DNA from: Prevotella sp.
GTDB lineage: Bacteria > Bacteroidota > Bacteroidia > Bacteroidales > Bacteroidaceae
Length of the DNA: 64,000 nt
Reading direction: 5' to 3'
Assembly (NCBI GenBank): GCA_022779305.1
Contig: JALFSW010000087.1
Location: 1 to 64,000, forward strand
Position 1 is the first letter of the stretch, and every line of letters starts with the position of its first letter. Below the pieces are notes generated by a model that searched no databases, had not been told where the DNA came from, and was given only the letters and a program-made list of their open reading frames with translations. Shown here piece after piece: positions 1 through 64,000 of this stretch. A program made the translations under genes and the position numbers.

Positions 1-59
1 TTTTGCAAAAAGCTAAATTTAAGAATTATATATTTAACCTATAAACAAAAAATAAAGAC

Positions 60-1946
60 ATGAGAAAATTTTATAACCTTCTATTGCTTTTATTGGTAAT
101 GTGCATCACCACTAATGCGCAAGACCAAATAGAGATGGAGAAGAATGCGTTACCAGTATTGAAAGCTCAAACGAAAGTAGCACAAGGCTTTGGTTATGGC
201 AATCGTTTCACTGAAAGTATCTATGGTTTAGGCTATAATCAAGCAGGTGTAGTCTCGGGACTCATTGAAGTTTCGGGTATAAAAAATGCCAGACTGACTT
301 TTGTTGATGCAATGATGCCAGCAATGGAAGCCGATAAAAATGGTGCTATTGTTGTGCTTGATAAGAATATGAAAGTGGTTCACATCGAGCAACATAGCTT
401 CGATATTCGTTTAAATCACTTGGTATTGAACACCCCCTATACTTTTATGACCAATGAAACTTATTATGTGGGTTATCTTGTTCACGCTACAGCAGCAGCT
501 GCCTATCCAGTAGGTTTTGATAAAGATGTGAATATTCCGCAGGCAAGTTACATGAGTTATCACACTTCGATGCCTACCAAAGGAACCAGCATGAAAGAAA
601 AGGTGATTAACACAGCAGCAAAGTATAAATATGGTGCAATCTTGATTTTCCTCGGTTTAGAAAATTCTCCAAAGACCGACAATGCTGCCTATTTGCTTGA
701 TGTGTCTGGAACTTTCAATTCGCCAAGCAAAAAAACGGCAGAGGCAAAGGCATCAGTACGCAACATTGGTGCAAAGGCAATGACGACAACGGAAATGAAA
801 TATACCATTGCCGGAAATGCAACAACAGCTACCGTAACTACGAACATTAAATCGGGAGCAGATTCTGAAGTTGCTTTCAAAGTTAATATGCCTACAAAGG
901 GGAAGGGAGAAATTGCTTTTAACGTTTCTAAAGTAAACGGAACTGATAATTTCATGAGCAATGTTACCGTAACGAAAGCCTATCAGATAGGTGGTGGTGG
1001 CATGTCTACAACAAAACGCAGCGTACTCATCGAACGTTTCAGCACAGAGCAATGCCCCAACTGTCCTTCAGCAGATCCAACCTTGGAAACTTTCATAAAC
1101 ACTTTCCGTAACGCAGGATTAGAAGTCAATGTTGTGGTGCATCACGCTGGCTATTATACTGATGGCTATACACTTGAAGAGTCAAGAACACTTGTTGGTT
1201 ATCTTGGTGTAAAAGGTGCTCCTTACTTTGTAGTCGATCGTTTACCTTTAGGACAGAATGGTGTTTGCGCGTTTTTCCCACAGTCATATATGGCAGCAAA
1301 TATTAAATCTGCGCTCTTAAAAAATAAAGAGTTGGGAAAAGTAGACAACATCCAAGCTGGCTTTAAGAATAATGGTCTGACAGTGAAGTTAGTTGGTACG
1401 GTAGCAGATGAATTTAAAGAAGACCTCTATATCACGGCGATTTTGACAGAAGACAATCTCTCGAGTAACACGCAGCGTGGTGCAAGTTATGGTTACATCC
1501 ATGAAGCAGTTCCACGTGTTTTCCTTTCATCAGGACGAGGCGATAAGGCTACCATTAATGATGGACAATTTGAAATCAGTTTCCCTACAAAAACGATTAA
1601 TTCAAAATGGAAGAAGAACAATATGAAAATAGTTCTCTTTGGACATCGTTTGCTTAATTCCTATACACAATACGATTATGACCAACACGAAATTCTATTC
1701 TCAACCACTTATAATTGGAGCATAACAAATGGTGTCGAAGACATTCGTGCAGAAGAAATAAATCCTGAAGTAACAAGTAAAGAAGGCCGCATCCAAGTAA
1801 ATGGCACATACAAGCGTGTAGAAATCTATAACACGAGTGGTGCATTGATAGCTACATCGGTTGATGAACCATTGACTCCAGGGCTTTACATTGTAAAGGT
1901 GAAAACAAACGAAGGAAGCTATGCATCGAAAGTGATGATTCAGTAA
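60..1946 (+). CDS. Omp28-related T9SS-secreted surface protein
   Basis: 628 residues beginning with a signal peptide (basic MRKF, a leucine-rich core, cleavage near NAQ at about 21). A middle domain has a CPNC motif (Cys332 and Cys335) inside a thioredoxin-like stretch, as in the Omp28 family of Bacteroidota outer-membrane or surface proteins. The last ~55 residues (GRIQVNG, VEIYNTSG, GLYIVKVKT, SKVMI) form a type A T9SS C-terminal sorting domain, so I infer export by T9SS and anchoring at the surface. The function is unknown; the CxxC could be redox-active or structural. The next gene is a paralogue of identical length with its CxxC at the same residue. No clear -7 box is visible in the 59 bases before the start. 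Confidence 0.85.
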   Translation: MRKFYNLLLLLLVMCITTNAQDQIEMEKNALPVLKAQTKVAQGFGYGNRFTESIYGLGYNQAGVVSGLIEVSGIKNARLTFVDAMMPAMEADKNGAIVVLDKNMKVVHIEQHSFDIRLNHLVLNTPYTFMTNETYYVGYLVHATAAAAYPVGFDKDVNIPQASYMSYHTSMPTKGTSMKEKVINTAAKYKYGAILIFLGLENSPKTDNAAYLLDVSGTFNSPSKKTAEAKASVRNIGAKAMTTTEMKYTIAGNATTATVTTNIKSGADSEVAFKVNMPTKGKGEIAFNVSKVNGTDNFMSNVTVTKAYQIGGGGMSTTKRSVLIERFSTEQCPNCPSADPTLETFINTFRNAGLEVNVVVHHAGYYTDGYTLEESRTLVGYLGVKGAPYFVVDRLPLGQNGVCAFFPQSYMAANIKSALLKNKELGKVDNIQAGFKNNGLTVKLVGTVADEFKEDLYITAILTEDNLSSNTQRGASYGYIHEAVPRVFLSSGRGDKATINDGQFEISFPTKTINSKWKKNNMKIVLFGHRLLNSYTQYDYDQHEILFSTTYNWSITNGVEDIRAEEINPEVTSKEGRIQVNGTYKRVEIYNTSGALIATSVDEPLTPGLYIVKVKTNEGSYASKVMIQ

Positions 1947-2001
1947 ACATAAGAGATTTTTTAGCGAAAAATTAGCTATCTTGATAGCTAATGATGTTAA
2001 A

Positions 2002-2046
2002 AACAAGAGAAAAGCAGAAAAAAATAGCTTCTCTCTTGTTTTTTTA
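2002..2046 (+). terminator. Rho-independent terminator after first Omp28 gene
   Basis: A 14-bp stem with one mismatch (2002-2015 with 2027-2040, starting AACAAGAGA) around an 11-base loop, followed directly by a run of T. It separates the two Omp28 paralogues. Confidence 0.8.
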
Positions 2047-2057
2047 TGATTTATTTA

Positions 2058-2065
2058 TAACTTTG
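2058..2065 (+). promoter_or_regulatory. Bacteroidota -7 box (TAACTTTG) for second Omp28 gene
   Basis: Exact match to TAnnTTTG placed just after the terminator. It predicts a start of transcription near 2070 and a leader of about 50 nt. No good TTTG -33 box is present. It suggests that the two paralogues are transcribed separately. Confidence 0.6.
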
Positions 2066-2120
2066 TAGAAAATTAGATATTTGATGTTATGTAACAACCT
2101 ATTTAATAATTATTATCAGT

Positions 2121-4007
2121 ATGAAAAAAATTAATTACTTTCTTTTATTATTGCTGAGCCTATGTCTTTCGGCAACAGCACAAGGACAATTGGAAATGAG
2201 AAAAATCAAAGCTGCCGCACCTGAGGATGGTAGCGAGGTTGCACAAGGCTTTGGCTATGCTGACCGCAATGCAGTTGGCGTGCAGGGCGTGGGTAATGGC
2301 AATGCGGGTGTGCTAAGCGGATTTATCCAAATTTCGGGTGTAAAAGATGGCAAATTGAACTTCGTTGATGTCGTTATGCCTGATATGACGAAAGATACCA
2401 AAGCAGCCGTAGCAGTGCTCAACAGTGCAGGCAAGGTGATTTTCTATGAAACAAAGACACTCGAAACGGGTCTTAACCACTTGATATTGAACAATCCCTA
2501 CACCTTTACAACAAACGAGCTACACTACGTAGGCTATTTTGTTAATGCCACAACAAAGTATCCTCATGTCATAGGCTATGATGGAAGCATAAACATTGCT
2601 CAAGCCAGCATTTTAGGATTACACAGTTCTACACCTGTACTCAACTCAAATGTGATGCAAGAAATATTCGATACCTCAAAGCAATATTCTTTCGGTTCAC
2701 TTTTGATTTTTGCAGGAATAGAGAATGCGCCTAAGTTGGAAAATATGGCTTATCTTCTCGGCATTACTACCTCTTTGAACGTTCAGCCTACTGAAAACAT
2801 TACACCTGAAATATTGGTGCGCAACCTCGGTACAAAAGCAATTAAGAATTTGAAACTCGATGTTGCCATAGATGGTGCATCGAAAAATGTAGAAGCAACC
2901 GCAGACCTCGCAGCAGGACAAACTGGTAATGTAGCCTTTGCGCTCACATTGCCTCAAAAAGGTAAAGGAGAAGTAGCTGTAAAAGTGCTTGAAGTGAATG
3001 GTATTGCAAATGATTTCGCAAACATTGCTGCAACAAAGCCTTATCTTGTGTTACACGAAGGTGGTGCAACAAAGAAAAAAACGGTAATGATCGAACGCTT
3101 CACCACTGAAAGATGTCCTAACTGCCCACGTGTTGATCCTGTTTTCGAGAAATTTGTTAAAGCCTTTGAAGATGCAGGGTTGAAGGTGAACGTCATCATG
3201 CACCACGCTGGTTATTACACCGATGATTTCACTATTACACCATCATCAGCACTCTTGCCCTATCTTGGCGTAACCTTTGCACCTGGCTTTGTCATCGATC
3301 GTATGGCGTTAGGAGAGAAAGGTGTATGTGCTTTCCTTCCTCAATATGCAATGACAGAACCACTGAAAGAACTTCTTCTGAACCAACTTGAATATGGAAC
3401 TATCGAAAACGTAGAAGCGGCCTATAATGATAACAAGGTTGTGGTGAAGGTCAGCGGTACAGTTGCCGATGATTTCAATGAAGATCTCTATATCACAGCC
3501 GCTGTAACAGAGGACAATCTCAAGGCGGTTAGTCAGGCTGGTGCAACAGGTACATACATTCATCACGCCGTTCCACGCACCTTCCTTTCAGACGCAAAGG
3601 GCAATAAAGCCACAGTGAAAGATGGTCGTTTTGAAATCGAATTCCCTGCAAAAGAAATCAAGAGTGAATGGAAGAAAGGGGATATGAAGTTTGTCTTCAT
3701 GGCACATAGAGTACTCAATGCAAGCACGAAGACCAATTACGAACAACATCAAGTGCTCTTCTCGGGCACAGCTCCTTGGGAAATAACCAACGGAATTAAT
3801 GAAGTGGGTGTGTCAGAAGATGCTCCACGCATCACTAGCGACAATCATCGCATTGTTGTTGATGGAGCATTTAACAGCGTAGAAATCTATGGAATTGATG
3901 GAAAGCTTGTTGCAACATCGTTGAATGAATCATTGGCAGATGGTCTTTATGTAGTGAAGGTAAAGACAAACAATGCTAAACACACTGCAAAAGTAATGGT
4001 GAAATAA
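2121..4007 (+). CDS. Omp28-related T9SS-secreted surface protein (paralogue)
   Basis: 628 residues, colinear with the preceding gene: signal peptide ending near ATAQ, a CPNC motif at 332-335 (RCPNCPRVDP), a conserved HHAGYYTD segment shortly after it, and a T9SS type A sorting domain at the end (VEIYGIDGKLVATS, GLYVVKVKT, AKVMVK). Identical length and matching landmarks mark a tandem duplication followed by divergence. It has its own promoter and terminator. The Omp28 fold is recognised by its landmarks only; no enzymatic activity can be assigned. The shared HHAGYYTD segment and CxxC are the most conserved stretches I see between the pair. Confidence 0.85.
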   Translation: MKKINYFLLLLLSLCLSATAQGQLEMRKIKAAAPEDGSEVAQGFGYADRNAVGVQGVGNGNAGVLSGFIQISGVKDGKLNFVDVVMPDMTKDTKAAVAVLNSAGKVIFYETKTLETGLNHLILNNPYTFTTNELHYVGYFVNATTKYPHVIGYDGSINIAQASILGLHSSTPVLNSNVMQEIFDTSKQYSFGSLLIFAGIENAPKLENMAYLLGITTSLNVQPTENITPEILVRNLGTKAIKNLKLDVAIDGASKNVEATADLAAGQTGNVAFALTLPQKGKGEVAVKVLEVNGIANDFANIAATKPYLVLHEGGATKKKTVMIERFTTERCPNCPRVDPVFEKFVKAFEDAGLKVNVIMHHAGYYTDDFTITPSSALLPYLGVTFAPGFVIDRMALGEKGVCAFLPQYAMTEPLKELLLNQLEYGTIENVEAAYNDNKVVVKVSGTVADDFNEDLYITAAVTEDNLKAVSQAGATGTYIHHAVPRTFLSDAKGNKATVKDGRFEIEFPAKEIKSEWKKGDMKFVFMAHRVLNASTKTNYEQHQVLFSGTAPWEITNGINEVGVSEDAPRITSDNHRIVVDGAFNSVEIYGIDGKLVATSLNESLADGLYVVKVKTNNAKHTAKVMVK

Positions 4008-4034
4008 ACTTATTTCGTAATTTCTTTATACCCA

Positions 4035-4080
4035 AAGCCACATCCTTGCAATGCTGCAAAGGTGTGGCTTCTTTCTTTTT
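4035..4080 (+). terminator. Terminator between convergent genes
   Basis: Imperfect 16-bp stem (4035-4050 with 4055-4070, AAGCCACA... TGTGGCTT) followed by CTTTCTTTTT. It terminates the second Omp28 gene and may work weakly in both directions, because the next gene is convergent. Confidence 0.7.
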
Positions 4081-4101
4081 GAGCAAAAATTGCTGTGTGT
4101 T

Positions 4102-4123
4102 TTAACCCAAATCAGTCATTATT
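4102..4123. repeat. Isolated half-end of repeat family A
   Basis: TTAACCCAAATCAGTCATTA matches the terminal inverted repeat of the TTAA-bounded family A element with one change. No partner end lies nearby, so this is a remnant or a solo end. It sits in the gap between two convergent genes. Confidence 0.55.
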
Positions 4124-4131
4124 ACAGCTGA

Positions 4132-5310
4132 TTATTGTTCAGGATATTGTTCGTAGATCTTTAAATCAAACACGTTTGCATAAGCATAAACATGTTCTAA
4201 CACTTCAGAAAGCGTGCGTTCATAAGCGACCCATTCCTTATTGAGCACAAAGAAATAAAGCTCTATGGGCACCCCAGATTGTGTTGCTTCCATTTGTCGC
4301 ACCATAAGGGTCATCTTCTGATTAATATCGTTGCGCTTTCTGAGATACGCTTCGATGTAAGTACGAAACAGTCCGCTATTGATTTTTTCGCCTTTGAGTT
4401 CTTCTTGTTTAAAAAATCCGCGTTCAACAAGTCGTTCCTTTAATGCATCCGTAGCCACACAGATGCCCCGTACATCTAAGTAAACCAATCGTTTGGCTCT
4501 TCTTCCTTCGCTTTTTTGCATTCCCTTCCAGTTCTGAAACGTGCTATTTACCAACGTTAGTGGCGTTACGGTGGTGATGGTATTATCGAATTGTTTCACT
4601 TTTACAGTCGTTAGCGTAATGTCTGTAACTGTTCCATCGACAGGCGTACCAGGAACAGTGATCCAGTCGCCCACATGCACCATCTCATTGCTTGTCAGCC
4701 GAATACCAGCAACCAATCCTTCAATCGTATCTTTAAAAACAAGCATCAGTATGGCAGACGTAGCACCGAGACCAGCAAACAACGTCATTGGATTTTTATT
4801 TATCAAAGTGGCAATCACCACCACCACAGCGATGAACAGAATAACAATTTTCAGAACGCCACAGAAAGACTTCAAATACTGTTTCTTAGTCTTTCCGATG
4901 TCGGTTTGAATGTACTGAAAACGTCCCACAATACCAATTGCTAAACGTGTAACGTTCACAGTGATATAAACAGAAGTCAGCCGGCTTAAAATTTCTTCCA
5001 CATTAGCATACCGATTGAACACTATTGGCAAACAAGCCGAAATGACCAATGCAGGAATGATATTGCAGGCAATGTTTAATACTTGTTTGTCAAGGATAAC
5101 ATCATCCCACATTACCTTCGTTTTTCTTGTAAGAAACAAAACCAAAGGAATGAGCAATCGTTTGGCAGCATAGCCCGATAGCCATGCAACAATAATGCAC
5201 AAAAGCACCAAAATAGCGTGTCGGTTCAGTGAATTTTCTCCACCCGCAAGTCCCCAAGTGATTAAAAGACTTTCTATTTTAAGAATAATATCAATCATAT
5301 ATACCTTCAT
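4132..5310 (-). CDS. MscS-family mechanosensitive channel, YbdG-like
   Basis: 392 residues. Several hydrophobic helices fill the first half (about 27-50, 53-75, 88-108, 110-130, 150-170), followed by the MscS pore helix and beta domain. The stretch VKVKQFDNTITTVTPLTLV followed by FQNWKGM and a basic EGRRAKR patch matches the YbdG branch rather than small MscS. The predicted role is pressure release or osmotic adaptation in the inner membrane. An alternative start is Met5 (5298), which has AAGG at a better distance; the first four residues are therefore uncertain. It is the only gene of its kind here and stands apart from dacB by about 50 bases. Confidence 0.85.
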   Translation of the reverse strand: MKVYMIDIILKIESLLITWGLAGGENSLNRHAILVLLCIIVAWLSGYAAKRLLIPLVLFLTRKTKVMWDDVILDKQVLNIACNIIPALVISACLPIVFNRYANVEEILSRLTSVYITVNVTRLAIGIVGRFQYIQTDIGKTKKQYLKSFCGVLKIVILFIAVVVVIATLINKNPMTLFAGLGATSAILMLVFKDTIEGLVAGIRLTSNEMVHVGDWITVPGTPVDGTVTDITLTTVKVKQFDNTITTVTPLTLVNSTFQNWKGMQKSEGRRAKRLVYLDVRGICVATDALKERLVERGFFKQEELKGEKINSGLFRTYIEAYLRKRNDINQKMTLMVRQMEATQSGVPIELYFFVLNKEWVAYERTLSEVLEHVYAYANVFDLKIYEQYPEQ

Positions 5311-5361
5311 TTACGTTTACTTTATCATTATGTTTAACTGCAAAAAGCGATAGTTGTCAAT

Positions 5362-6672
5362 CTATTGACTTAAAATTATGCAGATTTTATTTTGTAAATT
5401 ACGCATCGACACATTGCTCATACCTCCATTTATGATGATGGCAAAGCATAACCTGTGACCATTCAATGCCGTGAGATAGCCTGCAAGCGAACTTACTCCT
5501 ATCAAGGTTCCCGTCTTTGCACGCACGTTTCCCACTGCCTTCGTTCCCCGCATCCGGTTGCGCAAAGTACCGTCAACACCAGCAATGGGCATCGAAGCAA
5601 GCAAAGTAGGATAGATTTGTTCGTTTTGAAAGGCATAACGCAGTAGGCTCACTTCTAATTCAGCACTCGCATAATTGTAAAGCGACAAGCCCGACCCATC
5701 TGCAATACGATAATTCTGTGGCGATAAGCCTACTTTTTTTATCAATGCCTTCACATGTTCGGCATTCTGTTTGGCAGTTGTCCATCTTCCGTTGGCTCTG
5801 CCATTGAGCTGATAAAACACCGCCTCGGCATAAAGGTTATCACTCTGTTTCATCATAGGCTGCATCACCTGTGCAATGCTTCTTTGCACACATGCCACTG
5901 GCGTGGCATCTTTTGGCAACACTTTTTCGCCCATTTCGCCTTGTAACGTGATACCCGCAGCTTGTAAACGTCGCAAAAAACGCCCCATAAAATCATTGCG
6001 CTTGTTCAGCAACAAAGGCGAAAGCGTGGGGTTATCGTCGTCCCAACACCAACCACTGCCCCATTTTTCTTTTTCTTTGAGTGAAAGATCGGCATAGATG
6101 TTACCCACGATGCGCTGAATGCCTAACGCTTTCAGACTATCTACGAACACCGCAAGGTCGGCTTCCTTTAGCATTGGATCCATTCCACCTACTATATATA
6201 GGTCGCCCATGAACGTTTGGATTGAATCCGTCAGTTCCCCACGGCGATAAAGCTGCGTTTGAAATTGATAATCGTTTCCCAAACGGTCTAAAGCCGCAAT
6301 GGCAGTGATACACTTCATGGTAGACGCAGGGCGCAATTGCATCTTCTCGTGATAAGCATACAGCGGTTGGTCGTCCGTCAGATCCCATGCTAAGAAACCT
6401 ATTTGCGCCGTTTCTGTGAGTCGACTATTTTGTAACACATCTGTTAAAGCACCTCTGATGTTTTCTTGCCATGACAACTTCGGGTTGCTTTCAAAGACAA
6501 CTATCGTATCTTCTGTTTCCTCTTCCGCCTGCACATTCTGCACCGTGGTGGCAGGCTGCAAATCCTCGTTGAGTATGCGTGCCACCTCAACACTGTCCAA
6601 CCGCACCTGTGCAAAACCCAATGGCGAGAAAAATGCAATGAACAACGCTATGTTCAAAATTCGTTTAATCAT
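5362..6672 (-). CDS. dacB: D-alanyl-D-alanine carboxypeptidase/endopeptidase (PBP4, S13)
   Basis: 436 residues with a signal peptide (ALFIAFFSPLGFAQ). The three penicillin-binding motifs are present: SxxK as STMK (Ser117, Lys120), SxN as SDN in KQSDNLYAEA, and KTG in RAKTGTLIG near residue 390. This is the layout of the S13 family, which trims peptidoglycan stem peptides or cuts cross-links in the periplasm. The first codons overlap the end of the upstream PH-domain gene by 8 bases, so the two are almost certainly co-transcribed. Length and motif order are normal for the Bacteroidota version. Confidence 0.93.
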   Translation of the reverse strand: MIKRILNIALFIAFFSPLGFAQVRLDSVEVARILNEDLQPATTVQNVQAEEETEDTIVVFESNPKLSWQENIRGALTDVLQNSRLTETAQIGFLAWDLTDDQPLYAYHEKMQLRPASTMKCITAIAALDRLGNDYQFQTQLYRRGELTDSIQTFMGDLYIVGGMDPMLKEADLAVFVDSLKALGIQRIVGNIYADLSLKEKEKWGSGWCWDDDNPTLSPLLLNKRNDFMGRFLRRLQAAGITLQGEMGEKVLPKDATPVACVQRSIAQVMQPMMKQSDNLYAEAVFYQLNGRANGRWTTAKQNAEHVKALIKKVGLSPQNYRIADGSGLSLYNYASAELEVSLLRYAFQNEQIYPTLLASMPIAGVDGTLRNRMRGTKAVGNVRAKTGTLIGVSSLAGYLTALNGHRLCFAIIINGGMSNVSMRNLQNKICIILSQ

Positions 6673-7057
6673 TTTTTTTGCTGATTGTTTTTATGAATAA
6701 ATCCTGATTTTCTGGTTGTACGCTCAACACCCGTCCCGTCTTCAATTCTATCAAGACATAATTACCCAACCGAAAGGCGAGCGGCAGGATACGCACATCT
6801 CTAATATCGGCTAAAGCAATTGTCTGTTGCTTGGCAAAACGCCCTCTTTTGATAATTAATTTATGATCGGTTGTGGTGACATACGTGGTGTGTAATGCCC
6901 TTTCCAAGGCAAGAATAACCAACAAAACGAAGCCCACGCCGAGTAGTACTAAGACGCTGTTTTGTCGGTTCCAAAGTCCGTATAATGCACCCAAAGCAAA
7001 GAGCGCAATCGCACTCCATTCCATAAACATGATGCGGTGATTGTATGTTCTATTCAT
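6665..7057 (-). CDS. Small bacterial PH-domain membrane protein
   Basis: 130 residues from the Met at 7057, chosen because the TATCTTTG box at 7079-7086 places transcription too close to an upstream Met at 7081. Two hydrophobic helices (roughly MFMEWSAIALFALGALYGL and SVLVLLGVGFVLLVILAL) are followed by a small soluble part containing TTDHKLIIKRGRFAKQQTIA and VRILPLAFRLGNYVLIELKT, which resembles bacterial PH (YdbS-type) domains. Function unknown. Its end overlaps the start of dacB, which suggests an envelope role. Confidence 0.65.
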   Translation of the reverse strand: MNRTYNHRIMFMEWSAIALFALGALYGLWNRQNSVLVLLGVGFVLLVILALERALHTTYVTTTDHKLIIKRGRFAKQQTIALADIRDVRILPLAFRLGNYVLIELKTGRVLSVQPENQDLFIKTISKKND

Positions 7058-7078
7058 TTCTATGTCTGATAAGCAATG

Positions 7079-7086
7079 CAAAGATA
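7079..7086 (-). promoter_or_regulatory. -7 box (TATCTTTG on minus strand) for PH-domain gene and dacB
   Basis: Exact TAnnTTTG. The matching TTTG upstream (7110-7113) lies inside the end of a family A solo hairpin, at a spacing of 23, slightly longer than usual. A second box (TAGCTTTG, 7193-7200 minus) could give a longer transcript that includes that hairpin. Confidence 0.6.
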
Positions 7087-7101
7087 CGAAAAAAAAGATA
7101 C

Positions 7102-7141
7102 TTAAAAGCCAAATCGGTCATTAGAGACCGAATTGTGTTAA
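7102..7141. repeat. Family A solo hairpin
   Basis: Forty bases bounded by TTAA at both ends in which the two terminal inverted repeats of family A lie back to back with no central part: GCCAAATCGGTC, ATTAGA, GACCGAATTGTG. It could be an internal-deletion derivative or a minimal unit of the family. Confidence 0.65.
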
Positions 7142-7239
7142 AACCCTAAAAAAACCACATAAAACGCAATTACTTTCATTTTGTAAATTCCACAAAGCTA
7201 ATTTTATGGCTTTTTTTTTAGGTTCTTCAGTTTTTTATA

Positions 7240-7247
7240 TATCTTTG
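7240..7247 (+). promoter_or_regulatory. -7 box (TATCTTTG) for the acetyltransferase gene
   Basis: Exact TAnnTTTG located 28 bases before the start codon, so the leader is about 20 nt. It probably also drives the following peptidase gene. Confidence 0.7.
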
Positions 7248-7275
7248 CAGCATAAACCTAACAAAAAGAAATCTT

Positions 7276-7581
7276 ATGGAAATAACACTAACTACCAACA
7301 ATCCAAACGGACTTGTACAGGCTTTCGACGAAGGTGCGCAAGCAGGCGAATTAACCTTTCAGATTAAAGAAAAAGTAATTGTCATTGACCACACACAAAC
7401 CTTTAAAGGGTTTGAAAGGCGCGGCATCGCAGAACAAATGACACTCGCTGCCATTGATTATGCGAAGACAAACCACAAAAAAATCATTCCCGAGTGTTCG
7501 TATGCCTACACCTATCTAATGCGACATCGTGAATATGCCTGCGTCCTTGATGAGCGTGTTATCGATGAAAAAAGATATTAA
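7276..7581 (+). CDS. Small GNAT-like N-acetyltransferase (NATD1/YjdJ type)
   Basis: 101 residues. The stretch IDHTQTFKGFERRGIAEQM, followed by a DYAKTNHKKIIPECSYAYTYL segment, matches the short single-domain acetyltransferase-like family (PF14542), in which GxGxA (here RRGIAE) binds acetyl-CoA. The substrate is unknown. The gene ends 24 bases before the secreted peptidase and lies in the same direction, so co-transcription is likely. No signal peptide, hence cytoplasmic. Confidence 0.85.
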   Translation: MEITLTTNNPNGLVQAFDEGAQAGELTFQIKEKVIVIDHTQTFKGFERRGIAEQMTLAAIDYAKTNHKKIIPECSYAYTYLMRHREYACVLDERVIDEKRY

Positions 7582-7605
7582 TCTCTAAAAGACAAAAAGC
7601 AACAA

Positions 7606-9009
7606 ATGAAAAGAAACATTTTAATGACTTGCGGCTTGTTGAGCCTTGCGCTTGCCCTGCACGCACAGCATAAATCTGGTGGAATTGATGCCCAAATGAT
7701 GAAGAAAATCGTTGCCGAACAAGCATCAAAAAATAACCCCGCTATTACGAACGCATTGGCATCAAATTCAATTGATAATTTGGCAAAGAATGCCCGAAAT
7801 GCAGGTGCGATTGATTCGTATTTCAGTGTGGAAACACCGAAGCAGAACATACAAGACCAAAAAAGCTCTGGACGTTGTTGGCTGTTCACGGGATTGAACG
7901 TTTTGCGTGCCAATTATGCTCGCAAGCATAACGACAGTATCCGCATCGAACTATCACACGTCTATCTCAGCATGCACGACCAGCTTGAAAAAGCCAATCT
8001 CATGCTGCAAGGCATCATCGACAATGCCCAAAAACCAATGGAAGATCCCATCGTTCAGTTCTTCTTTAAAAATCCGATAGGAGATGGCGGAACTTTCTGT
8101 GGTGTGTCGGATTTGGTGGATAAGTACGGATTGGTGCCCATGGAGGTGATGCCCGAAACCTATTCGGCAGAGAACACATCACGCATGGCACGCATCATCA
8201 CTTCAAAGCTGCGCGAATATGGTTTGGAATTGCGCCGCATGGTGGCTGCCAAAAAATCGGCTACTGCCATCAAAGAGCGCAAAACCAAGATGTTGGCAGA
8301 CATTTACCACATTCTTGTGATGTCTTTGGGCGAACCCGTGAAGACTTTCCAATATGCTTTCAAAGACAAAAACGGCAAGCAAATTGGTGCACCTAAGACC
8401 TACACTCCACAAGAGTTTGCAAAAGAAATCGTGGGCGGAAATCTCACAGGCTCTTTCATCATGGTGATGAACGACCCACGCAGAGATTACTATAAAACCT
8501 ACGAAGTGGAATACGACCGTCACACCTACGACGGACAGAACTGGAAGTATCTCAACTTGCCGATGGAAGACATTGCAAAAATGACCATCGCCTCTTTGAA
8601 AGACGGCACAAAGATGTACACCAGCTATGATGTAGGCAAGCAATTAGACCGTACACGTGGTTATCTCGATTTAGAAAACTATGACTACGGAACGCTCTTT
8701 GGCATTGATTTCCCAATGAACAAAGCCGACAGAATTGCTACCTTCGACAGTGGTTCAACCCACGCAATGACACTAACGGCAGTTGATTTGGACGAAAACG
8801 GACAGCCCAAGAAATGGAAAGTAGAAAACAGCTGGGGCGCAACAAATGGTCATCAAGGCTGTTTGATTATGACCAACCGCTGGTTTAACGAATACAGCTT
8901 CCGTTTCGTAATCGATAAGAAATATGTTCCTGCTGACATTCTGAAGGCTGAACAACAAAAGCCTATAATGGTGACACCAGACGATCCACTCTTCCAAGAA
9001 GACAAATAA
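7606..9009 (+). CDS. Secreted C1-family cysteine peptidase (bleomycin hydrolase/PepC type)
   Basis: 467 residues with a signal peptide (MKRNILMTCGLLSLALALHAQ). The papain-type catalytic residues are visible: Cys91 in QKSSGRCWLF, His386 in STHAMTLTAV and Asn408 in VENSWG. The order and spacing are those of bleomycin hydrolase/aminopeptidase C, which is normally a cytoplasmic hexamer that removes N-terminal residues. The export signal places this one in the periplasm or outside the cell, where it would contribute to peptide use by an asaccharolytic or proteolytic organism. It ends with a strong terminator. Confidence 0.92.
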   Translation: MKRNILMTCGLLSLALALHAQHKSGGIDAQMMKKIVAEQASKNNPAITNALASNSIDNLAKNARNAGAIDSYFSVETPKQNIQDQKSSGRCWLFTGLNVLRANYARKHNDSIRIELSHVYLSMHDQLEKANLMLQGIIDNAQKPMEDPIVQFFFKNPIGDGGTFCGVSDLVDKYGLVPMEVMPETYSAENTSRMARIITSKLREYGLELRRMVAAKKSATAIKERKTKMLADIYHILVMSLGEPVKTFQYAFKDKNGKQIGAPKTYTPQEFAKEIVGGNLTGSFIMVMNDPRRDYYKTYEVEYDRHTYDGQNWKYLNLPMEDIAKMTIASLKDGTKMYTSYDVGKQLDRTRGYLDLENYDYGTLFGIDFPMNKADRIATFDSGSTHAMTLTAVDLDENGQPKKWKVENSWGATNGHQGCLIMTNRWFNEYSFRFVIDKKYVPADILKAEQQKPIMVTPDDPLFQEDK

Positions 9010-9023
9010 TCCTCTTCTCACAA

Positions 9024-9066
9024 GGCGAGATGTTTCTTTCCGAAGAAGCATCTCGCCCTTTTTATT
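9024..9066 (+). terminator. Terminator after the C1 peptidase
   Basis: 15-bp stem (9024-9038 with 9043-9057, GGCGAGATG... CATCTCGCC) with one G-T pair and a 4-base loop, followed by CTTTTTATTTT. Confidence 0.9.
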
Positions 9067-9075
9067 TTCTTATTT

Positions 9076-9113
9076 TTAAACCCAAAGCGATCTAATGACC
9101 GATTTGGGTTTAA
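9076..9113. repeat. Family A solo hairpin
   Basis: Thirty-eight bases bounded by TTAA, AAACCCAAAGCGATC then TAAT then GACCGATTTGGGTTT, i.e. both terminal repeats of family A without the centre. It lies just downstream of the peptidase terminator and 31 bases before a 22-bp dyad array. Confidence 0.65.
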
Positions 9114-9143
9114 ACAATTGAAAATCAAGCGATTTAGAAGTAG

Positions 9144-9234
9144 CTTGCAATTGAGCTTCACTTGCATCCCAACTGAGCCTCAGTTACCGGCAAAATGAGC
9201 CTTACTTGATTTATAACTGAGCTTCACTTGCAAT
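9144..9234. repeat. 22-bp phased dyad array 1 (family C), four dyads
   Basis: Four copies of a TGAGCYTYA dyad centred at 9156, 9178, 9200 and 9222, so spaced by exactly 22 bp. The 13 bases between dyads vary around CTTGCATCCCAAC. It lies upstream of the promoter of the DUF6621 gene. Confidence 0.8.
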
Positions 9235-9248
9235 CTTCGTCTTGCACG

Positions 9249-9284
9249 TGAACGTTTTTTCATTGCTCATTTGGCTTAAAAAAG
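9249..9284. repeat. Fragment of repeat family B
   Basis: GCTCATTTGGCTTAA plus an adjacent AACGTTTTTT match one end of the 88-bp family B repeat, but the rest is missing. Its orientation is opposite to the downstream gene. Confidence 0.5.
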
Positions 9285-9292
9285 CACAATAA

Positions 9293-9324
9293 TTTGGCAA
9301 AGCAAACATTTTAATGTATCTTTG
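9293..9324 (+). promoter_or_regulatory. Complete Bacteroidota promoter for DUF6621 and spermidine genes
   Basis: TTTG at 9293-9296, 20-base spacer, TATCTTTG at 9317-9324. Transcription should begin near 9330, which rules out the Met at 9330 as start and selects Met at 9360. Confidence 0.8.
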
Positions 9325-9359
9325 TACCTATGATCCCACAAGATGAAAAGAACATAAAA

Positions 9360-9950
9360 ATGAGCGAAAACATCATCATTGTTGATGGCGATTACATTGA
9401 CGGGGTGGCGTTCGACCTCATTGTGAACTTTGAACGAATGCTCGATAGGAAAATTCATGCTGCCGATTTGAGTCAATGGATAGTGAACATTGCTTTAGAC
9501 GGACGAATGCGCGAAGGCAAACACGAAACGCAGGTGGTTTTTCTGCATGACAAAAGTCAGGCAACGCTTCGCTATTTTCAACCCGCTCACTATGCCAAAG
9601 AACTCAATCAGCAAGCATTCAACGATCCTTATTTGGGAGAATTTATCATCAACACGATTGCAACAGGGAGTGCATTTGCTGAAAAAGAAACGGTCATCAG
9701 CGATCTACTTCAAACCATACTCGCACACAAGGAAGTGCGCCGAATAATGGTGGTTCCCAATGCCGACGACAAGGCTACATGGAACCAACTCAAACACCTA
9801 TTTGACACGCCAGACGCTGATGAGAAGAGTATCACACTCTTCGCCATGCAACCGATGGAAGGTGGCAATTTCAAGCAACAAATATTGGGCTATTCACTCC
9901 TTAATGCAATGGGAATTACGGCAGAAGAAATTAATAACAAAATAAAATAA
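9360..9950 (+). CDS. DUF6621-like protein upstream of carboxynorspermidine synthase
   Basis: 196 residues from the Met chosen by the promoter position. No signal peptide or membrane helix. The start (SENIIIVDGDYIDGVAFDLIVNFERMLDR) and the alternation of short hydrophobic strands and helices suggest a cytoplasmic alpha/beta protein. I associate it with the Bacteroidota-specific DUF6621 family from memory of its start and its neighbour; this is not verified. Only 12 bases separate it from the polyamine gene, so a shared operon and a linked role are likely. No catalytic motif is recognised. Confidence 0.7.
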   Translation: MSENIIIVDGDYIDGVAFDLIVNFERMLDRKIHAADLSQWIVNIALDGRMREGKHETQVVFLHDKSQATLRYFQPAHYAKELNQQAFNDPYLGEFIINTIATGSAFAEKETVISDLLQTILAHKEVRRIMVVPNADDKATWNQLKHLFDTPDADEKSITLFAMQPMEGGNFKQQILGYSLLNAMGITAEEINNKIK

Positions 9951-9962
9951 AGAAACATCACA

Positions 9963-11201
9963 ATGGGAAGAGTTTTAATGATTGGCGCAGGTGGCGTGGC
10001 TACCGTGGCAGCCTTTAAAATCGTTCAGAACCAAGACATATTTACAGAGTTTATGATTGCCAGTCGCAGAAAAGAAAAATGCGATGAACTCGTAGCGGCA
10101 ATCCACAAGAAGGGCTACAAAGCCGACATCAAAACAGCACAGGTGGATGCAGACGATGTGGAACAGCTCAAGACGCTCTTCAATGATTTTAAACCCGAAT
10201 TGGTCATCAATCTTGCCTTGCCTTATCAAGATCTCACCATCATGGAGGCGTGTTTGGCATGTGGTTGTAACTATCTCGACACGGCAAACTACGAGCCTAA
10301 AGACGAAGCACATTTTGAATACAGTTGGCAGTGGGCTTATAAAGAGAAATTTGAAAAGGCTGGTTTGACCGCTATTCTCGGATGTGGCTTCGACCCTGGT
10401 GTTACGCAAGCATTTACAGCATACGCTGCAAAGCATTATTTTGATGAAATCCACTATCTTGACATCGTTGATTGTAACGCAGGAAATCATCACAAAGCCT
10501 TTGCAACCAACTTCAATCCAGAAATCAATATCCGAGAAATCACCCAAAAAGGACTTTATTACGAAGACGGGAAATGGGTGGAAACAGAACCATTGGCAAT
10601 TCATCAGGATTTGAACTATCCTAACATTGGGGCACGCGACTCTTACCTCTTGCACCACGAAGAATTAGAATCGCTCGTAAAGAATTATCCTACCATCAAG
10701 CGCGCACGCTTCTGGATGACGTTCGGAAAACAATACTTGACCTATTTGGATTGCATTCAAAATTTGGGTATGAGCCGTATTGACGAGATAGAATACGAAG
10801 CACCATTGGCTGATGGATCTGGAAAGACAACAAAGGTGAAAATCGTTCCTTTGCAATTCCTCAAAGCGGTATTGCCTAATCCACAAGATTTGGGTGAAAA
10901 CTATGATGGCGAAACATCTATCGGATGTCGCATCCGTGGCGTGAAAGATGGGAAAGAGCAAACCTACTATGTTTACAATAACTGCAAACATCAAGATGCC
11001 TACGAAGAAACAGGTATGCAAGGCGTTAGCTACACAACAGGCGTACCAGCTATGTTGGGAGCAATGATGTTCTTCAAAGGCTTATGGCGCAAACCAGGTG
11101 TATGGAATGTGGAAGACTTCAATCCCGATCCTTTCATGGAAGAACTCAACAAACACGGCTTGCCTTGGCATGAAGAGTTTGGAGGCGATTTGGAGCTCTA
11201 A
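9963..11201 (+). CDS. Carboxynorspermidine synthase (saccharopine dehydrogenase family)
   Basis: 412 residues. The N-terminal Rossmann motif is GAGGVA (RVLMIGAGGVATVAAFKI), and CGFDPGVTQAF and DCNAGNH are family hallmarks. In the phylum this enzyme condenses aspartate semialdehyde with a diamine using NADPH to give carboxy(nor)spermidine, the step before decarboxylation to spermidine. The aspartate semialdehyde consumed would come from the upstream half of the asd pathway, whose reductase gene lies 1.1 kb downstream. The decarboxylase is not in this window. Lysine-pathway saccharopine dehydrogenase is the alternative but is less likely in this phylum. Confidence 0.88.
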   Translation: MGRVLMIGAGGVATVAAFKIVQNQDIFTEFMIASRRKEKCDELVAAIHKKGYKADIKTAQVDADDVEQLKTLFNDFKPELVINLALPYQDLTIMEACLACGCNYLDTANYEPKDEAHFEYSWQWAYKEKFEKAGLTAILGCGFDPGVTQAFTAYAAKHYFDEIHYLDIVDCNAGNHHKAFATNFNPEINIREITQKGLYYEDGKWVETEPLAIHQDLNYPNIGARDSYLLHHEELESLVKNYPTIKRARFWMTFGKQYLTYLDCIQNLGMSRIDEIEYEAPLADGSGKTTKVKIVPLQFLKAVLPNPQDLGENYDGETSIGCRIRGVKDGKEQTYYVYNNCKHQDAYEETGMQGVSYTTGVPAMLGAMMFFKGLWRKPGVWNVEDFNPDPFMEELNKHGLPWHEEFGGDLEL

Positions 11202-11245
11202 TCGACATTTTTCACCTTTTAGATTAAACTTGTAGAACAAAAGAA

Positions 11246-12280
11246 ATGGCAAAAGAAAAGAAAGAAGAAATCTCTGCAGCTGAAGGGAAACTTAAAGCCC
11301 TGCAAGCCGCAATGGCAAAGATAGAAAAAGACTTCGGAAAAGGAGCTATCATGCGCATGGGCGATGAGCAAATAGAAAACGTAGAGGTGATACCAACAGG
11401 TAGTATTCAGCTCGACGAAGCATTGGGTATTGGTGGTTATCCACGTGGAAGAATTGTGGAAATCTATGGACAAGAAAGTTCGGGTAAGACAACGCTCACA
11501 CTTCACGCTATTGCCGAAGCTCAAAAACAAGGCGGTATCGCAGCATTCATTGACGCAGAACATGCTTTCGACCGTTTTTATGCAAAAGCATTGGGCGTGG
11601 ATGTAGACAACTTGTGGATCTCGCAACCTGATAATGGTGAACAAGCATTGAACATTGCTGACCAGCTGATCAGTTCTTCGGCTATTGATCTTGTTGTCAT
11701 AGACTCGGTTGCAGCTCTGACGCCTAAGAAAGAAATCGATGGTAATATGGGTGAAAGCAATGTTGGTTTGCAGGCACGTCTCATGAGCCAAGCACTCAGA
11801 AAACTAACGGGTATGATAGCGAAGACAAACACGTGTTGCATCTTCATCAACCAAGTGCGTGAGAAGATTGGGCAGATGTTTGGTCCATCTGAAACGACCA
11901 CTGGTGGTAATGCCCTAAAGTTCTATAGTTCTGTACGTTTGGAGATTAAGAAAAGAAGTCAGCTAAAAGACGGGGAGAATGTCTATGGAAATGAGACTTC
12001 TGTGAAAGTGGCTAAGAATAAGTTGGCACCTCCTTTCCGCAAAGTGAATTTTGAAATCATCTTCGGTGAGGGTATTTCTCGAATAGGCGAAATCCTTGAT
12101 TTGGGTACAGAGTTTGATATTATCAACAAGAGCGGTAGCTGGTATAGTTACAATGGCACGAAACTCGGACAAGGACGCGATGCTGCAAAACTTGCCATCA
12201 AAGACAACCCAGAGCTTGAAGAAGAACTCATTTCACTCATCAAAGCTGCAATGCAAGCGAAGAAAGAGGAAGGTAAATAA
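11246..12280 (+). CDS. recA: Recombinase RecA
   Basis: 344 residues with the full RecA core. Walker A is GQESSGKT (75-82), with Gln where most RecA proteins have Pro; Walker B is [10 protein letters not shown]; the L2 region carries [15 protein letters not shown] and [10 protein letters not shown]. It forms filaments on single-stranded DNA for recombination and the SOS response. The lysine-rich ends are usual. It lies 44 bases after the spermidine gene and ends at a strong bidirectional terminator. No LexA-type operator was recognised in the short upstream gap. Confidence 0.98.
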
Positions 12281-12287
12281 TACTATT

Positions 12288-12330
12288 TAGGCAGGTCTTA
12301 AGAATTCTTAGACCTGCCTATTTTCTTTTC
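12288..12330. terminator. Bidirectional terminator between recA and asd
   Basis: Nearly perfect stem TAGGCAGGTCTTAAG / CTTAGACCTGCCTA (12288-12302 with 12307-12320) around AATT, flanked by T-rich sequence on the plus strand and an A-rich stretch on the other side. It serves convergent recA and asd. Confidence 0.88.
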
Positions 12331-12339
12331 TTCTTATTT

Positions 12340-13353
12340 TTATTTCAGTTCGCCAACTTTCAAGAGATATTCGGCAATCTGCACAGCATTGAGTGCTGCC
12401 CCTTTGCGTATTTGATCGCCCGTGAGCCAAAGGGTGAGTCCGTTCTCATCGGCAAGGTCTTTGCGCACCCGCCCCACATAGACATCATCGCATCCCGCAC
12501 TTTCTAAAGGCATTGGGTAAACATAGTTTTGTGGGTCATCAACGAGCGTAACACCTTCTGCCGTGCTCAATGCGTTGCGCACTTCTTCCACAGTGAGTGG
12601 GCGTTCGGTTTCCAACCACACCGATTCAGAATGGCTACGAAGCGTAGAAACACGTACGCAAGTAGCACTGGTGCGCACATCCGAGTGCATGATTTTCTGG
12701 GTTTCGTGGAACATCTTCATCTCCTCTTTCGTGTAATCGGTTTCTGTCATCTTATCGATTTGAGGAATAACGTTGTATGCCAGTTGATGAGCAAACTTCT
12801 CAATGGTCTTCACCTCACCCGTTTTCACAAGTTCTTCGTATTGCTGTTTGAGTTCAGCCATCGCCGCCGCACCCGCACCTGACGCACTCTGATAGCTACT
12901 CACGCGGATGCGTTTGATGTGGCTCAGTTTTTCGATTGGGTTGAGGACTGTTACCATCATTATCGTTGTGCAGTTGGGGTTGGCAATGATGCCACGTGGG
13001 CGCACCAAAGCGTCTTCGGGATTGATCTCTGGCACAACGAGGGGTACATCGCTGTCCATCCTGAATTGGCTTGAGTTGTCGATCATTACAGCTCCGTGTT
13101 GAGTGATGGTGTGGGCAAACTCGGCAGAAATACTGCCTCCTGCGCTCACGAATGCAACATCAACGCCTTTGAAATCGTCATTGTGCTGAAGTAATTTTAC
13201 TTCATATTTCTTGCCCTTGAAATCATATCGTTTGCCCGCTGAGCGTTCAGAACCAAAGAGGAGAAGCTCATCAATGGGAAAATTGCGTTCTGCGAGAATG
13301 CGAAGAAACTCTTGTCCAACAGCTCCGCTGGCACCAACAATTGCTACTTTCAT
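12340..13353 (-). CDS. asd: Aspartate-semialdehyde dehydrogenase
   Basis: 337 residues. [10 protein letters not shown] (7-16) binds NADP, NPNCTT contains the catalytic Cys128, and [13 protein letters not shown] and SHSESVWLE are family motifs. It reduces aspartyl phosphate to aspartate semialdehyde for lysine, diaminopimelate, threonine and methionine, and here also for carboxynorspermidine. Its 5' region is remarkable: between the predicted start of transcription (~13668) and the ATG lie a full and a short copy of the family A element, giving a leader of about 310 nt. Confidence 0.96.
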
Positions 13354-13372
13354 ATGTCTTGTTTTATTAATC

Positions 13373-13463
13373 TTAAACCCAAATTGGTCAATAGCCCATT
13401 AGGGTTTTCTTTTTATTTTCTTTTATCCATTTCCCTTTGGTCTCTAATGACTGAATTGGGTTG
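13373..13463 (-). repeat. Family A element, short copy (asd leader)
   Basis: About 90 bp starting at TTAA and ending at TTGAA, with both terminal inverted repeats (AAACCCAAATTGGTC and ACTGAATTGGGTT) but only ~40 bases of T-rich centre. It abuts the full copy next to it. Read toward asd, the AACCCAATTC-type end comes first, as in all other copies. Confidence 0.75.
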
Positions 13464-13660
13464 AACCCAAATCGGTCATTAGACCGTAGAGTGTTCTCTT
13501 TATTTTCTTTATTTACTCCCAATTGCTTGCATCCACTTGCCGGCATCTTGTTCAGCATTTTCTCTTGAAGTAGCCCGCTACATCTGCGATAAAATTCTGA
13601 ACAACCTGCACTGACAATTAGATACAACCCCTTTGGTCTCTAATGACCGAATTGGGTTAA
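13464..13660 (-). repeat. Family A element, full copy (asd leader)
   Basis: 197 bp with terminal inverted repeats of about 25 bp (AACCCAAATCGGTCATTAGA on the left, its partner ending at TTAA 13657-13660). The internal hairpin arms are 13551-13561 and 13591-13601, with one mismatch. It is oriented toward asd. Confidence 0.85.
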
Positions 13661-13675
13661 AATCTTTTTGCGTTG

Positions 13676-13683
13676 CAAATTTA
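13676..13683 (-). promoter_or_regulatory. Candidate -7 box (TAAATTTG, minus) for asd
   Basis: Exact TAnnTTTG on the minus strand. It would start transcription near 13668, only a few bases before the end of the family A element, so that both element copies would be transcribed. No clear -33 box. Confidence 0.5.
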
Positions 13684-13704
13684 CAAAAAACAATCAACTA
13701 TCGG

Positions 13705-13734
13705 TTCGTGGGCGATAACTTTTTGCTATCTTTG
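13705..13734 (+). promoter_or_regulatory. Promoter of the antiporter gene
   Basis: TATCTTTG at 13727-13734 with a weak TTCG at -33 (13705-13708, spacing 18). Predicted start of transcription near 13740, which selects Met at 13766 over an upstream in-frame Met at 13673. Confidence 0.7.
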
Positions 13735-13765
13735 CACTGATTATTTATTGCATCATTCTTTGACA

Positions 13766-15886
13766 ATGTTCGACTTAACGCATTATCTCCCCATCACCGA
13801 CCCGACTTTGATCTTCTTCGTGGTCTTGCTAATGATACTTTTCTCCCCTATCATTATGGGACGACTACGCATTCCGCACATCATCGGTATGGTTTTGGCG
13901 GGTGTATTGGTGGGCGAATATGGTTTGAACATTCTCAAACGTGATGCCTCTTTTGAGCTTTTCGGAAGTGTGGGACTTTATTATATCATGTTTCTGGCAG
14001 GGTTGGAAATGGATATGGAAGGACTAAAGAAAAACAAAGGGCGCATTTCTGCTTTCGGCTTGCTGACGTTTGCTGTTCCTTTTATTTTGACCTATTTCAT
14101 GTCGCTCTATCTTCTGAACTATTCGGAAATGTCAGCGTTGCTCTTGGGTTGCATCATGTCATCCAACACGCTCATTGCCTATCCGATAGTGGGGCGTTAC
14201 GGACTTACGCAGCACCCCTGTGTAACGCTCAGTGTCGGAGGAACAATGTTTTCGCTCTTGCTTTCGCTCATTGGGATGGCAATGATTGTGAATTCGTTTG
14301 GCGGTGGAAGCGGAGGTGCATTTTGGATATGGTTCATTCTGAAGTTTGCGCTCTATATTTCAGGGATGATATGGTTTATTCCCCGCCTCGCACGGTGGTT
14401 CCTTCGTCGTTATTCAGATGCAGTTATGCAGTTTATCTTTGTGCTATCGGTGCTTTTCTTTTCGGCTGCACTGTCGGATGCGATAGGACTTGAAGGCATT
14501 TTTGGCGCTTTTTTTTCAGGATTGATTTTAAATCGCTTCATCCCCAAAGTTTCTCCACTGATGAATCGGATAGAGTTCACAGGGAACGCATTGTTCATTC
14601 CTTATTTTCTGATTGGGGTGGGGATGCTCATCAACGTTAGATTACTGTTTAGCGGAACAGAAATACTTTGGGTGATAGGGTGCATCGTTGGCTTCGGAAC
14701 CATTGGAAAAGGGTTGGCTGCCTATCTCATAGGTACTGTGTTTAAATTGTCGAAAAGCATGACAAACATGGTCTTTGGGCTTACGAGTGCACACGCTGCA
14801 GGTGCCATCGCAATGGTAATGGTGGGTTTAAAACTCGAAGTTACCCCGGGGGTATATCTCTTTGACGATCAGGCATTAAATGGAATCGTAATCATGATAC
14901 TCATTACGTGTATCTTTTCAACCATACTCACCGAACAGGCAGCACAAAGCATTCGCCTAACAAAGAAAGAAGAACCCGAAATGGTGAAAACAGACAATGA
15001 TGAAAAGATACTCATTCCCGTGAAATATCCAGAATATGCAGATCACTTGCTTGCTTTGGCAACGATGATGCGCAATACAAAAATGAAGCGTCCGTTGGTT
15101 GCGCTGAACGTAGTGTATGATGATATCAATGCCGCTGTAAATCAGGAGGAAGGTAGGAAACTGCTTGAAACACTGCAACAACAAGCCAGTGCGGTGGATG
15201 TTCCGATGGAAACGCAGGTGCGCATAGCTGCTAATATAGCCAACGGAATAAAACATGCCTTTAAAGAATTTCAAGCCTCGGAAATTATCATGGGTTTGCA
15301 TGGACGACAGGAGATAGAAAAAGGATTTTGGGGAGAATTTACACAGAGTCTTTACAACGGACTGAGCCGGCAGATTATCATTGCACGTGTTGTTCAACCA
15401 CTCAACACCATCCGCCGCATACAAGTTGCTGTGCCTTCAAGGGCAGAATTTGAACCTGGTTTTTATCGCTGGTTGGAACGGCTATCGAGGGTTGCTGCCA
15501 ATTTAGAGTGCAGGATTGTGTTTCATGGTAGGCAAGAGTCGCTTCAACTCATTAGTGCATACGTTCACAATCGTCATCCACATGTGCGCTCAGAATATCA
15601 GAATATGGAGCATTGGAACGAACTGCCACGCCTTGCCACAGAAGTGAAAGAAGACCATCTCTTCGTGATTGTAACGGCAAGAAAAGGGACTATATCCTAC
15701 AAATCAGCTATGGAAAGATTGCCAGACGAGGTCAGACGCTTCTTTAAGGGAAAGACCATCATGATGATTTTCCCTGATCAGTATGGAGATCGTATGGATG
15801 GTATGACCTTTGCGCAGTCGCAACACACAGAAGAGAACAGTGCTTACGATTTGTTCCGAAAATGGATAAGAAACAAAACAAACTAA
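13766..15886 (+). CDS. CPA2-type cation/proton antiporter with cytosolic C-terminal domain
   Basis: 706 residues from the promoter-supported Met. The first ~400 residues form about 12 membrane helices of the Na+/H+ exchanger fold ([71 protein letters not shown]). The remaining ~300 residues are soluble and resemble tandem universal-stress-type domains ([44 protein letters not shown]), the usual layout of Bacteroidota CPA2 antiporters. Predicted to exchange Na+ or K+ for H+ at the inner membrane. It ends 4 bases before the ABC ATPase gene. Confidence 0.9.
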
Positions 15887-15890
15887 GAAA

Positions 15891-16589
15891 ATGATTGATA
15901 TAAAAGGAATTACAAAGAGTTTTGGCGCATTACAAGTTCTAAAAGGAATCGATTTGACCATTGGTAAGGGTGAAATCGTGAGTATTGTAGGACCTTCTGG
16001 GGCTGGCAAAACAACACTTCTACAAATCATCGGAACTTTAGACCACCCCGACACAGGTTCGGTGGTCATCAATGGGATTGAGACCAGCAAGCTGTCAGCA
16101 AATAAATTGAGTCATTTTCGCAATCAAAACATTGGGTTTGTGTTTCAGTTTCATCAGCTTTTACCAGAATTTACAGCCCTCGAGAATATTATGATACCTG
16201 CCCAAATAGCGGGAATGGGGCGAAAAGAAACCAACAGCCGAGCTGCGGAACTACTCGACTTCATGGGTTTGAGTAATCGAGCGAATCATAAACCTGCTGA
16301 ACTTTCGGGAGGAGAAAAGCAAAGAGTAGCTGTAGCGAGGGCTCTAATGAATGCGCCTGCGGTCATTTTGGCAGACGAACCTTCTGGAAGTCTTGACTCA
16401 AAGAACAAGGAAGAGTTACATCGGTTGTTCTTTGACTTGCGAGCGCAGTTCGGACAGACCTTTGTCATCGTAACGCATGATGAAGAGTTGGCGTCTATTA
16501 CGGATCGGACAATACATTTAAAAGATGGATTAGTGATAAAAACGACTGCGCAGAAAGATATAATCGTTGCACAGGAAAATAATATATAA
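15891..16589 (+). CDS. ABC transporter ATP-binding protein, LolD-like
   Basis: 232 residues with Walker [10 protein letters not shown]-loop [17 protein letters not shown], signature LSGGEKQR, Walker [14 protein letters not shown] and switch His in VIVTHD. The [12 protein letters not shown] segment and the DEPSGSLD motif place it in the MacB/LolD/FtsE family, which acts on membrane-embedded or envelope substrates rather than on import. No permease gene is adjacent; its partner must be encoded elsewhere. Its start follows the antiporter stop by 4 bases, so the two are probably translated from one mRNA. Confidence 0.88.
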
Positions 16590-16611
16590 AGAAAAAGCAT
16601 AGGATAAGTAT

Positions 16612-17484
16612 ATGAAAAAGATAGTCATTGGAGCCTATAACGATTTAACCGTTTTGAAAGTGGCGTTGCGTGAGGGCAATAAAGAACCTTTTGGATTGTA
16701 TCTTGATGGAGGCAGGGCTGGCGAGATACTGATGCCTGCTAAGTATGTGCCTGAGGGGACATCGGTGGGCGATGAATTGCATGTTTTTGTTTATCTTGAC
16801 CAAGACGAGCGTCCCATTGCCACCACAGAGCGTCCGCTGGCACAACTAGGCGACTTTGCATTTTTAGAATGTTCGTGGGTTAATGAATATGGTGCTTTCT
16901 TGCATTGGGGTGTTACGAAAGATCTTTTCTGTCCATTCAGAGAACAGAAAAAACGTATGCAGAAGGGCGAAAGTTATATAGTTCATGTTCATTTGGACGA
17001 TGAAAGCTATCGTCTTGTGGCATCGGCAAAGGTCGATCGTTATTTTGATACATCGTTTCCGCCCTATAAACAGGGTGAGGAAGTAGATCTTTTGATTTGG
17101 CAAAAGACTGATTTAGGGTTTAAAGTCATTATAGATAACCGCTATCCGGGGCTTATCTATGAAGATCAAGTATTTAAATATATCCACACTGGCGACCGAA
17201 TGAAGGGTTATATATCGAATGTTCGCCATGATGGAAAGATTGATTGCACACTCCAACCCACTGGACAACGCTACACAGAAGATTTTGCGGAGGTGCTTTT
17301 GCAGTATTTGAAAGACCACAATGGGGTATGCGACCTCGGCGATAAGAGTGAAGCCGAAGACATCAAACGCCGTTTTCAGGTATCGAAAAAGGTGTATAAG
17401 CGTGCCATTGGCGATTTATATAAACGTCGTCTCATCACAGTTGAACCTTTGAAGATATGCCTTATCAATCCGAATGAAAAATAG
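16612..17484 (+). CDS. S1-like RNA-binding protein, CvfB/YitL family
   Basis: 290 residues. Several OB-fold/S1-like segments follow one another (GLYLDGGRAGEILMPAKYVP; AFLEC; GAFLHWGVTKDLFCPFREQ; GYISNVRHDGKIDCTLQP), then a C-terminal winged-helix-like part (KRRFQVSKKVYKRAIGDLYKRRLI). This is the layout of CvfB, an RNA-binding regulator of virulence genes in Staphylococcus; its role in Bacteroidota is unknown. It is the third gene of the antiporter/ATPase unit (22 bases downstream) and is closed by a strong terminator. Confidence 0.88.
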   Translation: MKKIVIGAYNDLTVLKVALREGNKEPFGLYLDGGRAGEILMPAKYVPEGTSVGDELHVFVYLDQDERPIATTERPLAQLGDFAFLECSWVNEYGAFLHWGVTKDLFCPFREQKKRMQKGESYIVHVHLDDESYRLVASAKVDRYFDTSFPPYKQGEEVDLLIWQKTDLGFKVIIDNRYPGLIYEDQVFKYIHTGDRMKGYISNVRHDGKIDCTLQPTGQRYTEDFAEVLLQYLKDHNGVCDLGDKSEAEDIKRRFQVSKKVYKRAIGDLYKRRLITVEPLKICLINPNEK

Positions 17485-17508
17485 ATGTTTTGCAAGCAAG
17501 CAATAACA

Positions 17509-17556
17509 AAACAAAAGCTCCGATGCAAGCGCAATGCTGCATTGGAGCTTTTGTTT
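17509..17556. terminator. Bidirectional terminator between CvfB-like gene and asnS
   Basis: 19-bp stem with one mismatch (17509-17527 with 17538-17556, AAACAAAAGCTCC... GGAGCTTTTGTTT). It has A-runs on the left and T-runs on the right, so it can act for both convergent genes. Confidence 0.85.
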
Positions 17557-17595
17557 GATTACTATTTTTCAGTGAACCCTCAAATGAGATTTACC

Positions 17596-18987
17596 TTAAA
17601 ATTCTGCATTCTTTGGTGTGCGTGCAAAAGGAATTACATCACGAATGTTTTGCATACCCGTTACGAAGAGGATGAGGCGTTCAAAACCCAATCCAAAACC
17701 TCCATGAGGACATGTTCCATACTTACGTGTGTCAAGATACCAGTCATAAACCTCTTCCTTCATGCCACGTTCTCTGATTTCTTCTAACAGTTTTTCGTAG
17801 CTTTCTTCACGCACCGAGCCACCAATAATTTCTCCGATGCGTGGGAAAAGAACATCTGTTCCTTGCATTGTCTTTCCGTCTGCATTCTTTTTCATATAGA
17901 ACGACTTAATTTCCTTAGGATAGTCGGTCATGATGACAGGACGTTTGAAATGCTCTTCCACAAGATAGCGTTCGTGTTCGCTACTGAGATCCATTCCCCA
18001 TTCACTCACAGGGAACTCAAATTTGGTTCCGTTGGCTGCCGCATTCTTCAATATTTCAAAACCTTCTGTATAGGTAAGGCGCACAAAATCGGCTTTCAAG
18101 ATACCTTCCAAACGCTCAATGAGTCCTTTGTCGATCATCTGATTGAGGAATTCTAAATCATCCTTGCAATGTTCTAAAGCCCAGCGAACGCAGTATTTTA
18201 TGAAATCTTCCTCCAAATCCATCAACTCTTGTTGATCGATGAAAGCTACTTCGGGTTCCACCATCCAAAACTCAGCCAAGTGGCGAGGTGTGTTTGAATT
18301 TTCTGCTCTAAATGTTGGACCGAAAGTGTAGATTGCACCTAATGATGTTGCACCCAATTCGCCTTCCAACTGTCCAGAAACAGTGAGATGGGTTTTCTTT
18401 CCGAAGAAGTCGTTTGTGAAATCGGCTTCTCCTGCCTTCGCCACGCGATCCAAGTCAAGCGTTGTTACTTGGAACATGTTACCAGCTCCTTCAGCATCAC
18501 TTCCTGTTATGATAGGCGTGTGGAAATAGTAATATCCGTGTTCGTGGAAATATTGATGAATGGCCATTGCCATGTGGTGGCGAATGCGGAATACTGCACC
18601 GAAGGTATTTGTGCGCAATCTCATGTGACCATACTTGCGCATATATTCGAAGCTTTGACCTTTCTTTTGCATCGGATAATCTGTAGGACAAAGTCCGTAG
18701 ATTTCAATTGATTTGCATTGAATTTCCGATGATTGACCTTTTCCTTGGCTTTCAACAAGCGTTCCTACTACACTGATACATGCACCAGTTGTAATCGTTT
18801 TCAGGAGTTCTGGATCTACAGCGGCAGCATCCACTACTACCTGTATGTTTTTGATAGTAGAGCCATCATTGAGCGCTATAAAGTCTACAGCCTTACTACT
18901 TCTGTGCGAACGCACCCAGCCTCTGACATTTATATCTGCACCAAAGTCAGTGCGTGCCAGTGCATCAACGACTTTTGTTCTTTTCAT
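17596..18987 (-). CDS. asnS: Asparaginyl-tRNA synthetase
   Basis: 463 residues from the Met at 18987 ([11 protein letters not shown]); an upstream in-frame Met at 19014 adds nine unlikely residues. An N-terminal OB fold ([24 protein letters not shown]) is followed by the class II catalytic core, with motif 2 near [22 protein letters not shown] and motif 3 GFGLGFERL. It charges tRNA-Asn in the cytosol. AsnS is distinguished from AspS by the [10 protein letters not shown] stretch and by overall length. Confidence 0.96.
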
Positions 18988-19116
18988 TAATTTATTTGTT
19001 TTATGAACTTGCATCTCAGCTTTCTCTGTAAATATTATCCGTCAGAACACATTCATTTGCCCTGTAATGAGCAAACATCGGTTTTCTGGTTGAGGGATAT
19101 TTACACAATATTTCTC

Positions 19117-19146
19117 CAGTAGACATCCTTCAAATGATATCTACTG
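19117..19146. repeat. Inverted repeat between rluB and asnS
   Basis: CAGTAGACATC / GATATCTACTG with an 8-base loop. T-rich sequence follows only on the plus strand, opposite to both flanking genes, so it is not a clear terminator for rluB. Function not known. Confidence 0.4.
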
Positions 19147-19191
19147 AAGAGTTTTTTAAGGCTGCGTTGTGATGCAAATTACTGTTTTCAT

Positions 19192-20694
19192 TTATTCAAA
19201 AGCACCCATACGGAGCATATCTACTTCTTGTTCGGTGAGGAAACGCCAATCACCACGGCGCAAGTTCTTCTTCGTAAGACCTGCAAACTGTACACGATCG
19301 AGTTTCATAACACGGTAACCAAGACTTTCAAAGATGCGGCGAACGATACGATTCTTACCACTATGGATTTCTATGCCTACCTGACTTTGATCCTTCTCAT
19401 CAGCATATTCGATGGCATCGGCTTTGATTTCACCATCTTCCAATTGAATACCATCTGAGATTTGTTGCAAGGTTTGCGCTTCAACTGGTTTATCGAGGTA
19501 AACATGATAAACCTTCTTCTTCAAGAACTTAGGATGGGTTAGTTTACTTGCCAAGTCACCATCATTGGTGAGCAACAACACTCCCGTTGTGTTCTTATCC
19601 AATCGTCCCACAGGATAGATGCGTTCGGGGCAAATGCCTTTTACGAGATCCATCACCGTTTTGCGTTGTTGTGGGTCATCGCTTGTGGTTACATAATCTT
19701 TTGGTTTATTGAGCAACACATAAACTTTCTTTTCTAAAGTAACCAATTGATCCTTGAATTTCACTTCGTCTGAACGCAAAATCTTTGTTCCCAATTCTGT
19801 TACGACAGCACCATTGACCGTTACAACGCCTGTTTGGATAAATTCATCGGCCTCTCTGCGCGAGCATACACCAGCATTGGCAAGATACTTGTTCAAACGC
19901 AATGGCTCATTTGGATCGATATGTTCTTCCTTGTATTCAATGCGTTTTTTCAATGAATACTTTGCATTTGGATCATAGCCCTGATTAGCTGGACGGCGAT
20001 TACCACCTTGGTTGAAATTTGGGCGATTATTCTGATAGCCTCCGCGTTGGTTTGGGTAACCATTGTTTTGGAAACCACGATTATTCTGATAACCACGATT
20101 CTGATAAGGGTTGCGGCTGTTCTGATAGCCACGATTTTGGTAACCATTGTTTGGTTGATAGCCAGCATTCTCACCCACATTGTTGTAGCGAGGGCGATAA
20201 GCATTTTGTTGAGGGCGATTTTGGAAATTGTTCTCCCCATTATTGTTGTTGTAACGTGGACGATAGCCCTCTTGTTGTTGGCGTGGCTGATAGCCTCCTC
20301 GGTTCTGATAACTTGGTTGGCGCATTTGGTAGCCACCTTCTTCGTTGTTGTTATTGTAACGAGGACGATAGTTGTTTTGTTGCTGACGTGGTTGATAGTT
20401 AGCTTGTCGTGGTTGATAGCCGTTGTTGTAATTATTTGTACGTGGGCGATAACCCGTTTGGCGGTCGTTTGGCGTTGCGTTGTTTTGCAAGCCAGCACCA
20501 AATCCTTCTGGCCGGAAACCACCATCATTGCTACTTCCATAGGCACGTGGAGTTTGTATGCGTGGGCGTTGTGCTCTGCCACCAACGCTCGAATACTCTC
20601 GCTGATAACCACTTTGTCCTGTTGCGGAATAACCCTCTCGGTTCACTTCGCTTTGGCTCATTAAACCTTCCTTGTTTTCTAATTCTTCTGACAT
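19192..20694 (-). CDS. rluB: 23S rRNA pseudouridine synthase (RluB type) with long low-complexity N-terminus
   Basis: 500 residues. The C-terminal ~240 residues are an ordinary RluB/RsuA enzyme: an S4 RNA-binding domain (LRLNKYLANAGVCSRREADE) then the catalytic domain with GRLDKNTTGVLLLTNDGD, where the Asp is the nucleophile. Residues ~25-250 are a tract rich in Gly, Tyr, Asn, Gln, Arg and Pro with repeated YQPRQ, YRPRYNNN, YQNRG and NNRG units. Similar RG/YQ-rich tails occur on RNA-binding proteins and may promote RNA contact or condensation. Orthologues in Enterobacteria (~290 residues) lack it. Large antisense reading frames here are by-products of the repeats. Confidence 0.93.
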   Translation of the reverse strand: MSEELENKEGLMSQSEVNREGYSATGQSGYQREYSSVGGRAQRPRIQTPRAYGSSNDGGFRPEGFGAGLQNNATPNDRQTGYRPRTNNYNNGYQPRQANYQPRQQQNNYRPRYNNNNEEGGYQMRQPSYQNRGGYQPRQQQEGYRPRYNNNNGENNFQNRPQQNAYRPRYNNVGENAGYQPNNGYQNRGYQNSRNPYQNRGYQNNRGFQNNGYPNQRGGYQNNRPNFNQGGNRRPANQGYDPNAKYSLKKRIEYKEEHIDPNEPLRLNKYLANAGVCSRREADEFIQTGVVTVNGAVVTELGTKILRSDEVKFKDQLVTLEKKVYVLLNKPKDYVTTSDDPQQRKTVMDLVKGICPERIYPVGRLDKNTTGVLLLTNDGDLASKLTHPKFLKKKVYHVYLDKPVEAQTLQQISDGIQLEDGEIKADAIEYADEKDQSQVGIEIHSGKNRIVRRIFESLGYRVMKLDRVQFAGLTKKNLRRGDWRFLTEQEVDMLRMGAFE

Positions 20695-20821
20695 AATTCT
20701 ATTTTTTTTAACTTGTTAGTATTCAGCCTCACGGCCGACGTGTTTTTAATTAATAATATGGTTTTGTGATATTTTTATTTTATTGTTTCACTTTATTATA
20801 TATCGTTAGTTCGCCACTTTT

Positions 20822-22168
20822 TTAAACACCCGTATAGTTTTGTGGCGTAATGTTGCGCAGCTCTTCTTTCACTGCCTCGCTCACGTTGAGCGTCTCGATG
20901 AACGCCTTAATGGTCTCAGCCGTCATCTTTTCGTTTGTCCTCGTGAGTGCTTTCAATGCTTCGTAGGGGTTGGGATAGGCTTCGCGGCGCAGTATGGTTT
21001 GTATGGCTTCAGCCACAACAGCCCACGTATTTTCCAAATCTTCGTTCAGTCGTTCTGCATTGAGAATGAGCTTGCGAAGTCCTTTTAATGTACTCTGAAT
21101 GGCGATGAGCCCATGTGCAAAAGGAACACCCACGTTTCGCAGCACTGTTGAGTCGGTAAGGTCGCGCTGCAAACGACTGACAGGAAGCTTTTGTGCCAAA
21201 AATTGCAACACTGCGTTTGCCATTCCCAAGTTGCCTTCGCTATTTTCAAAGTCTATGGGGTTCACTTTATGGGGCATTGCACTCGACCCAACTTCGCCCG
21301 CTTTGATTTTCTGTTTGAAATAGTCCATTGAGATATAAGCCCAAAAATCGCGATCCAAGTCAATGATAATTGTGTGAATGCGGCGCATTGCATCAAAAAT
21401 GCTTCCCAAATGGTCGTAATTGCTGATCTGGGTTGTGAATTGTTCACGTTCTAATCCCAATTTCTGGCTCACGAATTGATTGCCGAATGCTTTCCATTCA
21501 AGGGTTGGATAGGCAACGTGGTGTGCATTGAAATTACCTGTAGCACCTCCGAATTTTGCTGTGATTTTTGCATTTTTCAGGCTCTCTAATTGCTCTTCCA
21601 AACGATAAGCGAATACTTTCACTTCCTTGCCTAATCGTGTAGGAGATGCAGGTTGTCCATGAGTTTTTGCCAACATGGGAACGTCTTTCCACTCTTCGGC
21701 ATAGACATTCAGTTGTGCAATGAGTTCTTCAACTTGCGGACAATACACATCTCGGAGTGCATCAAGAATGGATAATGGCACACTCGTGTTGTTGATGTCC
21801 TGCGAAGTCAATCCAAAATGGATAAACTCTTTGTAGGCATCCAAGCCACCTATTCTGTCAAAGGCTTCTTTGATGAAGTATTCCACGGCTTTGACATCAT
21901 GGTTGGTTACTTTTTCAATGTCTTTCACGCGTTGCGCTTCTTCTTCTCCCATGTTTTCGTAAATCTTTCGCAAGGTTGGAAAAAGATGATGATCAAAGTT
22001 TGCCAATTGTGGCAAAGGGAGTTCGCATAAGGCAATGAAATATTCTATTTCAACTCTCACACGATATTTTATCAGCGCAAATTCTGAAAAATAACTCGAT
22101 AGACCCTCGGTTTTGCTTCTATAGCGGCCATCAACTGGCGACAAAGCTGTTAGTACATTAAGTATCAT
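20822..22168 (-). CDS. purB: Adenylosuccinate lyase
   Basis: 448 residues from the Met at 22168 (MILNVLTALSPVDGRYRSK), the usual PurB start. A longer frame reaching 22267 runs into the repeat B leader and should not be annotated. The fumarase/aspartase-superfamily signature SSAMPHKVNPIDFENSEGN is present, as are KTHGQPASPT and TSQDINNTS. It acts twice in purine synthesis, releasing fumarate from SAICAR and from adenylosuccinate. Its leader consists almost entirely of two tandem 88-bp family B repeats directly after the predicted start of transcription. Confidence 0.97.
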   Translation of the reverse strand: MILNVLTALSPVDGRYRSKTEGLSSYFSEFALIKYRVRVEIEYFIALCELPLPQLANFDHHLFPTLRKIYENMGEEEAQRVKDIEKVTNHDVKAVEYFIKEAFDRIGGLDAYKEFIHFGLTSQDINNTSVPLSILDALRDVYCPQVEELIAQLNVYAEEWKDVPMLAKTHGQPASPTRLGKEVKVFAYRLEEQLESLKNAKITAKFGGATGNFNAHHVAYPTLEWKAFGNQFVSQKLGLEREQFTTQISNYDHLGSIFDAMRRIHTIIIDLDRDFWAYISMDYFKQKIKAGEVGSSAMPHKVNPIDFENSEGNLGMANAVLQFLAQKLPVSRLQRDLTDSTVLRNVGVPFAHGLIAIQSTLKGLRKLILNAERLNEDLENTWAVVAEAIQTILRREAYPNPYEALKALTRTNEKMTAETIKAFIETLNVSEAVKEELRNITPQNYTGV

Positions 22169-22172
22169 AACT

Positions 22173-22260
22173 CGTTCAATTTCATTTAGTCGTTTTTTTC
22201 GCCATGGCAATGTAAAAACTTCGTGCCTCGTTTTCCGCTGCTCATTTGGCTTAACAAAAA
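22173..22260 (-). repeat. Family B 88-bp leader repeat, copy 1 (purB leader)
   Basis: Directly adjoins the purB start codon region and is followed without gap by copy 2; each is 88 bp. Landmarks on the minus strand: AAGCCAAATGAGC, AAAACGAGGCACGAAG, TTTTTACATTGCCATGGCG, GACTAAATGAA. It has one fewer A in an A-run than copy 2, which shifts a short reading frame. Confidence 0.85.
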
Positions 22261-22348
22261 CGTTCAACTTCGTTTAGTCGTTTTTTCGCCATGGCAATGT
22301 AAAAACTTCGTGCCTCGTTTTTCCGCTGCTCATTTGGCTTGACAAAAA
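22261..22348 (-). repeat. Family B 88-bp leader repeat, copy 2 (purB leader)
   Basis: Tandem with copy 1 and nearly identical. It contains on the minus strand a 19-codon frame (MSSGKTRHEVFTLPWRKND, then stop). It begins about a dozen bases after the predicted purB transcription start. Confidence 0.85.
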
Positions 22349-22366
22349 CGTTCATATATGGTTTTG

Positions 22367-22374
22367 CAAAAATA
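22367..22374 (-). promoter_or_regulatory. -7 box (TATTTTTG, minus) for purB
   Basis: Exact TAnnTTTG on the minus strand; predicted start near 22360, so the ~190-nt leader is made of the two family B repeats. Confidence 0.55.
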
Positions 22375-22513
22375 AGAATTTTAATTTGAAATACCGCAAA
22401 TAAAACAAAGAATATTTCAAAAACAATTTAAAAAAAGTTTGCTTGTTACAAAAAAATCCTCACAGCAAAGACTATGAGAATTTTAACTTTTATAATCTAA
22501 TATTATGAAAACG

Positions 22514-22588
22514 TGGGCGTTGACGGATTCGAACCGCCGACCCTCTGCTTGTAAGGCAGATGCTCTAAACCAGCTGAGCTAAACGCCC
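22514..22588 (-). tRNA. tRNA-Val (anticodon UAC), copy 1
   Basis: 75 nt. Acceptor GGGCGTT pairs with AACGCCC plus discriminator A; D stem GCTC/GAGC; anticodon stem TCTGC/GCAGA around loop CTTACAA (anticodon TAC); T arm GGCGG TTCGAAT CCGTC. No encoded CCA. Identical to the second copy, 87 bases away. Confidence 0.98.
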
Positions 22589-22675
22589 GATGTTGTTGAT
22601 TTGATGGTGATGTTTTTTAATGATAGGCTTTTCAAAACTCACCCTCCCCTCTTTTTGCTGTATTGGTTTCTTTCG

Positions 22676-22750
22676 TGGGCGTTGACGGATTCGAACCGCC
22701 GACCCTCTGCTTGTAAGGCAGATGCTCTAAACCAGCTGAGCTAAACGCCC
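22676..22750 (-). tRNA. tRNA-Val (anticodon UAC), copy 2
   Basis: 75 nt, identical in every base to copy 1. The 87-base spacer between the copies is unrelated unique sequence, so this is a retained tandem gene duplication, and both are presumably expressed from one precursor. Confidence 0.98.
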
Positions 22751-23028
22751 GAAAACCTTTAAGCGAGTGCAAAGTTACAGATAAAAAATGAATCTTCCAA
22801 ATTTTCGGTCATATTTCATCAAAAAAAATGTTTTCATGAGACAGAGCAAAATGCTGTGTTGGCTTTTCTATGGGTGTTTTGAGGCAAAAGAACATGTGTT
22901 TTTGAGCTTCTTTCATAGTTGCTTTTCACATATACAACGATCAAAAAATAGATGTTTTTTAAAGCTGAACTTAACGTTTTACAACTCACTGAAAAACAAC
23001 CGCTTAAAAAGAACTTGTTGCTATCTTT
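22751..23028. other. Gap without recognised gene upstream of the tRNA-Val pair
   Basis: About 280 bases, AT-rich. Short reading frames occur on both strands but show no start context or family resemblance. CAAAGTTA at 22770-22777 reads TAACTTTG on the minus strand and is a plausible -7 box for the tRNA pair, placing initiation about ten bases before the tRNA. Confidence 0.5.
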
Positions 23029-23100
23029 CAACTAAGGCTCACTTACAACGCAACTGAGGCTCACTTGTCTTGCAAATGAGCCTCAGTTGAAAAGCAAGTA
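23029..23100. repeat. 22-bp phased dyad array 2 (family C), three dyads
   Basis: Dyads TAAGGCTCA, TGAGGCTCA and TGAGCCTCA are centred at 23037, 23059 and 23081, spaced by exactly 22 bp. It lies downstream of corA and far upstream of the tRNAs. Confidence 0.8.
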
Positions 23101-23133
23101 TACTTTCTCTTGCAAATCTATAAAATGAAAACA

Positions 23134-24060
23134 TTATATCAATCGTTTGAAACGGAGAATCCACCAAGTAACCCCCGACACGCAGACGGAAATGATCAAG
23201 GCAATGACAAATCCCCAAGAGTTGGTTTCCATACCATTGACAAGGTTCATACCAAACAATGACGCAATGAGTGTGGGAAACATCATGATGATCGACACAG
23301 AAGTGAGTGTACGCATCACGGTGTTCATGTTGTTGTTGATGATGCTCGAATAGGTATCCATCGTTGATTCAAGGATGTCAGAATAAATGCTTGCCGTTTC
23401 TCTTGCCTGACTCATCTCGATGTTTACGTCCTCTATAAGATCGGCATCCAATTCATCAACTTGTAGTTTGAATTTCAATTTTGCCAAGAGATTTTCATTT
23501 CCACGAATAGAGGTAACAAAATAGGTGAGCGAGTCTTGCAGGCGACTAAGCCCTATCAAACTCTCGTTATTAACTTCTTTATCAAGATTGCGTTTGGCTT
23601 TTTCTATCAAGTTGCTAATTTGCTTAAGGCGTTTCAAATACCAAACAGAAGAACTGAGAAAAAGCCGAAAAATCATGTCTACATAGTCGGTGAAACCCTC
23701 ATTTCGCTTTTGTTGATAAGAAACAAAATCGAGCATCATATTGGTTTCAAAGTTGCAAACCGTTATCGTTACATCGCGTTTATGGATGATACCCAGCGGA
23801 ACGGTGGTATAAGGTGTTCGTGAACGTATTTCTTTCACATAAGGAATGCGCAGAATGATGAGCATCCAACCATCGTCATACTCATAACGGGCACGCTCAT
23901 CAGTGTCACTAATATCGGAAAGGAAGTAATCGGGAATGTTATAGGTTTCTTCAAGTTCTTGTTGCTCTTGCTCGGTGGGGCAAGTAACCTGAATCCAACA
24001 ATTGGGTTGCCACTCTTTAATGGGGTTCAAATTTCCGTTAATGTTCCAGTATGTCTTCAT
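23134..24060 (-). CDS. corA: CorA-family divalent cation transporter
   Basis: 308 residues from Met at 24060 (MKTYWNINGNLNP). A long cytosolic N-terminal part with many charged helices precedes two C-terminal membrane helices; the selectivity motif GMN follows the first helix (SLFGMNLVNG). CorA pentamers carry Mg2+ and sometimes Co2+ or Ni2+ across the inner membrane. A TAATTTTG box (24191-24198, minus) gives a leader of about 125 nt, in which I see no recognised Mg riboswitch. Confidence 0.92.
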   Translation of the reverse strand: MKTYWNINGNLNPIKEWQPNCWIQVTCPTEQEQQELEETYNIPDYFLSDISDTDERARYEYDDGWMLIILRIPYVKEIRSRTPYTTVPLGIIHKRDVTITVCNFETNMMLDFVSYQQKRNEGFTDYVDMIFRLFLSSSVWYLKRLKQISNLIEKAKRNLDKEVNNESLIGLSRLQDSLTYFVTSIRGNENLLAKLKFKLQVDELDADLIEDVNIEMSQARETASIYSDILESTMDTYSSIINNNMNTVMRTLTSVSIIMMFPTLIASLFGMNLVNGMETNSWGFVIALIISVCVSGVTWWILRFKRLI

Positions 24061-24190
24061 TTGCCAATCTTTTAAATTGAATAAACTTAGGGGGATTGGC
24101 AAATAACACATCTGCCATCCTCACGAAATAAAGTTGAATCTATCCGAAAGATAATCGTCCATTGTTTTAAAAACCTTAGTTTTGCGGCTG

Positions 24191-24198
24191 CAAAATTA
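24191..24198 (-). promoter_or_regulatory. -7 box (TAATTTTG, minus) for corA
   Basis: Exact TAnnTTTG with no clear -33 match; predicts transcription from about 24184. Confidence 0.5.
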
Positions 24199-24423
24199 GA
24201 TAAAATAATTGGTTTCAGCAAGTAAACAAGTGTTTTTTTGAACCTTATTAGCGTTTGTACACCTTATTATATATAGTTTCTGAAAAATCTTCCCATACAA
24301 CTTTCGCGCTTTCCCAAGCCGCCAATAAGGGCAAAAACCTACACAGGAATACTTCTTTTTGCTTTTTTTCTTGCATTGGTGCATTTTTCTTGCAATATCT
24401 GCACATTATAGAAAAAATATACT

Positions 24424-24431
24424 TATATTTG
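24424..24431 (+). promoter_or_regulatory. -7 box (TATATTTG) for tnaA
   Basis: Exact TAnnTTTG 165 bases before the tnaA start codon. The predicted leader (~24438-24595) contains a family B repeat. The upstream stretch 24199-24420 is AT-rich and shows no gene. Confidence 0.6.
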
Positions 24432-24466
24432 CAATATACAATCTGGAGCTAACCCAAACAAACTTG

Positions 24467-24555
24467 GAACGTTTTTGTCAAGCCAAATGAGCAACGGAAA
24501 AACGAGGAACGAAGTTTTTACATTGCCATACAAAAACGGTTAAACAAAATTTGAA
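24467..24555 (+). repeat. Family B leader repeat, copy before tnaA
   Basis: Same order of landmarks as the purB copies and in the sense direction of tnaA: GTCAAGCCAAATGAGC, AAAACGAGGAACGAAG, TTTTTACATTGCCAT, GGTTAAAC. An 18-codon frame starts at 24488 (MSNGKTRNEVFTLPYKNG, stop). Confidence 0.8.
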
Positions 24556-24595
24556 AAGAACAACGCAACAATATATCTAAACCAAAATTACTATT

Positions 24596-25972
24596 ATGGA
24601 AATACCATTTGCAGAATCTTGGAAAATCAAGATGATCGAGCCGATTAAAAAAAGTACAAGAGAAGAAAGAGCGCAATGGCTCAAAGAAGCGCACTACAAT
24701 GTTTTTCAATTAAAATCTGAACAAGTATATATCGACCTGCTCACCGATAGCGGTACGGGCGCAATGTCCGATCGTCAATGGGCTGAAATGATGTTGGGCG
24801 ATGAAAGCTATGCTGGCGCAACCTCATTCTATAAGTTCGAAGCGACTGTTCAAAACATTCTCGGACAAAAATACGTCATCCCTACACACCAAGGACGTGC
24901 AGCTGAGAATGTGCTTTTTTCACTCTTGGTGAAAGAAGGGCATGTTATCCCTGGCAACGCACACTTCGATACAACGAAAGGACACATTGAAAGTAGAAAG
25001 GCGCATGCCATAGACGTAACCATTGATGATGCAAAAGACACACAAAAAGAAGTTCCTTTCAAGGGAAATGTGTGTTTGGTGAAACTCGAAAAGGTTTTGA
25101 AAGAAAATCAAGGCAATGTGCCTTTCATGGTACTGACCGTTACGAATAACACCGTTGGCGGACAACCCGTGAGCATGAAGAACATCAAAGAAACATGTGC
25201 ACTCTGCCATAAATACAACGTTCCTGTGGTGATGGACTCTGCACGCTTTGCAGAAAACGCCTACTTTATTAAGACCAGAGAAGAGGGTTATGCTGACAAG
25301 AGCATCAAAGAAATCGTCAGAGAGATGTATGCCGATGTAGACGGCGCAACCATGTCAGCAAAGAAAGATGGTCTTGTGAACATGGGTGGGTTCATCGCAA
25401 CCAACAACGAAGAATGGTATGAGGGGGCAAAGATGTTCTGTATTCCTATCGAAGGCTATGTTACTTATGGAGGTATGAGCGGACGCGACCTGAACGCCTT
25501 GGCACAGGGACTCAACGAAAACACAGAGTTCGACATGTTGGAAACACGCATCCATCAAGTAAAACATTTGGCAGACAAGTTGGATGAATACGGCATACCT
25601 TATCAACGTCCTGCGGGTGGTCATGCGATTTTCGTGGATGCAAGTAAAATCCTGACCAATGTACCTAAAGAAGAGTTCCCTGCACAAACATTGACTTGCG
25701 AACTTTATTTAGAGGCTGGCATCCGTGGTGTGGAAGTGGGCTATATGCTTGCCGACCGCGACCCAGAAACAAGAGAGAACCGCTTCAATGGACTTGACCT
25801 CCTGCGCTTGGCTATTCCACGTCGCACCTATACAGACAACCACATGGACGTAGTGGCAGCTGCACTGAAGAACGTTTTCGACCGAAGAGAAGAAATCAGA
25901 CGTGGTGTTGCCATTGAATGGGAAGCTCCGCTAATGCGCCACTTCACCGTGAAACTGAAACGCTTAGGCTAA
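24596..25972 (+). CDS. tnaA: Tryptophanase (L-tryptophan indole-lyase)
   Basis: 458 residues, PLP-dependent beta-eliminating lyase. The Schiff-base Lys is the second Lys of SAKKDGLVNMGG (Lys257). Tryptophanase and tyrosine phenol-lyase are close relatives. Here the residue equal to the phenol-binding Arg381 of the lyase is Val (IRGVEVGYM), and the C-terminal MRHFT has the His of tryptophanase rather than the Phe of the tyrosine enzyme. I therefore assign tryptophan cleavage to indole, pyruvate and ammonia. No tnaC-like leader peptide or tnaB permease is adjacent; the leader instead carries repeat B. Confidence 0.93.
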   Translation: MEIPFAESWKIKMIEPIKKSTREERAQWLKEAHYNVFQLKSEQVYIDLLTDSGTGAMSDRQWAEMMLGDESYAGATSFYKFEATVQNILGQKYVIPTHQGRAAENVLFSLLVKEGHVIPGNAHFDTTKGHIESRKAHAIDVTIDDAKDTQKEVPFKGNVCLVKLEKVLKENQGNVPFMVLTVTNNTVGGQPVSMKNIKETCALCHKYNVPVVMDSARFAENAYFIKTREEGYADKSIKEIVREMYADVDGATMSAKKDGLVNMGGFIATNNEEWYEGAKMFCIPIEGYVTYGGMSGRDLNALAQGLNENTEFDMLETRIHQVKHLADKLDEYGIPYQRPAGGHAIFVDASKILTNVPKEEFPAQTLTCELYLEAGIRGVEVGYMLADRDPETRENRFNGLDLLRLAIPRRTYTDNHMDVVAAALKNVFDRREEIRRGVAIEWEAPLMRHFTVKLKRLG

Positions 25973-25992
25973 AAAATCATCGTAGAAACGAT

Positions 25993-26039
25993 AAATGGCA
26001 AGAGGATGCATAATATATTATGCGTCCTTTTGCCACTTT
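25993..26039 (+). terminator. Hairpin terminator after tnaA
   Basis: Long stem (TGGCAAGAGGATGCATAATA with TATTATGCGTCCTTTTGCCA, two G-T-type departures), nearly no loop, followed by CTTTGG. The T-run is short, so termination may be partial. Confidence 0.6.
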
Positions 26040-26080
26040 GGATTTTAACTTGAAGATGTTGCTGATAAAGAAAACACGCT

Positions 26081-27061
26081 ATGAAAATACAAGATTTTTT
26101 TTACTTGCAGAAATCTGATAGAAAGGTGATTCTCTTTTTATTGGGGATTGCCATTGCTTGTTTCTTGTTCGTTTATTTCATTGGCGGAAAAGAAATGATT
26201 ACTGTTCAATCACCGAAAGAGAACAATGCTGCAACGGCTGAAGAACCTACGTCGTCTGAAAACAAAAACAATGCAACCTACGCTATCGATAATACGACAA
26301 CCGCTGAACTTTTCCCATTCGACCCCAATACTGCCGACAGCACAGAATTGCACCGCTTGGGTTTAGCACCTTATCAAATCAAAAACATCTATAAGTACAG
26401 AGCCAAAGGGGGAATATACCGTGCACCAGAAGATTTTGCACGCCTCTACGGACTCACACGCAAACAATACAGAGCCTTAGCCCCCTACATCGTCATTGGC
26501 GACGATTACTTACCAGCCTCAACGCTGCCACAAGTGAAAAACTATCACGAGCAGAAATTGGCAGAACGAAAAAAAGCCAAAGATGCCTACGAACGCTACA
26601 AAGCATCGGACACTTATCAGCCCTACAAAGAATATGACAGAGATACGATAAAATTCCCTATTAAAATAAAGGTAGGCGAACATATCAATCTCGCAAATGC
26701 CGATACAACAATGCTCAAGAAAGTGCCAGGAATTGGGTCGGGATTAGCAAAAGCCATCGTGGCTTATGGTAAACGATTGGGTGGCTATGTGGAAGTGGGA
26801 CAACTGAAAGAGATTGAACAATTCCCTGAAGAATCTTTGATTTATTTTGAAGTGAAAAATCCACAACCCAAGAAACTCAACATCAATCAATTGCCGGTGA
26901 ACCAACTCCGCACACATCCCTACATAAACTTCTATATGGCTCGCGAAATACAAGAATATCGCCGTCTCAAAGGCAACCTATCAAGTCTTTCGCAATTGCG
27001 ATTTTCAAAAGATTTCACACCCGAAGTAATCCGCAGACTAACGCCCTACGTAACTTTCTGA
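26081..27061 (+). CDS. Membrane-anchored helix-hairpin-helix protein (ComEA-like)
   Basis: 326 residues. One N-terminal membrane helix (VILFLLGIAIACFLFVYFIGG), an acidic/Asn-rich linker, then repeated helix-hairpin-helix units: FDPNTADSTELHRLGL, INLANADTTMLKKVPGIGSGLAKAIVAYG and KLNINQLPVNQLRTHPYINFYMAREI. This resembles ComEA-like DNA-binding proteins but has three units and a conserved RxxxPYxTF end typical of the Bacteroidota form. It would bind DNA without sequence preference outside the inner membrane. A role in DNA uptake is inference; no competence genes are adjacent. Confidence 0.85.
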   Translation: MKIQDFFYLQKSDRKVILFLLGIAIACFLFVYFIGGKEMITVQSPKENNAATAEEPTSSENKNNATYAIDNTTTAELFPFDPNTADSTELHRLGLAPYQIKNIYKYRAKGGIYRAPEDFARLYGLTRKQYRALAPYIVIGDDYLPASTLPQVKNYHEQKLAERKKAKDAYERYKASDTYQPYKEYDRDTIKFPIKIKVGEHINLANADTTMLKKVPGIGSGLAKAIVAYGKRLGGYVEVGQLKEIEQFPEESLIYFEVKNPQPKKLNINQLPVNQLRTHPYINFYMAREIQEYRRLKGNLSSLSQLRFSKDFTPEVIRRLTPYVTF

Positions 27062-27136
27062 AGCTATATCTTAATTATAGAAAAAGAAAATCTATCAATG
27101 AAACGGCATATTCTTCTTTTTCACCGAAGAATTTAT

Positions 27137-27144
27137 TATCTTTG
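27137..27144 (+). promoter_or_regulatory. -7 box (TATCTTTG) for dnaG
   Basis: Exact TAnnTTTG; the predicted start near 27150 gives a ~100-nt leader and supports the Met at 27252 rather than a Met at 27186. Confidence 0.65.
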
Positions 27145-27251
27145 CAAGAGAGAATTTCTATCATTCAGCACATCCACTGGTATGTTTGTCCTTTGCCAAG
27201 ATTATTATTTCCACCAATCACAAAGGCTTCATAACCACAAATCATAAGACA

Positions 27252-29198
27252 ATGATCGACAGACCGACAGTAGACAAAATATTAGATGCAGCAAACATCG
27301 TAGATGTTATTTCCGAATTTGTTTCGCTCCGAAAGTCAGGCACAAGTTTCAAAGGCTTATGCCCATTCCACGATGACCGCACACCATCGTTCTCGGTTAG
27401 TCCTGTCAAAGGGGTTTATAAATGTTTTTCATGTGGAGAAGCGGGCAATGTAGTGAACTTCATCATGAAGCACGAACAAGTAACCTATCCCGAAGCATTA
27501 AAATGGATTGCAAAAAAATACAACATAGAGGTAAAGGAACGCGAACTCAGCGAAGAAGAAAAACAAGCAGAAAGCGAGCGCGAATCAATGTTTCTTGTAA
27601 ATGAGTGGACAGCCAAGTATTTCCAAAACATTTTGAAAAACCATCCAGACGGACGGGCAATAGGACTTCAATATTTCAGAAGCAGAGGGGTCAGAGATGA
27701 TATCATAGAGAAATTCCAGTTGGGCTATTGTCTGCCAGACCGTCAGGCTTTGAGCACAGAAGTCCTCAAAGCGGGTTACAAGAAAGCGTTTTTGTTGAAA
27801 ACAGGATTGTGTTACGAACGTGAGAATGGTGAACTTATCGACCGTTTCCATGGTCGTGTCGTTTTTCCGTGGATAGGCGTGAGTGGAAAAGTAACGGGCT
27901 TTGGTGGCAGATTGTTAGACAGTAGAACAAAAGGCGTAAGCCAAAAGTATGTCAATTCACCAGATAGCGAAATCTATCACAAAGACAAAGAACTCTATGG
28001 CATATTCCAAGCCAAGAAAGCCATAGCCAAGTTAGACCTTGTTTATATGGTGGAGGGCTACACGGATGTTATAGCTATGCACCAATGTGGCATAGAAAAC
28101 GTGGTTGCGAATAGCGGAACCGCCCTTTCACTGTACCAAATAAAAATCTTGCGCAGGTTCACGTCGAACATTGTTTTGCTTTACGATGGCGATGACGCAG
28201 GAAAACACGCTGCCTTGCGTGGTACGGACATGTTGCTTGCAGAGGGCATGAACGTGAAGGTGTTGCTCCTTCCCGAAGGAAAAGACCCCGACGAAATGGC
28301 ACGTCAGTTTTCAGCAGAAGACTTCCGTCGCTATATCGAAGCTGAACAGACCGACTTTATTGTCTTTAAAATTAACCTTTTGTTGCAAGGCGTAACCGAC
28401 CCTGTGAAGCGTTCTGGAGCGGTGAGTTCGATAACGCAAAGCATTGCCGTCATCAAAGACCCCATTCTGCGCGACACCTATCTTCGAGAGTGTGCACACC
28501 GTACGAAAGTAAAGGAGTCGACACTCATCGCACAGATGAACAAATACATCTATAAAGAACGAGAACAGCAACAAAAAGAACAACAACACAGTCCTACTGC
28601 TACACCAGAACAAACTGAAAGCACACAAGTGATGCCCAGCCGTTCGTTCACTACGTCTGGAACAACATCCAAAGTGGAAACATTCCTCGTTCAGTGTATC
28701 ATCAGAGATGGCGAAAAAACGCTCTTTGAAAACATAAAGAACGAAGAAACAGGTGAGGACATCCGTTTAAACGTGGCACAATACATAGCCTACGACCTCG
28801 GGTTAGACAATCTTAGCTTTGCCAATCCACTATCCATACAAATCCTTAGTGAAGCCATCGCACACAGCGAAGATCCTGATTTCAAAGCAGAAGACTATTT
28901 CACACACCATTCCGACCAACACATCGCAAGGATTGCAGCACAATTGAGCATCGATCCTTATCAACTTTCGGAAAGCGTGCAGCACAAGGAACGCCAGAGC
29001 GAATTGAAGGAGCGGGTGATTCACCTCATTCTCGACTTCCGAAAGGAATACATCGAACAACATCTTAAAGCACTTCAAGATGCGTTGCAAACCGAAAAAG
29101 AAATGGAAAAGATAATGGACATCATGGCTGAAATAAAAAAAACGCAAGAAATGCGAAACATTCTTGCAAAGAAATTAGGCACCGACATCTTTGGCTAA
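27252..29198 (+). CDS. dnaG: DNA primase
   Basis: 648 residues from MIDRPTVDKI. The CHC2 zinc finger is intact (Cys37, His40, Cys58, Cys61), and the TOPRIM catalytic core shows MVEGYTDVIAMHQ and LLYDGDDAGKHAALRG. The C-terminal third is helical and Gln-rich at its start (EREQQQKEQQ), as in the DnaB-binding region. It makes RNA primers at the replication fork. A longer frame back to 27186 is rejected because it lacks family similarity and lies close to the promoter. Confidence 0.96.
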   Translation: MIDRPTVDKILDAANIVDVISEFVSLRKSGTSFKGLCPFHDDRTPSFSVSPVKGVYKCFSCGEAGNVVNFIMKHEQVTYPEALKWIAKKYNIEVKERELSEEEKQAESERESMFLVNEWTAKYFQNILKNHPDGRAIGLQYFRSRGVRDDIIEKFQLGYCLPDRQALSTEVLKAGYKKAFLLKTGLCYERENGELIDRFHGRVVFPWIGVSGKVTGFGGRLLDSRTKGVSQKYVNSPDSEIYHKDKELYGIFQAKKAIAKLDLVYMVEGYTDVIAMHQCGIENVVANSGTALSLYQIKILRRFTSNIVLLYDGDDAGKHAALRGTDMLLAEGMNVKVLLLPEGKDPDEMARQFSAEDFRRYIEAEQTDFIVFKINLLLQGVTDPVKRSGAVSSITQSIAVIKDPILRDTYLRECAHRTKVKESTLIAQMNKYIYKEREQQQKEQQHSPTATPEQTESTQVMPSRSFTTSGTTSKVETFLVQCIIRDGEKTLFENIKNEETGEDIRLNVAQYIAYDLGLDNLSFANPLSIQILSEAIAHSEDPDFKAEDYFTHHSDQHIARIAAQLSIDPYQLSESVQHKERQSELKERVIHLILDFRKEYIEQHLKALQDALQTEKEMEKIMDIMAEIKKTQEMRNILAKKLGTDIFG

Positions 29199-29271
29199 AT
29201 GCTTCATGGGCTGTGCAAGCAAAGTTCAGTAAACCCACAAATACAAGCATAAAACAAACTCTACAAGACTA

Positions 29272-30693
29272 ATGATCTACGTCCATTGGATAGTTTTAGT
29301 GGTCTATTTGCTTTTCGCCATCGCTGCATTGATCACTATTTTGCTGGAAAACCGACAACCAGCAAAGACCGTTGCGTGGGTTTTGGTCTTACTTTTTCTG
29401 CCTCCCGTGGGCATCATTCTCTACTTTTTCTTCGGTCAGCAAAGAAGAAAGAAAAGGCATAAATGGCAGCAATCGCTCGATTATTTCACACACTCGTCAT
29501 TATCAGCTGCGGTAAAATTGCGCAACATCAACCTCCCCGACAAGCAAAAAGAACTCATTCGGCTTTTCATCAACCAAAGTAAGGCGCTTCCGTTTAAAAC
29601 AAACGAAGTAGAAATATTCACTTCTGGCTATGAGTTTTTCCCCGTTTTACTTGCCGAAATAGCAAAAGCCCAACACCACATACACCTCATTTCCTACATC
29701 ATTGAAGACGACTCATTGGGCAATCTCATTGCCGATGCCTTGATAGAAAAAGCGCATCAGGGCATAGAAGTGCGTTTAATTTATGACGATGTGGGTTCAT
29801 GGAAGGTGAACAACAAATTCTTTGAGCGGATGCGGATGGAGGGAATAGAAGTACATCCTTTTATGCCTGTTCGTTTCCCGCTCTTCACACGCAAGGTGAA
29901 CTATCGCAACCACAGAAAACTCTGTGTTATAGATGGTTGTGTAGGTTTCATAGGTGGGATGAATATTGCCCTCCGCTACGTGAAAGGAAGCAACAAACAA
30001 GCATGGCGCGACACACATCTAATGCTCCGTGGGGCTGGTACACACGGCATTCAGCGAGCGTTCGTGATGGATTGGTTCTTCGTGGACCAAACGCTCATAT
30101 CTGGTCAAAAGTATTATCCCATAACGCCCTATTCTGAGGGAAGTTTCCTAACGCAGATCGTGACAAGCAATCCAACAAGTTTTTCACCTGAAATAGAACA
30201 AGGCTACATAAAAATCTTACTCAATGCGAAACGCTATGTCTACATGCAAACGCCTTATTTCATCCCGACTGAGCCCATCCTTTTTGCCATGCGAACGGCA
30301 GCCATTGCGGGAGTAGACGTGCGACTGATGTTGCCCTTACATGCCGACAAAAAAATAGTACAATGGGCGTCGCGCTCGTTTGTAATGGAAGCGGCCCGAG
30401 CGGGCATCAAAATCTTGCTCCACAAGAATGCTTTTCTGCATTCCAAGCTCCTCGTAGCCGATGATTGCATTGCAACGATTGGCTCAACCAATGTTGATTT
30501 TCGCAGTTTTGAGAATAATTTTGAAGCAAACGTCTTTCTCTATGACACCGAAACAGCTAGAAAAGTGAAAGCAATATTCCTTGAAGACGAGCATGCTTGC
30601 CTGTCTTTATCAAAGGTGAAAGACATCACACATCCTTCTTTCTTTCAAAGGTTATGTGAATCAATTGTACGTTTGTTGAGTCCGCTTTTATAA
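29272..30693 (+). CDS. cls: Cardiolipin synthase (phospholipase D family)
   Basis: 473 residues. Two N-terminal membrane helices (about 3-25 and 36-58, ending LPPVGIILYFFFG) are followed by two phospholipase D HKD motifs: NHRKLCVIDGCVGFIGGMN and LHSKLLVADDCIATIGSTN. It joins two phosphatidylglycerols to form cardiolipin at the inner membrane. It follows dnaG by 73 bases in the same direction and may be co-transcribed. No terminator is visible in the 147 bases after it. Confidence 0.95.
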   Translation: MIYVHWIVLVVYLLFAIAALITILLENRQPAKTVAWVLVLLFLPPVGIILYFFFGQQRRKKRHKWQQSLDYFTHSSLSAAVKLRNINLPDKQKELIRLFINQSKALPFKTNEVEIFTSGYEFFPVLLAEIAKAQHHIHLISYIIEDDSLGNLIADALIEKAHQGIEVRLIYDDVGSWKVNNKFFERMRMEGIEVHPFMPVRFPLFTRKVNYRNHRKLCVIDGCVGFIGGMNIALRYVKGSNKQAWRDTHLMLRGAGTHGIQRAFVMDWFFVDQTLISGQKYYPITPYSEGSFLTQIVTSNPTSFSPEIEQGYIKILLNAKRYVYMQTPYFIPTEPILFAMRTAAIAGVDVRLMLPLHADKKIVQWASRSFVMEAARAGIKILLHKNAFLHSKLLVADDCIATIGSTNVDFRSFENNFEANVFLYDTETARKVKAIFLEDEHACLSLSKVKDITHPSFFQRLCESIVRLLSPLL

Positions 30694-30840
30694 AATGAAA
30701 TTGAACACATTATTTTTGCTTCCTCACTGACACGTATCATTACACATTCAGTTGAACATCATCGTATGCATAAAAAGCGGCAAAGAAATCTTTCGACTAA
30801 TTTTTCAGATTGAGACGTCACATTTTCCGAATACACTTCT

Positions 30841-31404
30841 TTAAAGCACTTCATTAATTTCTTTCAGAGCTAAAGAACGAAAGATACTGAAATTTACGCT
30901 CCCATAAGTTCGATGCTCCACAAAGCAAGGATGCGAATCAAACCGATGTTGCTTTCCGTGTTCAAAAACAAAGACACCTTCAGGTTTCAATAAGTCCTTC
31001 TCAAAAACTAAATCAGGTATTTGGGGCAATGCTTCGAGTTGATAAGGTGGGTCGGCAAAAATAAAATCAAATTTTGAATGTGCTTTCTTCAAGAATCGAA
31101 AAACATCACCACGAATGAGCAAATGGTTCTCTGCTTTGATTTTCTTTACACATTCGGCTATGAAATTGGCATGCTCTCTGTCTTTCTCAACACTCACCAC
31201 CTCACGACAACCTCTTGACAGTAATTCGAGCGTAATACTACCCGTGCCAGAAAACAAATCGAGTGCAGTGCTTTCTTCAAAATCTATGTAGCCATTGAGC
31301 ACATTAAAGATATTCTCCTTTGCAAAATCGGTAGTCGGACGTGCTTTGAATGTGCGGGGAATATCGAAGTGCCTACCTTTATATATACCTGTTATGATAC
31401 GCAT
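30841..31404 (-). CDS. rsmD: 16S rRNA (guanine-966-N2)-methyltransferase
   Basis: 187 residues. MRIITGIYKGRHFDIP is the characteristic start, followed by RPTTDFAKENIFNVL, the SAM-binding ALDLFSGTGSITLELLSRG and the catalytic DPPY (FIFADPPYQ). It methylates G966 of 16S rRNA during small-subunit assembly. It lies 56 bases after the DUF3822 gene in the same direction; the pair is often adjacent in Bacteroidota. Confidence 0.95.
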   Translation of the reverse strand: MRIITGIYKGRHFDIPRTFKARPTTDFAKENIFNVLNGYIDFEESTALDLFSGTGSITLELLSRGCREVVSVEKDREHANFIAECVKKIKAENHLLIRGDVFRFLKKAHSKFDFIFADPPYQLEALPQIPDLVFEKDLLKPEGVFVFEHGKQHRFDSHPCFVEHRTYGSVNFSIFRSLALKEINEVL

Positions 31405-31460
31405 GTTTAATTCTTCTATAGTTTTTTCCTTGCTGATTTTCGTTTTATTCTCTCCCTGCC

Positions 31461-32273
31461 TTAGTCTCTATATAGTGTTTTCAAGTCATAGGGAATGTCT
31501 GTTCTCCGTCCAATCGCCATGTTTGAGAAATCGATTTCCGGATGAACAACGTAGCAACGGCGCAAGAATTTTAACAAGTCGTCTTTCAGCTCTTTTTCGT
31601 TTGGAATTTCGCCAACCAAGTGAAGTTCATCGCTTTCGGACTGCATGCCCAATTGTTTCCAAACATACAAAATATAGTAGAGTATGTTTTGGGTTTCCCT
31701 TGCCTCATAGACATTGTTAAAACGAAAACGTTTCTGATGGAAAGCAAAGATAGTCATCTCCTTTTCATGAAAGTAGACATAGAGTTTTCGCCTTGCACCC
31801 ATGAACGAACGATGATAAAGATGCCTCCAAACAGGAAGCATAAGCGGCTGAATGCGCACCTCGGCAAAGTTGTCGTTTGCCACCATCTTTAAATCCTTAT
31901 TCACCGAAAAAACTGCGGCTGCATTCAGTTCGGGCAAAATGACGGTGTCGATGTCATCACTTTTTTTCCATTTAAAGGTGTGCTTATAAAGTGTTTCAAG
32001 GTCTTGTTCCTGACATTCGTCCACGGGAACAAGCATCACAGGGCTATCCACAGCTATGAGCACTGCCTTGTACCTCGTTTGCAACAAAGGAGATGTCCGT
32101 AGCGCATTGCGCAAATTGGCAGCAATCGAAATACCACTGTTATATTCATACTTCTCCACTTTTATCCCACCCTCCGATAGATGATTTTCTACGGAGAACA
32201 TCAAACTATTCTTGCCCACTCGCATTGTGAGTCGGCGTTCATTTCCCGATATGCTTCTGTCTGTTGATTCCAT
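31461..32273 (-). CDS. DUF3822 family protein
   Basis: 270 residues, no signal peptide. Segments such as SLMFSVENHLSEGGI, FRFNNVYEARETQNILYYILYVWKQLG and ELHLVGEIP resemble the DUF3822 family, an actin/ASKHA-like or pilus-assembly-ATPase-like protein paired with rsmD in Bacteroidota. Its function is unknown. A TAAGTTTG box (32290-32297, minus) lies about ten bases before the ATG, so the leader is very short; it probably drives rsmD too. Confidence 0.8.
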   Translation of the reverse strand: MESTDRSISGNERRLTMRVGKNSLMFSVENHLSEGGIKVEKYEYNSGISIAANLRNALRTSPLLQTRYKAVLIAVDSPVMLVPVDECQEQDLETLYKHTFKWKKSDDIDTVILPELNAAAVFSVNKDLKMVANDNFAEVRIQPLMLPVWRHLYHRSFMGARRKLYVYFHEKEMTIFAFHQKRFRFNNVYEARETQNILYYILYVWKQLGMQSESDELHLVGEIPNEKELKDDLLKFLRRCYVVHPEIDFSNMAIGRRTDIPYDLKTLYRD

Positions 32274-32289
32274 CTTTTTCAGTCTGCTG

Positions 32290-32297
32290 CAAACTTA
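32290..32297 (-). promoter_or_regulatory. -7 box (TAAGTTTG, minus) for DUF3822-rsmD
   Basis: Exact TAnnTTTG on the minus strand, giving a leader of about 10 nt. Confidence 0.55.
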
Positions 32298-32403
32298 CAT
32301 ATTTTTTTCCGATTACGTTCCTTTTCGCCTTGATAAATGTCATCTATTCGCTTGCTTTCGACATTTTTACAGTTCAATGATGGTCTCTGTCTGCAAAAGT
32401 TTT

Positions 32404-32411
32404 TACCTTTG
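32404..32411 (+). promoter_or_regulatory. -7 box (TACCTTTG) for lrgAB
   Basis: Exact TAnnTTTG. Predicted initiation near 32418, five bases before the family A element, which would make up nearly the whole ~220-nt leader. Confidence 0.6.
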
Positions 32412-32422
32412 CATCACAAATA

Positions 32423-32625
32423 TTAAACCCAATTCGGTCATTAGAGACCAAACGGATTACGTCTGATGGGCTATGCAGATTCTTCATCGTTTTCTCGCAG
32501 ATGTAGCGGGCTTATTTCAAGCGAAAACGATGAATAAGCTGCCGAAAAGCAGATGTAAGCAGTTGGGAAGTTAATAAATAAAATAAAAAAGACCCCTAAC
32601 GGTCTAATGACCGATTTGGGTTTAA
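32423..32625 (+). repeat. Family A element, full copy (lrgAB leader)
   Basis: 203 bp bounded by TTAA at 32423-32426 and 32622-32625. Left end AACCCAATTCGGTCATTAGA; right end ACGGTCTAATGACCGATTTG. The internal hairpin is a perfect 11-bp stem (TTCATCGTTTT 32483-32493 with AAAACGATGAA 32524-32534). Ends 15 bases before the lrgA start codon. Confidence 0.88.
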
Positions 32626-32640
32626 CTCTGATCAAGAAAA

Positions 32641-33051
32641 ATGGCCATACAGTTCTTCATCATTTTCGGCTGCTTAGCACTGGGCGAACTCATCGTCTGG
32701 GCAACAGGCATCAAGTTTCCATCAAGCATCATTGGAATGTTGCTGCTCACTTTGTTTTTAAAACTCGGATGGATAAAGCTCGGATGGATAAAACAACTCT
32801 CCGACATGCTCATCGCCAACTTGGGTTTCTTTTTCGTTCCGCCAGGCGTCGCATTGATGTTATACATTGATCTTATCAAAGCCGAATTTCTCCCTATTGC
32901 ACTGGCAACACTCGTGAGCACCATCCTTGTGCTTATTGTCACTGGACAGATGCACCAGTTTGTCATTGCTTGCGAACGAAAAATCAACAAACAGCTTCTT
33001 CTCAGACGAAAAAACAAGAAACAACGCAACCAAAATGGAAATTCTCTCTAA
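32641..33051 (+). CDS. lrgA: LrgA/CidA-family holin-like membrane protein
   Basis: 136 residues with about four membrane helices (AIQFFIIFGCLALGELIVW; IIGMLLLTLFLKLG; LIANLGFFFVPPGVALMLY; FLPIALATLVSTILVLIVTG). The LGFFFVPPGVALM segment is a LrgA hallmark. The family is thought to modulate murein hydrolase activity, pyruvate transport or programmed lysis. The first codons follow directly after a family A element. The gene overlaps lrgB by 17 bases, which implies translational coupling. Confidence 0.9.
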   Translation: MAIQFFIIFGCLALGELIVWATGIKFPSSIIGMLLLTLFLKLGWIKLGWIKQLSDMLIANLGFFFVPPGVALMLYIDLIKAEFLPIALATLVSTILVLIVTGQMHQFVIACERKINKQLLLRRKNKKQRNQNGNSL

Positions 33052-33733
33052 CCAATACGTCATACTTGCACTCACCTTTGCCGTCTTCTTCGTGGCACGC
33101 TGGTGCCAGAAAAAAACAAAATGGGTGATTCTCAACCCCATACTCATTGCCATCCTCATCATCATTGGCTACCTGAAAATCACAGGTGTCTCCTTTGAAA
33201 CCTATCGTGAAGGAGCCGACCTGATTGAGTTCTGGCTCAAACCTGCTGTTGTTGCATTGGGTGTTCCACTCTATCTTCAGCTTGATGCCATCAAAAAACT
33301 TTGGTTTCCCATCCTTGTTTCGCAGCTCGTTGGTTGCTTGGTGGGCATCGTAAGTGTAGTTCTAATTGCAAAATTCTTTGGTGCATCGGAAGTTGTTGTG
33401 CTTTCGCTAGCAAGCAAATCCGTAACCACCCCGATTGCCATGGAGGTTACACAGAGCGTTGGTGGCATTCCATCGCTCACAGCTGCTGTAGTGGTCATCA
33501 CGGGTATATTGGGTGCACTCATGGGATTTAAGACACTCGCATTGGGCAAAGTTTCTAGTCCGATTGCAAAAGGACTCTCCTTAGGAGCGGCTTCCCACGC
33601 CGTCGGAGCATCCACAGCAATGACATATAGTAGCAAATGCGGTGCCTACGCTAGTTTAGGTATTACGCTCAATGGCATCTTCACAGCCTTACTCACGCCC
33701 TCAATGATTCACATCATTGACACCTTTTTTTAA
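33035..33733 (+). CDS. lrgB: LrgB-family membrane protein
   Basis: 232 residues from the Met at 33035 (MEILSNQYVILAL), which lies inside lrgA in another frame. Seven or eight hydrophobic helices; the hallmarks KSVTTPIAMEV and SHAVGASTAM are present, as is GIPSLTAAVVVITGI. It works with LrgA. A Met at 32927 in the same frame would add 36 residues of frame-shifted lrgA and is rejected. Confidence 0.92.
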   Translation: MEILSNQYVILALTFAVFFVARWCQKKTKWVILNPILIAILIIIGYLKITGVSFETYREGADLIEFWLKPAVVALGVPLYLQLDAIKKLWFPILVSQLVGCLVGIVSVVLIAKFFGASEVVVLSLASKSVTTPIAMEVTQSVGGIPSLTAAVVVITGILGALMGFKTLALGKVSSPIAKGLSLGAASHAVGASTAMTYSSKCGAYASLGITLNGIFTALLTPSMIHIIDTFF

Positions 33734-33765
33734 TCGTTCTCTCAAATAAAACCCATAATTATTCC

Positions 33766-33795
33766 ACCTCGATTAAAAAATCGAGGTTTTCTTTT
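33766..33795 (+). terminator. Terminator after lrgB
   Basis: 9-bp perfect stem ACCTCGATT / AATCGAGGT with loop AAAA, followed by TTTCTTTT. Confidence 0.85.
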
Positions 33796-33823
33796 GCTAA
33801 ATTCACTAAAAATTATAACTTTG
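33793..33823 (+). promoter_or_regulatory. Complete promoter for the small secreted protein
   Basis: TTTG at 33793-33796, 19-base spacer, TAACTTTG at 33816-33823; the -33 box lies in the T-tail of the lrgB terminator. Predicted leader about 45 nt. Confidence 0.75.
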
Positions 33824-33876
33824 CTACAACTAAAAAAGCGCATATAGAATATTAATCATTTTAAACCATCATAATT

Positions 33877-34350
33877 ATGAAGAAATCATTATTCATCATG
33901 CTCCTCACATTGGCAGCCCATTTTTTCTGCATCGGGAAAGCGGCTGCAGAAAGTTTGGTTTTAAAACTTAAAACAAACGAAGAGGTTATCTTTGAACTTG
34001 CAGGCTCACCAAAAGTGAACTACGAAGGAACTATCCTCAAAATCAAGGGTAACGGAAAAGAGTTTTCCACCGAATTAAGCAACGTTGTGAACTACACCTT
34101 TACCGGAAATTCGGCTGACATCAATCCCACAACCACGCAAAGTGGCTATGCGGTTGAAAACGATGTAGTGAAACTCGCCAATCTCAAAGCAAACGAGGTG
34201 GTCTTGGTAACCTCTATTGACGGAAAAATCATCCACCGAACAAAAGCCGACAGCACTGGTTCAAGCATCATCGATCTCAAAGACTTTTCAAAAGGTATCT
34301 ATATCTTCAAGACCAATAATCTTTCGTTTAAACTCTCAATCGGCAGATAA
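33877..34350 (+). CDS. Small secreted protein with T9SS-like C-terminus
   Basis: 157 residues with a signal peptide ending near KAAAES. The middle part is beta-rich (LVLKLKTNEEVIFELAG). The end (VLVTSIDGKIIHRTKADSTG, KGIYIFKTNNLSFKLSIGR) has the shape of a T9SS type A sorting domain. The mature N-terminal part before it is only ~80 residues, so this may be a minimal surface protein. It is followed after 38 bases by another secreted protein that starts with a similar LNDGRILKFPTTDV strand. No function is assigned. Confidence 0.75.
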   Translation: MKKSLFIMLLTLAAHFFCIGKAAAESLVLKLKTNEEVIFELAGSPKVNYEGTILKIKGNGKEFSTELSNVVNYTFTGNSADINPTTTQSGYAVENDVVKLANLKANEVVLVTSIDGKIIHRTKADSTGSSIIDLKDFSKGIYIFKTNNLSFKLSIGR

Positions 34351-34388
34351 TCAATAAAAAACTCATATTATCATTAATCATAGAATTT

Positions 34389-35813
34389 ATGAAAAGATTT
34401 TTTACACTTATCACATTGTTTGTCAGCACAGTCGCAATGTGGGGACAAACCTACGACATGACCATTAAACTCAATGATGGACGCATTCTTAAATTCCCTA
34501 CGACAGATGTTGCAGAAGTAACGTTCGACATTTCTGGAACGAACGCCAAGAATTGGGCTATGCCTAATCTGAATTTTGGGAAAGAAGCGGAATACGTCAT
34601 TGGCAGTGCAGAACCCAACGAAACAACACGCACTGCGGAAGTAACAGTAGCTGCTGAAGCACGCAATCTTACTTATACATACTTCTTCGACGCAGACTAC
34701 AATTACAAGTATGCAAAACTCGTATTCAGTTCAGACGATGAACGCCTTGCATATGAAAGCTACCTCACAGAAGAAGGTTTCACAAAAGAAACTGCCAGCA
34801 GTACAACAGACTACATCTATCGCAACACCGCTAAAAAACTCGTGGCTTTCATTCATAACACATATGCCGAAGGTGAGGCAACAACAATGGGCGAAAAATA
34901 CGTAATCATTGGTGCTGAAGACGAAACCATCGCTTCATGGACACGCACCACATCGCTCAAAGGAACAGCCGCTATCTATGTTCCGTTCTTCGGGAAAGGA
35001 GCAAGCAAGGAAATGATGTGGCACTTTGAAAATCGGTCGGGGAATACACTCGTGGCAAACGATGCTGCCAATGCGCGCGGTGTCTACCGTTTTAACACCA
35101 CAGATTCACGTTGGAAAATGACCCGCTATTGGTTCGATGCGAAGACTAAGAATTTCTTGGAAGAAGTTGCAATCTATTGTGATGCCAGCAACCGTCCTAC
35201 GCCTGCAGAAGTTGCAGAATATCTTGCCTCACAAGGTTTCGCACAAACGGGCTTGAAAGATGGCAGCAGCGATGTAATCTATTACAATAGTCAGCTCAAG
35301 ATTGCCGCTTTTGTAACCATGAGCATACCCGAAAATGCTGGTTCGGATTTCATGCCAAGCATCCAGTTTAGCCACGTGAACCTTGATGCACAACTTCCTC
35401 CAGAAAAGGTTATTCTTCCTTGGCCTGTTACCGAATACAACAAACTGACCATCGCAGAAGCCATCGATGCTTATAAACAAAAACCTTACTTCAAAAACTA
35501 CAAAGATTTGGGTGGTGGGTTACATCAAATCGACACCAGTTCGCCCGACTTCCCTGTTATCCTCTTGCTTGAAGAAGGTGGCAAATATCTTGCTGCGTTG
35601 GTTGGTTCGCCTAATGTTTTGACGCTCAGTTCGCCTCATCTGCCTGCAATCTTCACAGAAAACGGCTACGAAAAATACACTGACGATAAATTAGCATTCG
35701 ACACCTATGTGAACTGGACAGAAGACAAAGAAATTCAAGTCTGCACATCCGATCTCTTTGATATGGGCATTTTCTTCATCGTCTTTGAACCTAACGAGCG
35801 CAAAAAGAACTAA
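34389..35813 (+). CDS. Secreted protein of unknown function
   Basis: 474 residues with a signal peptide (FFTLITLFVSTVAMWGQ). Its mature start (YDMTIKLNDGRILKFPTTDVAEVTFD) resembles the start of the preceding small protein. Two repeated units with YLxxxGF (YLTEEGFTKETASS and YLASQGFAQTGLKDG, each followed by an aromatic YRNTAKKLVAFIHN or YYNSQLKIAAFVTM) suggest an internal duplication, with a third less clear unit near FTENGYEKYTDDKL. No T9SS sorting domain is visible at the end, so it may be periplasmic. Probably co-transcribed with the previous gene. Confidence 0.75.
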   Translation: MKRFFTLITLFVSTVAMWGQTYDMTIKLNDGRILKFPTTDVAEVTFDISGTNAKNWAMPNLNFGKEAEYVIGSAEPNETTRTAEVTVAAEARNLTYTYFFDADYNYKYAKLVFSSDDERLAYESYLTEEGFTKETASSTTDYIYRNTAKKLVAFIHNTYAEGEATTMGEKYVIIGAEDETIASWTRTTSLKGTAAIYVPFFGKGASKEMMWHFENRSGNTLVANDAANARGVYRFNTTDSRWKMTRYWFDAKTKNFLEEVAIYCDASNRPTPAEVAEYLASQGFAQTGLKDGSSDVIYYNSQLKIAAFVTMSIPENAGSDFMPSIQFSHVNLDAQLPPEKVILPWPVTEYNKLTIAEAIDAYKQKPYFKNYKDLGGGLHQIDTSSPDFPVILLLEEGGKYLAALVGSPNVLTLSSPHLPAIFTENGYEKYTDDKLAFDTYVNWTEDKEIQVCTSDLFDMGIFFIVFEPNERKKN

Positions 35814-35865
35814 CTTCTTTTCAGCCTGTTAGAGACATTTTATCCAAATACAGTATAGTTCGATT

Positions 35866-35926
35866 ATAACTAAGCCTCAGTTGCGCTGCAACTGAGGCTT
35901 TATTGCATCCCAAATGAGGCTCACTT
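35866..35926. repeat. 22-bp phased dyad array 3 (family C), three dyads
   Basis: Dyads TAAGCCTCA, TGAGGCTTT and TGAGGCTCA centred at 35875, 35897 and 35919, spaced by exactly 22 bp. It lies 50 bases downstream of the secreted-protein gene in a gap between convergent genes. Confidence 0.8.
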
Positions 35927-35986
35927 AATATTACCTTAAAATAACGTGAGGTCAATGAAATAATGTAGACGGGCGCATTGTAAGGC

Positions 35987-36109
35987 ATCGTTGACAGACG
36001 GGCGACCACAAGGGGAGTCCCTACAAGAAATCATTTTTTGGATAAGAGATGGAAAACGGAAAATCTCCAATGCAGGGGCGTCCCTTGTGATCGCCCATCT
36101 GCCAACGAT
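35987..36109. repeat. Large inverted repeat, family D
   Basis: Imperfect ~37-bp arms (35987-36023 and 36072-36109) containing GGGCGACCACAAGGG and CCCTTGTGATCGCCC, separated by about 50 bases that include CAAGAAATCATTTTTTGG. A truncated copy lies near 56829. The remaining gap to 36360 shows no gene. Confidence 0.75.
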
Positions 36110-36360
36110 ACTCCTGCAAAACTCCCTTAAAAAACTCTTTATCAGCGCAACTTATTGATAATCAATTTTGCAGTTTTAAGATGAATCAAATTTTACAGAG
36201 GTCTCAATTCGTTGAACCCACGTTAATAAACAAGACCTTCGATGATAACAAGTGGAAAAACAAATGAATGACGAAGGAGTTTTCCAACTCGTTCCTTTGT
36301 GAATAAGAAACAAAAATAGAAGATTATCTATACTAAAAAAATGAGATAAAATAATATAAA

Positions 36361-36396
36361 AGCGTGTCTACCTCGAAAGATAAACACGCCTTTTTA
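36361..36396. terminator. Terminator after the OmpA gene
   Basis: Stem GCGTGT...ACACGC with GAAA-type centre, followed by T-rich sequence on both strands; on the minus strand it lies about 50 bases after the OmpA stop. Confidence 0.75.
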
Positions 36397-36443
36397 TATT
36401 TACTTATTAATTGAAAACTTATTCTGTCTTATCGGACAAAAGA

Positions 36444-37607
36444 TTAGTCTGTGATTTGAACAGTTGCACGACGATCGAATGAGATTGGTGAGAGGATTTC
36501 TACACCACCTTTACCAACTGTTGTGATGTTGCCTTCTGGGATACCCATTTCAACGAGCTTACCAGCAACCACACGTGCACGTTCTTCAGACAACCATTGG
36601 TTGCGTTCTGCAGTACCAGTTGCACTGTCGGCATAACCAGTTACAAGGAGCTTGCGATCGTTTTCTTTTGCGAATTTAGCAATTGCACGAACGTTTACCA
36701 AGTCTTTTTCAGATGCAATGTTTGTCTTATCAATGTTGAAGAACACTGAAATTGGAGTTGCAATAAGTTCTTTAACAGTTTCAGGAACAGTTTCCACTAC
36801 TTTTGGATTAGCAAGCTCATTGCGAAGACGTGCATTTTCTGCTTCTGCATCACGAAGACGTGAATTCAAACCATCAAGTGCTGCTTGGTGTTGTGCATTG
36901 ATCGCATCAACATCTGGAGTTTTGTTCCAAGTAGACTTGCCAAGACCGATGTTAAGACCGAGTTCTACGTAGAGGTTGTTATCATGTGAATCCCAACCAC
37001 GGTTTCCATAGTATTGATCGAAACCATCGATGTCGCCTTCATAGCGGTTGTAGCCAGCTTCAGCATAAACACGGAACTTGTTGCTCAAACGCCAAGAAGA
37101 TTGGATACCTGCGCTAAGTCCCATAGAATAGAAGTTGCTGCTCATTGAACGACCAACGCCACCACCAACAAATGGGATTACATTCCAAACACGGTTTTCA
37201 TTATAACCAAAAAGAATGTTGCTCACGTTGAACATGATATGTTCTTGGAGAAGCCAATACTTATTGCCATTGTTAGCTTGATCTTTATGGTCAGCATCTG
37301 TCACACCAACACGTTTACCCCAAATACCTTGGAACTTTGTACGAATACCGAGACCTGGAGTGAACCATTTTCCTACTGCAACACCGAAACCAGGGTTGTT
37401 ACGGAAATCTTTAATCGGGCTTGAACTAAGGTTTGTACCGTGTTCTTGTCCAGAATACCAAGCATTCCATTGTGCACCTACTTGAACAAACCAGTTGCTC
37501 CAAAATGAATTTGTTGCGACACTGTACTTCTCAGTAGGTACATCGCTTTGACCAAAACTTGCTGCAGAAACGCCAGCAAAGGCCAATACCATTAATAATT
37601 TTTTCAT
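36444..37607 (-). CDS. OmpA-family outer membrane protein
   Basis: 387 residues. Signal peptide MKKLLMVLAFAGVSAASFGQ, then an N-terminal beta-barrel of alternating aromatic strands (WFVQVGAQWNAWYSG, FRVYAEAGYNRYEGD, LYVELGLNIGLG), a short helical/coiled linker (ALDGLNSRLRDAEAENARLRN, about 245-265) and a C-terminal peptidoglycan-binding OmpA domain (VFFNIDKTNIASEKD, LLVTGYADSATGTAERNQWLS, RARVVAGKLVEMGI). It tethers the outer membrane to the cell wall and is usually abundant. A TAACTTTG box (37784-37791, minus) gives a ~170-nt leader. Confidence 0.95.
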   Translation of the reverse strand: MKKLLMVLAFAGVSAASFGQSDVPTEKYSVATNSFWSNWFVQVGAQWNAWYSGQEHGTNLSSSPIKDFRNNPGFGVAVGKWFTPGLGIRTKFQGIWGKRVGVTDADHKDQANNGNKYWLLQEHIMFNVSNILFGYNENRVWNVIPFVGGGVGRSMSSNFYSMGLSAGIQSSWRLSNKFRVYAEAGYNRYEGDIDGFDQYYGNRGWDSHDNNLYVELGLNIGLGKSTWNKTPDVDAINAQHQAALDGLNSRLRDAEAENARLRNELANPKVVETVPETVKELIATPISVFFNIDKTNIASEKDLVNVRAIAKFAKENDRKLLVTGYADSATGTAERNQWLSEERARVVAGKLVEMGIPEGNITTVGKGGVEILSPISFDRRATVQITD

Positions 37608-37783
37608 ACTTTTATTTATTAAACAATCAAATTTTTTCTATTACTCAGTAATTAGTAAGTTTGGCTTAAGCATTCGTTATTGGCTTAACTCAACTACTTT
37701 CACATCTTCCTTATTTTTGACTTATACCTAATATTGAGACAGCTCTTTAGCTATTTACTCTTCTTAGCATCAAAATAACGCTG

Positions 37784-37791
37784 CAAAGTTA
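37784..37791 (-). promoter_or_regulatory. -7 box (TAACTTTG, minus) for the OmpA gene
   Basis: Exact TAnnTTTG; long leader (about 170 nt) that is AT-rich, as is common for abundant OmpA messages. Confidence 0.55.
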
Positions 37792-37879
37792 GACATTTTT
37801 TTTTATATAAAACTCTTTTTTGAAAAAAAATGAGCTTTATGCGCAAAATATTGTATCGAAAATGAAATATTACCATCTT

Positions 37880-39727
37880 TTAAGAAAATAATCGCTCAAT
37901 GTCGGTTTGTGGAAAAATGGAAAGGATAGGTTTTCCATTGGGGGTATAGTTCACATTTTCACAAGCGAAAAGGTTATTGACCAAGATTTCCATTTCTTCG
38001 TTGCTGAGTACTTGTCCGCGCGGCAGGGCTGCGCTGCGGGCTAAACTGTGTGCCAAAGATTCATCTATGCTGGCCATAATATCGGTTCTTCCTTCCATGG
38101 CGTTGGCTATCATCTCATCTACAAGTGTGGCTATATTCAACCCTTCTATACCCGCAGGAACACCATTGACGGAATAGCTTGTGCCACCGAGTGACTCCAT
38201 ATCGAAACCTAATTTTTTCATTTCTTCTAAGATGCAGTGAAGCAACGAGCTGTCGGAAACGGAAAGATCTATCATCTCTGGAAAGAGAATTTTCTGCGTG
38301 TGGGCTTTTTGTTCGTCCAGCATACGGAGATATTGCTCATAAAGTACACGCACGTGGGCACGATGTTGATCTATAATCATCAACCCCGATTTGATAGCCG
38401 TCATGATATAGCTGCCCTTATATTGATAATGTGTAGGCGATTTATCTTCTATCACCGTCTTTGCCGCAGCGGCAGGATGGGTTTCAGGGAAAAGCTGTGG
38501 AACATCGGCATTTTCATTGGATACGTCCACTGGTGCAGAGAAATGGTCTGCCTGCGCTTCAATGCCTGCATAAAGTTGTTGCCATTCTTCCATATTGGCT
38601 GTGGTGTGTTGCTTGGCTTCGCTGAAAGGATTGTAGGCGGGGTTATAATTGAGCGTTGGTGCTGTCGAGCGTACATTCGGATTGAAGGTCGGGATATTGG
38701 GACCTTCGTTAGCATCGAAGTCTATTGCAGGGATGTCGCTAAATCTGCCAATGGCTTCTTTCACGCCAGCCATCAAGATTTGCCAAATAGCTTGTTCGTT
38801 TTCAAACTTTATTTCAGTTTTTGTTGGATGAATGTTCACGTCTATGCTTTCCGTAGGAACATCAAAATAAAGAAAATAAGGCACTTGCTCGCCTGCTGAA
38901 ACAAGACGTTCAAAAGCGGTTGCGATAGCTTTATTAAAATAGGGATGTTTCATAAATCGCCCATTGACAAAGAAAAACTGTAACGCACCTTTTTTACGGG
39001 CAGCTTCTGGTTTGCCCACGTAACCATAAATCTTGCAAAGCGTTGTTTCTACGTCTACCTGTAAAAGGTCTTGGTTCAGTCGTTTTCCAAAGACGCTGAT
39101 GATGCGTTGGCGCAAACTACCTGTACGCAACGAAAACATTTCCACACCATTGTTGTGGAGTTTAAAAGAAATATCTGGATAAACAAGAGCGATGCGTTCA
39201 AATGCAGCAACGATGTTATTGAGTTCTGTGTTGTTCGATTTGAGAAATTTTCGTCGTGCTGGGACGTTATAAAAAAGGTTCTCCACCTTAAAACTACTGC
39301 CAACAGCACACGAGCATGGCTCTTGAGAAAGCACACGGCTACCTGCAATCGACAGACAAGTGCCAAGGTCATCATGCCCCATTCGGGTTTTCAATTCCAC
39401 TTGAGCAACGGCAGCTATTGACGCCAAAGCCTCACCACGAAACCCCATTGTTCGGAGTGCAAACAAATCATCGGCTTTCTTTATTTTTGATGTAGCGTGG
39501 CGTTCAAAAGACAAACGGGCGTCGGTGTCGGACATGCCTTTTCCATTGTCAATCACTTGAATGGAAGTTTTACCTGCATCGACTATCAAAATATCTATCT
39601 GTGTTGCGCCTGCATCAATCGAGTTTTCAACCAGTTCTTTTACAACCGAAGCTGGGCGTTGTATCACTTCGCCTGCAGCAATTTGATTAGCCACGCTATC
39701 GGGCAATAACTGTATGATGTCGCTCAT
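37880..39727 (-). CDS. mutL: DNA mismatch repair protein MutL
   Basis: 615 residues. The GHKL ATPase motifs are clear: VKELVENSIDAGAT, VIDNGKGM, RHATSKI and MGFRGEALASIAAV. The C-terminal dimer domain carries IDQHRAHVRVLYEQ. I do not see the DQHAxxExxxxE endonuclease motif in full (here QHRAHVRVLYEQ), so endonuclease activity is uncertain. A family A element sits directly upstream, between mutL and a small membrane-protein gene. Confidence 0.96.
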   Translation of the reverse strand: MSDIIQLLPDSVANQIAAGEVIQRPASVVKELVENSIDAGATQIDILIVDAGKTSIQVIDNGKGMSDTDARLSFERHATSKIKKADDLFALRTMGFRGEALASIAAVAQVELKTRMGHDDLGTCLSIAGSRVLSQEPCSCAVGSSFKVENLFYNVPARRKFLKSNNTELNNIVAAFERIALVYPDISFKLHNNGVEMFSLRTGSLRQRIISVFGKRLNQDLLQVDVETTLCKIYGYVGKPEAARKKGALQFFFVNGRFMKHPYFNKAIATAFERLVSAGEQVPYFLYFDVPTESIDVNIHPTKTEIKFENEQAIWQILMAGVKEAIGRFSDIPAIDFDANEGPNIPTFNPNVRSTAPTLNYNPAYNPFSEAKQHTTANMEEWQQLYAGIEAQADHFSAPVDVSNENADVPQLFPETHPAAAAKTVIEDKSPTHYQYKGSYIMTAIKSGLMIIDQHRAHVRVLYEQYLRMLDEQKAHTQKILFPEMIDLSVSDSSLLHCILEEMKKLGFDMESLGGTSYSVNGVPAGIEGLNIATLVDEMIANAMEGRTDIMASIDESLAHSLARSAALPRGQVLSNEEMEILVNNLFACENVNYTPNGKPILSIFPQTDIERLFS

Positions 39728-39749
39728 ATACTTAAAATTTTATTTAAAT

Positions 39750-39950
39750 TTAAATCCAAATCGGTCATTAGACCGTCAGGATTTCTTTTTATTTTATTTA
39801 TCAACTTCCCAATTGCTTGCAACTACTTGTCGGCAGCGTCTTCAGCGTTTTCTCTGGAAGCAGGCCGCTACATCTGCGATAAAGCGCTGAACAATCTGCA
39901 CAGACAATTAGGCGCAACCAGCTTGGTCTCTAATGAACGAATTGGGTTAA
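39750..39950 (-). repeat. Family A element, full copy (upstream of mutL)
   Basis: 201 bp from TTAA at 39750-39753 to TTAA at 39947-39950, with terminal inverted repeats. Internal stem arms TTCAGCGTTTT (39841-39851) and AAAGCGCTGAA (39881-39891), one mismatch. Oriented toward mutL. Its TTAA end supplies the stop codon of the neighbouring small gene. Confidence 0.87.
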
Positions 39951-40234
39951 ATCAATGCAAGAAGAAAAAAATAAACCATCAAAACAAGCAATACGCCTGC
40001 GGCAATATGCAATAATAAGCCTGAAGATGTCCTGTTACGACGTCTTGAGAAATACCGATATTCGTCATCAGCTGGACTTATTGACGTTGTTTTCGCTTCT
40101 TTCTGTTCGTCCTTCTCCAATCCGATTTCGCTTCCTGCATTTTTCTTTATCTTGCGGAGTAATTCTTTTCGCTCGTCATAATAAAGCGGACTAGGCTGAA
40201 ATCTACGTGGTTTTGCTTGTTTGAAAAAGCTCAT
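39947..40234 (-). CDS. Small basic single-pass membrane protein
   Basis: 95 residues: a basic N-terminus (MSFFKQAKPRRFQPSPLYYDERKE), charged middle, and one C-terminal membrane helix (LLLHIAAGVLLVLMVYFFLLAL). I do not recognise the family. Its reading frame, promoter (TATCTTTG, 40416-40423 minus) and position between mutL and the OstA-like gene make it credible. The stop codon TAA is formed by the edge of the family A element, so the original C-terminus may have been different or the element inserted exactly at the stop. Confidence 0.65.
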   Translation of the reverse strand: MSFFKQAKPRRFQPSPLYYDERKELLRKIKKNAGSEIGLEKDEQKEAKTTSISPADDEYRYFSRRRNRTSSGLLLHIAAGVLLVLMVYFFLLALI

Positions 40235-40240
40235 TTCTGT

Positions 40241-40330
40241 TGTTCTATTTCATTTAACCGTTTTTCGCCATGGCAATGTAAAAACTGCGTTCCTCGTTTT
40301 TCCACCAGCTCATCTGACTTAACAAAAACG
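40241..40330 (-). repeat. Family B leader repeat, copy before the small membrane gene
   Basis: About 90 bp in sense orientation for the downstream gene: TTAAGTCAGATGAGC, AAAACGAGGAACGCAG, TTTTTACATTGCCATGGCG, GGTTAAATGAAATAG. An extra base near GAGCTGGTGG disrupts the short reading frame seen in other copies. Confidence 0.8.
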
Positions 40331-40415
40331 CTCCTTTATTGCGGTCAAAACATCGCTACGCCTCACACACTTTACCATATTGGCTTTAAAATCTTAAAAA
40401 TAGGTATTTTGTGCG

Positions 40416-40423
40416 CAAAGATA
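40416..40423 (-). promoter_or_regulatory. -7 box (TATCTTTG, minus) for the small membrane gene and mutL
   Basis: Exact TAnnTTTG. The predicted ~175-nt leader contains the family B repeat. Confidence 0.6.
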
Positions 40424-40461
40424 ACACGCTTTTAGCCTCTTAAGGAAAGATGTATGCGGTT

Positions 40462-42357
40462 TTATTCCTTACTCCTTCTCCCCACTCGTCTAAAAAGATC
40501 GTATTTATTTTTAGGTCTGACATGTTCATACCAAGCAAATGCTGGCAATTTTAGTTTATCTGAAGGGATTTTCGACATAGGATACATCGTACCCGTAGAC
40601 TTCGATAGCCATATTCTGTCTAAAGTCTTGTCCCCTGCCATGTACATTCGTAAGGTGTCAGTTTCCGTATAATTCAAGCCCATCAACGTACTGTCTTTCT
40701 CTTCTTTTGGATAATAGACGATCAGCACATTGCCCACAGCTTCTGCCTTTTTGAGCTTTCCATCTGTAAAGAAAGCATTGATGCGCTTTGAGTAAACTTG
40801 GTTAAAATGTGCTTGTTCGTCTACCTTTTCTATGGAAGACGCATTGTCATAGACATAAGCTCGATGGATGGTTGAATCGTTCATATAGGCTTGAATGGAA
40901 TCGCCCACTACTTGTCGGTTTTCATTCCAAAGAATAGGCTCGTAATAAAGTGTCAAGCAAGAGTCGCCAGTGTGATAAACCATCAGTCCGCACACAGCTT
41001 GAAGGTCTTCCCGATAAACCCGCACATTGTTCACACCGAAAATTTTTCGATACTCCTGTGGCGTGTTCAGATGAAAGGCTTTCATACTGAGCGTGTCGGC
41101 GTGCATAAAAAGTGTATCAGCTTGAGAAAACTCTTTCAAGACAGCTCCAGGATTTCCACCATAGGCAATGGCTGCACTGTCCGTATAAGAAACATACGCT
41201 CCTTGGAATGCGTGCTTCTTTTTATGGTCGATATAGTAAACATTGCCCTTTCCTTCGCCCTCTCTCGTTTTGTCATTGTAGAAAAGGTCATCGCCTGTAA
41301 TAACACGCTGATTGAGCGCATCGACTATTTTCACTTTCCCGTGCCCCTCGCTATGTCCAGTTTTAAAGTTATAAATAACATGATCGCCTGTTATGGTTCT
41401 CCTCGCTTTGTGGTCTACGATCTTTACTTTTCCTGTACCCTCACTATGACCTGTTTTATCATTATAACGCACCTCTTCTCCTTCCATAGTGCGATTGTTT
41501 TTCTTGTCTTTTATCTTTACATTTCCGTAGCCTTCAGCTTCACCACTGACACTATTATATACAAGGTTATCGCCCTCCACATCACGATCAGGAGATGTGA
41601 TATTCGAACGTCCTTTCAGTTCCATATAATCCGTTTTACTGTTATAGGTGCCGTCTTCCGTATGCACTACTTCGCCTTTAGCAGTGCGTATGACCGATTT
41701 TCCTATCACCCGCATCAACCCCGTATCTGTATTACCTTGGGCTGAAGGCGTGTTGATGGTGTATTTGGGCGTACGTATTACAACGTTGCCCATGAAGTTG
41801 GCATCCTTCGTTTGGGTGTTATAATCGCCTTGATCGGCAACCACTGTGCTACCATCATAAACCAACGTACCTCTTCCTCCAAAGTAGTTGGCAAGATTGG
41901 TGCCCATATTATAGTCCAAACTATCGCAGCGCAAAGATTTCCTTGGTTGTCGCAAAATCACTTTCTCTCTCGCCCGTGCCACTTGGATCATACCCTCGTA
42001 ATAAAGGCGTGAACAAGTTAAATGCGTTCCATCGGTTCTTTTCAAATCAACATTGCCAAAAGCACTGAACGAATTTTGTTTTTCGTTGATATATGCACTA
42101 TCACAAAGCAACGTAAAGTCTTTGTAACGAAACTTCACATTGCCTTTCGCTATTTGTATGTCGGGAAGCTGAAACTGGTTATGGCGCACCACATTGGCAC
42201 GTTCGATATAGATCTTTTCCTTTTGTTTTACTTCCTTTTTCTGTGCCAACAACGTTCCAGAAAGGGTTAAGGCAAAAAGGCATAGAATCATTTTCATGAA
42301 GATTCTATGCCCACAATTCATTATTTTTGTATTCAATTTAGCTGACTTAATTCTCAT
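40462..42357 (-). CDS. OstA/LptA-like outer membrane biogenesis protein
   Basis: 631 residues with a signal peptide (MILCLFALTLSGTLLAQ; the true Met may be Met1 or a later one at MKMILC). The body is a chain of OstA-type beta-jellyroll strands, with at least four similar ~31-residue units (GHSEGTGKVKIVD, RRTITGDHVIYNFKT, GHSEGHGKVKIVD, QRVITGDDLFYNDKT). LptA-like proteins carry lipopolysaccharide across the periplasm. Start and upstream stop overlap as ATGA with the parvulin gene, so they are translationally coupled in an envelope-assembly operon. Confidence 0.87.
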   Translation of the reverse strand: MRIKSAKLNTKIMNCGHRIFMKMILCLFALTLSGTLLAQKKEVKQKEKIYIERANVVRHNQFQLPDIQIAKGNVKFRYKDFTLLCDSAYINEKQNSFSAFGNVDLKRTDGTHLTCSRLYYEGMIQVARAREKVILRQPRKSLRCDSLDYNMGTNLANYFGGRGTLVYDGSTVVADQGDYNTQTKDANFMGNVVIRTPKYTINTPSAQGNTDTGLMRVIGKSVIRTAKGEVVHTEDGTYNSKTDYMELKGRSNITSPDRDVEGDNLVYNSVSGEAEGYGNVKIKDKKNNRTMEGEEVRYNDKTGHSEGTGKVKIVDHKARRTITGDHVIYNFKTGHSEGHGKVKIVDALNQRVITGDDLFYNDKTREGEGKGNVYYIDHKKKHAFQGAYVSYTDSAAIAYGGNPGAVLKEFSQADTLFMHADTLSMKAFHLNTPQEYRKIFGVNNVRVYREDLQAVCGLMVYHTGDSCLTLYYEPILWNENRQVVGDSIQAYMNDSTIHRAYVYDNASSIEKVDEQAHFNQVYSKRINAFFTDGKLKKAEAVGNVLIVYYPKEEKDSTLMGLNYTETDTLRMYMAGDKTLDRIWLSKSTGTMYPMSKIPSDKLKLPAFAWYEHVRPKNKYDLFRRVGRRSKE

Positions 42358-43787
42358 CTAACCCAACCTTCGTATTCAAATTTAGCATCTTTATAGCGTG
42401 GGTTCATACGCACGTAGGTTTCTTTCACTTTCTTCACAATCCAATCATGAATGATGTCTTTTTTACGCTGAGCTGTAACAATATCTTTCATTTCTTGGAA
42501 GTCTTCTGTGATGGTTGCCCGATGTTCGTCTCTTCGACTAACGAGTTTAATGATGGCGCAGACTGTTTTACCCTTAGCATTTATCATTTCAAAAGGTTCC
42601 GAAACCTCGCCCACCTTCATTGTCTCAACAACACGTGCAATTTCCGTTGGCAAGTCTTTCATTTTGAAACGCGATGTGCGTGCGCTTTCAGTTGAATTAA
42701 CCATCAGTCCGTGGTTGTTTCTTGTGTCTTTATCGTCCGAAACAAAGGCTGTTGCATCTTCAAAGGTGAATTTTCCCGCCTTGATGTCCTTACTGATGGA
42801 ATCCAAACGTTCTTTGGCTGCCACCACCGAAGCAGCAGAAACTTTTGGTTTGAGCAAGATATGGCGACAGTTCACCTTATCGCCACGCTTATCTATGAGT
42901 TGAATGATGTGGAACCCAAACTCACTTTCAACCACTTTCGATATTTTTTTAGGATCGGTGAGGTTAAAAGCGGCAGCGGCAAAAGCTGGATCGAGCATAC
43001 CACGTCCCATATAGCCCAATTCGCCACCTTGTCGTCCCGAACCAGTGTCGTCTGAATAAAGGCGTGCCAATGTTTCAAACGATGTTTCGCCCTTTGTTAC
43101 ACGTTCGGTGAAATTGCGCAATTGGTCTTTTATGCGGGCAACTTCTTCTTGTTCAACCTTGGGCGTTTGGGTGATGATCTCCACTTCTACAGTAGTGGGT
43201 ATCAAAGGAATGCTGTCTTGTGGCAGCTTATTGAAATAGGCTCTCACCTCGGCTGGCGAAACTTTCACATCCGAAACGAGCGATTCCTGCATTCGTTGCA
43301 CCAATTGGCGGTTTTTAAATTCCTCCCGAAGGTCTTGTCTGATTTGCGAAAGCGTTTTGCGTTGGAATTGCTCTAACTTTTCCTTGCTACCGATTTGAGG
43401 AATGGAAATCCAATAATTGATTTGCTGTTCCACGTTTTGCGACACTTCTGCGTCGGTCACATCGATACTGTCAAGGGCAGCTTGATGCAAAAACAGTTTC
43501 TGAACAGCCAATTGTTCTAATATCTCTATCTCTGGATTGCCTTTCCAACGCATTCCATCCATCTCCGCCTGAAGTTTCATTGTTTCAACTTCCGACTTCA
43601 AAATGGGTTCATCGCCTACCACCCAAAGCACTTCATCCACAATACTGGTTTCGTTTGCGCTATTGGCTTTGATTGTGTCTGTTGCGCTTTTCTGCATTGG
43701 GGCAGACGTACGCATGGCAGGCAGCCCTATCGCTGTGATTGCACTACCTGCCAAAAGGAATGCTACGCTTTGCTTTTTTATATTCAT
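42354..43787 (-). CDS. SurA-like parvulin chaperone with two PPIase domains
   Basis: 477 residues. An N-terminal signal-like segment (VAFLLAGSAITAIGL) is followed by a SurA-type helical domain (VDEVLWVVGDEPILKSEVE) and two parvulin domains, the first intact (LYSDDTGSGRQGGELGYMGRGMLDPAF, SEFGFHIIQLIDKRG), the second degenerate (VNCRHILLKP, EDATAFVSDD). It would escort outer-membrane proteins through the periplasm. It stands 14 bases after a second parvulin gene and overlaps the OstA-like gene by four bases. Confidence 0.9.
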   Translation of the reverse strand: MNIKKQSVAFLLAGSAITAIGLPAMRTSAPMQKSATDTIKANSANETSIVDEVLWVVGDEPILKSEVETMKLQAEMDGMRWKGNPEIEILEQLAVQKLFLHQAALDSIDVTDAEVSQNVEQQINYWISIPQIGSKEKLEQFQRKTLSQIRQDLREEFKNRQLVQRMQESLVSDVKVSPAEVRAYFNKLPQDSIPLIPTTVEVEIITQTPKVEQEEVARIKDQLRNFTERVTKGETSFETLARLYSDDTGSGRQGGELGYMGRGMLDPAFAAAAFNLTDPKKISKVVESEFGFHIIQLIDKRGDKVNCRHILLKPKVSAASVVAAKERLDSISKDIKAGKFTFEDATAFVSDDKDTRNNHGLMVNSTESARTSRFKMKDLPTEIARVVETMKVGEVSEPFEMINAKGKTVCAIIKLVSRRDEHRATITEDFQEMKDIVTAQRKKDIIHDWIVKKVKETYVRMNPRYKDAKFEYEGWVR

Positions 43788-43801
43788 AAAATCTTTACTT
43801 G

Positions 43802-45226
43802 TTAATGCTTGTTCACCGTACTGAGTACATCGCGGTTGATGACCACGCTATACTTCGTGCGGAGATCTTTTATCCATTCTTTTTCAAGCACTTCTTGATA
43901 GTCCGACGTTACCAAACCACGCACGTCATCCATCTCTTTCGGTGCTTTTAAAATCTTGCCATAAACAGCATCGATAGGATAATCCTTGAGCGGACGTGGC
44001 GTCGCATTTTTCTTGAAGATTTCTTTGTCTATCAATGCATTGTCTCCTTCTTTAAAGAGTCCTTTTTCTACACGTATGCGGATAATGCTGTCGTTATTAA
44101 ACGTGTCGCGGAGTTTTTCAGCCCACTTATCGAAAGGAAGGTTTTTCACACATTGCTTCACTGCTTTCACGTCTTCCTGTTTCTTCACGTGGTAAGCAAT
44201 ACCTTTGAAGCGTGGTTTATCCCACGCATATTTCTTTTTGTTCTTTTTGAAGAATGCTTTTAGACCTTCTTCGTCTTTTGCAGCTTTTTCCCAAATGGTT
44301 TTATTGCTGATTTCAAACAAAAGCAACCCATCGTGATATTCTCTCACCAAATTCTTCAAATCGGGATCTTGGGCTTCCAATTCAGTTAATTTTTTGTCTA
44401 ATATCTGTGCAGGTGTCAGTCCACCATTCGATGCAGCTGCCATTTCATCTAACTTCTTGTTGATGATTTGTTCACGAATGCCACGCACTTCGATGAATTT
44501 CAAGATGTCGGCACGCAACGAATCATAGGGTTGGAAGTTTTCTTTCCCATAAAACTTGATAATGTGATAGCCAAAGGGAGAAAGCACAGGTTTGCTGATT
44601 TCTCCTGGTTGGAGTGCCAACAAGGCCTTTTCAAATTCAGGTACGGTTTGTCCTTTCGTCAGTGGAGGAAGTTCGCCACCTTGTGCAGCCGAACCTTTGT
44701 CGCCAGAAAATTGTTTCGCCAAAGTAGCAAAGTCGCCACCTTTCTTTAGCACATTATAGATAGAGTCGGCGCGCAGCTTCATTGCTTCCTGTGCTTGTGG
44801 TGTTGCGTTTTGTCCGAGCGACAACAGAATATGGGCAGCCTTCAGCAAACCGCCATTTCCTTCTACCCTATCTTTGGTTTCTTGATAGATGCGTTTTGCT
44901 TCCGTTTCCACGTCCTCGTTGTTTATCATTGTTGGACGTATTTGTTGATTTCTGTATGTCAAGAACTCTTGTTTGAATGAAGAGAGTGTATCAAGTTTTG
45001 CGTCTAACGCAGCCTCAACTTTCAGTTTGTAATTCACAAAAAGTTCCACGTATTCTTCTACACTTTTCTTATCTATAACGCCCTCGGCATTGTTCTTATT
45101 ATATGAGTATTCAAACTCTGAACGACTCACGGGTTTACCATTGATGGTCATAATCGTTGGGTCGTTCTGTGCAAATGCCATTGTGCCACTCAAAACCATG
45201 GCGGCAAATAATATCTTTGCTTTCAT
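43802..45226 (-). CDS. Parvulin-type peptidyl-prolyl isomerase (PpiC/PrsA type)
   Basis: 474 residues with a signal peptide (AAMVLSGTMAFAQ), an N-terminal chaperone region (SRSEFEYSYNKNN), a classic parvulin domain (KAAHILLSLGQNA, FATLAKQFSGDKGSAAQGGELP, SPFGYHIIKFYGK) and a long C-terminal part. It forms an operon with the SurA-like and OstA-like genes and acts in periplasmic folding. I see no good -7 box in the ~290 bases before it, so it may be read from guaB. Confidence 0.9.
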   Translation of the reverse strand: MKAKILFAAMVLSGTMAFAQNDPTIMTINGKPVSRSEFEYSYNKNNAEGVIDKKSVEEYVELFVNYKLKVEAALDAKLDTLSSFKQEFLTYRNQQIRPTMINNEDVETEAKRIYQETKDRVEGNGGLLKAAHILLSLGQNATPQAQEAMKLRADSIYNVLKKGGDFATLAKQFSGDKGSAAQGGELPPLTKGQTVPEFEKALLALQPGEISKPVLSPFGYHIIKFYGKENFQPYDSLRADILKFIEVRGIREQIINKKLDEMAAASNGGLTPAQILDKKLTELEAQDPDLKNLVREYHDGLLLFEISNKTIWEKAAKDEEGLKAFFKKNKKKYAWDKPRFKGIAYHVKKQEDVKAVKQCVKNLPFDKWAEKLRDTFNNDSIIRIRVEKGLFKEGDNALIDKEIFKKNATPRPLKDYPIDAVYGKILKAPKEMDDVRGLVTSDYQEVLEKEWIKDLRTKYSVVINRDVLSTVNKH

Positions 45227-45518
45227 TCTTTAGATCATTCTTTTTCCGAAGTTTTGCAGCGTTCGGATATTTATATTTCGTTGATTATTTCTTTTCTTTG
45301 TTTATCCATATCTCCTTTCGATATAAGGAAACTCGGTTTGAACATCCGATATTCTGAAAGGGGAAATAAACCTGCGCCATTATTGTTCCTTGCGTGTCAG
45401 ACATAACCGAATACGTCTCCCAACTTTGTGGGTGGAATGAAATGTCGCATTTTGTGAAGTCGATTTTCACCTTTATATATAATAAGGCTTCCACCGTCCT
45501 CCATGCTGTCTCATTTTC
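45227..45518. other. Gap between guaB and the parvulin gene
   Basis: 292 bases. A 69-codon minus-strand frame at 45285-45494 exists but has only a GTG start and no family resemblance; I do not call it. No terminator or -7 box is clear. Confidence 0.5.
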
Positions 45519-47021
<1,503 letters not shown>

Positions 47022-47031
47022 TTATTGCGTG

Positions 47032-47039
47032 CAAATTTA
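47032..47039 (-). promoter_or_regulatory. -7 box (TAAATTTG, minus) for guaB
   Basis: Exact TAnnTTTG with a short leader of about 20 nt; -33 unclear. Confidence 0.55.
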
Positions 47040-47215
47040 ATAATAATTCTTCATAACTTCAGCATTTTTCTTAGTTTTCTACTAAAGAATTAAAGCAATT
47101 TAACGCCAAAGAGTTCTGTACATACACTTGGCGAATTTCTATAGTTTTTCTAACAACTTTCAAACATCCGATAACAATCTGATTTTTAGCTATTTAAAAT
47201 ATAATATATACTTAC

Positions 47216-47280
47216 ATTCCAAGTGAGCCTCACTTGTATCCTAACTGAGGTTCACTTGCGTCCTAACCAAGCCTCACTTA
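47216..47280. repeat. 22-bp phased dyad array 4 (family C), three dyads
   Basis: Dyads TGAGCCTCA, TGAGGTTCA and CAAGCCTCA centred at 47228, 47250 and 47272, spaced by exactly 22 bp. The array runs directly into a family A half-end. Confidence 0.8.
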
Positions 47281-47301
47281 ACCCCAAATCGGTCATTAGA
47301 C
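47278..47301. repeat. Isolated half-end of repeat family A
   Basis: TTAACCCCAAATCGGTCATTAGAC is a near-perfect family A end fused to the end of dyad array 4. A fragment of family B (GAAAAAACTAAACGAAATTG) follows at about 47317-47341, so this gap holds pieces of three families. Confidence 0.65.
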
Positions 47302-47452
47302 GATCGCGTCAGCAAGAAAAAACTAAACGAAATTGAACGAACATTCAATAACAGAGCTCAAGACTTGTGGAATGTAAAGCACACAATATAAAAAAAGAGA
47401 AGTGGCAAATCGTGCCACTCCTCTTTACTGTTTTTTTAGTGAGATATAGTTT

Positions 47453-48778
47453 TTATTTCATGTGATAGCAAATGCTACTGCGTACTGGAACCTTGAATGT
47501 TCGCTTGACCATCGTCTTTTGTGCATCGGTTCTTACTTTAGGTCCAGGTACAAACGGACTGTGAAGCAAGACGTAGCGTATACGGGCTACTTGTTCAGCG
47601 GTAAATTTGTTGCGCTTTGTCCAGTAGTAGTCCATAATATTGTCTGAAACGAAAGTGGCTTTTGTAATGCTGTTCGTTCTGTTGAGCCATTTATTCACAT
47701 CTTCGAGTGTAAAGTTAGGATGTTGCCATTGATACTCTTGAAGTTCGCGGAGATATTTACTGCGATTATAGGTTGGCGTATCCTCACAGAAATCGGTATC
47801 GGTGTTGCTGTCCATTCCTTTCTTTGCGTCTTCGCTAAAGACGTGGCGCAAACCGAAATAGTGACCCAACTCATGAGCAATGGTTGAAACAAAATTGGTT
47901 GTTTCCAACTCGTTGTTTGGTGAAGTATAGGCATAAAGACTGTTCACACTGACACAATACGACGCTGTGAGGTCTTTTGGAGAAATATTCTTTGGAAGTT
48001 TTTCCAAACCAGCAAGCGTATCGGGTGCTATGGTGTAAGGAAGTGTTGTTACGCCCGTAACCGATTCATCTGAGAAATTATACAAACAGATGTTCACATA
48101 ACGGTCTTGATCCCAAAGCAAGTCGCGGTAGCGTTTTGGTGCAGCTTCGGCAAAGCCCATGAAACGGTTATAATCGATTTTGTCGATATTCCACTGCACA
48201 CGATTAACACCCGCTTCTTTCATCTTCACACCATTAGGTGTTTCAGTTGCCATCACAAATTCCACATTGATGCCTGCGGCAGCCGCTTTCCAGATCTGGT
48301 TTACTTGCGCCAAGACTTCTTTCAAATACCCCTCGCGAATGTATTGTTTTTCGTTTGAGGCGTCGCGATAAATAACATGAAAGACAACGGGAATGCGATA
48401 CTTATAATTCGCATCTGGGTTTTGTTCTATGGCTTGAATAACTTCCACCTGTTTCACTTGCGTTCCATCAACAGTGGCAATCGTGAGCGTATCTTTTCGT
48501 TCTCCGCGATAGAGATTTTCAGCTATCGTCAACTCAACGATGTTGTCGCCTTCGCCAATCGAAAGATTAGGAGTAACCCATCCTTGTGCAGAAGTAATTG
48601 TCCAACGTACATTCGATTTTACTTGCAAAGTCATCATTGCACCCTCTGCAGGCACTTCTAATTTATCTTTGTCCACGCTAAGCGCAGATGTTTTAATATC
48701 ATCATCGTTGCAGGCTGCCAGGAAAGTAACGGCAAAACCGATGAGGAAAAACGATAGAATTATATTGATCTTTTTCAT
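47453..48778 (-). CDS. Zinc metalloprotease lipoprotein (pappalysin/M43-like) with BACON-like domain
   Basis: 441 residues. A lipoprotein signal ends at LAAC; a beta domain at ~35-115 (LSVDKDKLEVPAEG, VKSNVRWTITSAQGWVTPN) resembles BACON carbohydrate- or surface-associated domains. The protease zinc motif is HELGHYFGLRH (HExxHxxGxxH), followed by a Met-turn in NIMDYYW. Such metzincins cut host or bacterial proteins at the surface. It follows a second lipoprotein by 10 bases, in an operon downstream of a membrane-bound AraC regulator. Confidence 0.88.
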   Translation of the reverse strand: MKKINIILSFFLIGFAVTFLAACNDDDIKTSALSVDKDKLEVPAEGAMMTLQVKSNVRWTITSAQGWVTPNLSIGEGDNIVELTIAENLYRGERKDTLTIATVDGTQVKQVEVIQAIEQNPDANYKYRIPVVFHVIYRDASNEKQYIREGYLKEVLAQVNQIWKAAAAGINVEFVMATETPNGVKMKEAGVNRVQWNIDKIDYNRFMGFAEAAPKRYRDLLWDQDRYVNICLYNFSDESVTGVTTLPYTIAPDTLAGLEKLPKNISPKDLTASYCVSVNSLYAYTSPNNELETTNFVSTIAHELGHYFGLRHVFSEDAKKGMDSNTDTDFCEDTPTYNRSKYLRELQEYQWQHPNFTLEDVNKWLNRTNSITKATFVSDNIMDYYWTKRNKFTAEQVARIRYVLLHSPFVPGPKVRTDAQKTMVKRTFKVPVRSSICYHMK

Positions 48779-48788
48779 AATGGTTTAA

Positions 48789-50231
48789 TTATAGGTGGAA
48801 TGAGTTTGTGAATGTTTTCTGACGAGGAATTGCTTTAAGCAAGTTACCCGATTTGTAATTGGGTCTTAATTCCTTACGACGAGGTGCTGAATACTGTGAA
48901 TAGTCGGTGAGGTTGGCTGCAGGTGCAGTGTAGTTGAACTTAACGGTCTTGCCTTGAGGTGTAATCATAGCTCCGTCTATAGTGATGTTGGTACCATCGC
49001 TTGTGACAACAGTCTTACCTTTCACGAAAAGTCCGATCAAATCAATTTGTCCTGCATCGTTGTAATGGCAATAGTATGAACCTTGTGGAGCATACATTCC
49101 ATAAACACTAGTATACATTCCGGCAATAACAACAGGTGGCGTATAGGTTGCACCAGCTTCAGAAACTTTCACATTTTCATACGTGCCCACCAGTTTGCTG
49201 ATGTCCATACGGTCGCTATAAGGTGAAAGCAATGTGAGCGCAACAACCTCTCCTGCCCCAACTACGAAACCACTGGCGTCTACTGGTGTGTTATAGAGTG
49301 TGAGCCCATAAGTTCCGTATGTTCCTACGCTACCCTTTGAATAGTAACCAGAAAGAGCTTTTGGAACCATTGTGATGTCGCTACGCAAAGGATTATAGCG
49401 CGCAGGGTCATTGTTGGTAAATGGTAATTCGCCTTTGAAGGTGTAACGAATGTTCTTTTCAACACCTGCCTGTTCGATTTTACCATCGATTACGAATGAA
49501 TATGTTTTATTACCGTCATGCGCAACAGTAATTGTTCCGTCTACAAAACGATAGGTGTAGCCTTCAGACGCAGCACCATTCTCTATCTTTGTAGCAATAA
49601 CATATTTGCAGTTATAGGCATCGGCTGTTCCTTTTTCATGACCATCTGATATTCGGTAAGTTCCTGGTGTGATGACAGCATTGTCACCATCGGCAGGAAT
49701 TGCATCTCCGATAAAAAGTTGTAAGGCTTGGTCACCAACTTGCGTGGGAAGACCACCGGTGCTAATAGGACCGCTTGAGAGTGCAAGCATGTAATAACCC
49801 ACGTTGTTTTTATAGAAATCGCCATAATACTGCAACCATCCGTCCTTCATGACAACATCTTGAATGTAAGCTTTCTGTGTGGTTGCTGCGAGTGAAATAG
49901 TGGTTACTTCTGTTGTGTTTCTTGCAGCAAGATAAACAACATAGTTGGTTTCAGATGCCAATTGTCCGATCGTTATTTCTTGGCTCTTTCCTTCAAGTTG
50001 TGTTCCTTTTGTAAGGATTTCGGCAGGTGTAGGTTCTTTCGCAATTGCCGATTGACAGATGTAGGCTCCGCTTTGCGCTTTTTCCATATCAACCGACAAC
50101 TTCAGAAAGTCGGTTCCAACTTCGGTTACTTTTGCCGACAACTCAGGCGTAATGACTGGTGCTTCATCATCATTACAGCCTGTTAGGACAAAGAGTGCCA
50201 ACATAACTGTTCCAAAAATCAATTGTTTCAT
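48789..50231 (-). CDS. Surface lipoprotein of unknown function
   Basis: 480 residues with a lipobox LTGC (MKQLIFGTVMLALFVLTGC). The first ~100 mature residues (TPELSAKVTEVGTDFLKLSVDMEKA, QLASETNYVVYLAARN) look like a fibronectin type III-type beta sandwich; the rest has repeated beta strands with aromatic ends (TYRISDGHEKGT, YTFKGELPFTNNDP, YSFVIDGKIE). Family not recognised. Promoter TATCTTTG at 50311-50318 (minus), leader about 70 nt. Forms an operon with the metalloprotease. Confidence 0.75.
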   Translation of the reverse strand: MKQLIFGTVMLALFVLTGCNDDEAPVITPELSAKVTEVGTDFLKLSVDMEKAQSGAYICQSAIAKEPTPAEILTKGTQLEGKSQEITIGQLASETNYVVYLAARNTTEVTTISLAATTQKAYIQDVVMKDGWLQYYGDFYKNNVGYYMLALSSGPISTGGLPTQVGDQALQLFIGDAIPADGDNAVITPGTYRISDGHEKGTADAYNCKYVIATKIENGAASEGYTYRFVDGTITVAHDGNKTYSFVIDGKIEQAGVEKNIRYTFKGELPFTNNDPARYNPLRSDITMVPKALSGYYSKGSVGTYGTYGLTLYNTPVDASGFVVGAGEVVALTLLSPYSDRMDISKLVGTYENVKVSEAGATYTPPVVIAGMYTSVYGMYAPQGSYYCHYNDAGQIDLIGLFVKGKTVVTSDGTNITIDGAMITPQGKTVKFNYTAPAANLTDYSQYSAPRRKELRPNYKSGNLLKAIPRQKTFTNSFHL

Positions 50232-50310
50232 AAGCTTAAAGTTTTTGTTATATATAGATCATTTAGAAATTTCACGTTTCTGCGTTGCTCAAGAAAAATA
50301 CTTCTTGGTA

Positions 50311-50318
50311 CAAAGATA
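50311..50318 (-). promoter_or_regulatory. -7 box (TATCTTTG, minus) for the lipoprotein-protease operon
   Basis: Exact TAnnTTTG; a candidate TTTG -33 lies 22 bases upstream (50341-50344). Confidence 0.65.
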
Positions 50319-50378
50319 TATAATATCAACACAAAGAAAACAAAAAAGCTATGAAACAATGTGACTTATTGTGAAAAA

Positions 50379-51992
50379 TCACGCTTTATAACGCTCTTTC
50401 GCAATTTTCTGATAGTCGGAAGGCGACAATCCTGTTACTCTTTTGAAGGCGCGTGAGAAACTTTCGCGTGCTTTAAAGCCTACGCTTGCACCTATTGCTT
50501 CGAGTGTCAGTAATTTACTATTGGAGATATCGTTGATGCGACGACAGGCTTCATGTATGCGATATTCGCTTAAAAGAAGGATGAACGACTGACCAAATTT
50601 TTCGTTTATCACTTGTGATATATCTTTCTTGTTAACTTGGCACAATTGAGAAAGCCGCTCTATTGAAAAGTCTTCTTTGCATATTTCAGCCGTATTGCGC
50701 ATCGCTTCTTCAATCTTTGTTTTGATTTCAGATTTCGTCGCTTCATCAAGATTACTTTTGCTGTATTTCAATTTCGTATTATCGGCTATCTGAAATTGTA
50801 TTTTTTGATAAAGTGTCAGATTTTGTTTTTTGAGGAATTTATTCTTTCTGTAAAGTATAAACAAGAACAGGATGGTGATTGATATGCCACCCAAGATAGA
50901 AATCAACAAGAAGTTTTGTAATCTTCGTGTTTCTTTTAGATTACTGATTTCCTCTGTCAAGTCATTGACATTATGAAGAAGATAATAATTCTTTATGTTG
51001 TTGAGGTTATTATTTGTGAGCAGTGAGTCCCTATTCTTGAAATAGGTGAGTTGCCAATGATCGGCTAAACCTTTATTGTTCTGTTGCAATGCGATTTCAT
51101 ACAACAATTTATTGGCATCTGTTTCCACATCCTTCATCTTAAATTCCTTACCCATCTGTTCTAATATTAAGGCATAATGAAGTGCCGAATCAGATTGCTC
51201 CGCTATTTTATAGATGCTTGCCAAATGCCAATAAAGCACACAATGCAATCGATTTTCGCCATCGCTTGCAGAACGTTTAATCTGTTTCTTCAATGTACTG
51301 ACAGCCTCATCATATTGTTTGCGTTGCAGATGCGTAACGGCTTTCAGAATGACCTTTGCATAAGAATAAAATGAAGTGTTGATTGGGATTTTGGTTTTCC
51401 GAAATAATTCCGTATGTTTCTTAAAAGCTTTGATATTTTCTTCCTCCACACCAAAATTCCAAAAGTTAAGAAAAGACGATATGGTATTTTGCCAATCATG
51501 AATTTCTAAAGCATTATCGAAAGCTTCCTTATAATAATGCCGAGCTGCATCAACATTATTAGAAGAGGGCATATAGATAGCGTAGAGGCTATACAAATGT
51601 CCCATATTTTGCGAAATAGAAATCTGAAGACGTGGATCATCACAATATTTATTGGCTTTGATGAGACATTCCATGGCATCTATATAATTGAAAAGGAAAA
51701 ACATATAGATGTAACCGCAGCGGTTATACGCCATTGCTGTATAGCGACGTTCTTCAGGTGTGAGTTCTTTTTTGTGTTGGAACTTTGTAGCCAAAAGCAA
51801 ACTGTAAATCAGCGCACTATCTGGTCTATTTTTCTCAAACAAGGCTGAATAAGCTAAGTCTATCAATTGCTCGGCAGATTTATCCATTCCCAATTGCAAA
51901 GGAATAGAACGATTGCCTGCCTGAAGTGCTGTACAGAAGAAAACAAACCATAACAATGCAGCAAAGCATTTCATCTTACATTGTGTCATCAT
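50379..51992 (-). CDS. Membrane-bound AraC-family regulator with TPR sensor
   Basis: 537 residues. An N-terminal signal or membrane segment (FAALLWFVFFCTALQAG) is followed by a ~300-residue helical region with tetratricopeptide-like repeats (AYNRCGYIYMFFLFNYIDAMECLIKA, LHYALILEQMG), one membrane helix (~368-390, LISILGGISITILFLFILY), a short coiled part and a C-terminal AraC DNA-binding domain (SIERLSQLCQVNKKDISQVINEKFG, ARESFSRAFKRVTGLSPSDYQKIA). The sensor faces the periplasm and the DNA-binding part the cytosol. It lies directly upstream of the lipoprotein/protease pair and is likely their regulator. Confidence 0.85.
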   Translation of the reverse strand: MMTQCKMKCFAALLWFVFFCTALQAGNRSIPLQLGMDKSAEQLIDLAYSALFEKNRPDSALIYSLLLATKFQHKKELTPEERRYTAMAYNRCGYIYMFFLFNYIDAMECLIKANKYCDDPRLQISISQNMGHLYSLYAIYMPSSNNVDAARHYYKEAFDNALEIHDWQNTISSFLNFWNFGVEEENIKAFKKHTELFRKTKIPINTSFYSYAKVILKAVTHLQRKQYDEAVSTLKKQIKRSASDGENRLHCVLYWHLASIYKIAEQSDSALHYALILEQMGKEFKMKDVETDANKLLYEIALQQNNKGLADHWQLTYFKNRDSLLTNNNLNNIKNYYLLHNVNDLTEEISNLKETRRLQNFLLISILGGISITILFLFILYRKNKFLKKQNLTLYQKIQFQIADNTKLKYSKSNLDEATKSEIKTKIEEAMRNTAEICKEDFSIERLSQLCQVNKKDISQVINEKFGQSFILLLSEYRIHEACRRINDISNSKLLTLEAIGASVGFKARESFSRAFKRVTGLSPSDYQKIAKERYKA

Positions 51993-52031
51993 TCCATCAA
52001 GATTTTAAGTATTATGTTCAAGAAACGAATC

Positions 52032-52430
52032 TCAGCGCATATACCACAATCCCTTTTTTTTAATCATTGAAACCACAATCTGTTCGGAAGTCTTATCCGA
52101 GAAATGAAGATTGAGAAAGACAACTGCCGTGCTGTCTTTCTCTCTAAATTCATTGCGCAGAATCGAACAATCCGTGAGCTTTTTATCTTCGTTTTTCCAG
52201 CGTTCTTTGAGCGATTTCAAGCCAAGAATCATTTGTGCTTTATAGTTTGCAGGTAACTTCTTCGGCATATCCATCCCTTCAAAGAAAGATTCTTCTTTAC
52301 CATGAAGAAGATAATCATAATAGGTTTTTGCTGCATGGGCTGCCAATTTCCCTTCATCAACGGGCTGTTCTTCTTTGCAACCCGTTAATGCGAACAAAAT
52401 CAAAAATGCTAAACAAAGATAATGTTTCAT
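52032..52430 (-). CDS. Small lipoprotein, DUF-type
   Basis: 132 residues with lipobox LTGC (MKHYLCLAFLILFALTGCK). The mature part is short and alpha+beta (AAKTYYDYLLHGKEESFFEGM, TAVVFLNLHFSDKTSEQIVVSMI, LWYMR), similar in outline to small NTF2-like or DUF4878-type periplasmic domains; not verified. It lies between der and the AraC regulator in the same direction. Confidence 0.7.
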   Translation of the reverse strand: MKHYLCLAFLILFALTGCKEEQPVDEGKLAAHAAKTYYDYLLHGKEESFFEGMDMPKKLPANYKAQMILGLKSLKERWKNEDKKLTDCSILRNEFREKDSTAVVFLNLHFSDKTSEQIVVSMIKKKGLWYMR

Positions 52431-52453
52431 CTTTCAGTAAATAGTTATTTGAC

Positions 52454-53767
52454 TTACTTTTGACGAATGAATATGTTGATCGGACAACCATTCAAATCCC
52501 AATGTTCACGAATTTTGTTCTCCAAGAAACGTCGATAGGATTCACGGATGTACTGTGGCAGATTGGCATAAAATACAAACGATGGGATTTGTGTTTTAGG
52601 CAATTGTGAACAGTATTTTATCTTAATATATTTTCCCTTCACCGATGGTGGTGGTGTTGCTTCGATGATGGGCAGCATCACTTCGTTGAGTTTCGTCGTT
52701 CCAATGTGAGTCGTACGATTGAGATAGACTTGTTTTGCGATTTCAAGTACTTTGAAGATGCGCTGCTTAGTCAATGCCGAGGCAAAGATGATGGGGAAAT
52801 CCACAAAAGGAGCCATTCTGTTGCGGATGGCATTCTCAAATGTTTTGATAACCTTCTGGTCTTTGTCTTCCACCAAGTCCCACTTATTAACAACAACAAC
52901 AAGACTCTTATTATTGCGCTGGATGATTTGAAAAATATTCATATCCTGCGCTTCAATGCCACGTGTTGCATCAATCATTAAAATACATACATCTGAGTTT
53001 TCAATACTGCGAATAGAACGCATCACGGAATAGAATTCCAAGTCTTCTGTCACTTTATTTTTGCGGCGAATACCTGCAGTATCAACTAGATAGAAGTCGA
53101 ATCCAAATTTGTTGTAACGTGTGTAAATGCTGTCGCGTGTCGTGCCTGCAATTTCGGTAACGATGTTGCGATCTTCACCAATAAATGCGTTGATAAGACT
53201 GGATTTTCCAGCATTAGGACGTCCAACAACAGCAAAACGTGGAATTTCTTCTTCGATGTTTTCATCGGGAAGATCCTTCATACGCTCCAAGAGAAGGTCT
53301 AACAAGTCGCCTGTTCCACTACCAGTTTGTGCACTGATACAGATAGGATCACCCAAACCGAGCTTGTAAAATTCTGCCGATAGATAATATTCACCACTAT
53401 TGTCTACCTTGTTGGCAACCAAAATCACGGGCAGTTTGGCACGACGCAGAATTTGTGCTACGTCCTCATCCCAGTCTGTTACGCCTGTTTCGTTATCAAC
53501 AAGAAAAAGCACAAAGTCGGCTTCTTCGGTTGCAATAAGCACTTGTCGACGTATGGCGTCTTCAAAAATATCATCCGAATTAACAACCCAACCACCTGTA
53601 TCAACCACAGAAAATTCACGTCCGTTCCATTGACATTTGCCATACTGACGGTCGCGAGTTGTTCCTGCCGTGTCGCTCACGATAGCACGGCGACTCTGTG
53701 TTAAACGATTGAAGAGTGTAGACTTTCCTACATTGGGTCTACCCACAATAGCTACTAAATTTGCCAT
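52454..53767 (-). CDS. der: GTPase Der (EngA)
   Basis: 437 residues from Met at 53767 ([17 protein letters not shown]). Two tandem GTPase domains, each with a GRPNxGKS P-loop ([24 protein letters not shown]), DTGGW/DTAGI and NKVD/NKWD motifs, then a KH-like domain. It is needed for 50S ribosome assembly. A longer frame to 53878 has no start support. Last gene of the DUF177-rpmF-fabH-era-der cluster. Confidence 0.96.
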
Positions 53768-53923
53768 TTCTTTAAATCTTTTCCGCCTTGCCTCCTTGCA
53801 CAATGACAAGACGAATAAGGCGTGGTCAAATGCCTTTGTTAATAATCCCGAAGGATAACCACTTCCTCCAGCCCTCACATCGTGTGAGAGTTTGCTCTAC
53901 ATGCAGTCAGAGCTTTTCTTGTG

Positions 53924-53950
53924 TAGCAAACACCTCTTTTAGATGTTTGC
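53924..53950. repeat. Inverted repeat between der and era
   Basis: GCAAACACCTC / AGATGTTTGC around TTTT, with G-T pairing. No T-run follows on the minus strand, so it may only attenuate era-to-der read-through. Confidence 0.4.
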
Positions 53951-53951
53951 C

Positions 53952-54833
53952 TTATATTGGGTTATAACCAAAATTCTCTAATTCTTTTTGCGAATTGCGC
54001 CAATCTTTGTCCACCTTTACAAAGGTTTCAAGAAAGATTTTCTTGCCAAAGAATGTTTCAAGACTTTTCCGTGCTTCCGATGAAACTTTTTTCAATGCTT
54101 GTCCTTGATGACCAATGATAATACCTTTTTGGCTTTCACGCTCCACATAAATTACAGCATTGATACGTATCTGTTTTTCGTCTTCTTTGAAACGTTCCAC
54201 CACGACTTCCACTGCATATGGCACTTCCTTGTCATAGTAGCGCAAAATCTTCTCACGAATGATTTCCGTAACAAAAAAACGAGCGGGTTTGTCGGTCAAT
54301 TGATCCTTAGCAAAATAGGCAGGACTTTCCGGAAGCAACTCTTTTACCCGTTTGAGCAATGCCTCTGTGCCAAACTTGTTTTTTGCTGAAATTGGAAGAA
54401 TCTCTGCTTTGGGCAAGAGTGCGTGCCATTTTTCCACCAAACCGATAACTTGCTGTTGATCGCTTTCGTCAATCTTGTTTATCAGCAAGATAACGGGGAT
54501 GGTCATTTTTGCTACTTTCTCCAAAAAATCTATATTCTTTTCGGGCTTTTCGATAACATCGGTAACATAAAGTAGTACATCGGCATCTGCCAAAGCCGAT
54601 TCAGAGAAATGAAGCATCATCTCTTGCATCTTGTAGTTTGGCTTCAGTACACCAGGCGTATCGGAAAACACAATTTGCATATCGTCTGTATTGACGATAC
54701 CCATAATGCGATGACGTGTGGTCTGCGCCTTGAAAGTTGCAATACTAATCTTTTCGCCAACGAGTTGATTCATCAGCGTACTCTTCCCCACATTGGGGTT
54801 TCCAACAATATTAACAAAACCTGCTTTGTGCAT
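53952..54833 (-). CDS. era: GTPase Era
   Basis: 293 residues from Met at 54833 (MHKAGFVNIVGNPNVGKST). Single GTPase domain (GNPNVGKS, DTPG, NKID), then a KH RNA-binding domain ending with KGIIIGHQGQALKKVSSEARKSLE. It binds 16S rRNA during 30S maturation. It lies 74 bases after fabH in the same direction; the ten extra residues of the longest frame (from 54863) are not conserved in the family. Confidence 0.96.
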   Translation of the reverse strand: MHKAGFVNIVGNPNVGKSTLMNQLVGEKISIATFKAQTTRHRIMGIVNTDDMQIVFSDTPGVLKPNYKMQEMMLHFSESALADADVLLYVTDVIEKPEKNIDFLEKVAKMTIPVILLINKIDESDQQQVIGLVEKWHALLPKAEILPISAKNKFGTEALLKRVKELLPESPAYFAKDQLTDKPARFFVTEIIREKILRYYDKEVPYAVEVVVERFKEDEKQIRINAVIYVERESQKGIIIGHQGQALKKVSSEARKSLETFFGKKIFLETFVKVDKDWRNSQKELENFGYNPI

Positions 54834-54907
54834 AAATTTAACAAAAAGCGCACCTATCTTCATTGAAAAGAAAGATGCGCTAATGAGTTTATAATGCTTT
54901 AATTTCT

Positions 54908-55927
54908 TTACTTCTTTGCCACCATAGTAGCCCCATCATACGCCCATTTGCAGAACGATGCGCCATGAACAAACCCTGCACCGAAGGCTGTGAAAATGAC
55001 GTTATCCCCTTTCTTCAAATTGCTTTCAAAATCCCAAAGAGCCAACGGAATGGTTGCCGCACTCGTGTTTCCATATCGTTGAATATTGATAAGTACCTTT
55101 TCTAATGGAAGGTCAGCACGTTTTGCAACCGCTTCAATGATACGCAAGTTGGCTTCATGTGGCACAACCCAATTGACATCATCTTTCGTCAATTGGTTGT
55201 TCTTCATTACCTCTGCCACATCATTACTCATACTCGTTACCGCATAGCGGAACACCGTGCGTCCCTCTTGATAGAGGTAATGCAAACGATGGTCAACCGT
55301 AAACTTAGAAGTAGGACAAACTGACCCACCAGCCTTCAAATGAAGGAAAGGCAAACCGATGCCATCTGTTCGCAAGAACGAGTTTTGCAAACCAACGTTC
55401 TCTTCCGTAGTCGCCTCAACCAATACTGCTGCAGCGCCATCACCAAAAAGAACACAAGTTTGACGATCTGTGTAATCAACAAGCGACGACATCTTGTCGG
55501 CACCTATAACGATTATTTTCTTGTATCGACCGCTTTGAATCATCGAAGAAGCTACGTCAAGCGAATAGAGAAATCCGCTACAAGCTGCCTCTAAATCAAA
55601 GCCAAAAGCATTCTTCAGCCCGAGCTTGCCGATTACGATTGATGCTGTCGAAGGAAATTTATAATCTGGAGTTGTGGTAGTAAGAATAAGCGCATCTATG
55701 CTGTCTGGATCAACACCTGTCTTTTGTATCAATTGCTTTGCCGCTTTACGCGCCATGTAGCTTGTGCCGAGTCCTTCTTCGGTCAGGATGCGTCGTTCTT
55801 CGATACCAACGCGCTCCATAATCCATTCATTACTGGTATCTACCATACGCGACAGTTCTTCATTCGTGAGAATGTAGTCTGGAACGTATCCGCCAATACC
55901 AGTAATGACTGCGTTTATCTTCTCCAT
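54908..55927 (-). CDS. fabH: 3-oxoacyl-ACP synthase III
   Basis: 339 residues, thiolase fold. Catalytic triad visible as Cys in LEAACSGFLYSLD, His in VPHEANLRI and Asn in YGNTSAATIPLAL. It starts fatty acid synthesis by joining acetyl-CoA (or branched starters) with malonyl-ACP. It follows rpmF by 6 bases, the classic rpmF-fabH arrangement. Confidence 0.96.
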   Translation of the reverse strand: MEKINAVITGIGGYVPDYILTNEELSRMVDTSNEWIMERVGIEERRILTEEGLGTSYMARKAAKQLIQKTGVDPDSIDALILTTTTPDYKFPSTASIVIGKLGLKNAFGFDLEAACSGFLYSLDVASSMIQSGRYKKIIVIGADKMSSLVDYTDRQTCVLFGDGAAAVLVEATTEENVGLQNSFLRTDGIGLPFLHLKAGGSVCPTSKFTVDHRLHYLYQEGRTVFRYAVTSMSNDVAEVMKNNQLTKDDVNWVVPHEANLRIIEAVAKRADLPLEKVLINIQRYGNTSAATIPLALWDFESNLKKGDNVIFTAFGAGFVHGASFCKWAYDGATMVAKK

Positions 55928-55933
55928 AAACGA

Positions 55934-56119
55934 TTACTCTACGGTTTCTTTCACGATAGCAACCTTACCACGATAATATCCGCAAGTAGGGCAAACAGTG
56001 TGATAAACGTAATAAGAACCACAGTTTGAGCAAAGTGCCAATGTTGGAGCTACTGCCTTATCGTGAGTTCTTCTTTTGAGTGTACGAGTCTTTGACTGTC
56101 TTCTTTTTGGATGTGCCAT
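55934..56119 (-). CDS. rpmF: 50S ribosomal protein L32
   Basis: 61 residues: MAHPKRRQSKTRTLKRR is the conserved start, followed by a four-cysteine zinc ribbon (CSNC ... CPTC). Zinc-binding form. It lies between the DUF177 gene and fabH. Confidence 0.98.
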   Translation of the reverse strand: MAHPKRRQSKTRTLKRRTHDKAVAPTLALCSNCGSYYVYHTVCPTCGYYRGKVAIVKETVE

Positions 56120-56141
56120 AATTCTTTAAACGTTTAATATT

Positions 56142-56660
56142 TTATTCTTTCAATTTTAATAGAGCTTCCCAGCGGGGATCTATCGTCTTGTCATCTTCCT
56201 CACTGCTTCGGGCAGTAGAATGTTTTTCCAACATTCGTATCATAGCAGGATTGCATTTTCCAGGTGCATGCACATGCTTGATGGGAATCGCCAACACTAT
56301 AAATTCATAGACAAACCACGATACGTTAAGCGTTCCTTCGCTTTCAGCTATCGTTATTAGATTGTCGTCCTCTGAGTATTCATTTCCAAACTTTGCATCA
56401 AGGCGTTCTTCAATGTCAATGACCAATGGCAAGGGATCTAAACAAATGGTGCAAGGCACCATCACTGTTCCTTTTTGCCTAAAAATGAGCGTAAAAAGAT
56501 CATTTGCCGTGCGTGTTATTTCCAACGCAAGCTCAATGTTTCCCTCACTCACTTCTGCCTCTTCGAGCGCCTCAAAGTAAGTGTGATCAAGACTGAAATG
56601 AAAGGTGTTTATGCCTTGTTTCAGCCCCTTCAAGTCGATTGTAAGGGTTTCTAAGTCCAT
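56142..56660 (-). CDS. DUF177 (YceD) rRNA-accumulation protein
   Basis: 172 residues. IDLKGLKQGINTFHFSLDH at the start and the CTICLDP segment with a later HAPGKCNPAM (paired Cys) match the YceD/DUF177 family encoded upstream of rpmF in most bacteria; in Escherichia coli and plants it supports 23S rRNA accumulation. A TAACTTTG box ends only 10 bases before the start codon, so the message is nearly leaderless. Confidence 0.88.
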   Translation of the reverse strand: MDLETLTIDLKGLKQGINTFHFSLDHTYFEALEEAEVSEGNIELALEITRTANDLFTLIFRQKGTVMVPCTICLDPLPLVIDIEERLDAKFGNEYSEDDNLITIAESEGTLNVSWFVYEFIVLAIPIKHVHAPGKCNPAMIRMLEKHSTARSSEEDDKTIDPRWEALLKLKE

Positions 56661-56670
56661 AATCGGGTTG

Positions 56671-56678
56671 CAAAGTTA
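56671..56678 (-). promoter_or_regulatory. -7 box (TAACTTTG, minus) for the DUF177-rpmF-fabH cluster
   Basis: Exact TAnnTTTG located 10 bases upstream of the ATG. Confidence 0.65.
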
Positions 56679-56828
56679 CGAATATTTTCTGATTTTTAGC
56701 AAATTATAGACTAAAAAATAGAGATAGTTTTATAGGAAGCATGCCCAGCAAAGCAATTTCAACTCATTTCAAGATATATAATTAAGGTATTTTCTTCTAC
56801 TACACGACAAAAACAAACTGAACGTTTT

Positions 56829-56870
56829 AGGACGACCACAAGGGTCGCACCCTGCAAGAAAGCATTTTTT
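56829..56870. repeat. Truncated copy of family D
   Basis: GGACGACCACAAGGG followed by CCCTGCAAGAAAGCATTTTTTG matches the left arm and spacer of the element at 35987-36109; the right arm is lost or degenerate. The rest of 56679-57053 is AT-rich without a gene. Confidence 0.6.
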
Positions 56871-57053
56871 GAATGTAGAATATGAGACAGGGAATGACAA
56901 GGTGCAGCCAGTTGAACTTTCTCAGAGGATTTAAATCGGAATATAATCAGGTAGAAGTAAAAGAAACTTATCTTTCTACTAATTTTAATATATTTCGTTT
57001 TAAAACTATTTCAATGATATTTTTTGTTTAAAGAAAAATTTTATAATAAAAAG

Positions 57054-57085
57054 TTTGAATATTATTATTTTTATTATTATCTTTG
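57054..57085 (+). promoter_or_regulatory. Complete promoter with long leader for secreted-protein pair
   Basis: TTTG at 57054-57057, 20-base spacer, TATCTTTG at 57078-57085. The start codon is at 57368, so the leader is about 275 nt. No recognised riboswitch or obvious terminator within it. Confidence 0.8.
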
Positions 57086-57367
57086 CAAATAGGACAGAGA
57101 AAAAAGACTTAATACAAAAAAAGAAGTATAGAACAATCTTCAAGTATTCTTTCCATCAAAACAAACAGATTCAGGTGTTGTGCTTGTTGGAAAAGGTTAA
57201 AAATAGCCATGCAGAGAGACCACAAGCAGACAACCATGCAAAGAGCACCAAACAGAAACAAAATTCTCACAAGCTGTGTCCAACTGAAATAAGTTCAAGA
57301 CCCGCAAGAGAGAAATAGTAATACACAGAAACTTTTTATATACACAAATACCAAATCAAAAACAACT

Positions 57368-58432
57368 ATGAGAAGAAAATTACTTTCTGCATTTATTGCA
57401 TCGATGTTGTTCGCACCATCGATGAGCCACGCACAATCATCAGGTACGACTAAATTGATTTCCAACAAAGTAGAAATCAGCAAAGGACAACAGTACCACA
57501 TGTTCTTCAAAGAATACTCTGAAAAAGTGCGCGAGTATCTTTCTAATAACAAACGAATTGCCGTTGAATTTGAACCCCTTACAGCTGATCTTTTGGAAGA
57601 CGGCGGTGCGTGGTTTAGAGGAAAGAAAACTGGCGAGGGCAAAATGTTGGTAAAGATTTATCAGGAACATCCTTCCATGAAAGATCAACCCAATTACAAC
57701 GAAAAGTTAGAAGAAGTAACTTTTGACGTTGTTGTAAAGGATGCTGCCAGCTACACTTTCCTTCCCTTGGTAACCGATTGGGGCAAGACAAGAACCGAGA
57801 TCGGTGAGAAAATGACCGAAGATTTGGAATACACACATTTCACAAGCACTTATGCCGAAATGCACCCAACCATCACCGAGACCGAACTTTCGATGTGTGA
57901 GATTTATTACACAGGCAATTATGAATTCCCTTTGTATTTTGCTTTCTTCAATGAAGACAATCAATTAATTTCTTCTGACTTCATTGTGAACAACTTCTTC
58001 CGCATCAACGACCCTGAGAATTCGCCCATTAGTAAGTATTTGCAAGAAAATGGCTACGAATATTTAGGTTATGACGAACAACGTTGGTTCGTGATGTACA
58101 ATGAAAAGACAAAGACACAAGCCAGCTGTGGTTTGATGATCATTCAAGGGCAGTATTTCATGTATTGCATGTTCCAATATAGCCCAGAAAGCCCATTAGG
58201 TCTTGACGGCACAAAGGCTGATATGCCAACGATGGACGTGAAATATGAAGGCAACACCATCGAAATTATTGCCAACGGACAAGAGAAAAACAACGTGGCA
58301 ATTTATGCCCTCAATGGTCAATGCCTGGCAAAGGGAACGCTCAAGGCAGGTGTGAATCACTTTGAAATGGCAAAGAGGATGCCTGTTATCATTAAGGCAG
58401 GTAAGTGCATACCAGTGAAACTTATGCCTTAA
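57368..58432 (+). CDS. Secreted protein with T9SS-like C-terminus
   Basis: 354 residues, signal peptide ending SMSHAQ. Central part has short repeated beta segments (EYLSNNKRIAVEF, YLQENGYEYLGYDEQRWFVMYNEKTKTQASCGLMI). The last ~60 residues (VKYEGNTIEIIANGQEKNNVAIYALNG, CLAKGTLKAGVNHFEM, IIKAGKCIPVKLMP) have the T9SS sorting domain outline. The YLxxNGY unit recalls the repeats of the secreted protein at 34389-35813, so these may be distant relatives. Function unknown. Followed by another T9SS cargo after 52 bases. Confidence 0.75.
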   Translation: MRRKLLSAFIASMLFAPSMSHAQSSGTTKLISNKVEISKGQQYHMFFKEYSEKVREYLSNNKRIAVEFEPLTADLLEDGGAWFRGKKTGEGKMLVKIYQEHPSMKDQPNYNEKLEEVTFDVVVKDAASYTFLPLVTDWGKTRTEIGEKMTEDLEYTHFTSTYAEMHPTITETELSMCEIYYTGNYEFPLYFAFFNEDNQLISSDFIVNNFFRINDPENSPISKYLQENGYEYLGYDEQRWFVMYNEKTKTQASCGLMIIQGQYFMYCMFQYSPESPLGLDGTKADMPTMDVKYEGNTIEIIANGQEKNNVAIYALNGQCLAKGTLKAGVNHFEMAKRMPVIIKAGKCIPVKLMP

Positions 58433-58484
58433 ACCTACATTTTAATCAATCATATACATTTAATCATTACAAACTACTACCATT

Positions 58485-60689
58485 ATGAGAAAATTTAACA
58501 TCCAACTCATTTTAGTAGCACTCTTGTGTTCAGTGCAGTCAGCATTTGCCGAAGAGTGGAGCTACAATTTTGAGAATTTCAACACAGCCATTAATTCTGC
58601 GGGCGCAAGAACAGCTATCAGTGCAACGCTCAATGGCTTGGAATGGCGTATGTATGGTGTTACGAGTAAAAAAGAAAACCAAGGCGACTATGCTATCGGA
58701 GATGGTTCGATGCGTATCTATGGCATAGTCAACAAAGCAAAAGAAATGACCCACTTCACACTCGCTACAAAGCGTGATATTGGTACGTTTAAATTTATGT
58801 TTGGTGCAAACGAACAATGGGTGAACCATCAAGTAGAATGGATTGTGCAATGGTCTACAAATGGCGAAAGCTGGACCACCGTTGGCGACCCATTCAGAGC
58901 GAGTAATTTTGCTATCGAAGTGGAAAGAGTCATCAACCAACCTTCTGCATTTGTACGTATCGTGAGAGCCGACTATACTACTTATGATTTCAAATCGGGA
59001 ACTTCTTATGGCTTCCTTGCACACATTGATAACATGAGCATCAGTGACATCACCGCAGGACCAAGCGTAACGCTTTCAGCCTCGGCAGGTGTATTGGACT
59101 TTGGCGAAATGGCTTTGGGTGCAACAGCAGAGAAAACCTTCACAGTCAATTATGCCGGTGGTGAGGGTGAGCCAGAAATCACACTTGATGGTCAAGATAA
59201 AGATGCTTTCATGTTCACACAGCAAACAGATGCAACAGCAGGAACACAAACCATTTCAGTTTCTTGTAAGGCATATCGCCGTGGCACACACACAGCATTC
59301 CTTAACATTCACTATGGTGGTTTGGAAACCAATGTAAATCTCACGGCTGTGGGTAAACGTGCAGACGATAACCAAAAGTTCAGCGGTGGTGAAGGAACAG
59401 AAACAAATCCTTACCTCATTTCAAGCGATTTAGATCTCTTAGAACTCTCTGATGATGTTGAAATGAAGCTCAACACCTATAAAGGAAAGTTCTTCAAGAT
59501 GACGAATAACATTTCAATGAAAGATGCTACAAACTTCCGCAGCATTGGTAACAACTTCGGTCGTACGGCGGATGACGAAAATTACATTCGTCCTTTCTCT
59601 GGAACATTCGATGGTGCAGGCTTCACCATCTCTGATTTAAAGATTATTCGCATTGACAATCTGTTTGTAGGACTCTTCGGAATCATCAATGATGCAACCA
59701 TCAAGAACCTCACCATCTCTAAGAGTAAATTAAACGCAAAGGCTGGCGTTGCAGCAGTTGCAGGTTTGATGTTGAACGCATCCGTAATTGAAAACTGCCA
59801 CACAACTGCCGATGTTGAAATAATCTGCGACAACTTCTATGCAGCAGGTATCTGTGGAGGTGCTTTGAATGGCAAAGGTGGACGCATCTCTGATTGTACC
59901 AATTCGGCAACGGTTACCGGAAATACGGGCATGACGGCTGGTGTTATCGGTTATTCTGGACAAGAAGGTTTTCTCATTGAACGTTGTGGAAACTACGGAA
60001 CCATCACCGACAAGATCTCTTTCGTGGGCGGTATCATTGCAGGAACAGAAAACACAATTCACATCAACGACTGTTTCAATGCAGGAGAAATCAATATGCT
60101 GAACTCACAATCTGCAAACAACACTCGTGGTGGAGGTATTTTGGGTAGCGCAGAAAAAGTAGACAAGGGTATGATCTACATCAACAACTGCTACAATGTG
60201 GGGCGATTCAATACGCTTGCGCAATCGCTTCACCCTATCTTCGACTGCACAGTGTTCTGGGAACCCGGAAACTATACATTGAAGAACAACTATTACTCAC
60301 AGGAAATCAATAACTATCAATATGATTCAGAGTACGTTCCAGAAGAACACAAAGTGATTGCGGTTTCTGTTGCAGAAATGAAAACAGATGCGTTCATAAA
60401 GAAACTCAATGTTTGGCACAACACATGGATTTTTAAAGATGGTGTGAACAATGGTTTCCCTGTGCCAGAAGGTGAGGTTGCAAGTGCTATCAACACAACC
60501 AACGCAACTGCAAAACCAGTCGTTTCGATTGTTAATGGTAAGTTAGTGGTAAGTGGCAACTGCACAGACATCGTTGTTTATGACGTGAATGGTAAGCGTG
60601 TCAATGCTGATGCGTTGTTCACCAAAGGATTGTATATCGTAAAAATGACAGTTGATGGCAAAACTTTTGCAACAAAAGTGATGCGCTAA
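58485..60689 (+). CDS. T9SS-secreted beta-helix/GLUG-type surface protein
   Basis: 734 residues, signal peptide ending SAFA. Residues ~25-185 form a beta-sandwich-like domain; ~195-290 an immunoglobulin-like 'anchor' domain (LSASAGVLDFGEMALGATAEKTFTV); ~300-640 has GTETNPYLISSDLDLLEL and repeated GLUG-like turns (FSGTFDGAGFTISDLKI, GLFGIINDATIKNLTIS, AAVAGLMLNASVIENC, GVIGYSGQEGFLIERC, GGIIAGTENTIHINDC), which suggests a parallel beta-helix. The T9SS sorting domain ends the protein (IVVYDVNGKRV, GLYIVKMTVDGK, ATKVMR). Probably an adhesin or matrix-type protein; no catalytic motif seen. Confidence 0.85.
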   Translation: MRKFNIQLILVALLCSVQSAFAEEWSYNFENFNTAINSAGARTAISATLNGLEWRMYGVTSKKENQGDYAIGDGSMRIYGIVNKAKEMTHFTLATKRDIGTFKFMFGANEQWVNHQVEWIVQWSTNGESWTTVGDPFRASNFAIEVERVINQPSAFVRIVRADYTTYDFKSGTSYGFLAHIDNMSISDITAGPSVTLSASAGVLDFGEMALGATAEKTFTVNYAGGEGEPEITLDGQDKDAFMFTQQTDATAGTQTISVSCKAYRRGTHTAFLNIHYGGLETNVNLTAVGKRADDNQKFSGGEGTETNPYLISSDLDLLELSDDVEMKLNTYKGKFFKMTNNISMKDATNFRSIGNNFGRTADDENYIRPFSGTFDGAGFTISDLKIIRIDNLFVGLFGIINDATIKNLTISKSKLNAKAGVAAVAGLMLNASVIENCHTTADVEIICDNFYAAGICGGALNGKGGRISDCTNSATVTGNTGMTAGVIGYSGQEGFLIERCGNYGTITDKISFVGGIIAGTENTIHINDCFNAGEINMLNSQSANNTRGGGILGSAEKVDKGMIYINNCYNVGRFNTLAQSLHPIFDCTVFWEPGNYTLKNNYYSQEINNYQYDSEYVPEEHKVIAVSVAEMKTDAFIKKLNVWHNTWIFKDGVNNGFPVPEGEVASAINTTNATAKPVVSIVNGKLVVSGNCTDIVVYDVNGKRVNADALFTKGLYIVKMTVDGKTFATKVMR

Positions 60690-60756
60690 TCAGCAATATT
60701 TTCCAACAAGTTATTTTCAACTCAAAGCCACATAGTGCTTTGAATGACAATTAATA

Positions 60757-60800
60757 AGTGGTGTGCCAAGATTTAAATCCTATGGTACACCACTTTTTTT
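60757..60800 (+). terminator. Terminator after the GLUG-type gene
   Basis: Stem AGTGGTGTGCCA / TGGTACACCACT (one mismatch) around a 14-base loop, then seven or more T. Confidence 0.88.
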
Positions 60801-60924
60801 ATTACAGAAGAATGAGAAAATCATATTTCATTGCCTTTTACTCCCGACCTCAACAAAAATCCTAATAAAAAAGAAAAAGTAGTTTTTTCTGCATTATATA
60901 TTATGTAGTTCTCCAAAAAATGAG

Positions 60925-60932
60925 TATCTTTG
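60925..60932 (+). promoter_or_regulatory. -7 box (TATCTTTG) for tig
   Basis: Exact TAnnTTTG, leader about 80 nt. No clear -33 box; the stretch between the terminator and this box holds nothing else. Confidence 0.65.
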
Positions 60933-61021
60933 CGCCTTAAAGTGTCTAAACCTTTTTGCATTGGCAAACCATAGGCACATCAATCTTGATAGATAATAAA
61001 TAAAAATATAAGACTTCAAAG

Positions 61022-62392
61022 ATGAAAATTTCATTTGAAAATCCAGACAAAATCAATGGTCTTTTGACCCTCACAGTAGAAGAAGCCGATTACCAAAATG
61101 AGGTAGAAAACACCCTCAAGGATTATCGCAAGCGTGCTAATATCCCAGGATTCCGTCCAGGACAAGCACCCATGGGAATGATCAAACGACAGATGGGTAC
61201 TCAAGTAAAGATGGATGCCATCAATAAAATATTGGGCGAACAGCTCCAAAACTATATTGCTGAGAACAAAATTCATATGCTCGGACAACCCATGGCAGCT
61301 GAATCTCAAGAAGCAGTTGAACTTGAAAAACCTGCCCCCTACGTGTTTAAGTTCGACATTGCGATAGCACCAGAGTTCGACATTGAACTAACAAAGAAAG
61401 ACAAGGTTGATTACTATGAAATAGCCATCGATGATGCGCTTATAGACAAGCAAGTAGAAATGTTTGCTAGCCGCGCTGGACACTACGAAAAGGCTGAAAA
61501 CTTTGAACCAGAAAAGCGCGACATGCTTAAAGGCGACTTGCGAGAGCTTGACGAAAATGGCAACACGCTTGAAGGCGGTGTAACGGTTGAAGCTGCTGTG
61601 ATGATGCCACAATTCATCAAGGTGGATGAACAAAAGCAACTTTTCGATGGTGCGAAACTTGGCGACATCATCACTTTCAATCCTCGCAAAGCCTACCCAG
61701 AAAACGATGCAGAAGTTTCTTCACTCTTGAAAATCAATCGTGATGAAGTAGCTCAACACACAGGCGACTTCTCTTATCAAATCACAGAAATCTCTCGCTT
61801 TGTTAATGCAGAAAACAACAAAGAGCTTTGGGACAATGTTTATGGTCAAGAAGCCGACATCAAAGACGAAAAAGAATTCCGTGAAAAGATTTCTGAAGGC
61901 TTGAAAGGACAATTGGAAGGCGACTCTAACTACAAGTTCATTCAAGACTTGCGTGCCTACACAGAAAAGAAAGTGGGCGAATTGCAGTTCCCCGATGCGC
62001 TTTTGAAACGTATTATGCTTGCCAACAATCAAGATAAGGGGCAAGAATTTGTTGATAAGAACTATGAGCAAAGCATCAAGGAACTCACATGGCACCTCAT
62101 CAAAGAAAAGATTGCAGTTGCAAACGAAATCAAGATTGAAGATGCAGATGTGAGAGAAAGTGCTATCTTCATGGCACGTATTCAATTTGCACAATACGGC
62201 ATGAACAATGTTCCTGAAGAATACCTCAACAATTATGCAGACGAAATGTTGAAGAAACGTGAGAACATTGATAGCTTTGTGGAGGCTGCACTCGATCGCA
62301 AACTCGCTGCAAAAGTGAAGGAAATTGTGAAACTGAATACCAAAAAGGTAACACTCGACGAGTTTAATAAGCTCATTGAGCAAGCACAATAA
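61022..62392 (+). CDS. tig: Trigger factor (ribosome-associated chaperone)
   Basis: 456 residues. The N-terminal ribosome-binding domain contains KRANIPGFRPGQAPMGMIKRQMG (equivalent to the GFRxGxxP signature). The middle PPIase-type insert is divergent (RDMLKGDLRELDENGNTLEGGVTVEAA), as usual for Bacteroidota, and the C-terminal part is a long helical chaperone arm (LRAYTEKKVGELQFPDALLKR). It meets nascent chains at the ribosome exit. It has its own promoter and terminator. Confidence 0.93.
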   Translation: MKISFENPDKINGLLTLTVEEADYQNEVENTLKDYRKRANIPGFRPGQAPMGMIKRQMGTQVKMDAINKILGEQLQNYIAENKIHMLGQPMAAESQEAVELEKPAPYVFKFDIAIAPEFDIELTKKDKVDYYEIAIDDALIDKQVEMFASRAGHYEKAENFEPEKRDMLKGDLRELDENGNTLEGGVTVEAAVMMPQFIKVDEQKQLFDGAKLGDIITFNPRKAYPENDAEVSSLLKINRDEVAQHTGDFSYQITEISRFVNAENNKELWDNVYGQEADIKDEKEFREKISEGLKGQLEGDSNYKFIQDLRAYTEKKVGELQFPDALLKRIMLANNQDKGQEFVDKNYEQSIKELTWHLIKEKIAVANEIKIEDADVRESAIFMARIQFAQYGMNNVPEEYLNNYADEMLKKRENIDSFVEAALDRKLAAKVKEIVKLNTKKVTLDEFNKLIEQAQ

Positions 62393-62416
62393 GGTTTGAA
62401 TTAACAAAAAAAACAG

Positions 62417-62450
62417 AAAGTGGATAGGCTTTTCAGCTTATCCACTTTTT
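62417..62450 (+). terminator. Terminator after tig
   Basis: 14-bp stem AAAGTGGATAGGCT / AGCTTATCCACTTT with one G-T pair and loop TTTC, then TTTATTT. Confidence 0.88.
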
Positions 62451-62522
62451 ATTTGCATTCACATTGATTCAACCATGTTCTTAGTCATAGAACTACTCTT
62501 GTATAATTACCCGAAAAATAAA

Positions 62523-62550
62523 CGAAAAAACAACTAAACGAAGTTGATCA
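62523..62550 (+). repeat. Fragment of repeat family B
   Basis: CGAAAAAACAACTAAACGAA followed by GTTGATCA matches the 3' end of the family B unit (GACTAAACGAAGTTGAACG), in sense orientation for the downstream kinase and 20 bases before a family A element. Confidence 0.5.
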
Positions 62551-62571
62551 TTTTTTAGAACCACTCTCACC

Positions 62572-62773
62572 TTAAACCCAATTCGGTCATTAGAGACCAA
62601 ACTGATTGCAGCTGATGGTCTGTGCAGGTTGTTTAGCGTTTTATCGCAGATGTAGCGGGCTACTTCAAGAGAAAACGATAAAGAAGATGCCGACAAGCAG
62701 ATGCAAACGGTTGGGAAGTGAATAAATAAGACAAAAAGAAAACCCAAGCGGTCTAATGACCGATTTGGGTTAA
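62572..62773 (+). repeat. Family A element, full copy (upstream of the histidine kinase)
   Basis: 202 bp from TTAA 62572-62575 to TTAA 62770-62773. Same ends and orientation as the lrgAB copy. Internal stem TTTAGCGTTTT (62632-62642) with AAAACGATAAA (62672-62682), one mismatch. It ends 54 bases before the kinase start; no canonical -7 box is found before or after it. Confidence 0.87.
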
Positions 62774-62827
62774 AAGAACTAAACGTGCAATAAAAAAGCA
62801 TGTTTTGCCGTTATCAGATTAATTGTT

Positions 62828-63991
62828 ATGCAATGGACAGACAGAATCCGTAAGGTAAAAATATTTTTGGTAATTGCCGCTGTGGTCATAGCTGTGGCGT
62901 CATTGGTGATTTCTCATTATCTCACCAACGACCTTGCTACACAAGAACGAACAAGAATGGAGGTCTGGGCAGAAGCGATGCGCTCACTCAATCAAGCCGA
63001 CGAAACAACCGACCTTGCACTGGTTCTGAAGGTCTTGAATGAAAACAACACCATCCCTGTGATTGTTTTAGATAATAACGGACAGGTAACAGAGTTTCGC
63101 AACGTTGAAATAGCCGAAAAAAACAAAAAAGACAGCTTGGCGTATGTGTCTGAAATGGCCAATCGTTTGAAAGCATCTGGACACAGCTTACGCATAGATT
63201 TTGCCGACCAAACGAACGATTTCATAGATGTTTGCTATGACGAATCGCTCATTTTGAAACGTTTAGCGATTTATCCCTATGTGCAGTTGGGCGTGGTGAT
63301 GCTATTTGTAGTGGTTGCTATTTTTGCATTGCTCACCTCCAAACGTGCCGAACAAAACAAAGTGTGGGTGGGGCTTAGCAAGGAAACAGCCCACCAGTTG
63401 GGCACTCCCATCTCTTCACTCATGGCATGGGCTGCAGTGCTGAAAGAAACCTATCCCGATGACGCCTTATTGCCAGAAATGAGTAAGGACATAGAACGAT
63501 TACAATTGATAGCCGATCGCTTTTCAAAGATTGGATCGTTGCCCGAGCCCGTTCCCTCGAGTTTGAATGATGTGCTTAGCAACGTTGTGGATTATATGAA
63601 TCGGCGCACCTCAAAGAAAATCATTATAACCAAAAAATTTCCGTCGAACCCTATTATCATTTCTATGAATGCAGCGCTCTTTGAGTGGGTCATTGAAAAT
63701 CTTTGTAAGAATGCCGTTGATGCGATGGCTGGAGAGGGTGGAAAGATCCATTTACGACTCTATGAAAGCGATGCAAAAGCATTTATAGAAGTGAGCGACA
63801 CGGGGAAAGGTATTCGCAAAAAAGATCTCCGAAATGTTTTCCGACCAGGATTTACGACCAAAAGCCGAGGCTGGGGATTGGGGCTTAGTCTTGCCAAGCG
63901 CATCGTAGAAGAATACCACAAAGGGCGTATTTATATAAAAAATTCAGAGGTGGGAAAAGGTACGACTTTTAAAATAGAATTGAAGAAATAA
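62828..63991 (+). CDS. Sensor histidine kinase
   Basis: 387 residues. Two membrane helices (11-31 and ~152-172) flank a ~120-residue periplasmic sensor with no recognised domain. The kinase core has the phospho-accepting His189 in SKETAHQLGTPISSLM (QLGTP rather than the common RTPL), an N box NLCKNAVDAM, G1 DTGKGI and G2 RGWGLGLSLAKRI. This HQLGTP form is typical of a Bacteroidota kinase group. No response regulator is visible before the window ends 9 bases later. A family A element lies directly upstream. Confidence 0.92.
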   Translation: MQWTDRIRKVKIFLVIAAVVIAVASLVISHYLTNDLATQERTRMEVWAEAMRSLNQADETTDLALVLKVLNENNTIPVIVLDNNGQVTEFRNVEIAEKNKKDSLAYVSEMANRLKASGHSLRIDFADQTNDFIDVCYDESLILKRLAIYPYVQLGVVMLFVVVAIFALLTSKRAEQNKVWVGLSKETAHQLGTPISSLMAWAAVLKETYPDDALLPEMSKDIERLQLIADRFSKIGSLPEPVPSSLNDVLSNVVDYMNRRTSKKIIITKKFPSNPIIISMNAALFEWVIENLCKNAVDAMAGEGGKIHLRLYESDAKAFIEVSDTGKGIRKKDLRNVFRPGFTTKSRGWGLGLSLAKRIVEEYHKGRIYIKNSEVGKGTTFKIELKK

Positions 63992-64000
63992 TCCTGTTTC

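Follow-up and report, generated by a model that had tools for sequence, protein, structure and literature searches.

Evenly spaced intergenic arrays of palindromes in exact 22-bp phase in Prevotella, with core words that differ between species

The Prevotella sp. genome analysed here carries dispersed intergenic arrays of short palindromes whose centres lie 22 bp apart, and other genomes of the genus carry arrays of the same geometry built from other words. The window, by which we mean the whole stretch of 64,000 nucleotides that was analysed, belongs to the genome referred to as G000, a 2.23-Mb draft that is about 90% complete. Established here are the geometry of the arrays, their dyad symmetry, even spacing, intergenic position and in-phase end caps, as well as the conservation of their frame, the partial conservation of their positions and the replacement of the core word between species. 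Protein binding, oligomerisation and a chromosome-organising output are what we infer: the reading that we tentatively favour, and to which we give somewhat less than an even chance, is that the arrays are landing platforms by which a dimeric DNA-binding protein, able to oligomerise, organises the chromosome. In the open-access literature we found no description of dispersed arrays with a fixed 22-bp phase, even spacing and species-specific words.

Four arrays lie in the window, none of them assigned to a strand. The first (9148..9230) comprises four 17-bp dyads centred at 9156, 9178, 9200 and 9222, in steps of 22 bp, and the others comprise three dyads each, centred at 23037, 23059 and 23081 in the second (23029..23089), at 35875, 35897 and 35919 in the third (35867..35927), and at 47228, 47250 and 47272 in the fourth (47220..47280), which lies upstream of guaB. 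Three of the four also carry an in-phase end cap half-site, recognised by its sequence and likewise unstranded: AAGTATA at 23096..23102 in the second array (outer unit centre 23103), TATAGTT at 35854..35860 in the third (outer unit centre 35853), and TATACTT at 47207..47213 in the fourth (outer unit centre 47206). The initial annotation had described 13 dyads in four arrays with centres exactly 22 bp apart, and all of them were located, each step being 22 bp. The common spacer sequence that it had also read, CTTGCATCCCAAC, turned out to be a local impression, the commonest 7-base middle occurring only five times among 173 spacers; the constant part of these spacers in G000 is TTRC-NNN-GYAA.

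The dyads of the window are not a product of chance, the 13-mer and perfect-pair counts lying far above their controls. With one mismatch allowed, the 13-mer TGAGSCTCASTTG matches G000 209 times in the forward and 197 times in the reverse direction, against 1 + 1 in the reversed control, and since it is nearly self-complementary these matches amount to roughly 200 places. Perfect pairs of the form TGAGSCTCA-N13-TGAGSCTCA number 45 (reversed control, 0), and a scoring matrix built from the exact dyads detects about 120-150 dyads in 462 kb, compared with single figures in reversed sequence. The array census and the spacing statistics cover 1.094 Mb of the 2.23 Mb, where 81 arrays of the dyad CAASTGAGSCTCASTTG were counted, most of them (55) made up of three dyads and the rest of four (19) or two (7); this corresponds to about 160 arrays on the whole chromosome, mostly of three to four palindromes each. 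Isolated dyads are rare in this genome and exact-phase arrays are the rule. Irregularly spaced arrays had been proposed as something to look for elsewhere in the genome, and the search left the fixed step standing, as 173 of the 174 spacings within the 81 arrays are 22 bp and the remaining one is 66. When strong dyads were listed without phase bias, 79 of 81 neighbour distances of up to 150 bp were 22, the others being 44 and 66.

In each 22-bp unit GYAA precedes and TTRC follows an 11-bp palindromic core (STGAGSCTCAS), and three free positions (NNN) complete the unit, which places a linker centre midway between successive dyad centres, 11 bp from each. The end cap is a distinct in-phase half-site, AASTRTA, which faces inwards and is found at 29 of 160 array ends, against about 0.04 expected. 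Copies of the array are alike at the dyads and not in the spacers or flanks, and no conserved flank extends past the in-phase cap. At the variable positions, identity within arrays is 3.33/7 against 3.50/7 overall, and adjacent units are no closer to each other than distant ones. Since neighbouring units are not more alike, unit length would be selected rather than copied, and since adjacent units are no more similar than random, slippage is not what maintains the arrays; a minisatellite or local tandem duplication was rejected for this reason and because array sizes are confined to 2-4. The preservation of length and dyads, and not of spacers, is as expected of protein sites, and it bears out the earlier remark that the arrays hold their spacing although their bases vary: the spacers diverge and the 22-bp step stays.

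Genes were called crudely, by a simple ORF rule, also for the measurement of even spacing. By these calls nearly all G000 arrays, and all of the confident ones, are intergenic, the three gene overlaps in the first 462 kb looking like gene-call artefacts. In this part of the genome the arrays fall in 18 tandem, 6 convergent and 6 divergent regions, they are closer to the stop than to the start in 15 of the 18 tandem regions, and none lies less than 64 bp from a gene start. Divergent regions hold 6 of the 30 classified arrays in G000 and 4 of 17 in the relative G010, so that, despite the 15/18 bias in tandem regions, a role tied to gene ends, as had been suggested for the arrays, is not supported. 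The flanking genes are unrelated housekeeping genes, namely guaB and, by inspection, gyrA, htpG, nuoA, rimP, fabI and others.

Even spacing was measured in two genomes, G000 and G010. The median inter-array gap in G000 is 11.3 kb, and only 1 gap is shorter than 5 kb, against 17.8 expected under random intergenic placement (0/5000 simulations), whereas a control MITE in the same genome is randomly placed, with 23 such gaps against 21.9 expected. In G010, where 7.1 gaps of this size were expected, there is likewise only one, a 154-bp split duplicate (p=0.0012); the coefficient of variation of the gaps is not significant in G010 alone (p=0.27), only the close-pair deficit being so. GC skew and the array map of G010, an assembly of 3 contigs, were inspected for an ori-ter pattern and revealed no clear terminus exclusion. 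Among the three largest array-free stretches of G000 is one of 50 kb (C58:15531-66027; L107-L109, L167), which consists of dense, small, co-oriented genes and is probably a prophage or integrative element.

With regard to the relatives, whose lack of the family had been raised as an argument against it, the outcome was divided: the exact TGAG word is indeed absent, with no TGAGSCTCA-N13-TGAGSCTCA pair in 39 relatives, yet the 22-bp architecture recurs among them, built from other words. In de novo period scans 22 bp came first among the local periods of G000, G010 and G003, and the words differed: G010 uses AAAAGRTNAYCTTTT, and G003 and G042 use approximately AAAGRAAGSCTTYCTTT. Two genomes, G000 and G010, were analysed at length. 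In 900 kb of the latter, 41 arrays of AAAAGRTNAYCTTTT with the 22-bp step were counted; the array caller used there needed in-phase seeds, and a count without that bias put 53 neighbour pairs 22 bp apart and 1 pair 23 bp apart. When G000 and G010 were cross-searched, neither matrix detected the arrays of the other species. The two genomes nevertheless have 8 array positions in common against 3.8 expected, a moderately significant excess (Fisher p=0.014). The region upstream of guaB carries 22-bp arrays with other words in G010, G003, G042, G060 and G044, and arrays with other words also occupy the region upstream of an ABC-transporter gene in several species. A lone 22-bp array of GACGTCAT dyads was seen at L149:1641 of G010, the main word of which is AAAAGRTNAYCTTTT.

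A core-independent survey of the frame, with the pattern GYAA-N11-TTRC-NNN-GYAA-N11-TTRC and one mismatch allowed, covered 120 genomes of the genus. The frame is in 10- to 100-fold excess in about two dozen of them, with counts against control of 581/2 in G108, 484/0 in G017, 326/1 in G001, 201/0 in G021, 165/0 in G016, 149/1 in G085, 67/0 in G010 and 53/0 in G000, and many of the 120 stand at zero. Counts in 246 genomes elsewhere in the order do not rise above background (0-5). The words vary by species, as in AAAA-GCGTAGG-TTTT of G017 and AAAA-GCATAGC-TTTT of G012, and some are shared, one by G017 and G108 and another by G000 and a Prevotella MAG. Conservation of the NNN linker across species was looked for and no correlation was found. 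The reverse-read frame (CRTT-N11-AAYG-NNN, repeated) is in excess in G074 (563) and G113 (129), which suggests a second frame of 22-bp arrays.

In the mechanism that we propose, a single sequence-specific DNA-binding protein would dock on each array as three to five dimers, side by side. The unit would comprise an odd palindrome, in which GYAA and TTRC enclose an 11-bp core that varies with the species, and a free linker of 3 bp, and its length of 22 bp would put neighbouring dimers on one face of the helix, separated by two turns and able to touch each other. Spread at about one per 10-20 kb, restricted to intergenic DNA and separated by some minimum distance, the arrays would then anchor the chromosome into domains, through looping, nucleoid compaction, or membrane or segregation attachment, and the recognition word would turn over between species while the geometry stays. 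Docking of a chromosome-organising protein is favoured because it accounts for dyad symmetry, strand independence, same-face phasing and end caps, along with the fixed small copy number, the even spacing and the partly conserved positions, and it is further supported by G010, which repeats the same array design with another word. The pattern fits a dimeric protein and the side-by-side binding on one face of the DNA that the initial annotation had suggested, and even genomic spacing favours the structural role that it had put forward, at the scale of the chromosome. Counting against this reading, no binder emerged among the candidates tested, G010 showed no ori-ter pattern pointing to a known function, and a core architectural protein does not usually have its word replaced throughout the genome. 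Whether the genus as a whole possesses a system in which an organising protein and its ~100-200 in-phase, evenly spaced arrays repeatedly swap their recognition word is more doubtful, although conceivable; if it does, whole genomes have been rewritten while frame, spacing and in part positions stayed, a bacterial counterpart of fast-evolving centromere or PRDM9-type DNA recognition. Docking arrays would point to a new chromosome-organising factor in a dominant gut, rumen and oral genus, and a species series with one geometry and replaced sequence would make DNA-protein co-evolution directly testable.

Several other explanations were weighed against protein docking. Tandem hairpins at the RNA level, acting as terminators or 3'-end stabilisers, would agree with the proximity of tandem-region arrays to the upstream stop (15/18), with the 13-bp stem and 5-base loop that an adjacent opposite-centre pair can form, with sense-strand GU counts of 132 against 100 for AC, and with a folding energy slightly better in real than in chimeric arrays (-29.6 vs -27.8 kcal/mol). 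Opposite centres, however, occur in 45 of 82 adjacent pairs against 40 expected, and complementarity at the variable positions is enriched in the outer stem (z ~+3 at -5/+5; z ~+4 at the centres in G010), depleted in the inner stem (z -3.4) and mixed over the full scan, so an RNA stem is at most weakly supported. Moreover, divergent regions carry arrays, which are thus not confined downstream of genes as intrinsic terminators would be, no Rfam family matches them, and terminators would leave the exact 22-bp phase, the 3-4 copies, the even spacing and the genome-wide shared word unexplained; we consider such a role unlikely. Operators of a global transcription regulator with a drifting regulon would share the dyad symmetry and an operator-like length, and some arrays do lie 64-200 bp upstream of genes, but the neighbouring genes have no function in common, the arrays stay out of the final 64 bp ahead of starts and even spacing is unexpected for a regulon, which makes this quite unlikely. 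The idea that a chromosomal replication initiator of the Rep_3 type uses the arrays as dispersed iterons or operators draws on a Rep_3 protein (PF01051 + PF21205) with an array ~190 bp upstream, on orthologs in G017, G003, G042 and G010, and on mobile Rep_3 genes elsewhere in the genus that adjoin perfect 22-bp iterons, the same periodicity. It is very unlikely: such iterons repeat directly, almost without variation, next to a single rep gene, whereas the arrays are divergent palindromes genome-wide that the rep gene does not track, orthologs being missing from the strongly frame-positive G001, G016, G021, G085, G006, G069, G102, G093, G044, G089, G004 and G060 and present in the frame-negative G054 and G101, and no array lies closer than 9 kb to the ortholog in G010. 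Rep_3 was therefore rejected as a general array binder, and no binding protein was found among the candidates tested (Rep_3 and a ParB paralogue); the ParB search returned one chromosomal ParB in each of six genomes and no second clear copy, which argues against a Noc-like paralogue. A tyrosine recombinase adjoins an array in both G000 and G010, but most of its paralogues have none adjacent, and no general link holds. The distant Rep_3 homologues L291, L293, L294, L299, L301, L306 and L308 in the genus were seen to adjoin perfect 22-bp direct-repeat iterons, for example CTCAAAAGGTTACTTAATCGTT, whose AAAAGGTTAC also occurs in the dispersed dyad of G010.

Spread of a selfish REP- or MITE-like repeat by a transposase, with target immunity setting the minimum spacing, is a further improbable explanation. 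REP/REPIN sequences are short palindromic intergenic repeats in hundreds of copies whose words differ by genome (PMC3116915), a description which the arrays share, having high copy number and one word per genome, and some G010 array pairs are near-identical, flanks included. Generally, though, the copies have dyads in common and not spacers or flanks, positions are partly conserved between species with differing words, and the arrays, of 3-4 units in fixed 22-bp phase, are evenly spaced, unlike REPINs (PMC3116915) and the G000 MITE, which are random. A search for RAYT (PF01797) in six array-bearing genomes was positive only in G010, no Y1/RAYT transposase being present in G000 (~90% complete), G003, G042, G017 and G099; its lack in five of the six argues against REPINs, and with no consistent hairpin doublets and non-random placement, REPIN/RAYT identity was rejected. 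So was MITE identity, as the arrays have no terminal inverted repeats, leader or tail and the real 199-bp MITE of G000 looks different. BrickBuilt of Porphyromonas gingivalis, an intergenic tandem-repeat minisatellite MITE with a 23-nt unit (PMC4596501), resembles the arrays as a Bacteroidales intergenic tandem repeat with a unit of about two helical turns; it has a leader, tail, terminal inverted repeats, 19 copies and variable length, whereas the arrays lack the first three, keep a tight copy number and have units that diverge between dyads. CRISPR, with its identical repeats and unrelated spacers of ~26-40 bp, was rejected on array structure, in line with the initial annotation, since the dyads are divergent, the spacers are 13 bp and related, and the arrays are many and short.

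DNA uptake sequences, like the arrays, are genome-wide, rather evenly spread and divided into species dialects. Their words act singly and also within genes, whereas single dyads are rare here and intergenic arrays in exact phase are the rule. As palindromic sites scattered on the chromosome, the arrays also resemble the site sets of Noc, SlmA and MatP, whose words are widely conserved; they differ in their 22-bp-phased format and in a word that varies within one genus, and no terminus gap was evident in G010. Noc-binding, SlmA-binding and matS/MatP sites are palindromic protein sites in tens of copies with a cell-biological role (PMC4331003, PMC3116907), and NBSs are absent from the terminus (PMC4331003). 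The arrays are probably not members of these systems, as the search for a known cognate protein, which covered ParB, brought none to light, and both their array format and the dependence of their words on the species set them apart.

Other repeats were noted along the way. The 199-bp MITE-like element (terminal inverted repeat AACCCAAATCGGTCATTAG...CTAATGACCGATTTGGGTT) lies at 13376-13660, 32426-32622, 39753-39950 and 62575-62771 of the window, with solo or partial ends near 9080-9115 and 47280-47300, and 79 copies of 70 bp or more were counted in 1.09 Mb of G000; it often adjoins arrays, at variable distance and orientation, and was set aside as a separate, randomly placed family. A recurring motif, TTGAAAATCAA / TTGATTTTCAA, is found at 9116-9124 and in many array flanks, and is possibly another dispersed dyad. 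The window further contains an 88-bp unit in 2.1 copies with 94% identity (22173-22354) and, on the minus strand at 53811-53913, an engA RNA motif (Rfam RF02972, 62.7 bits).
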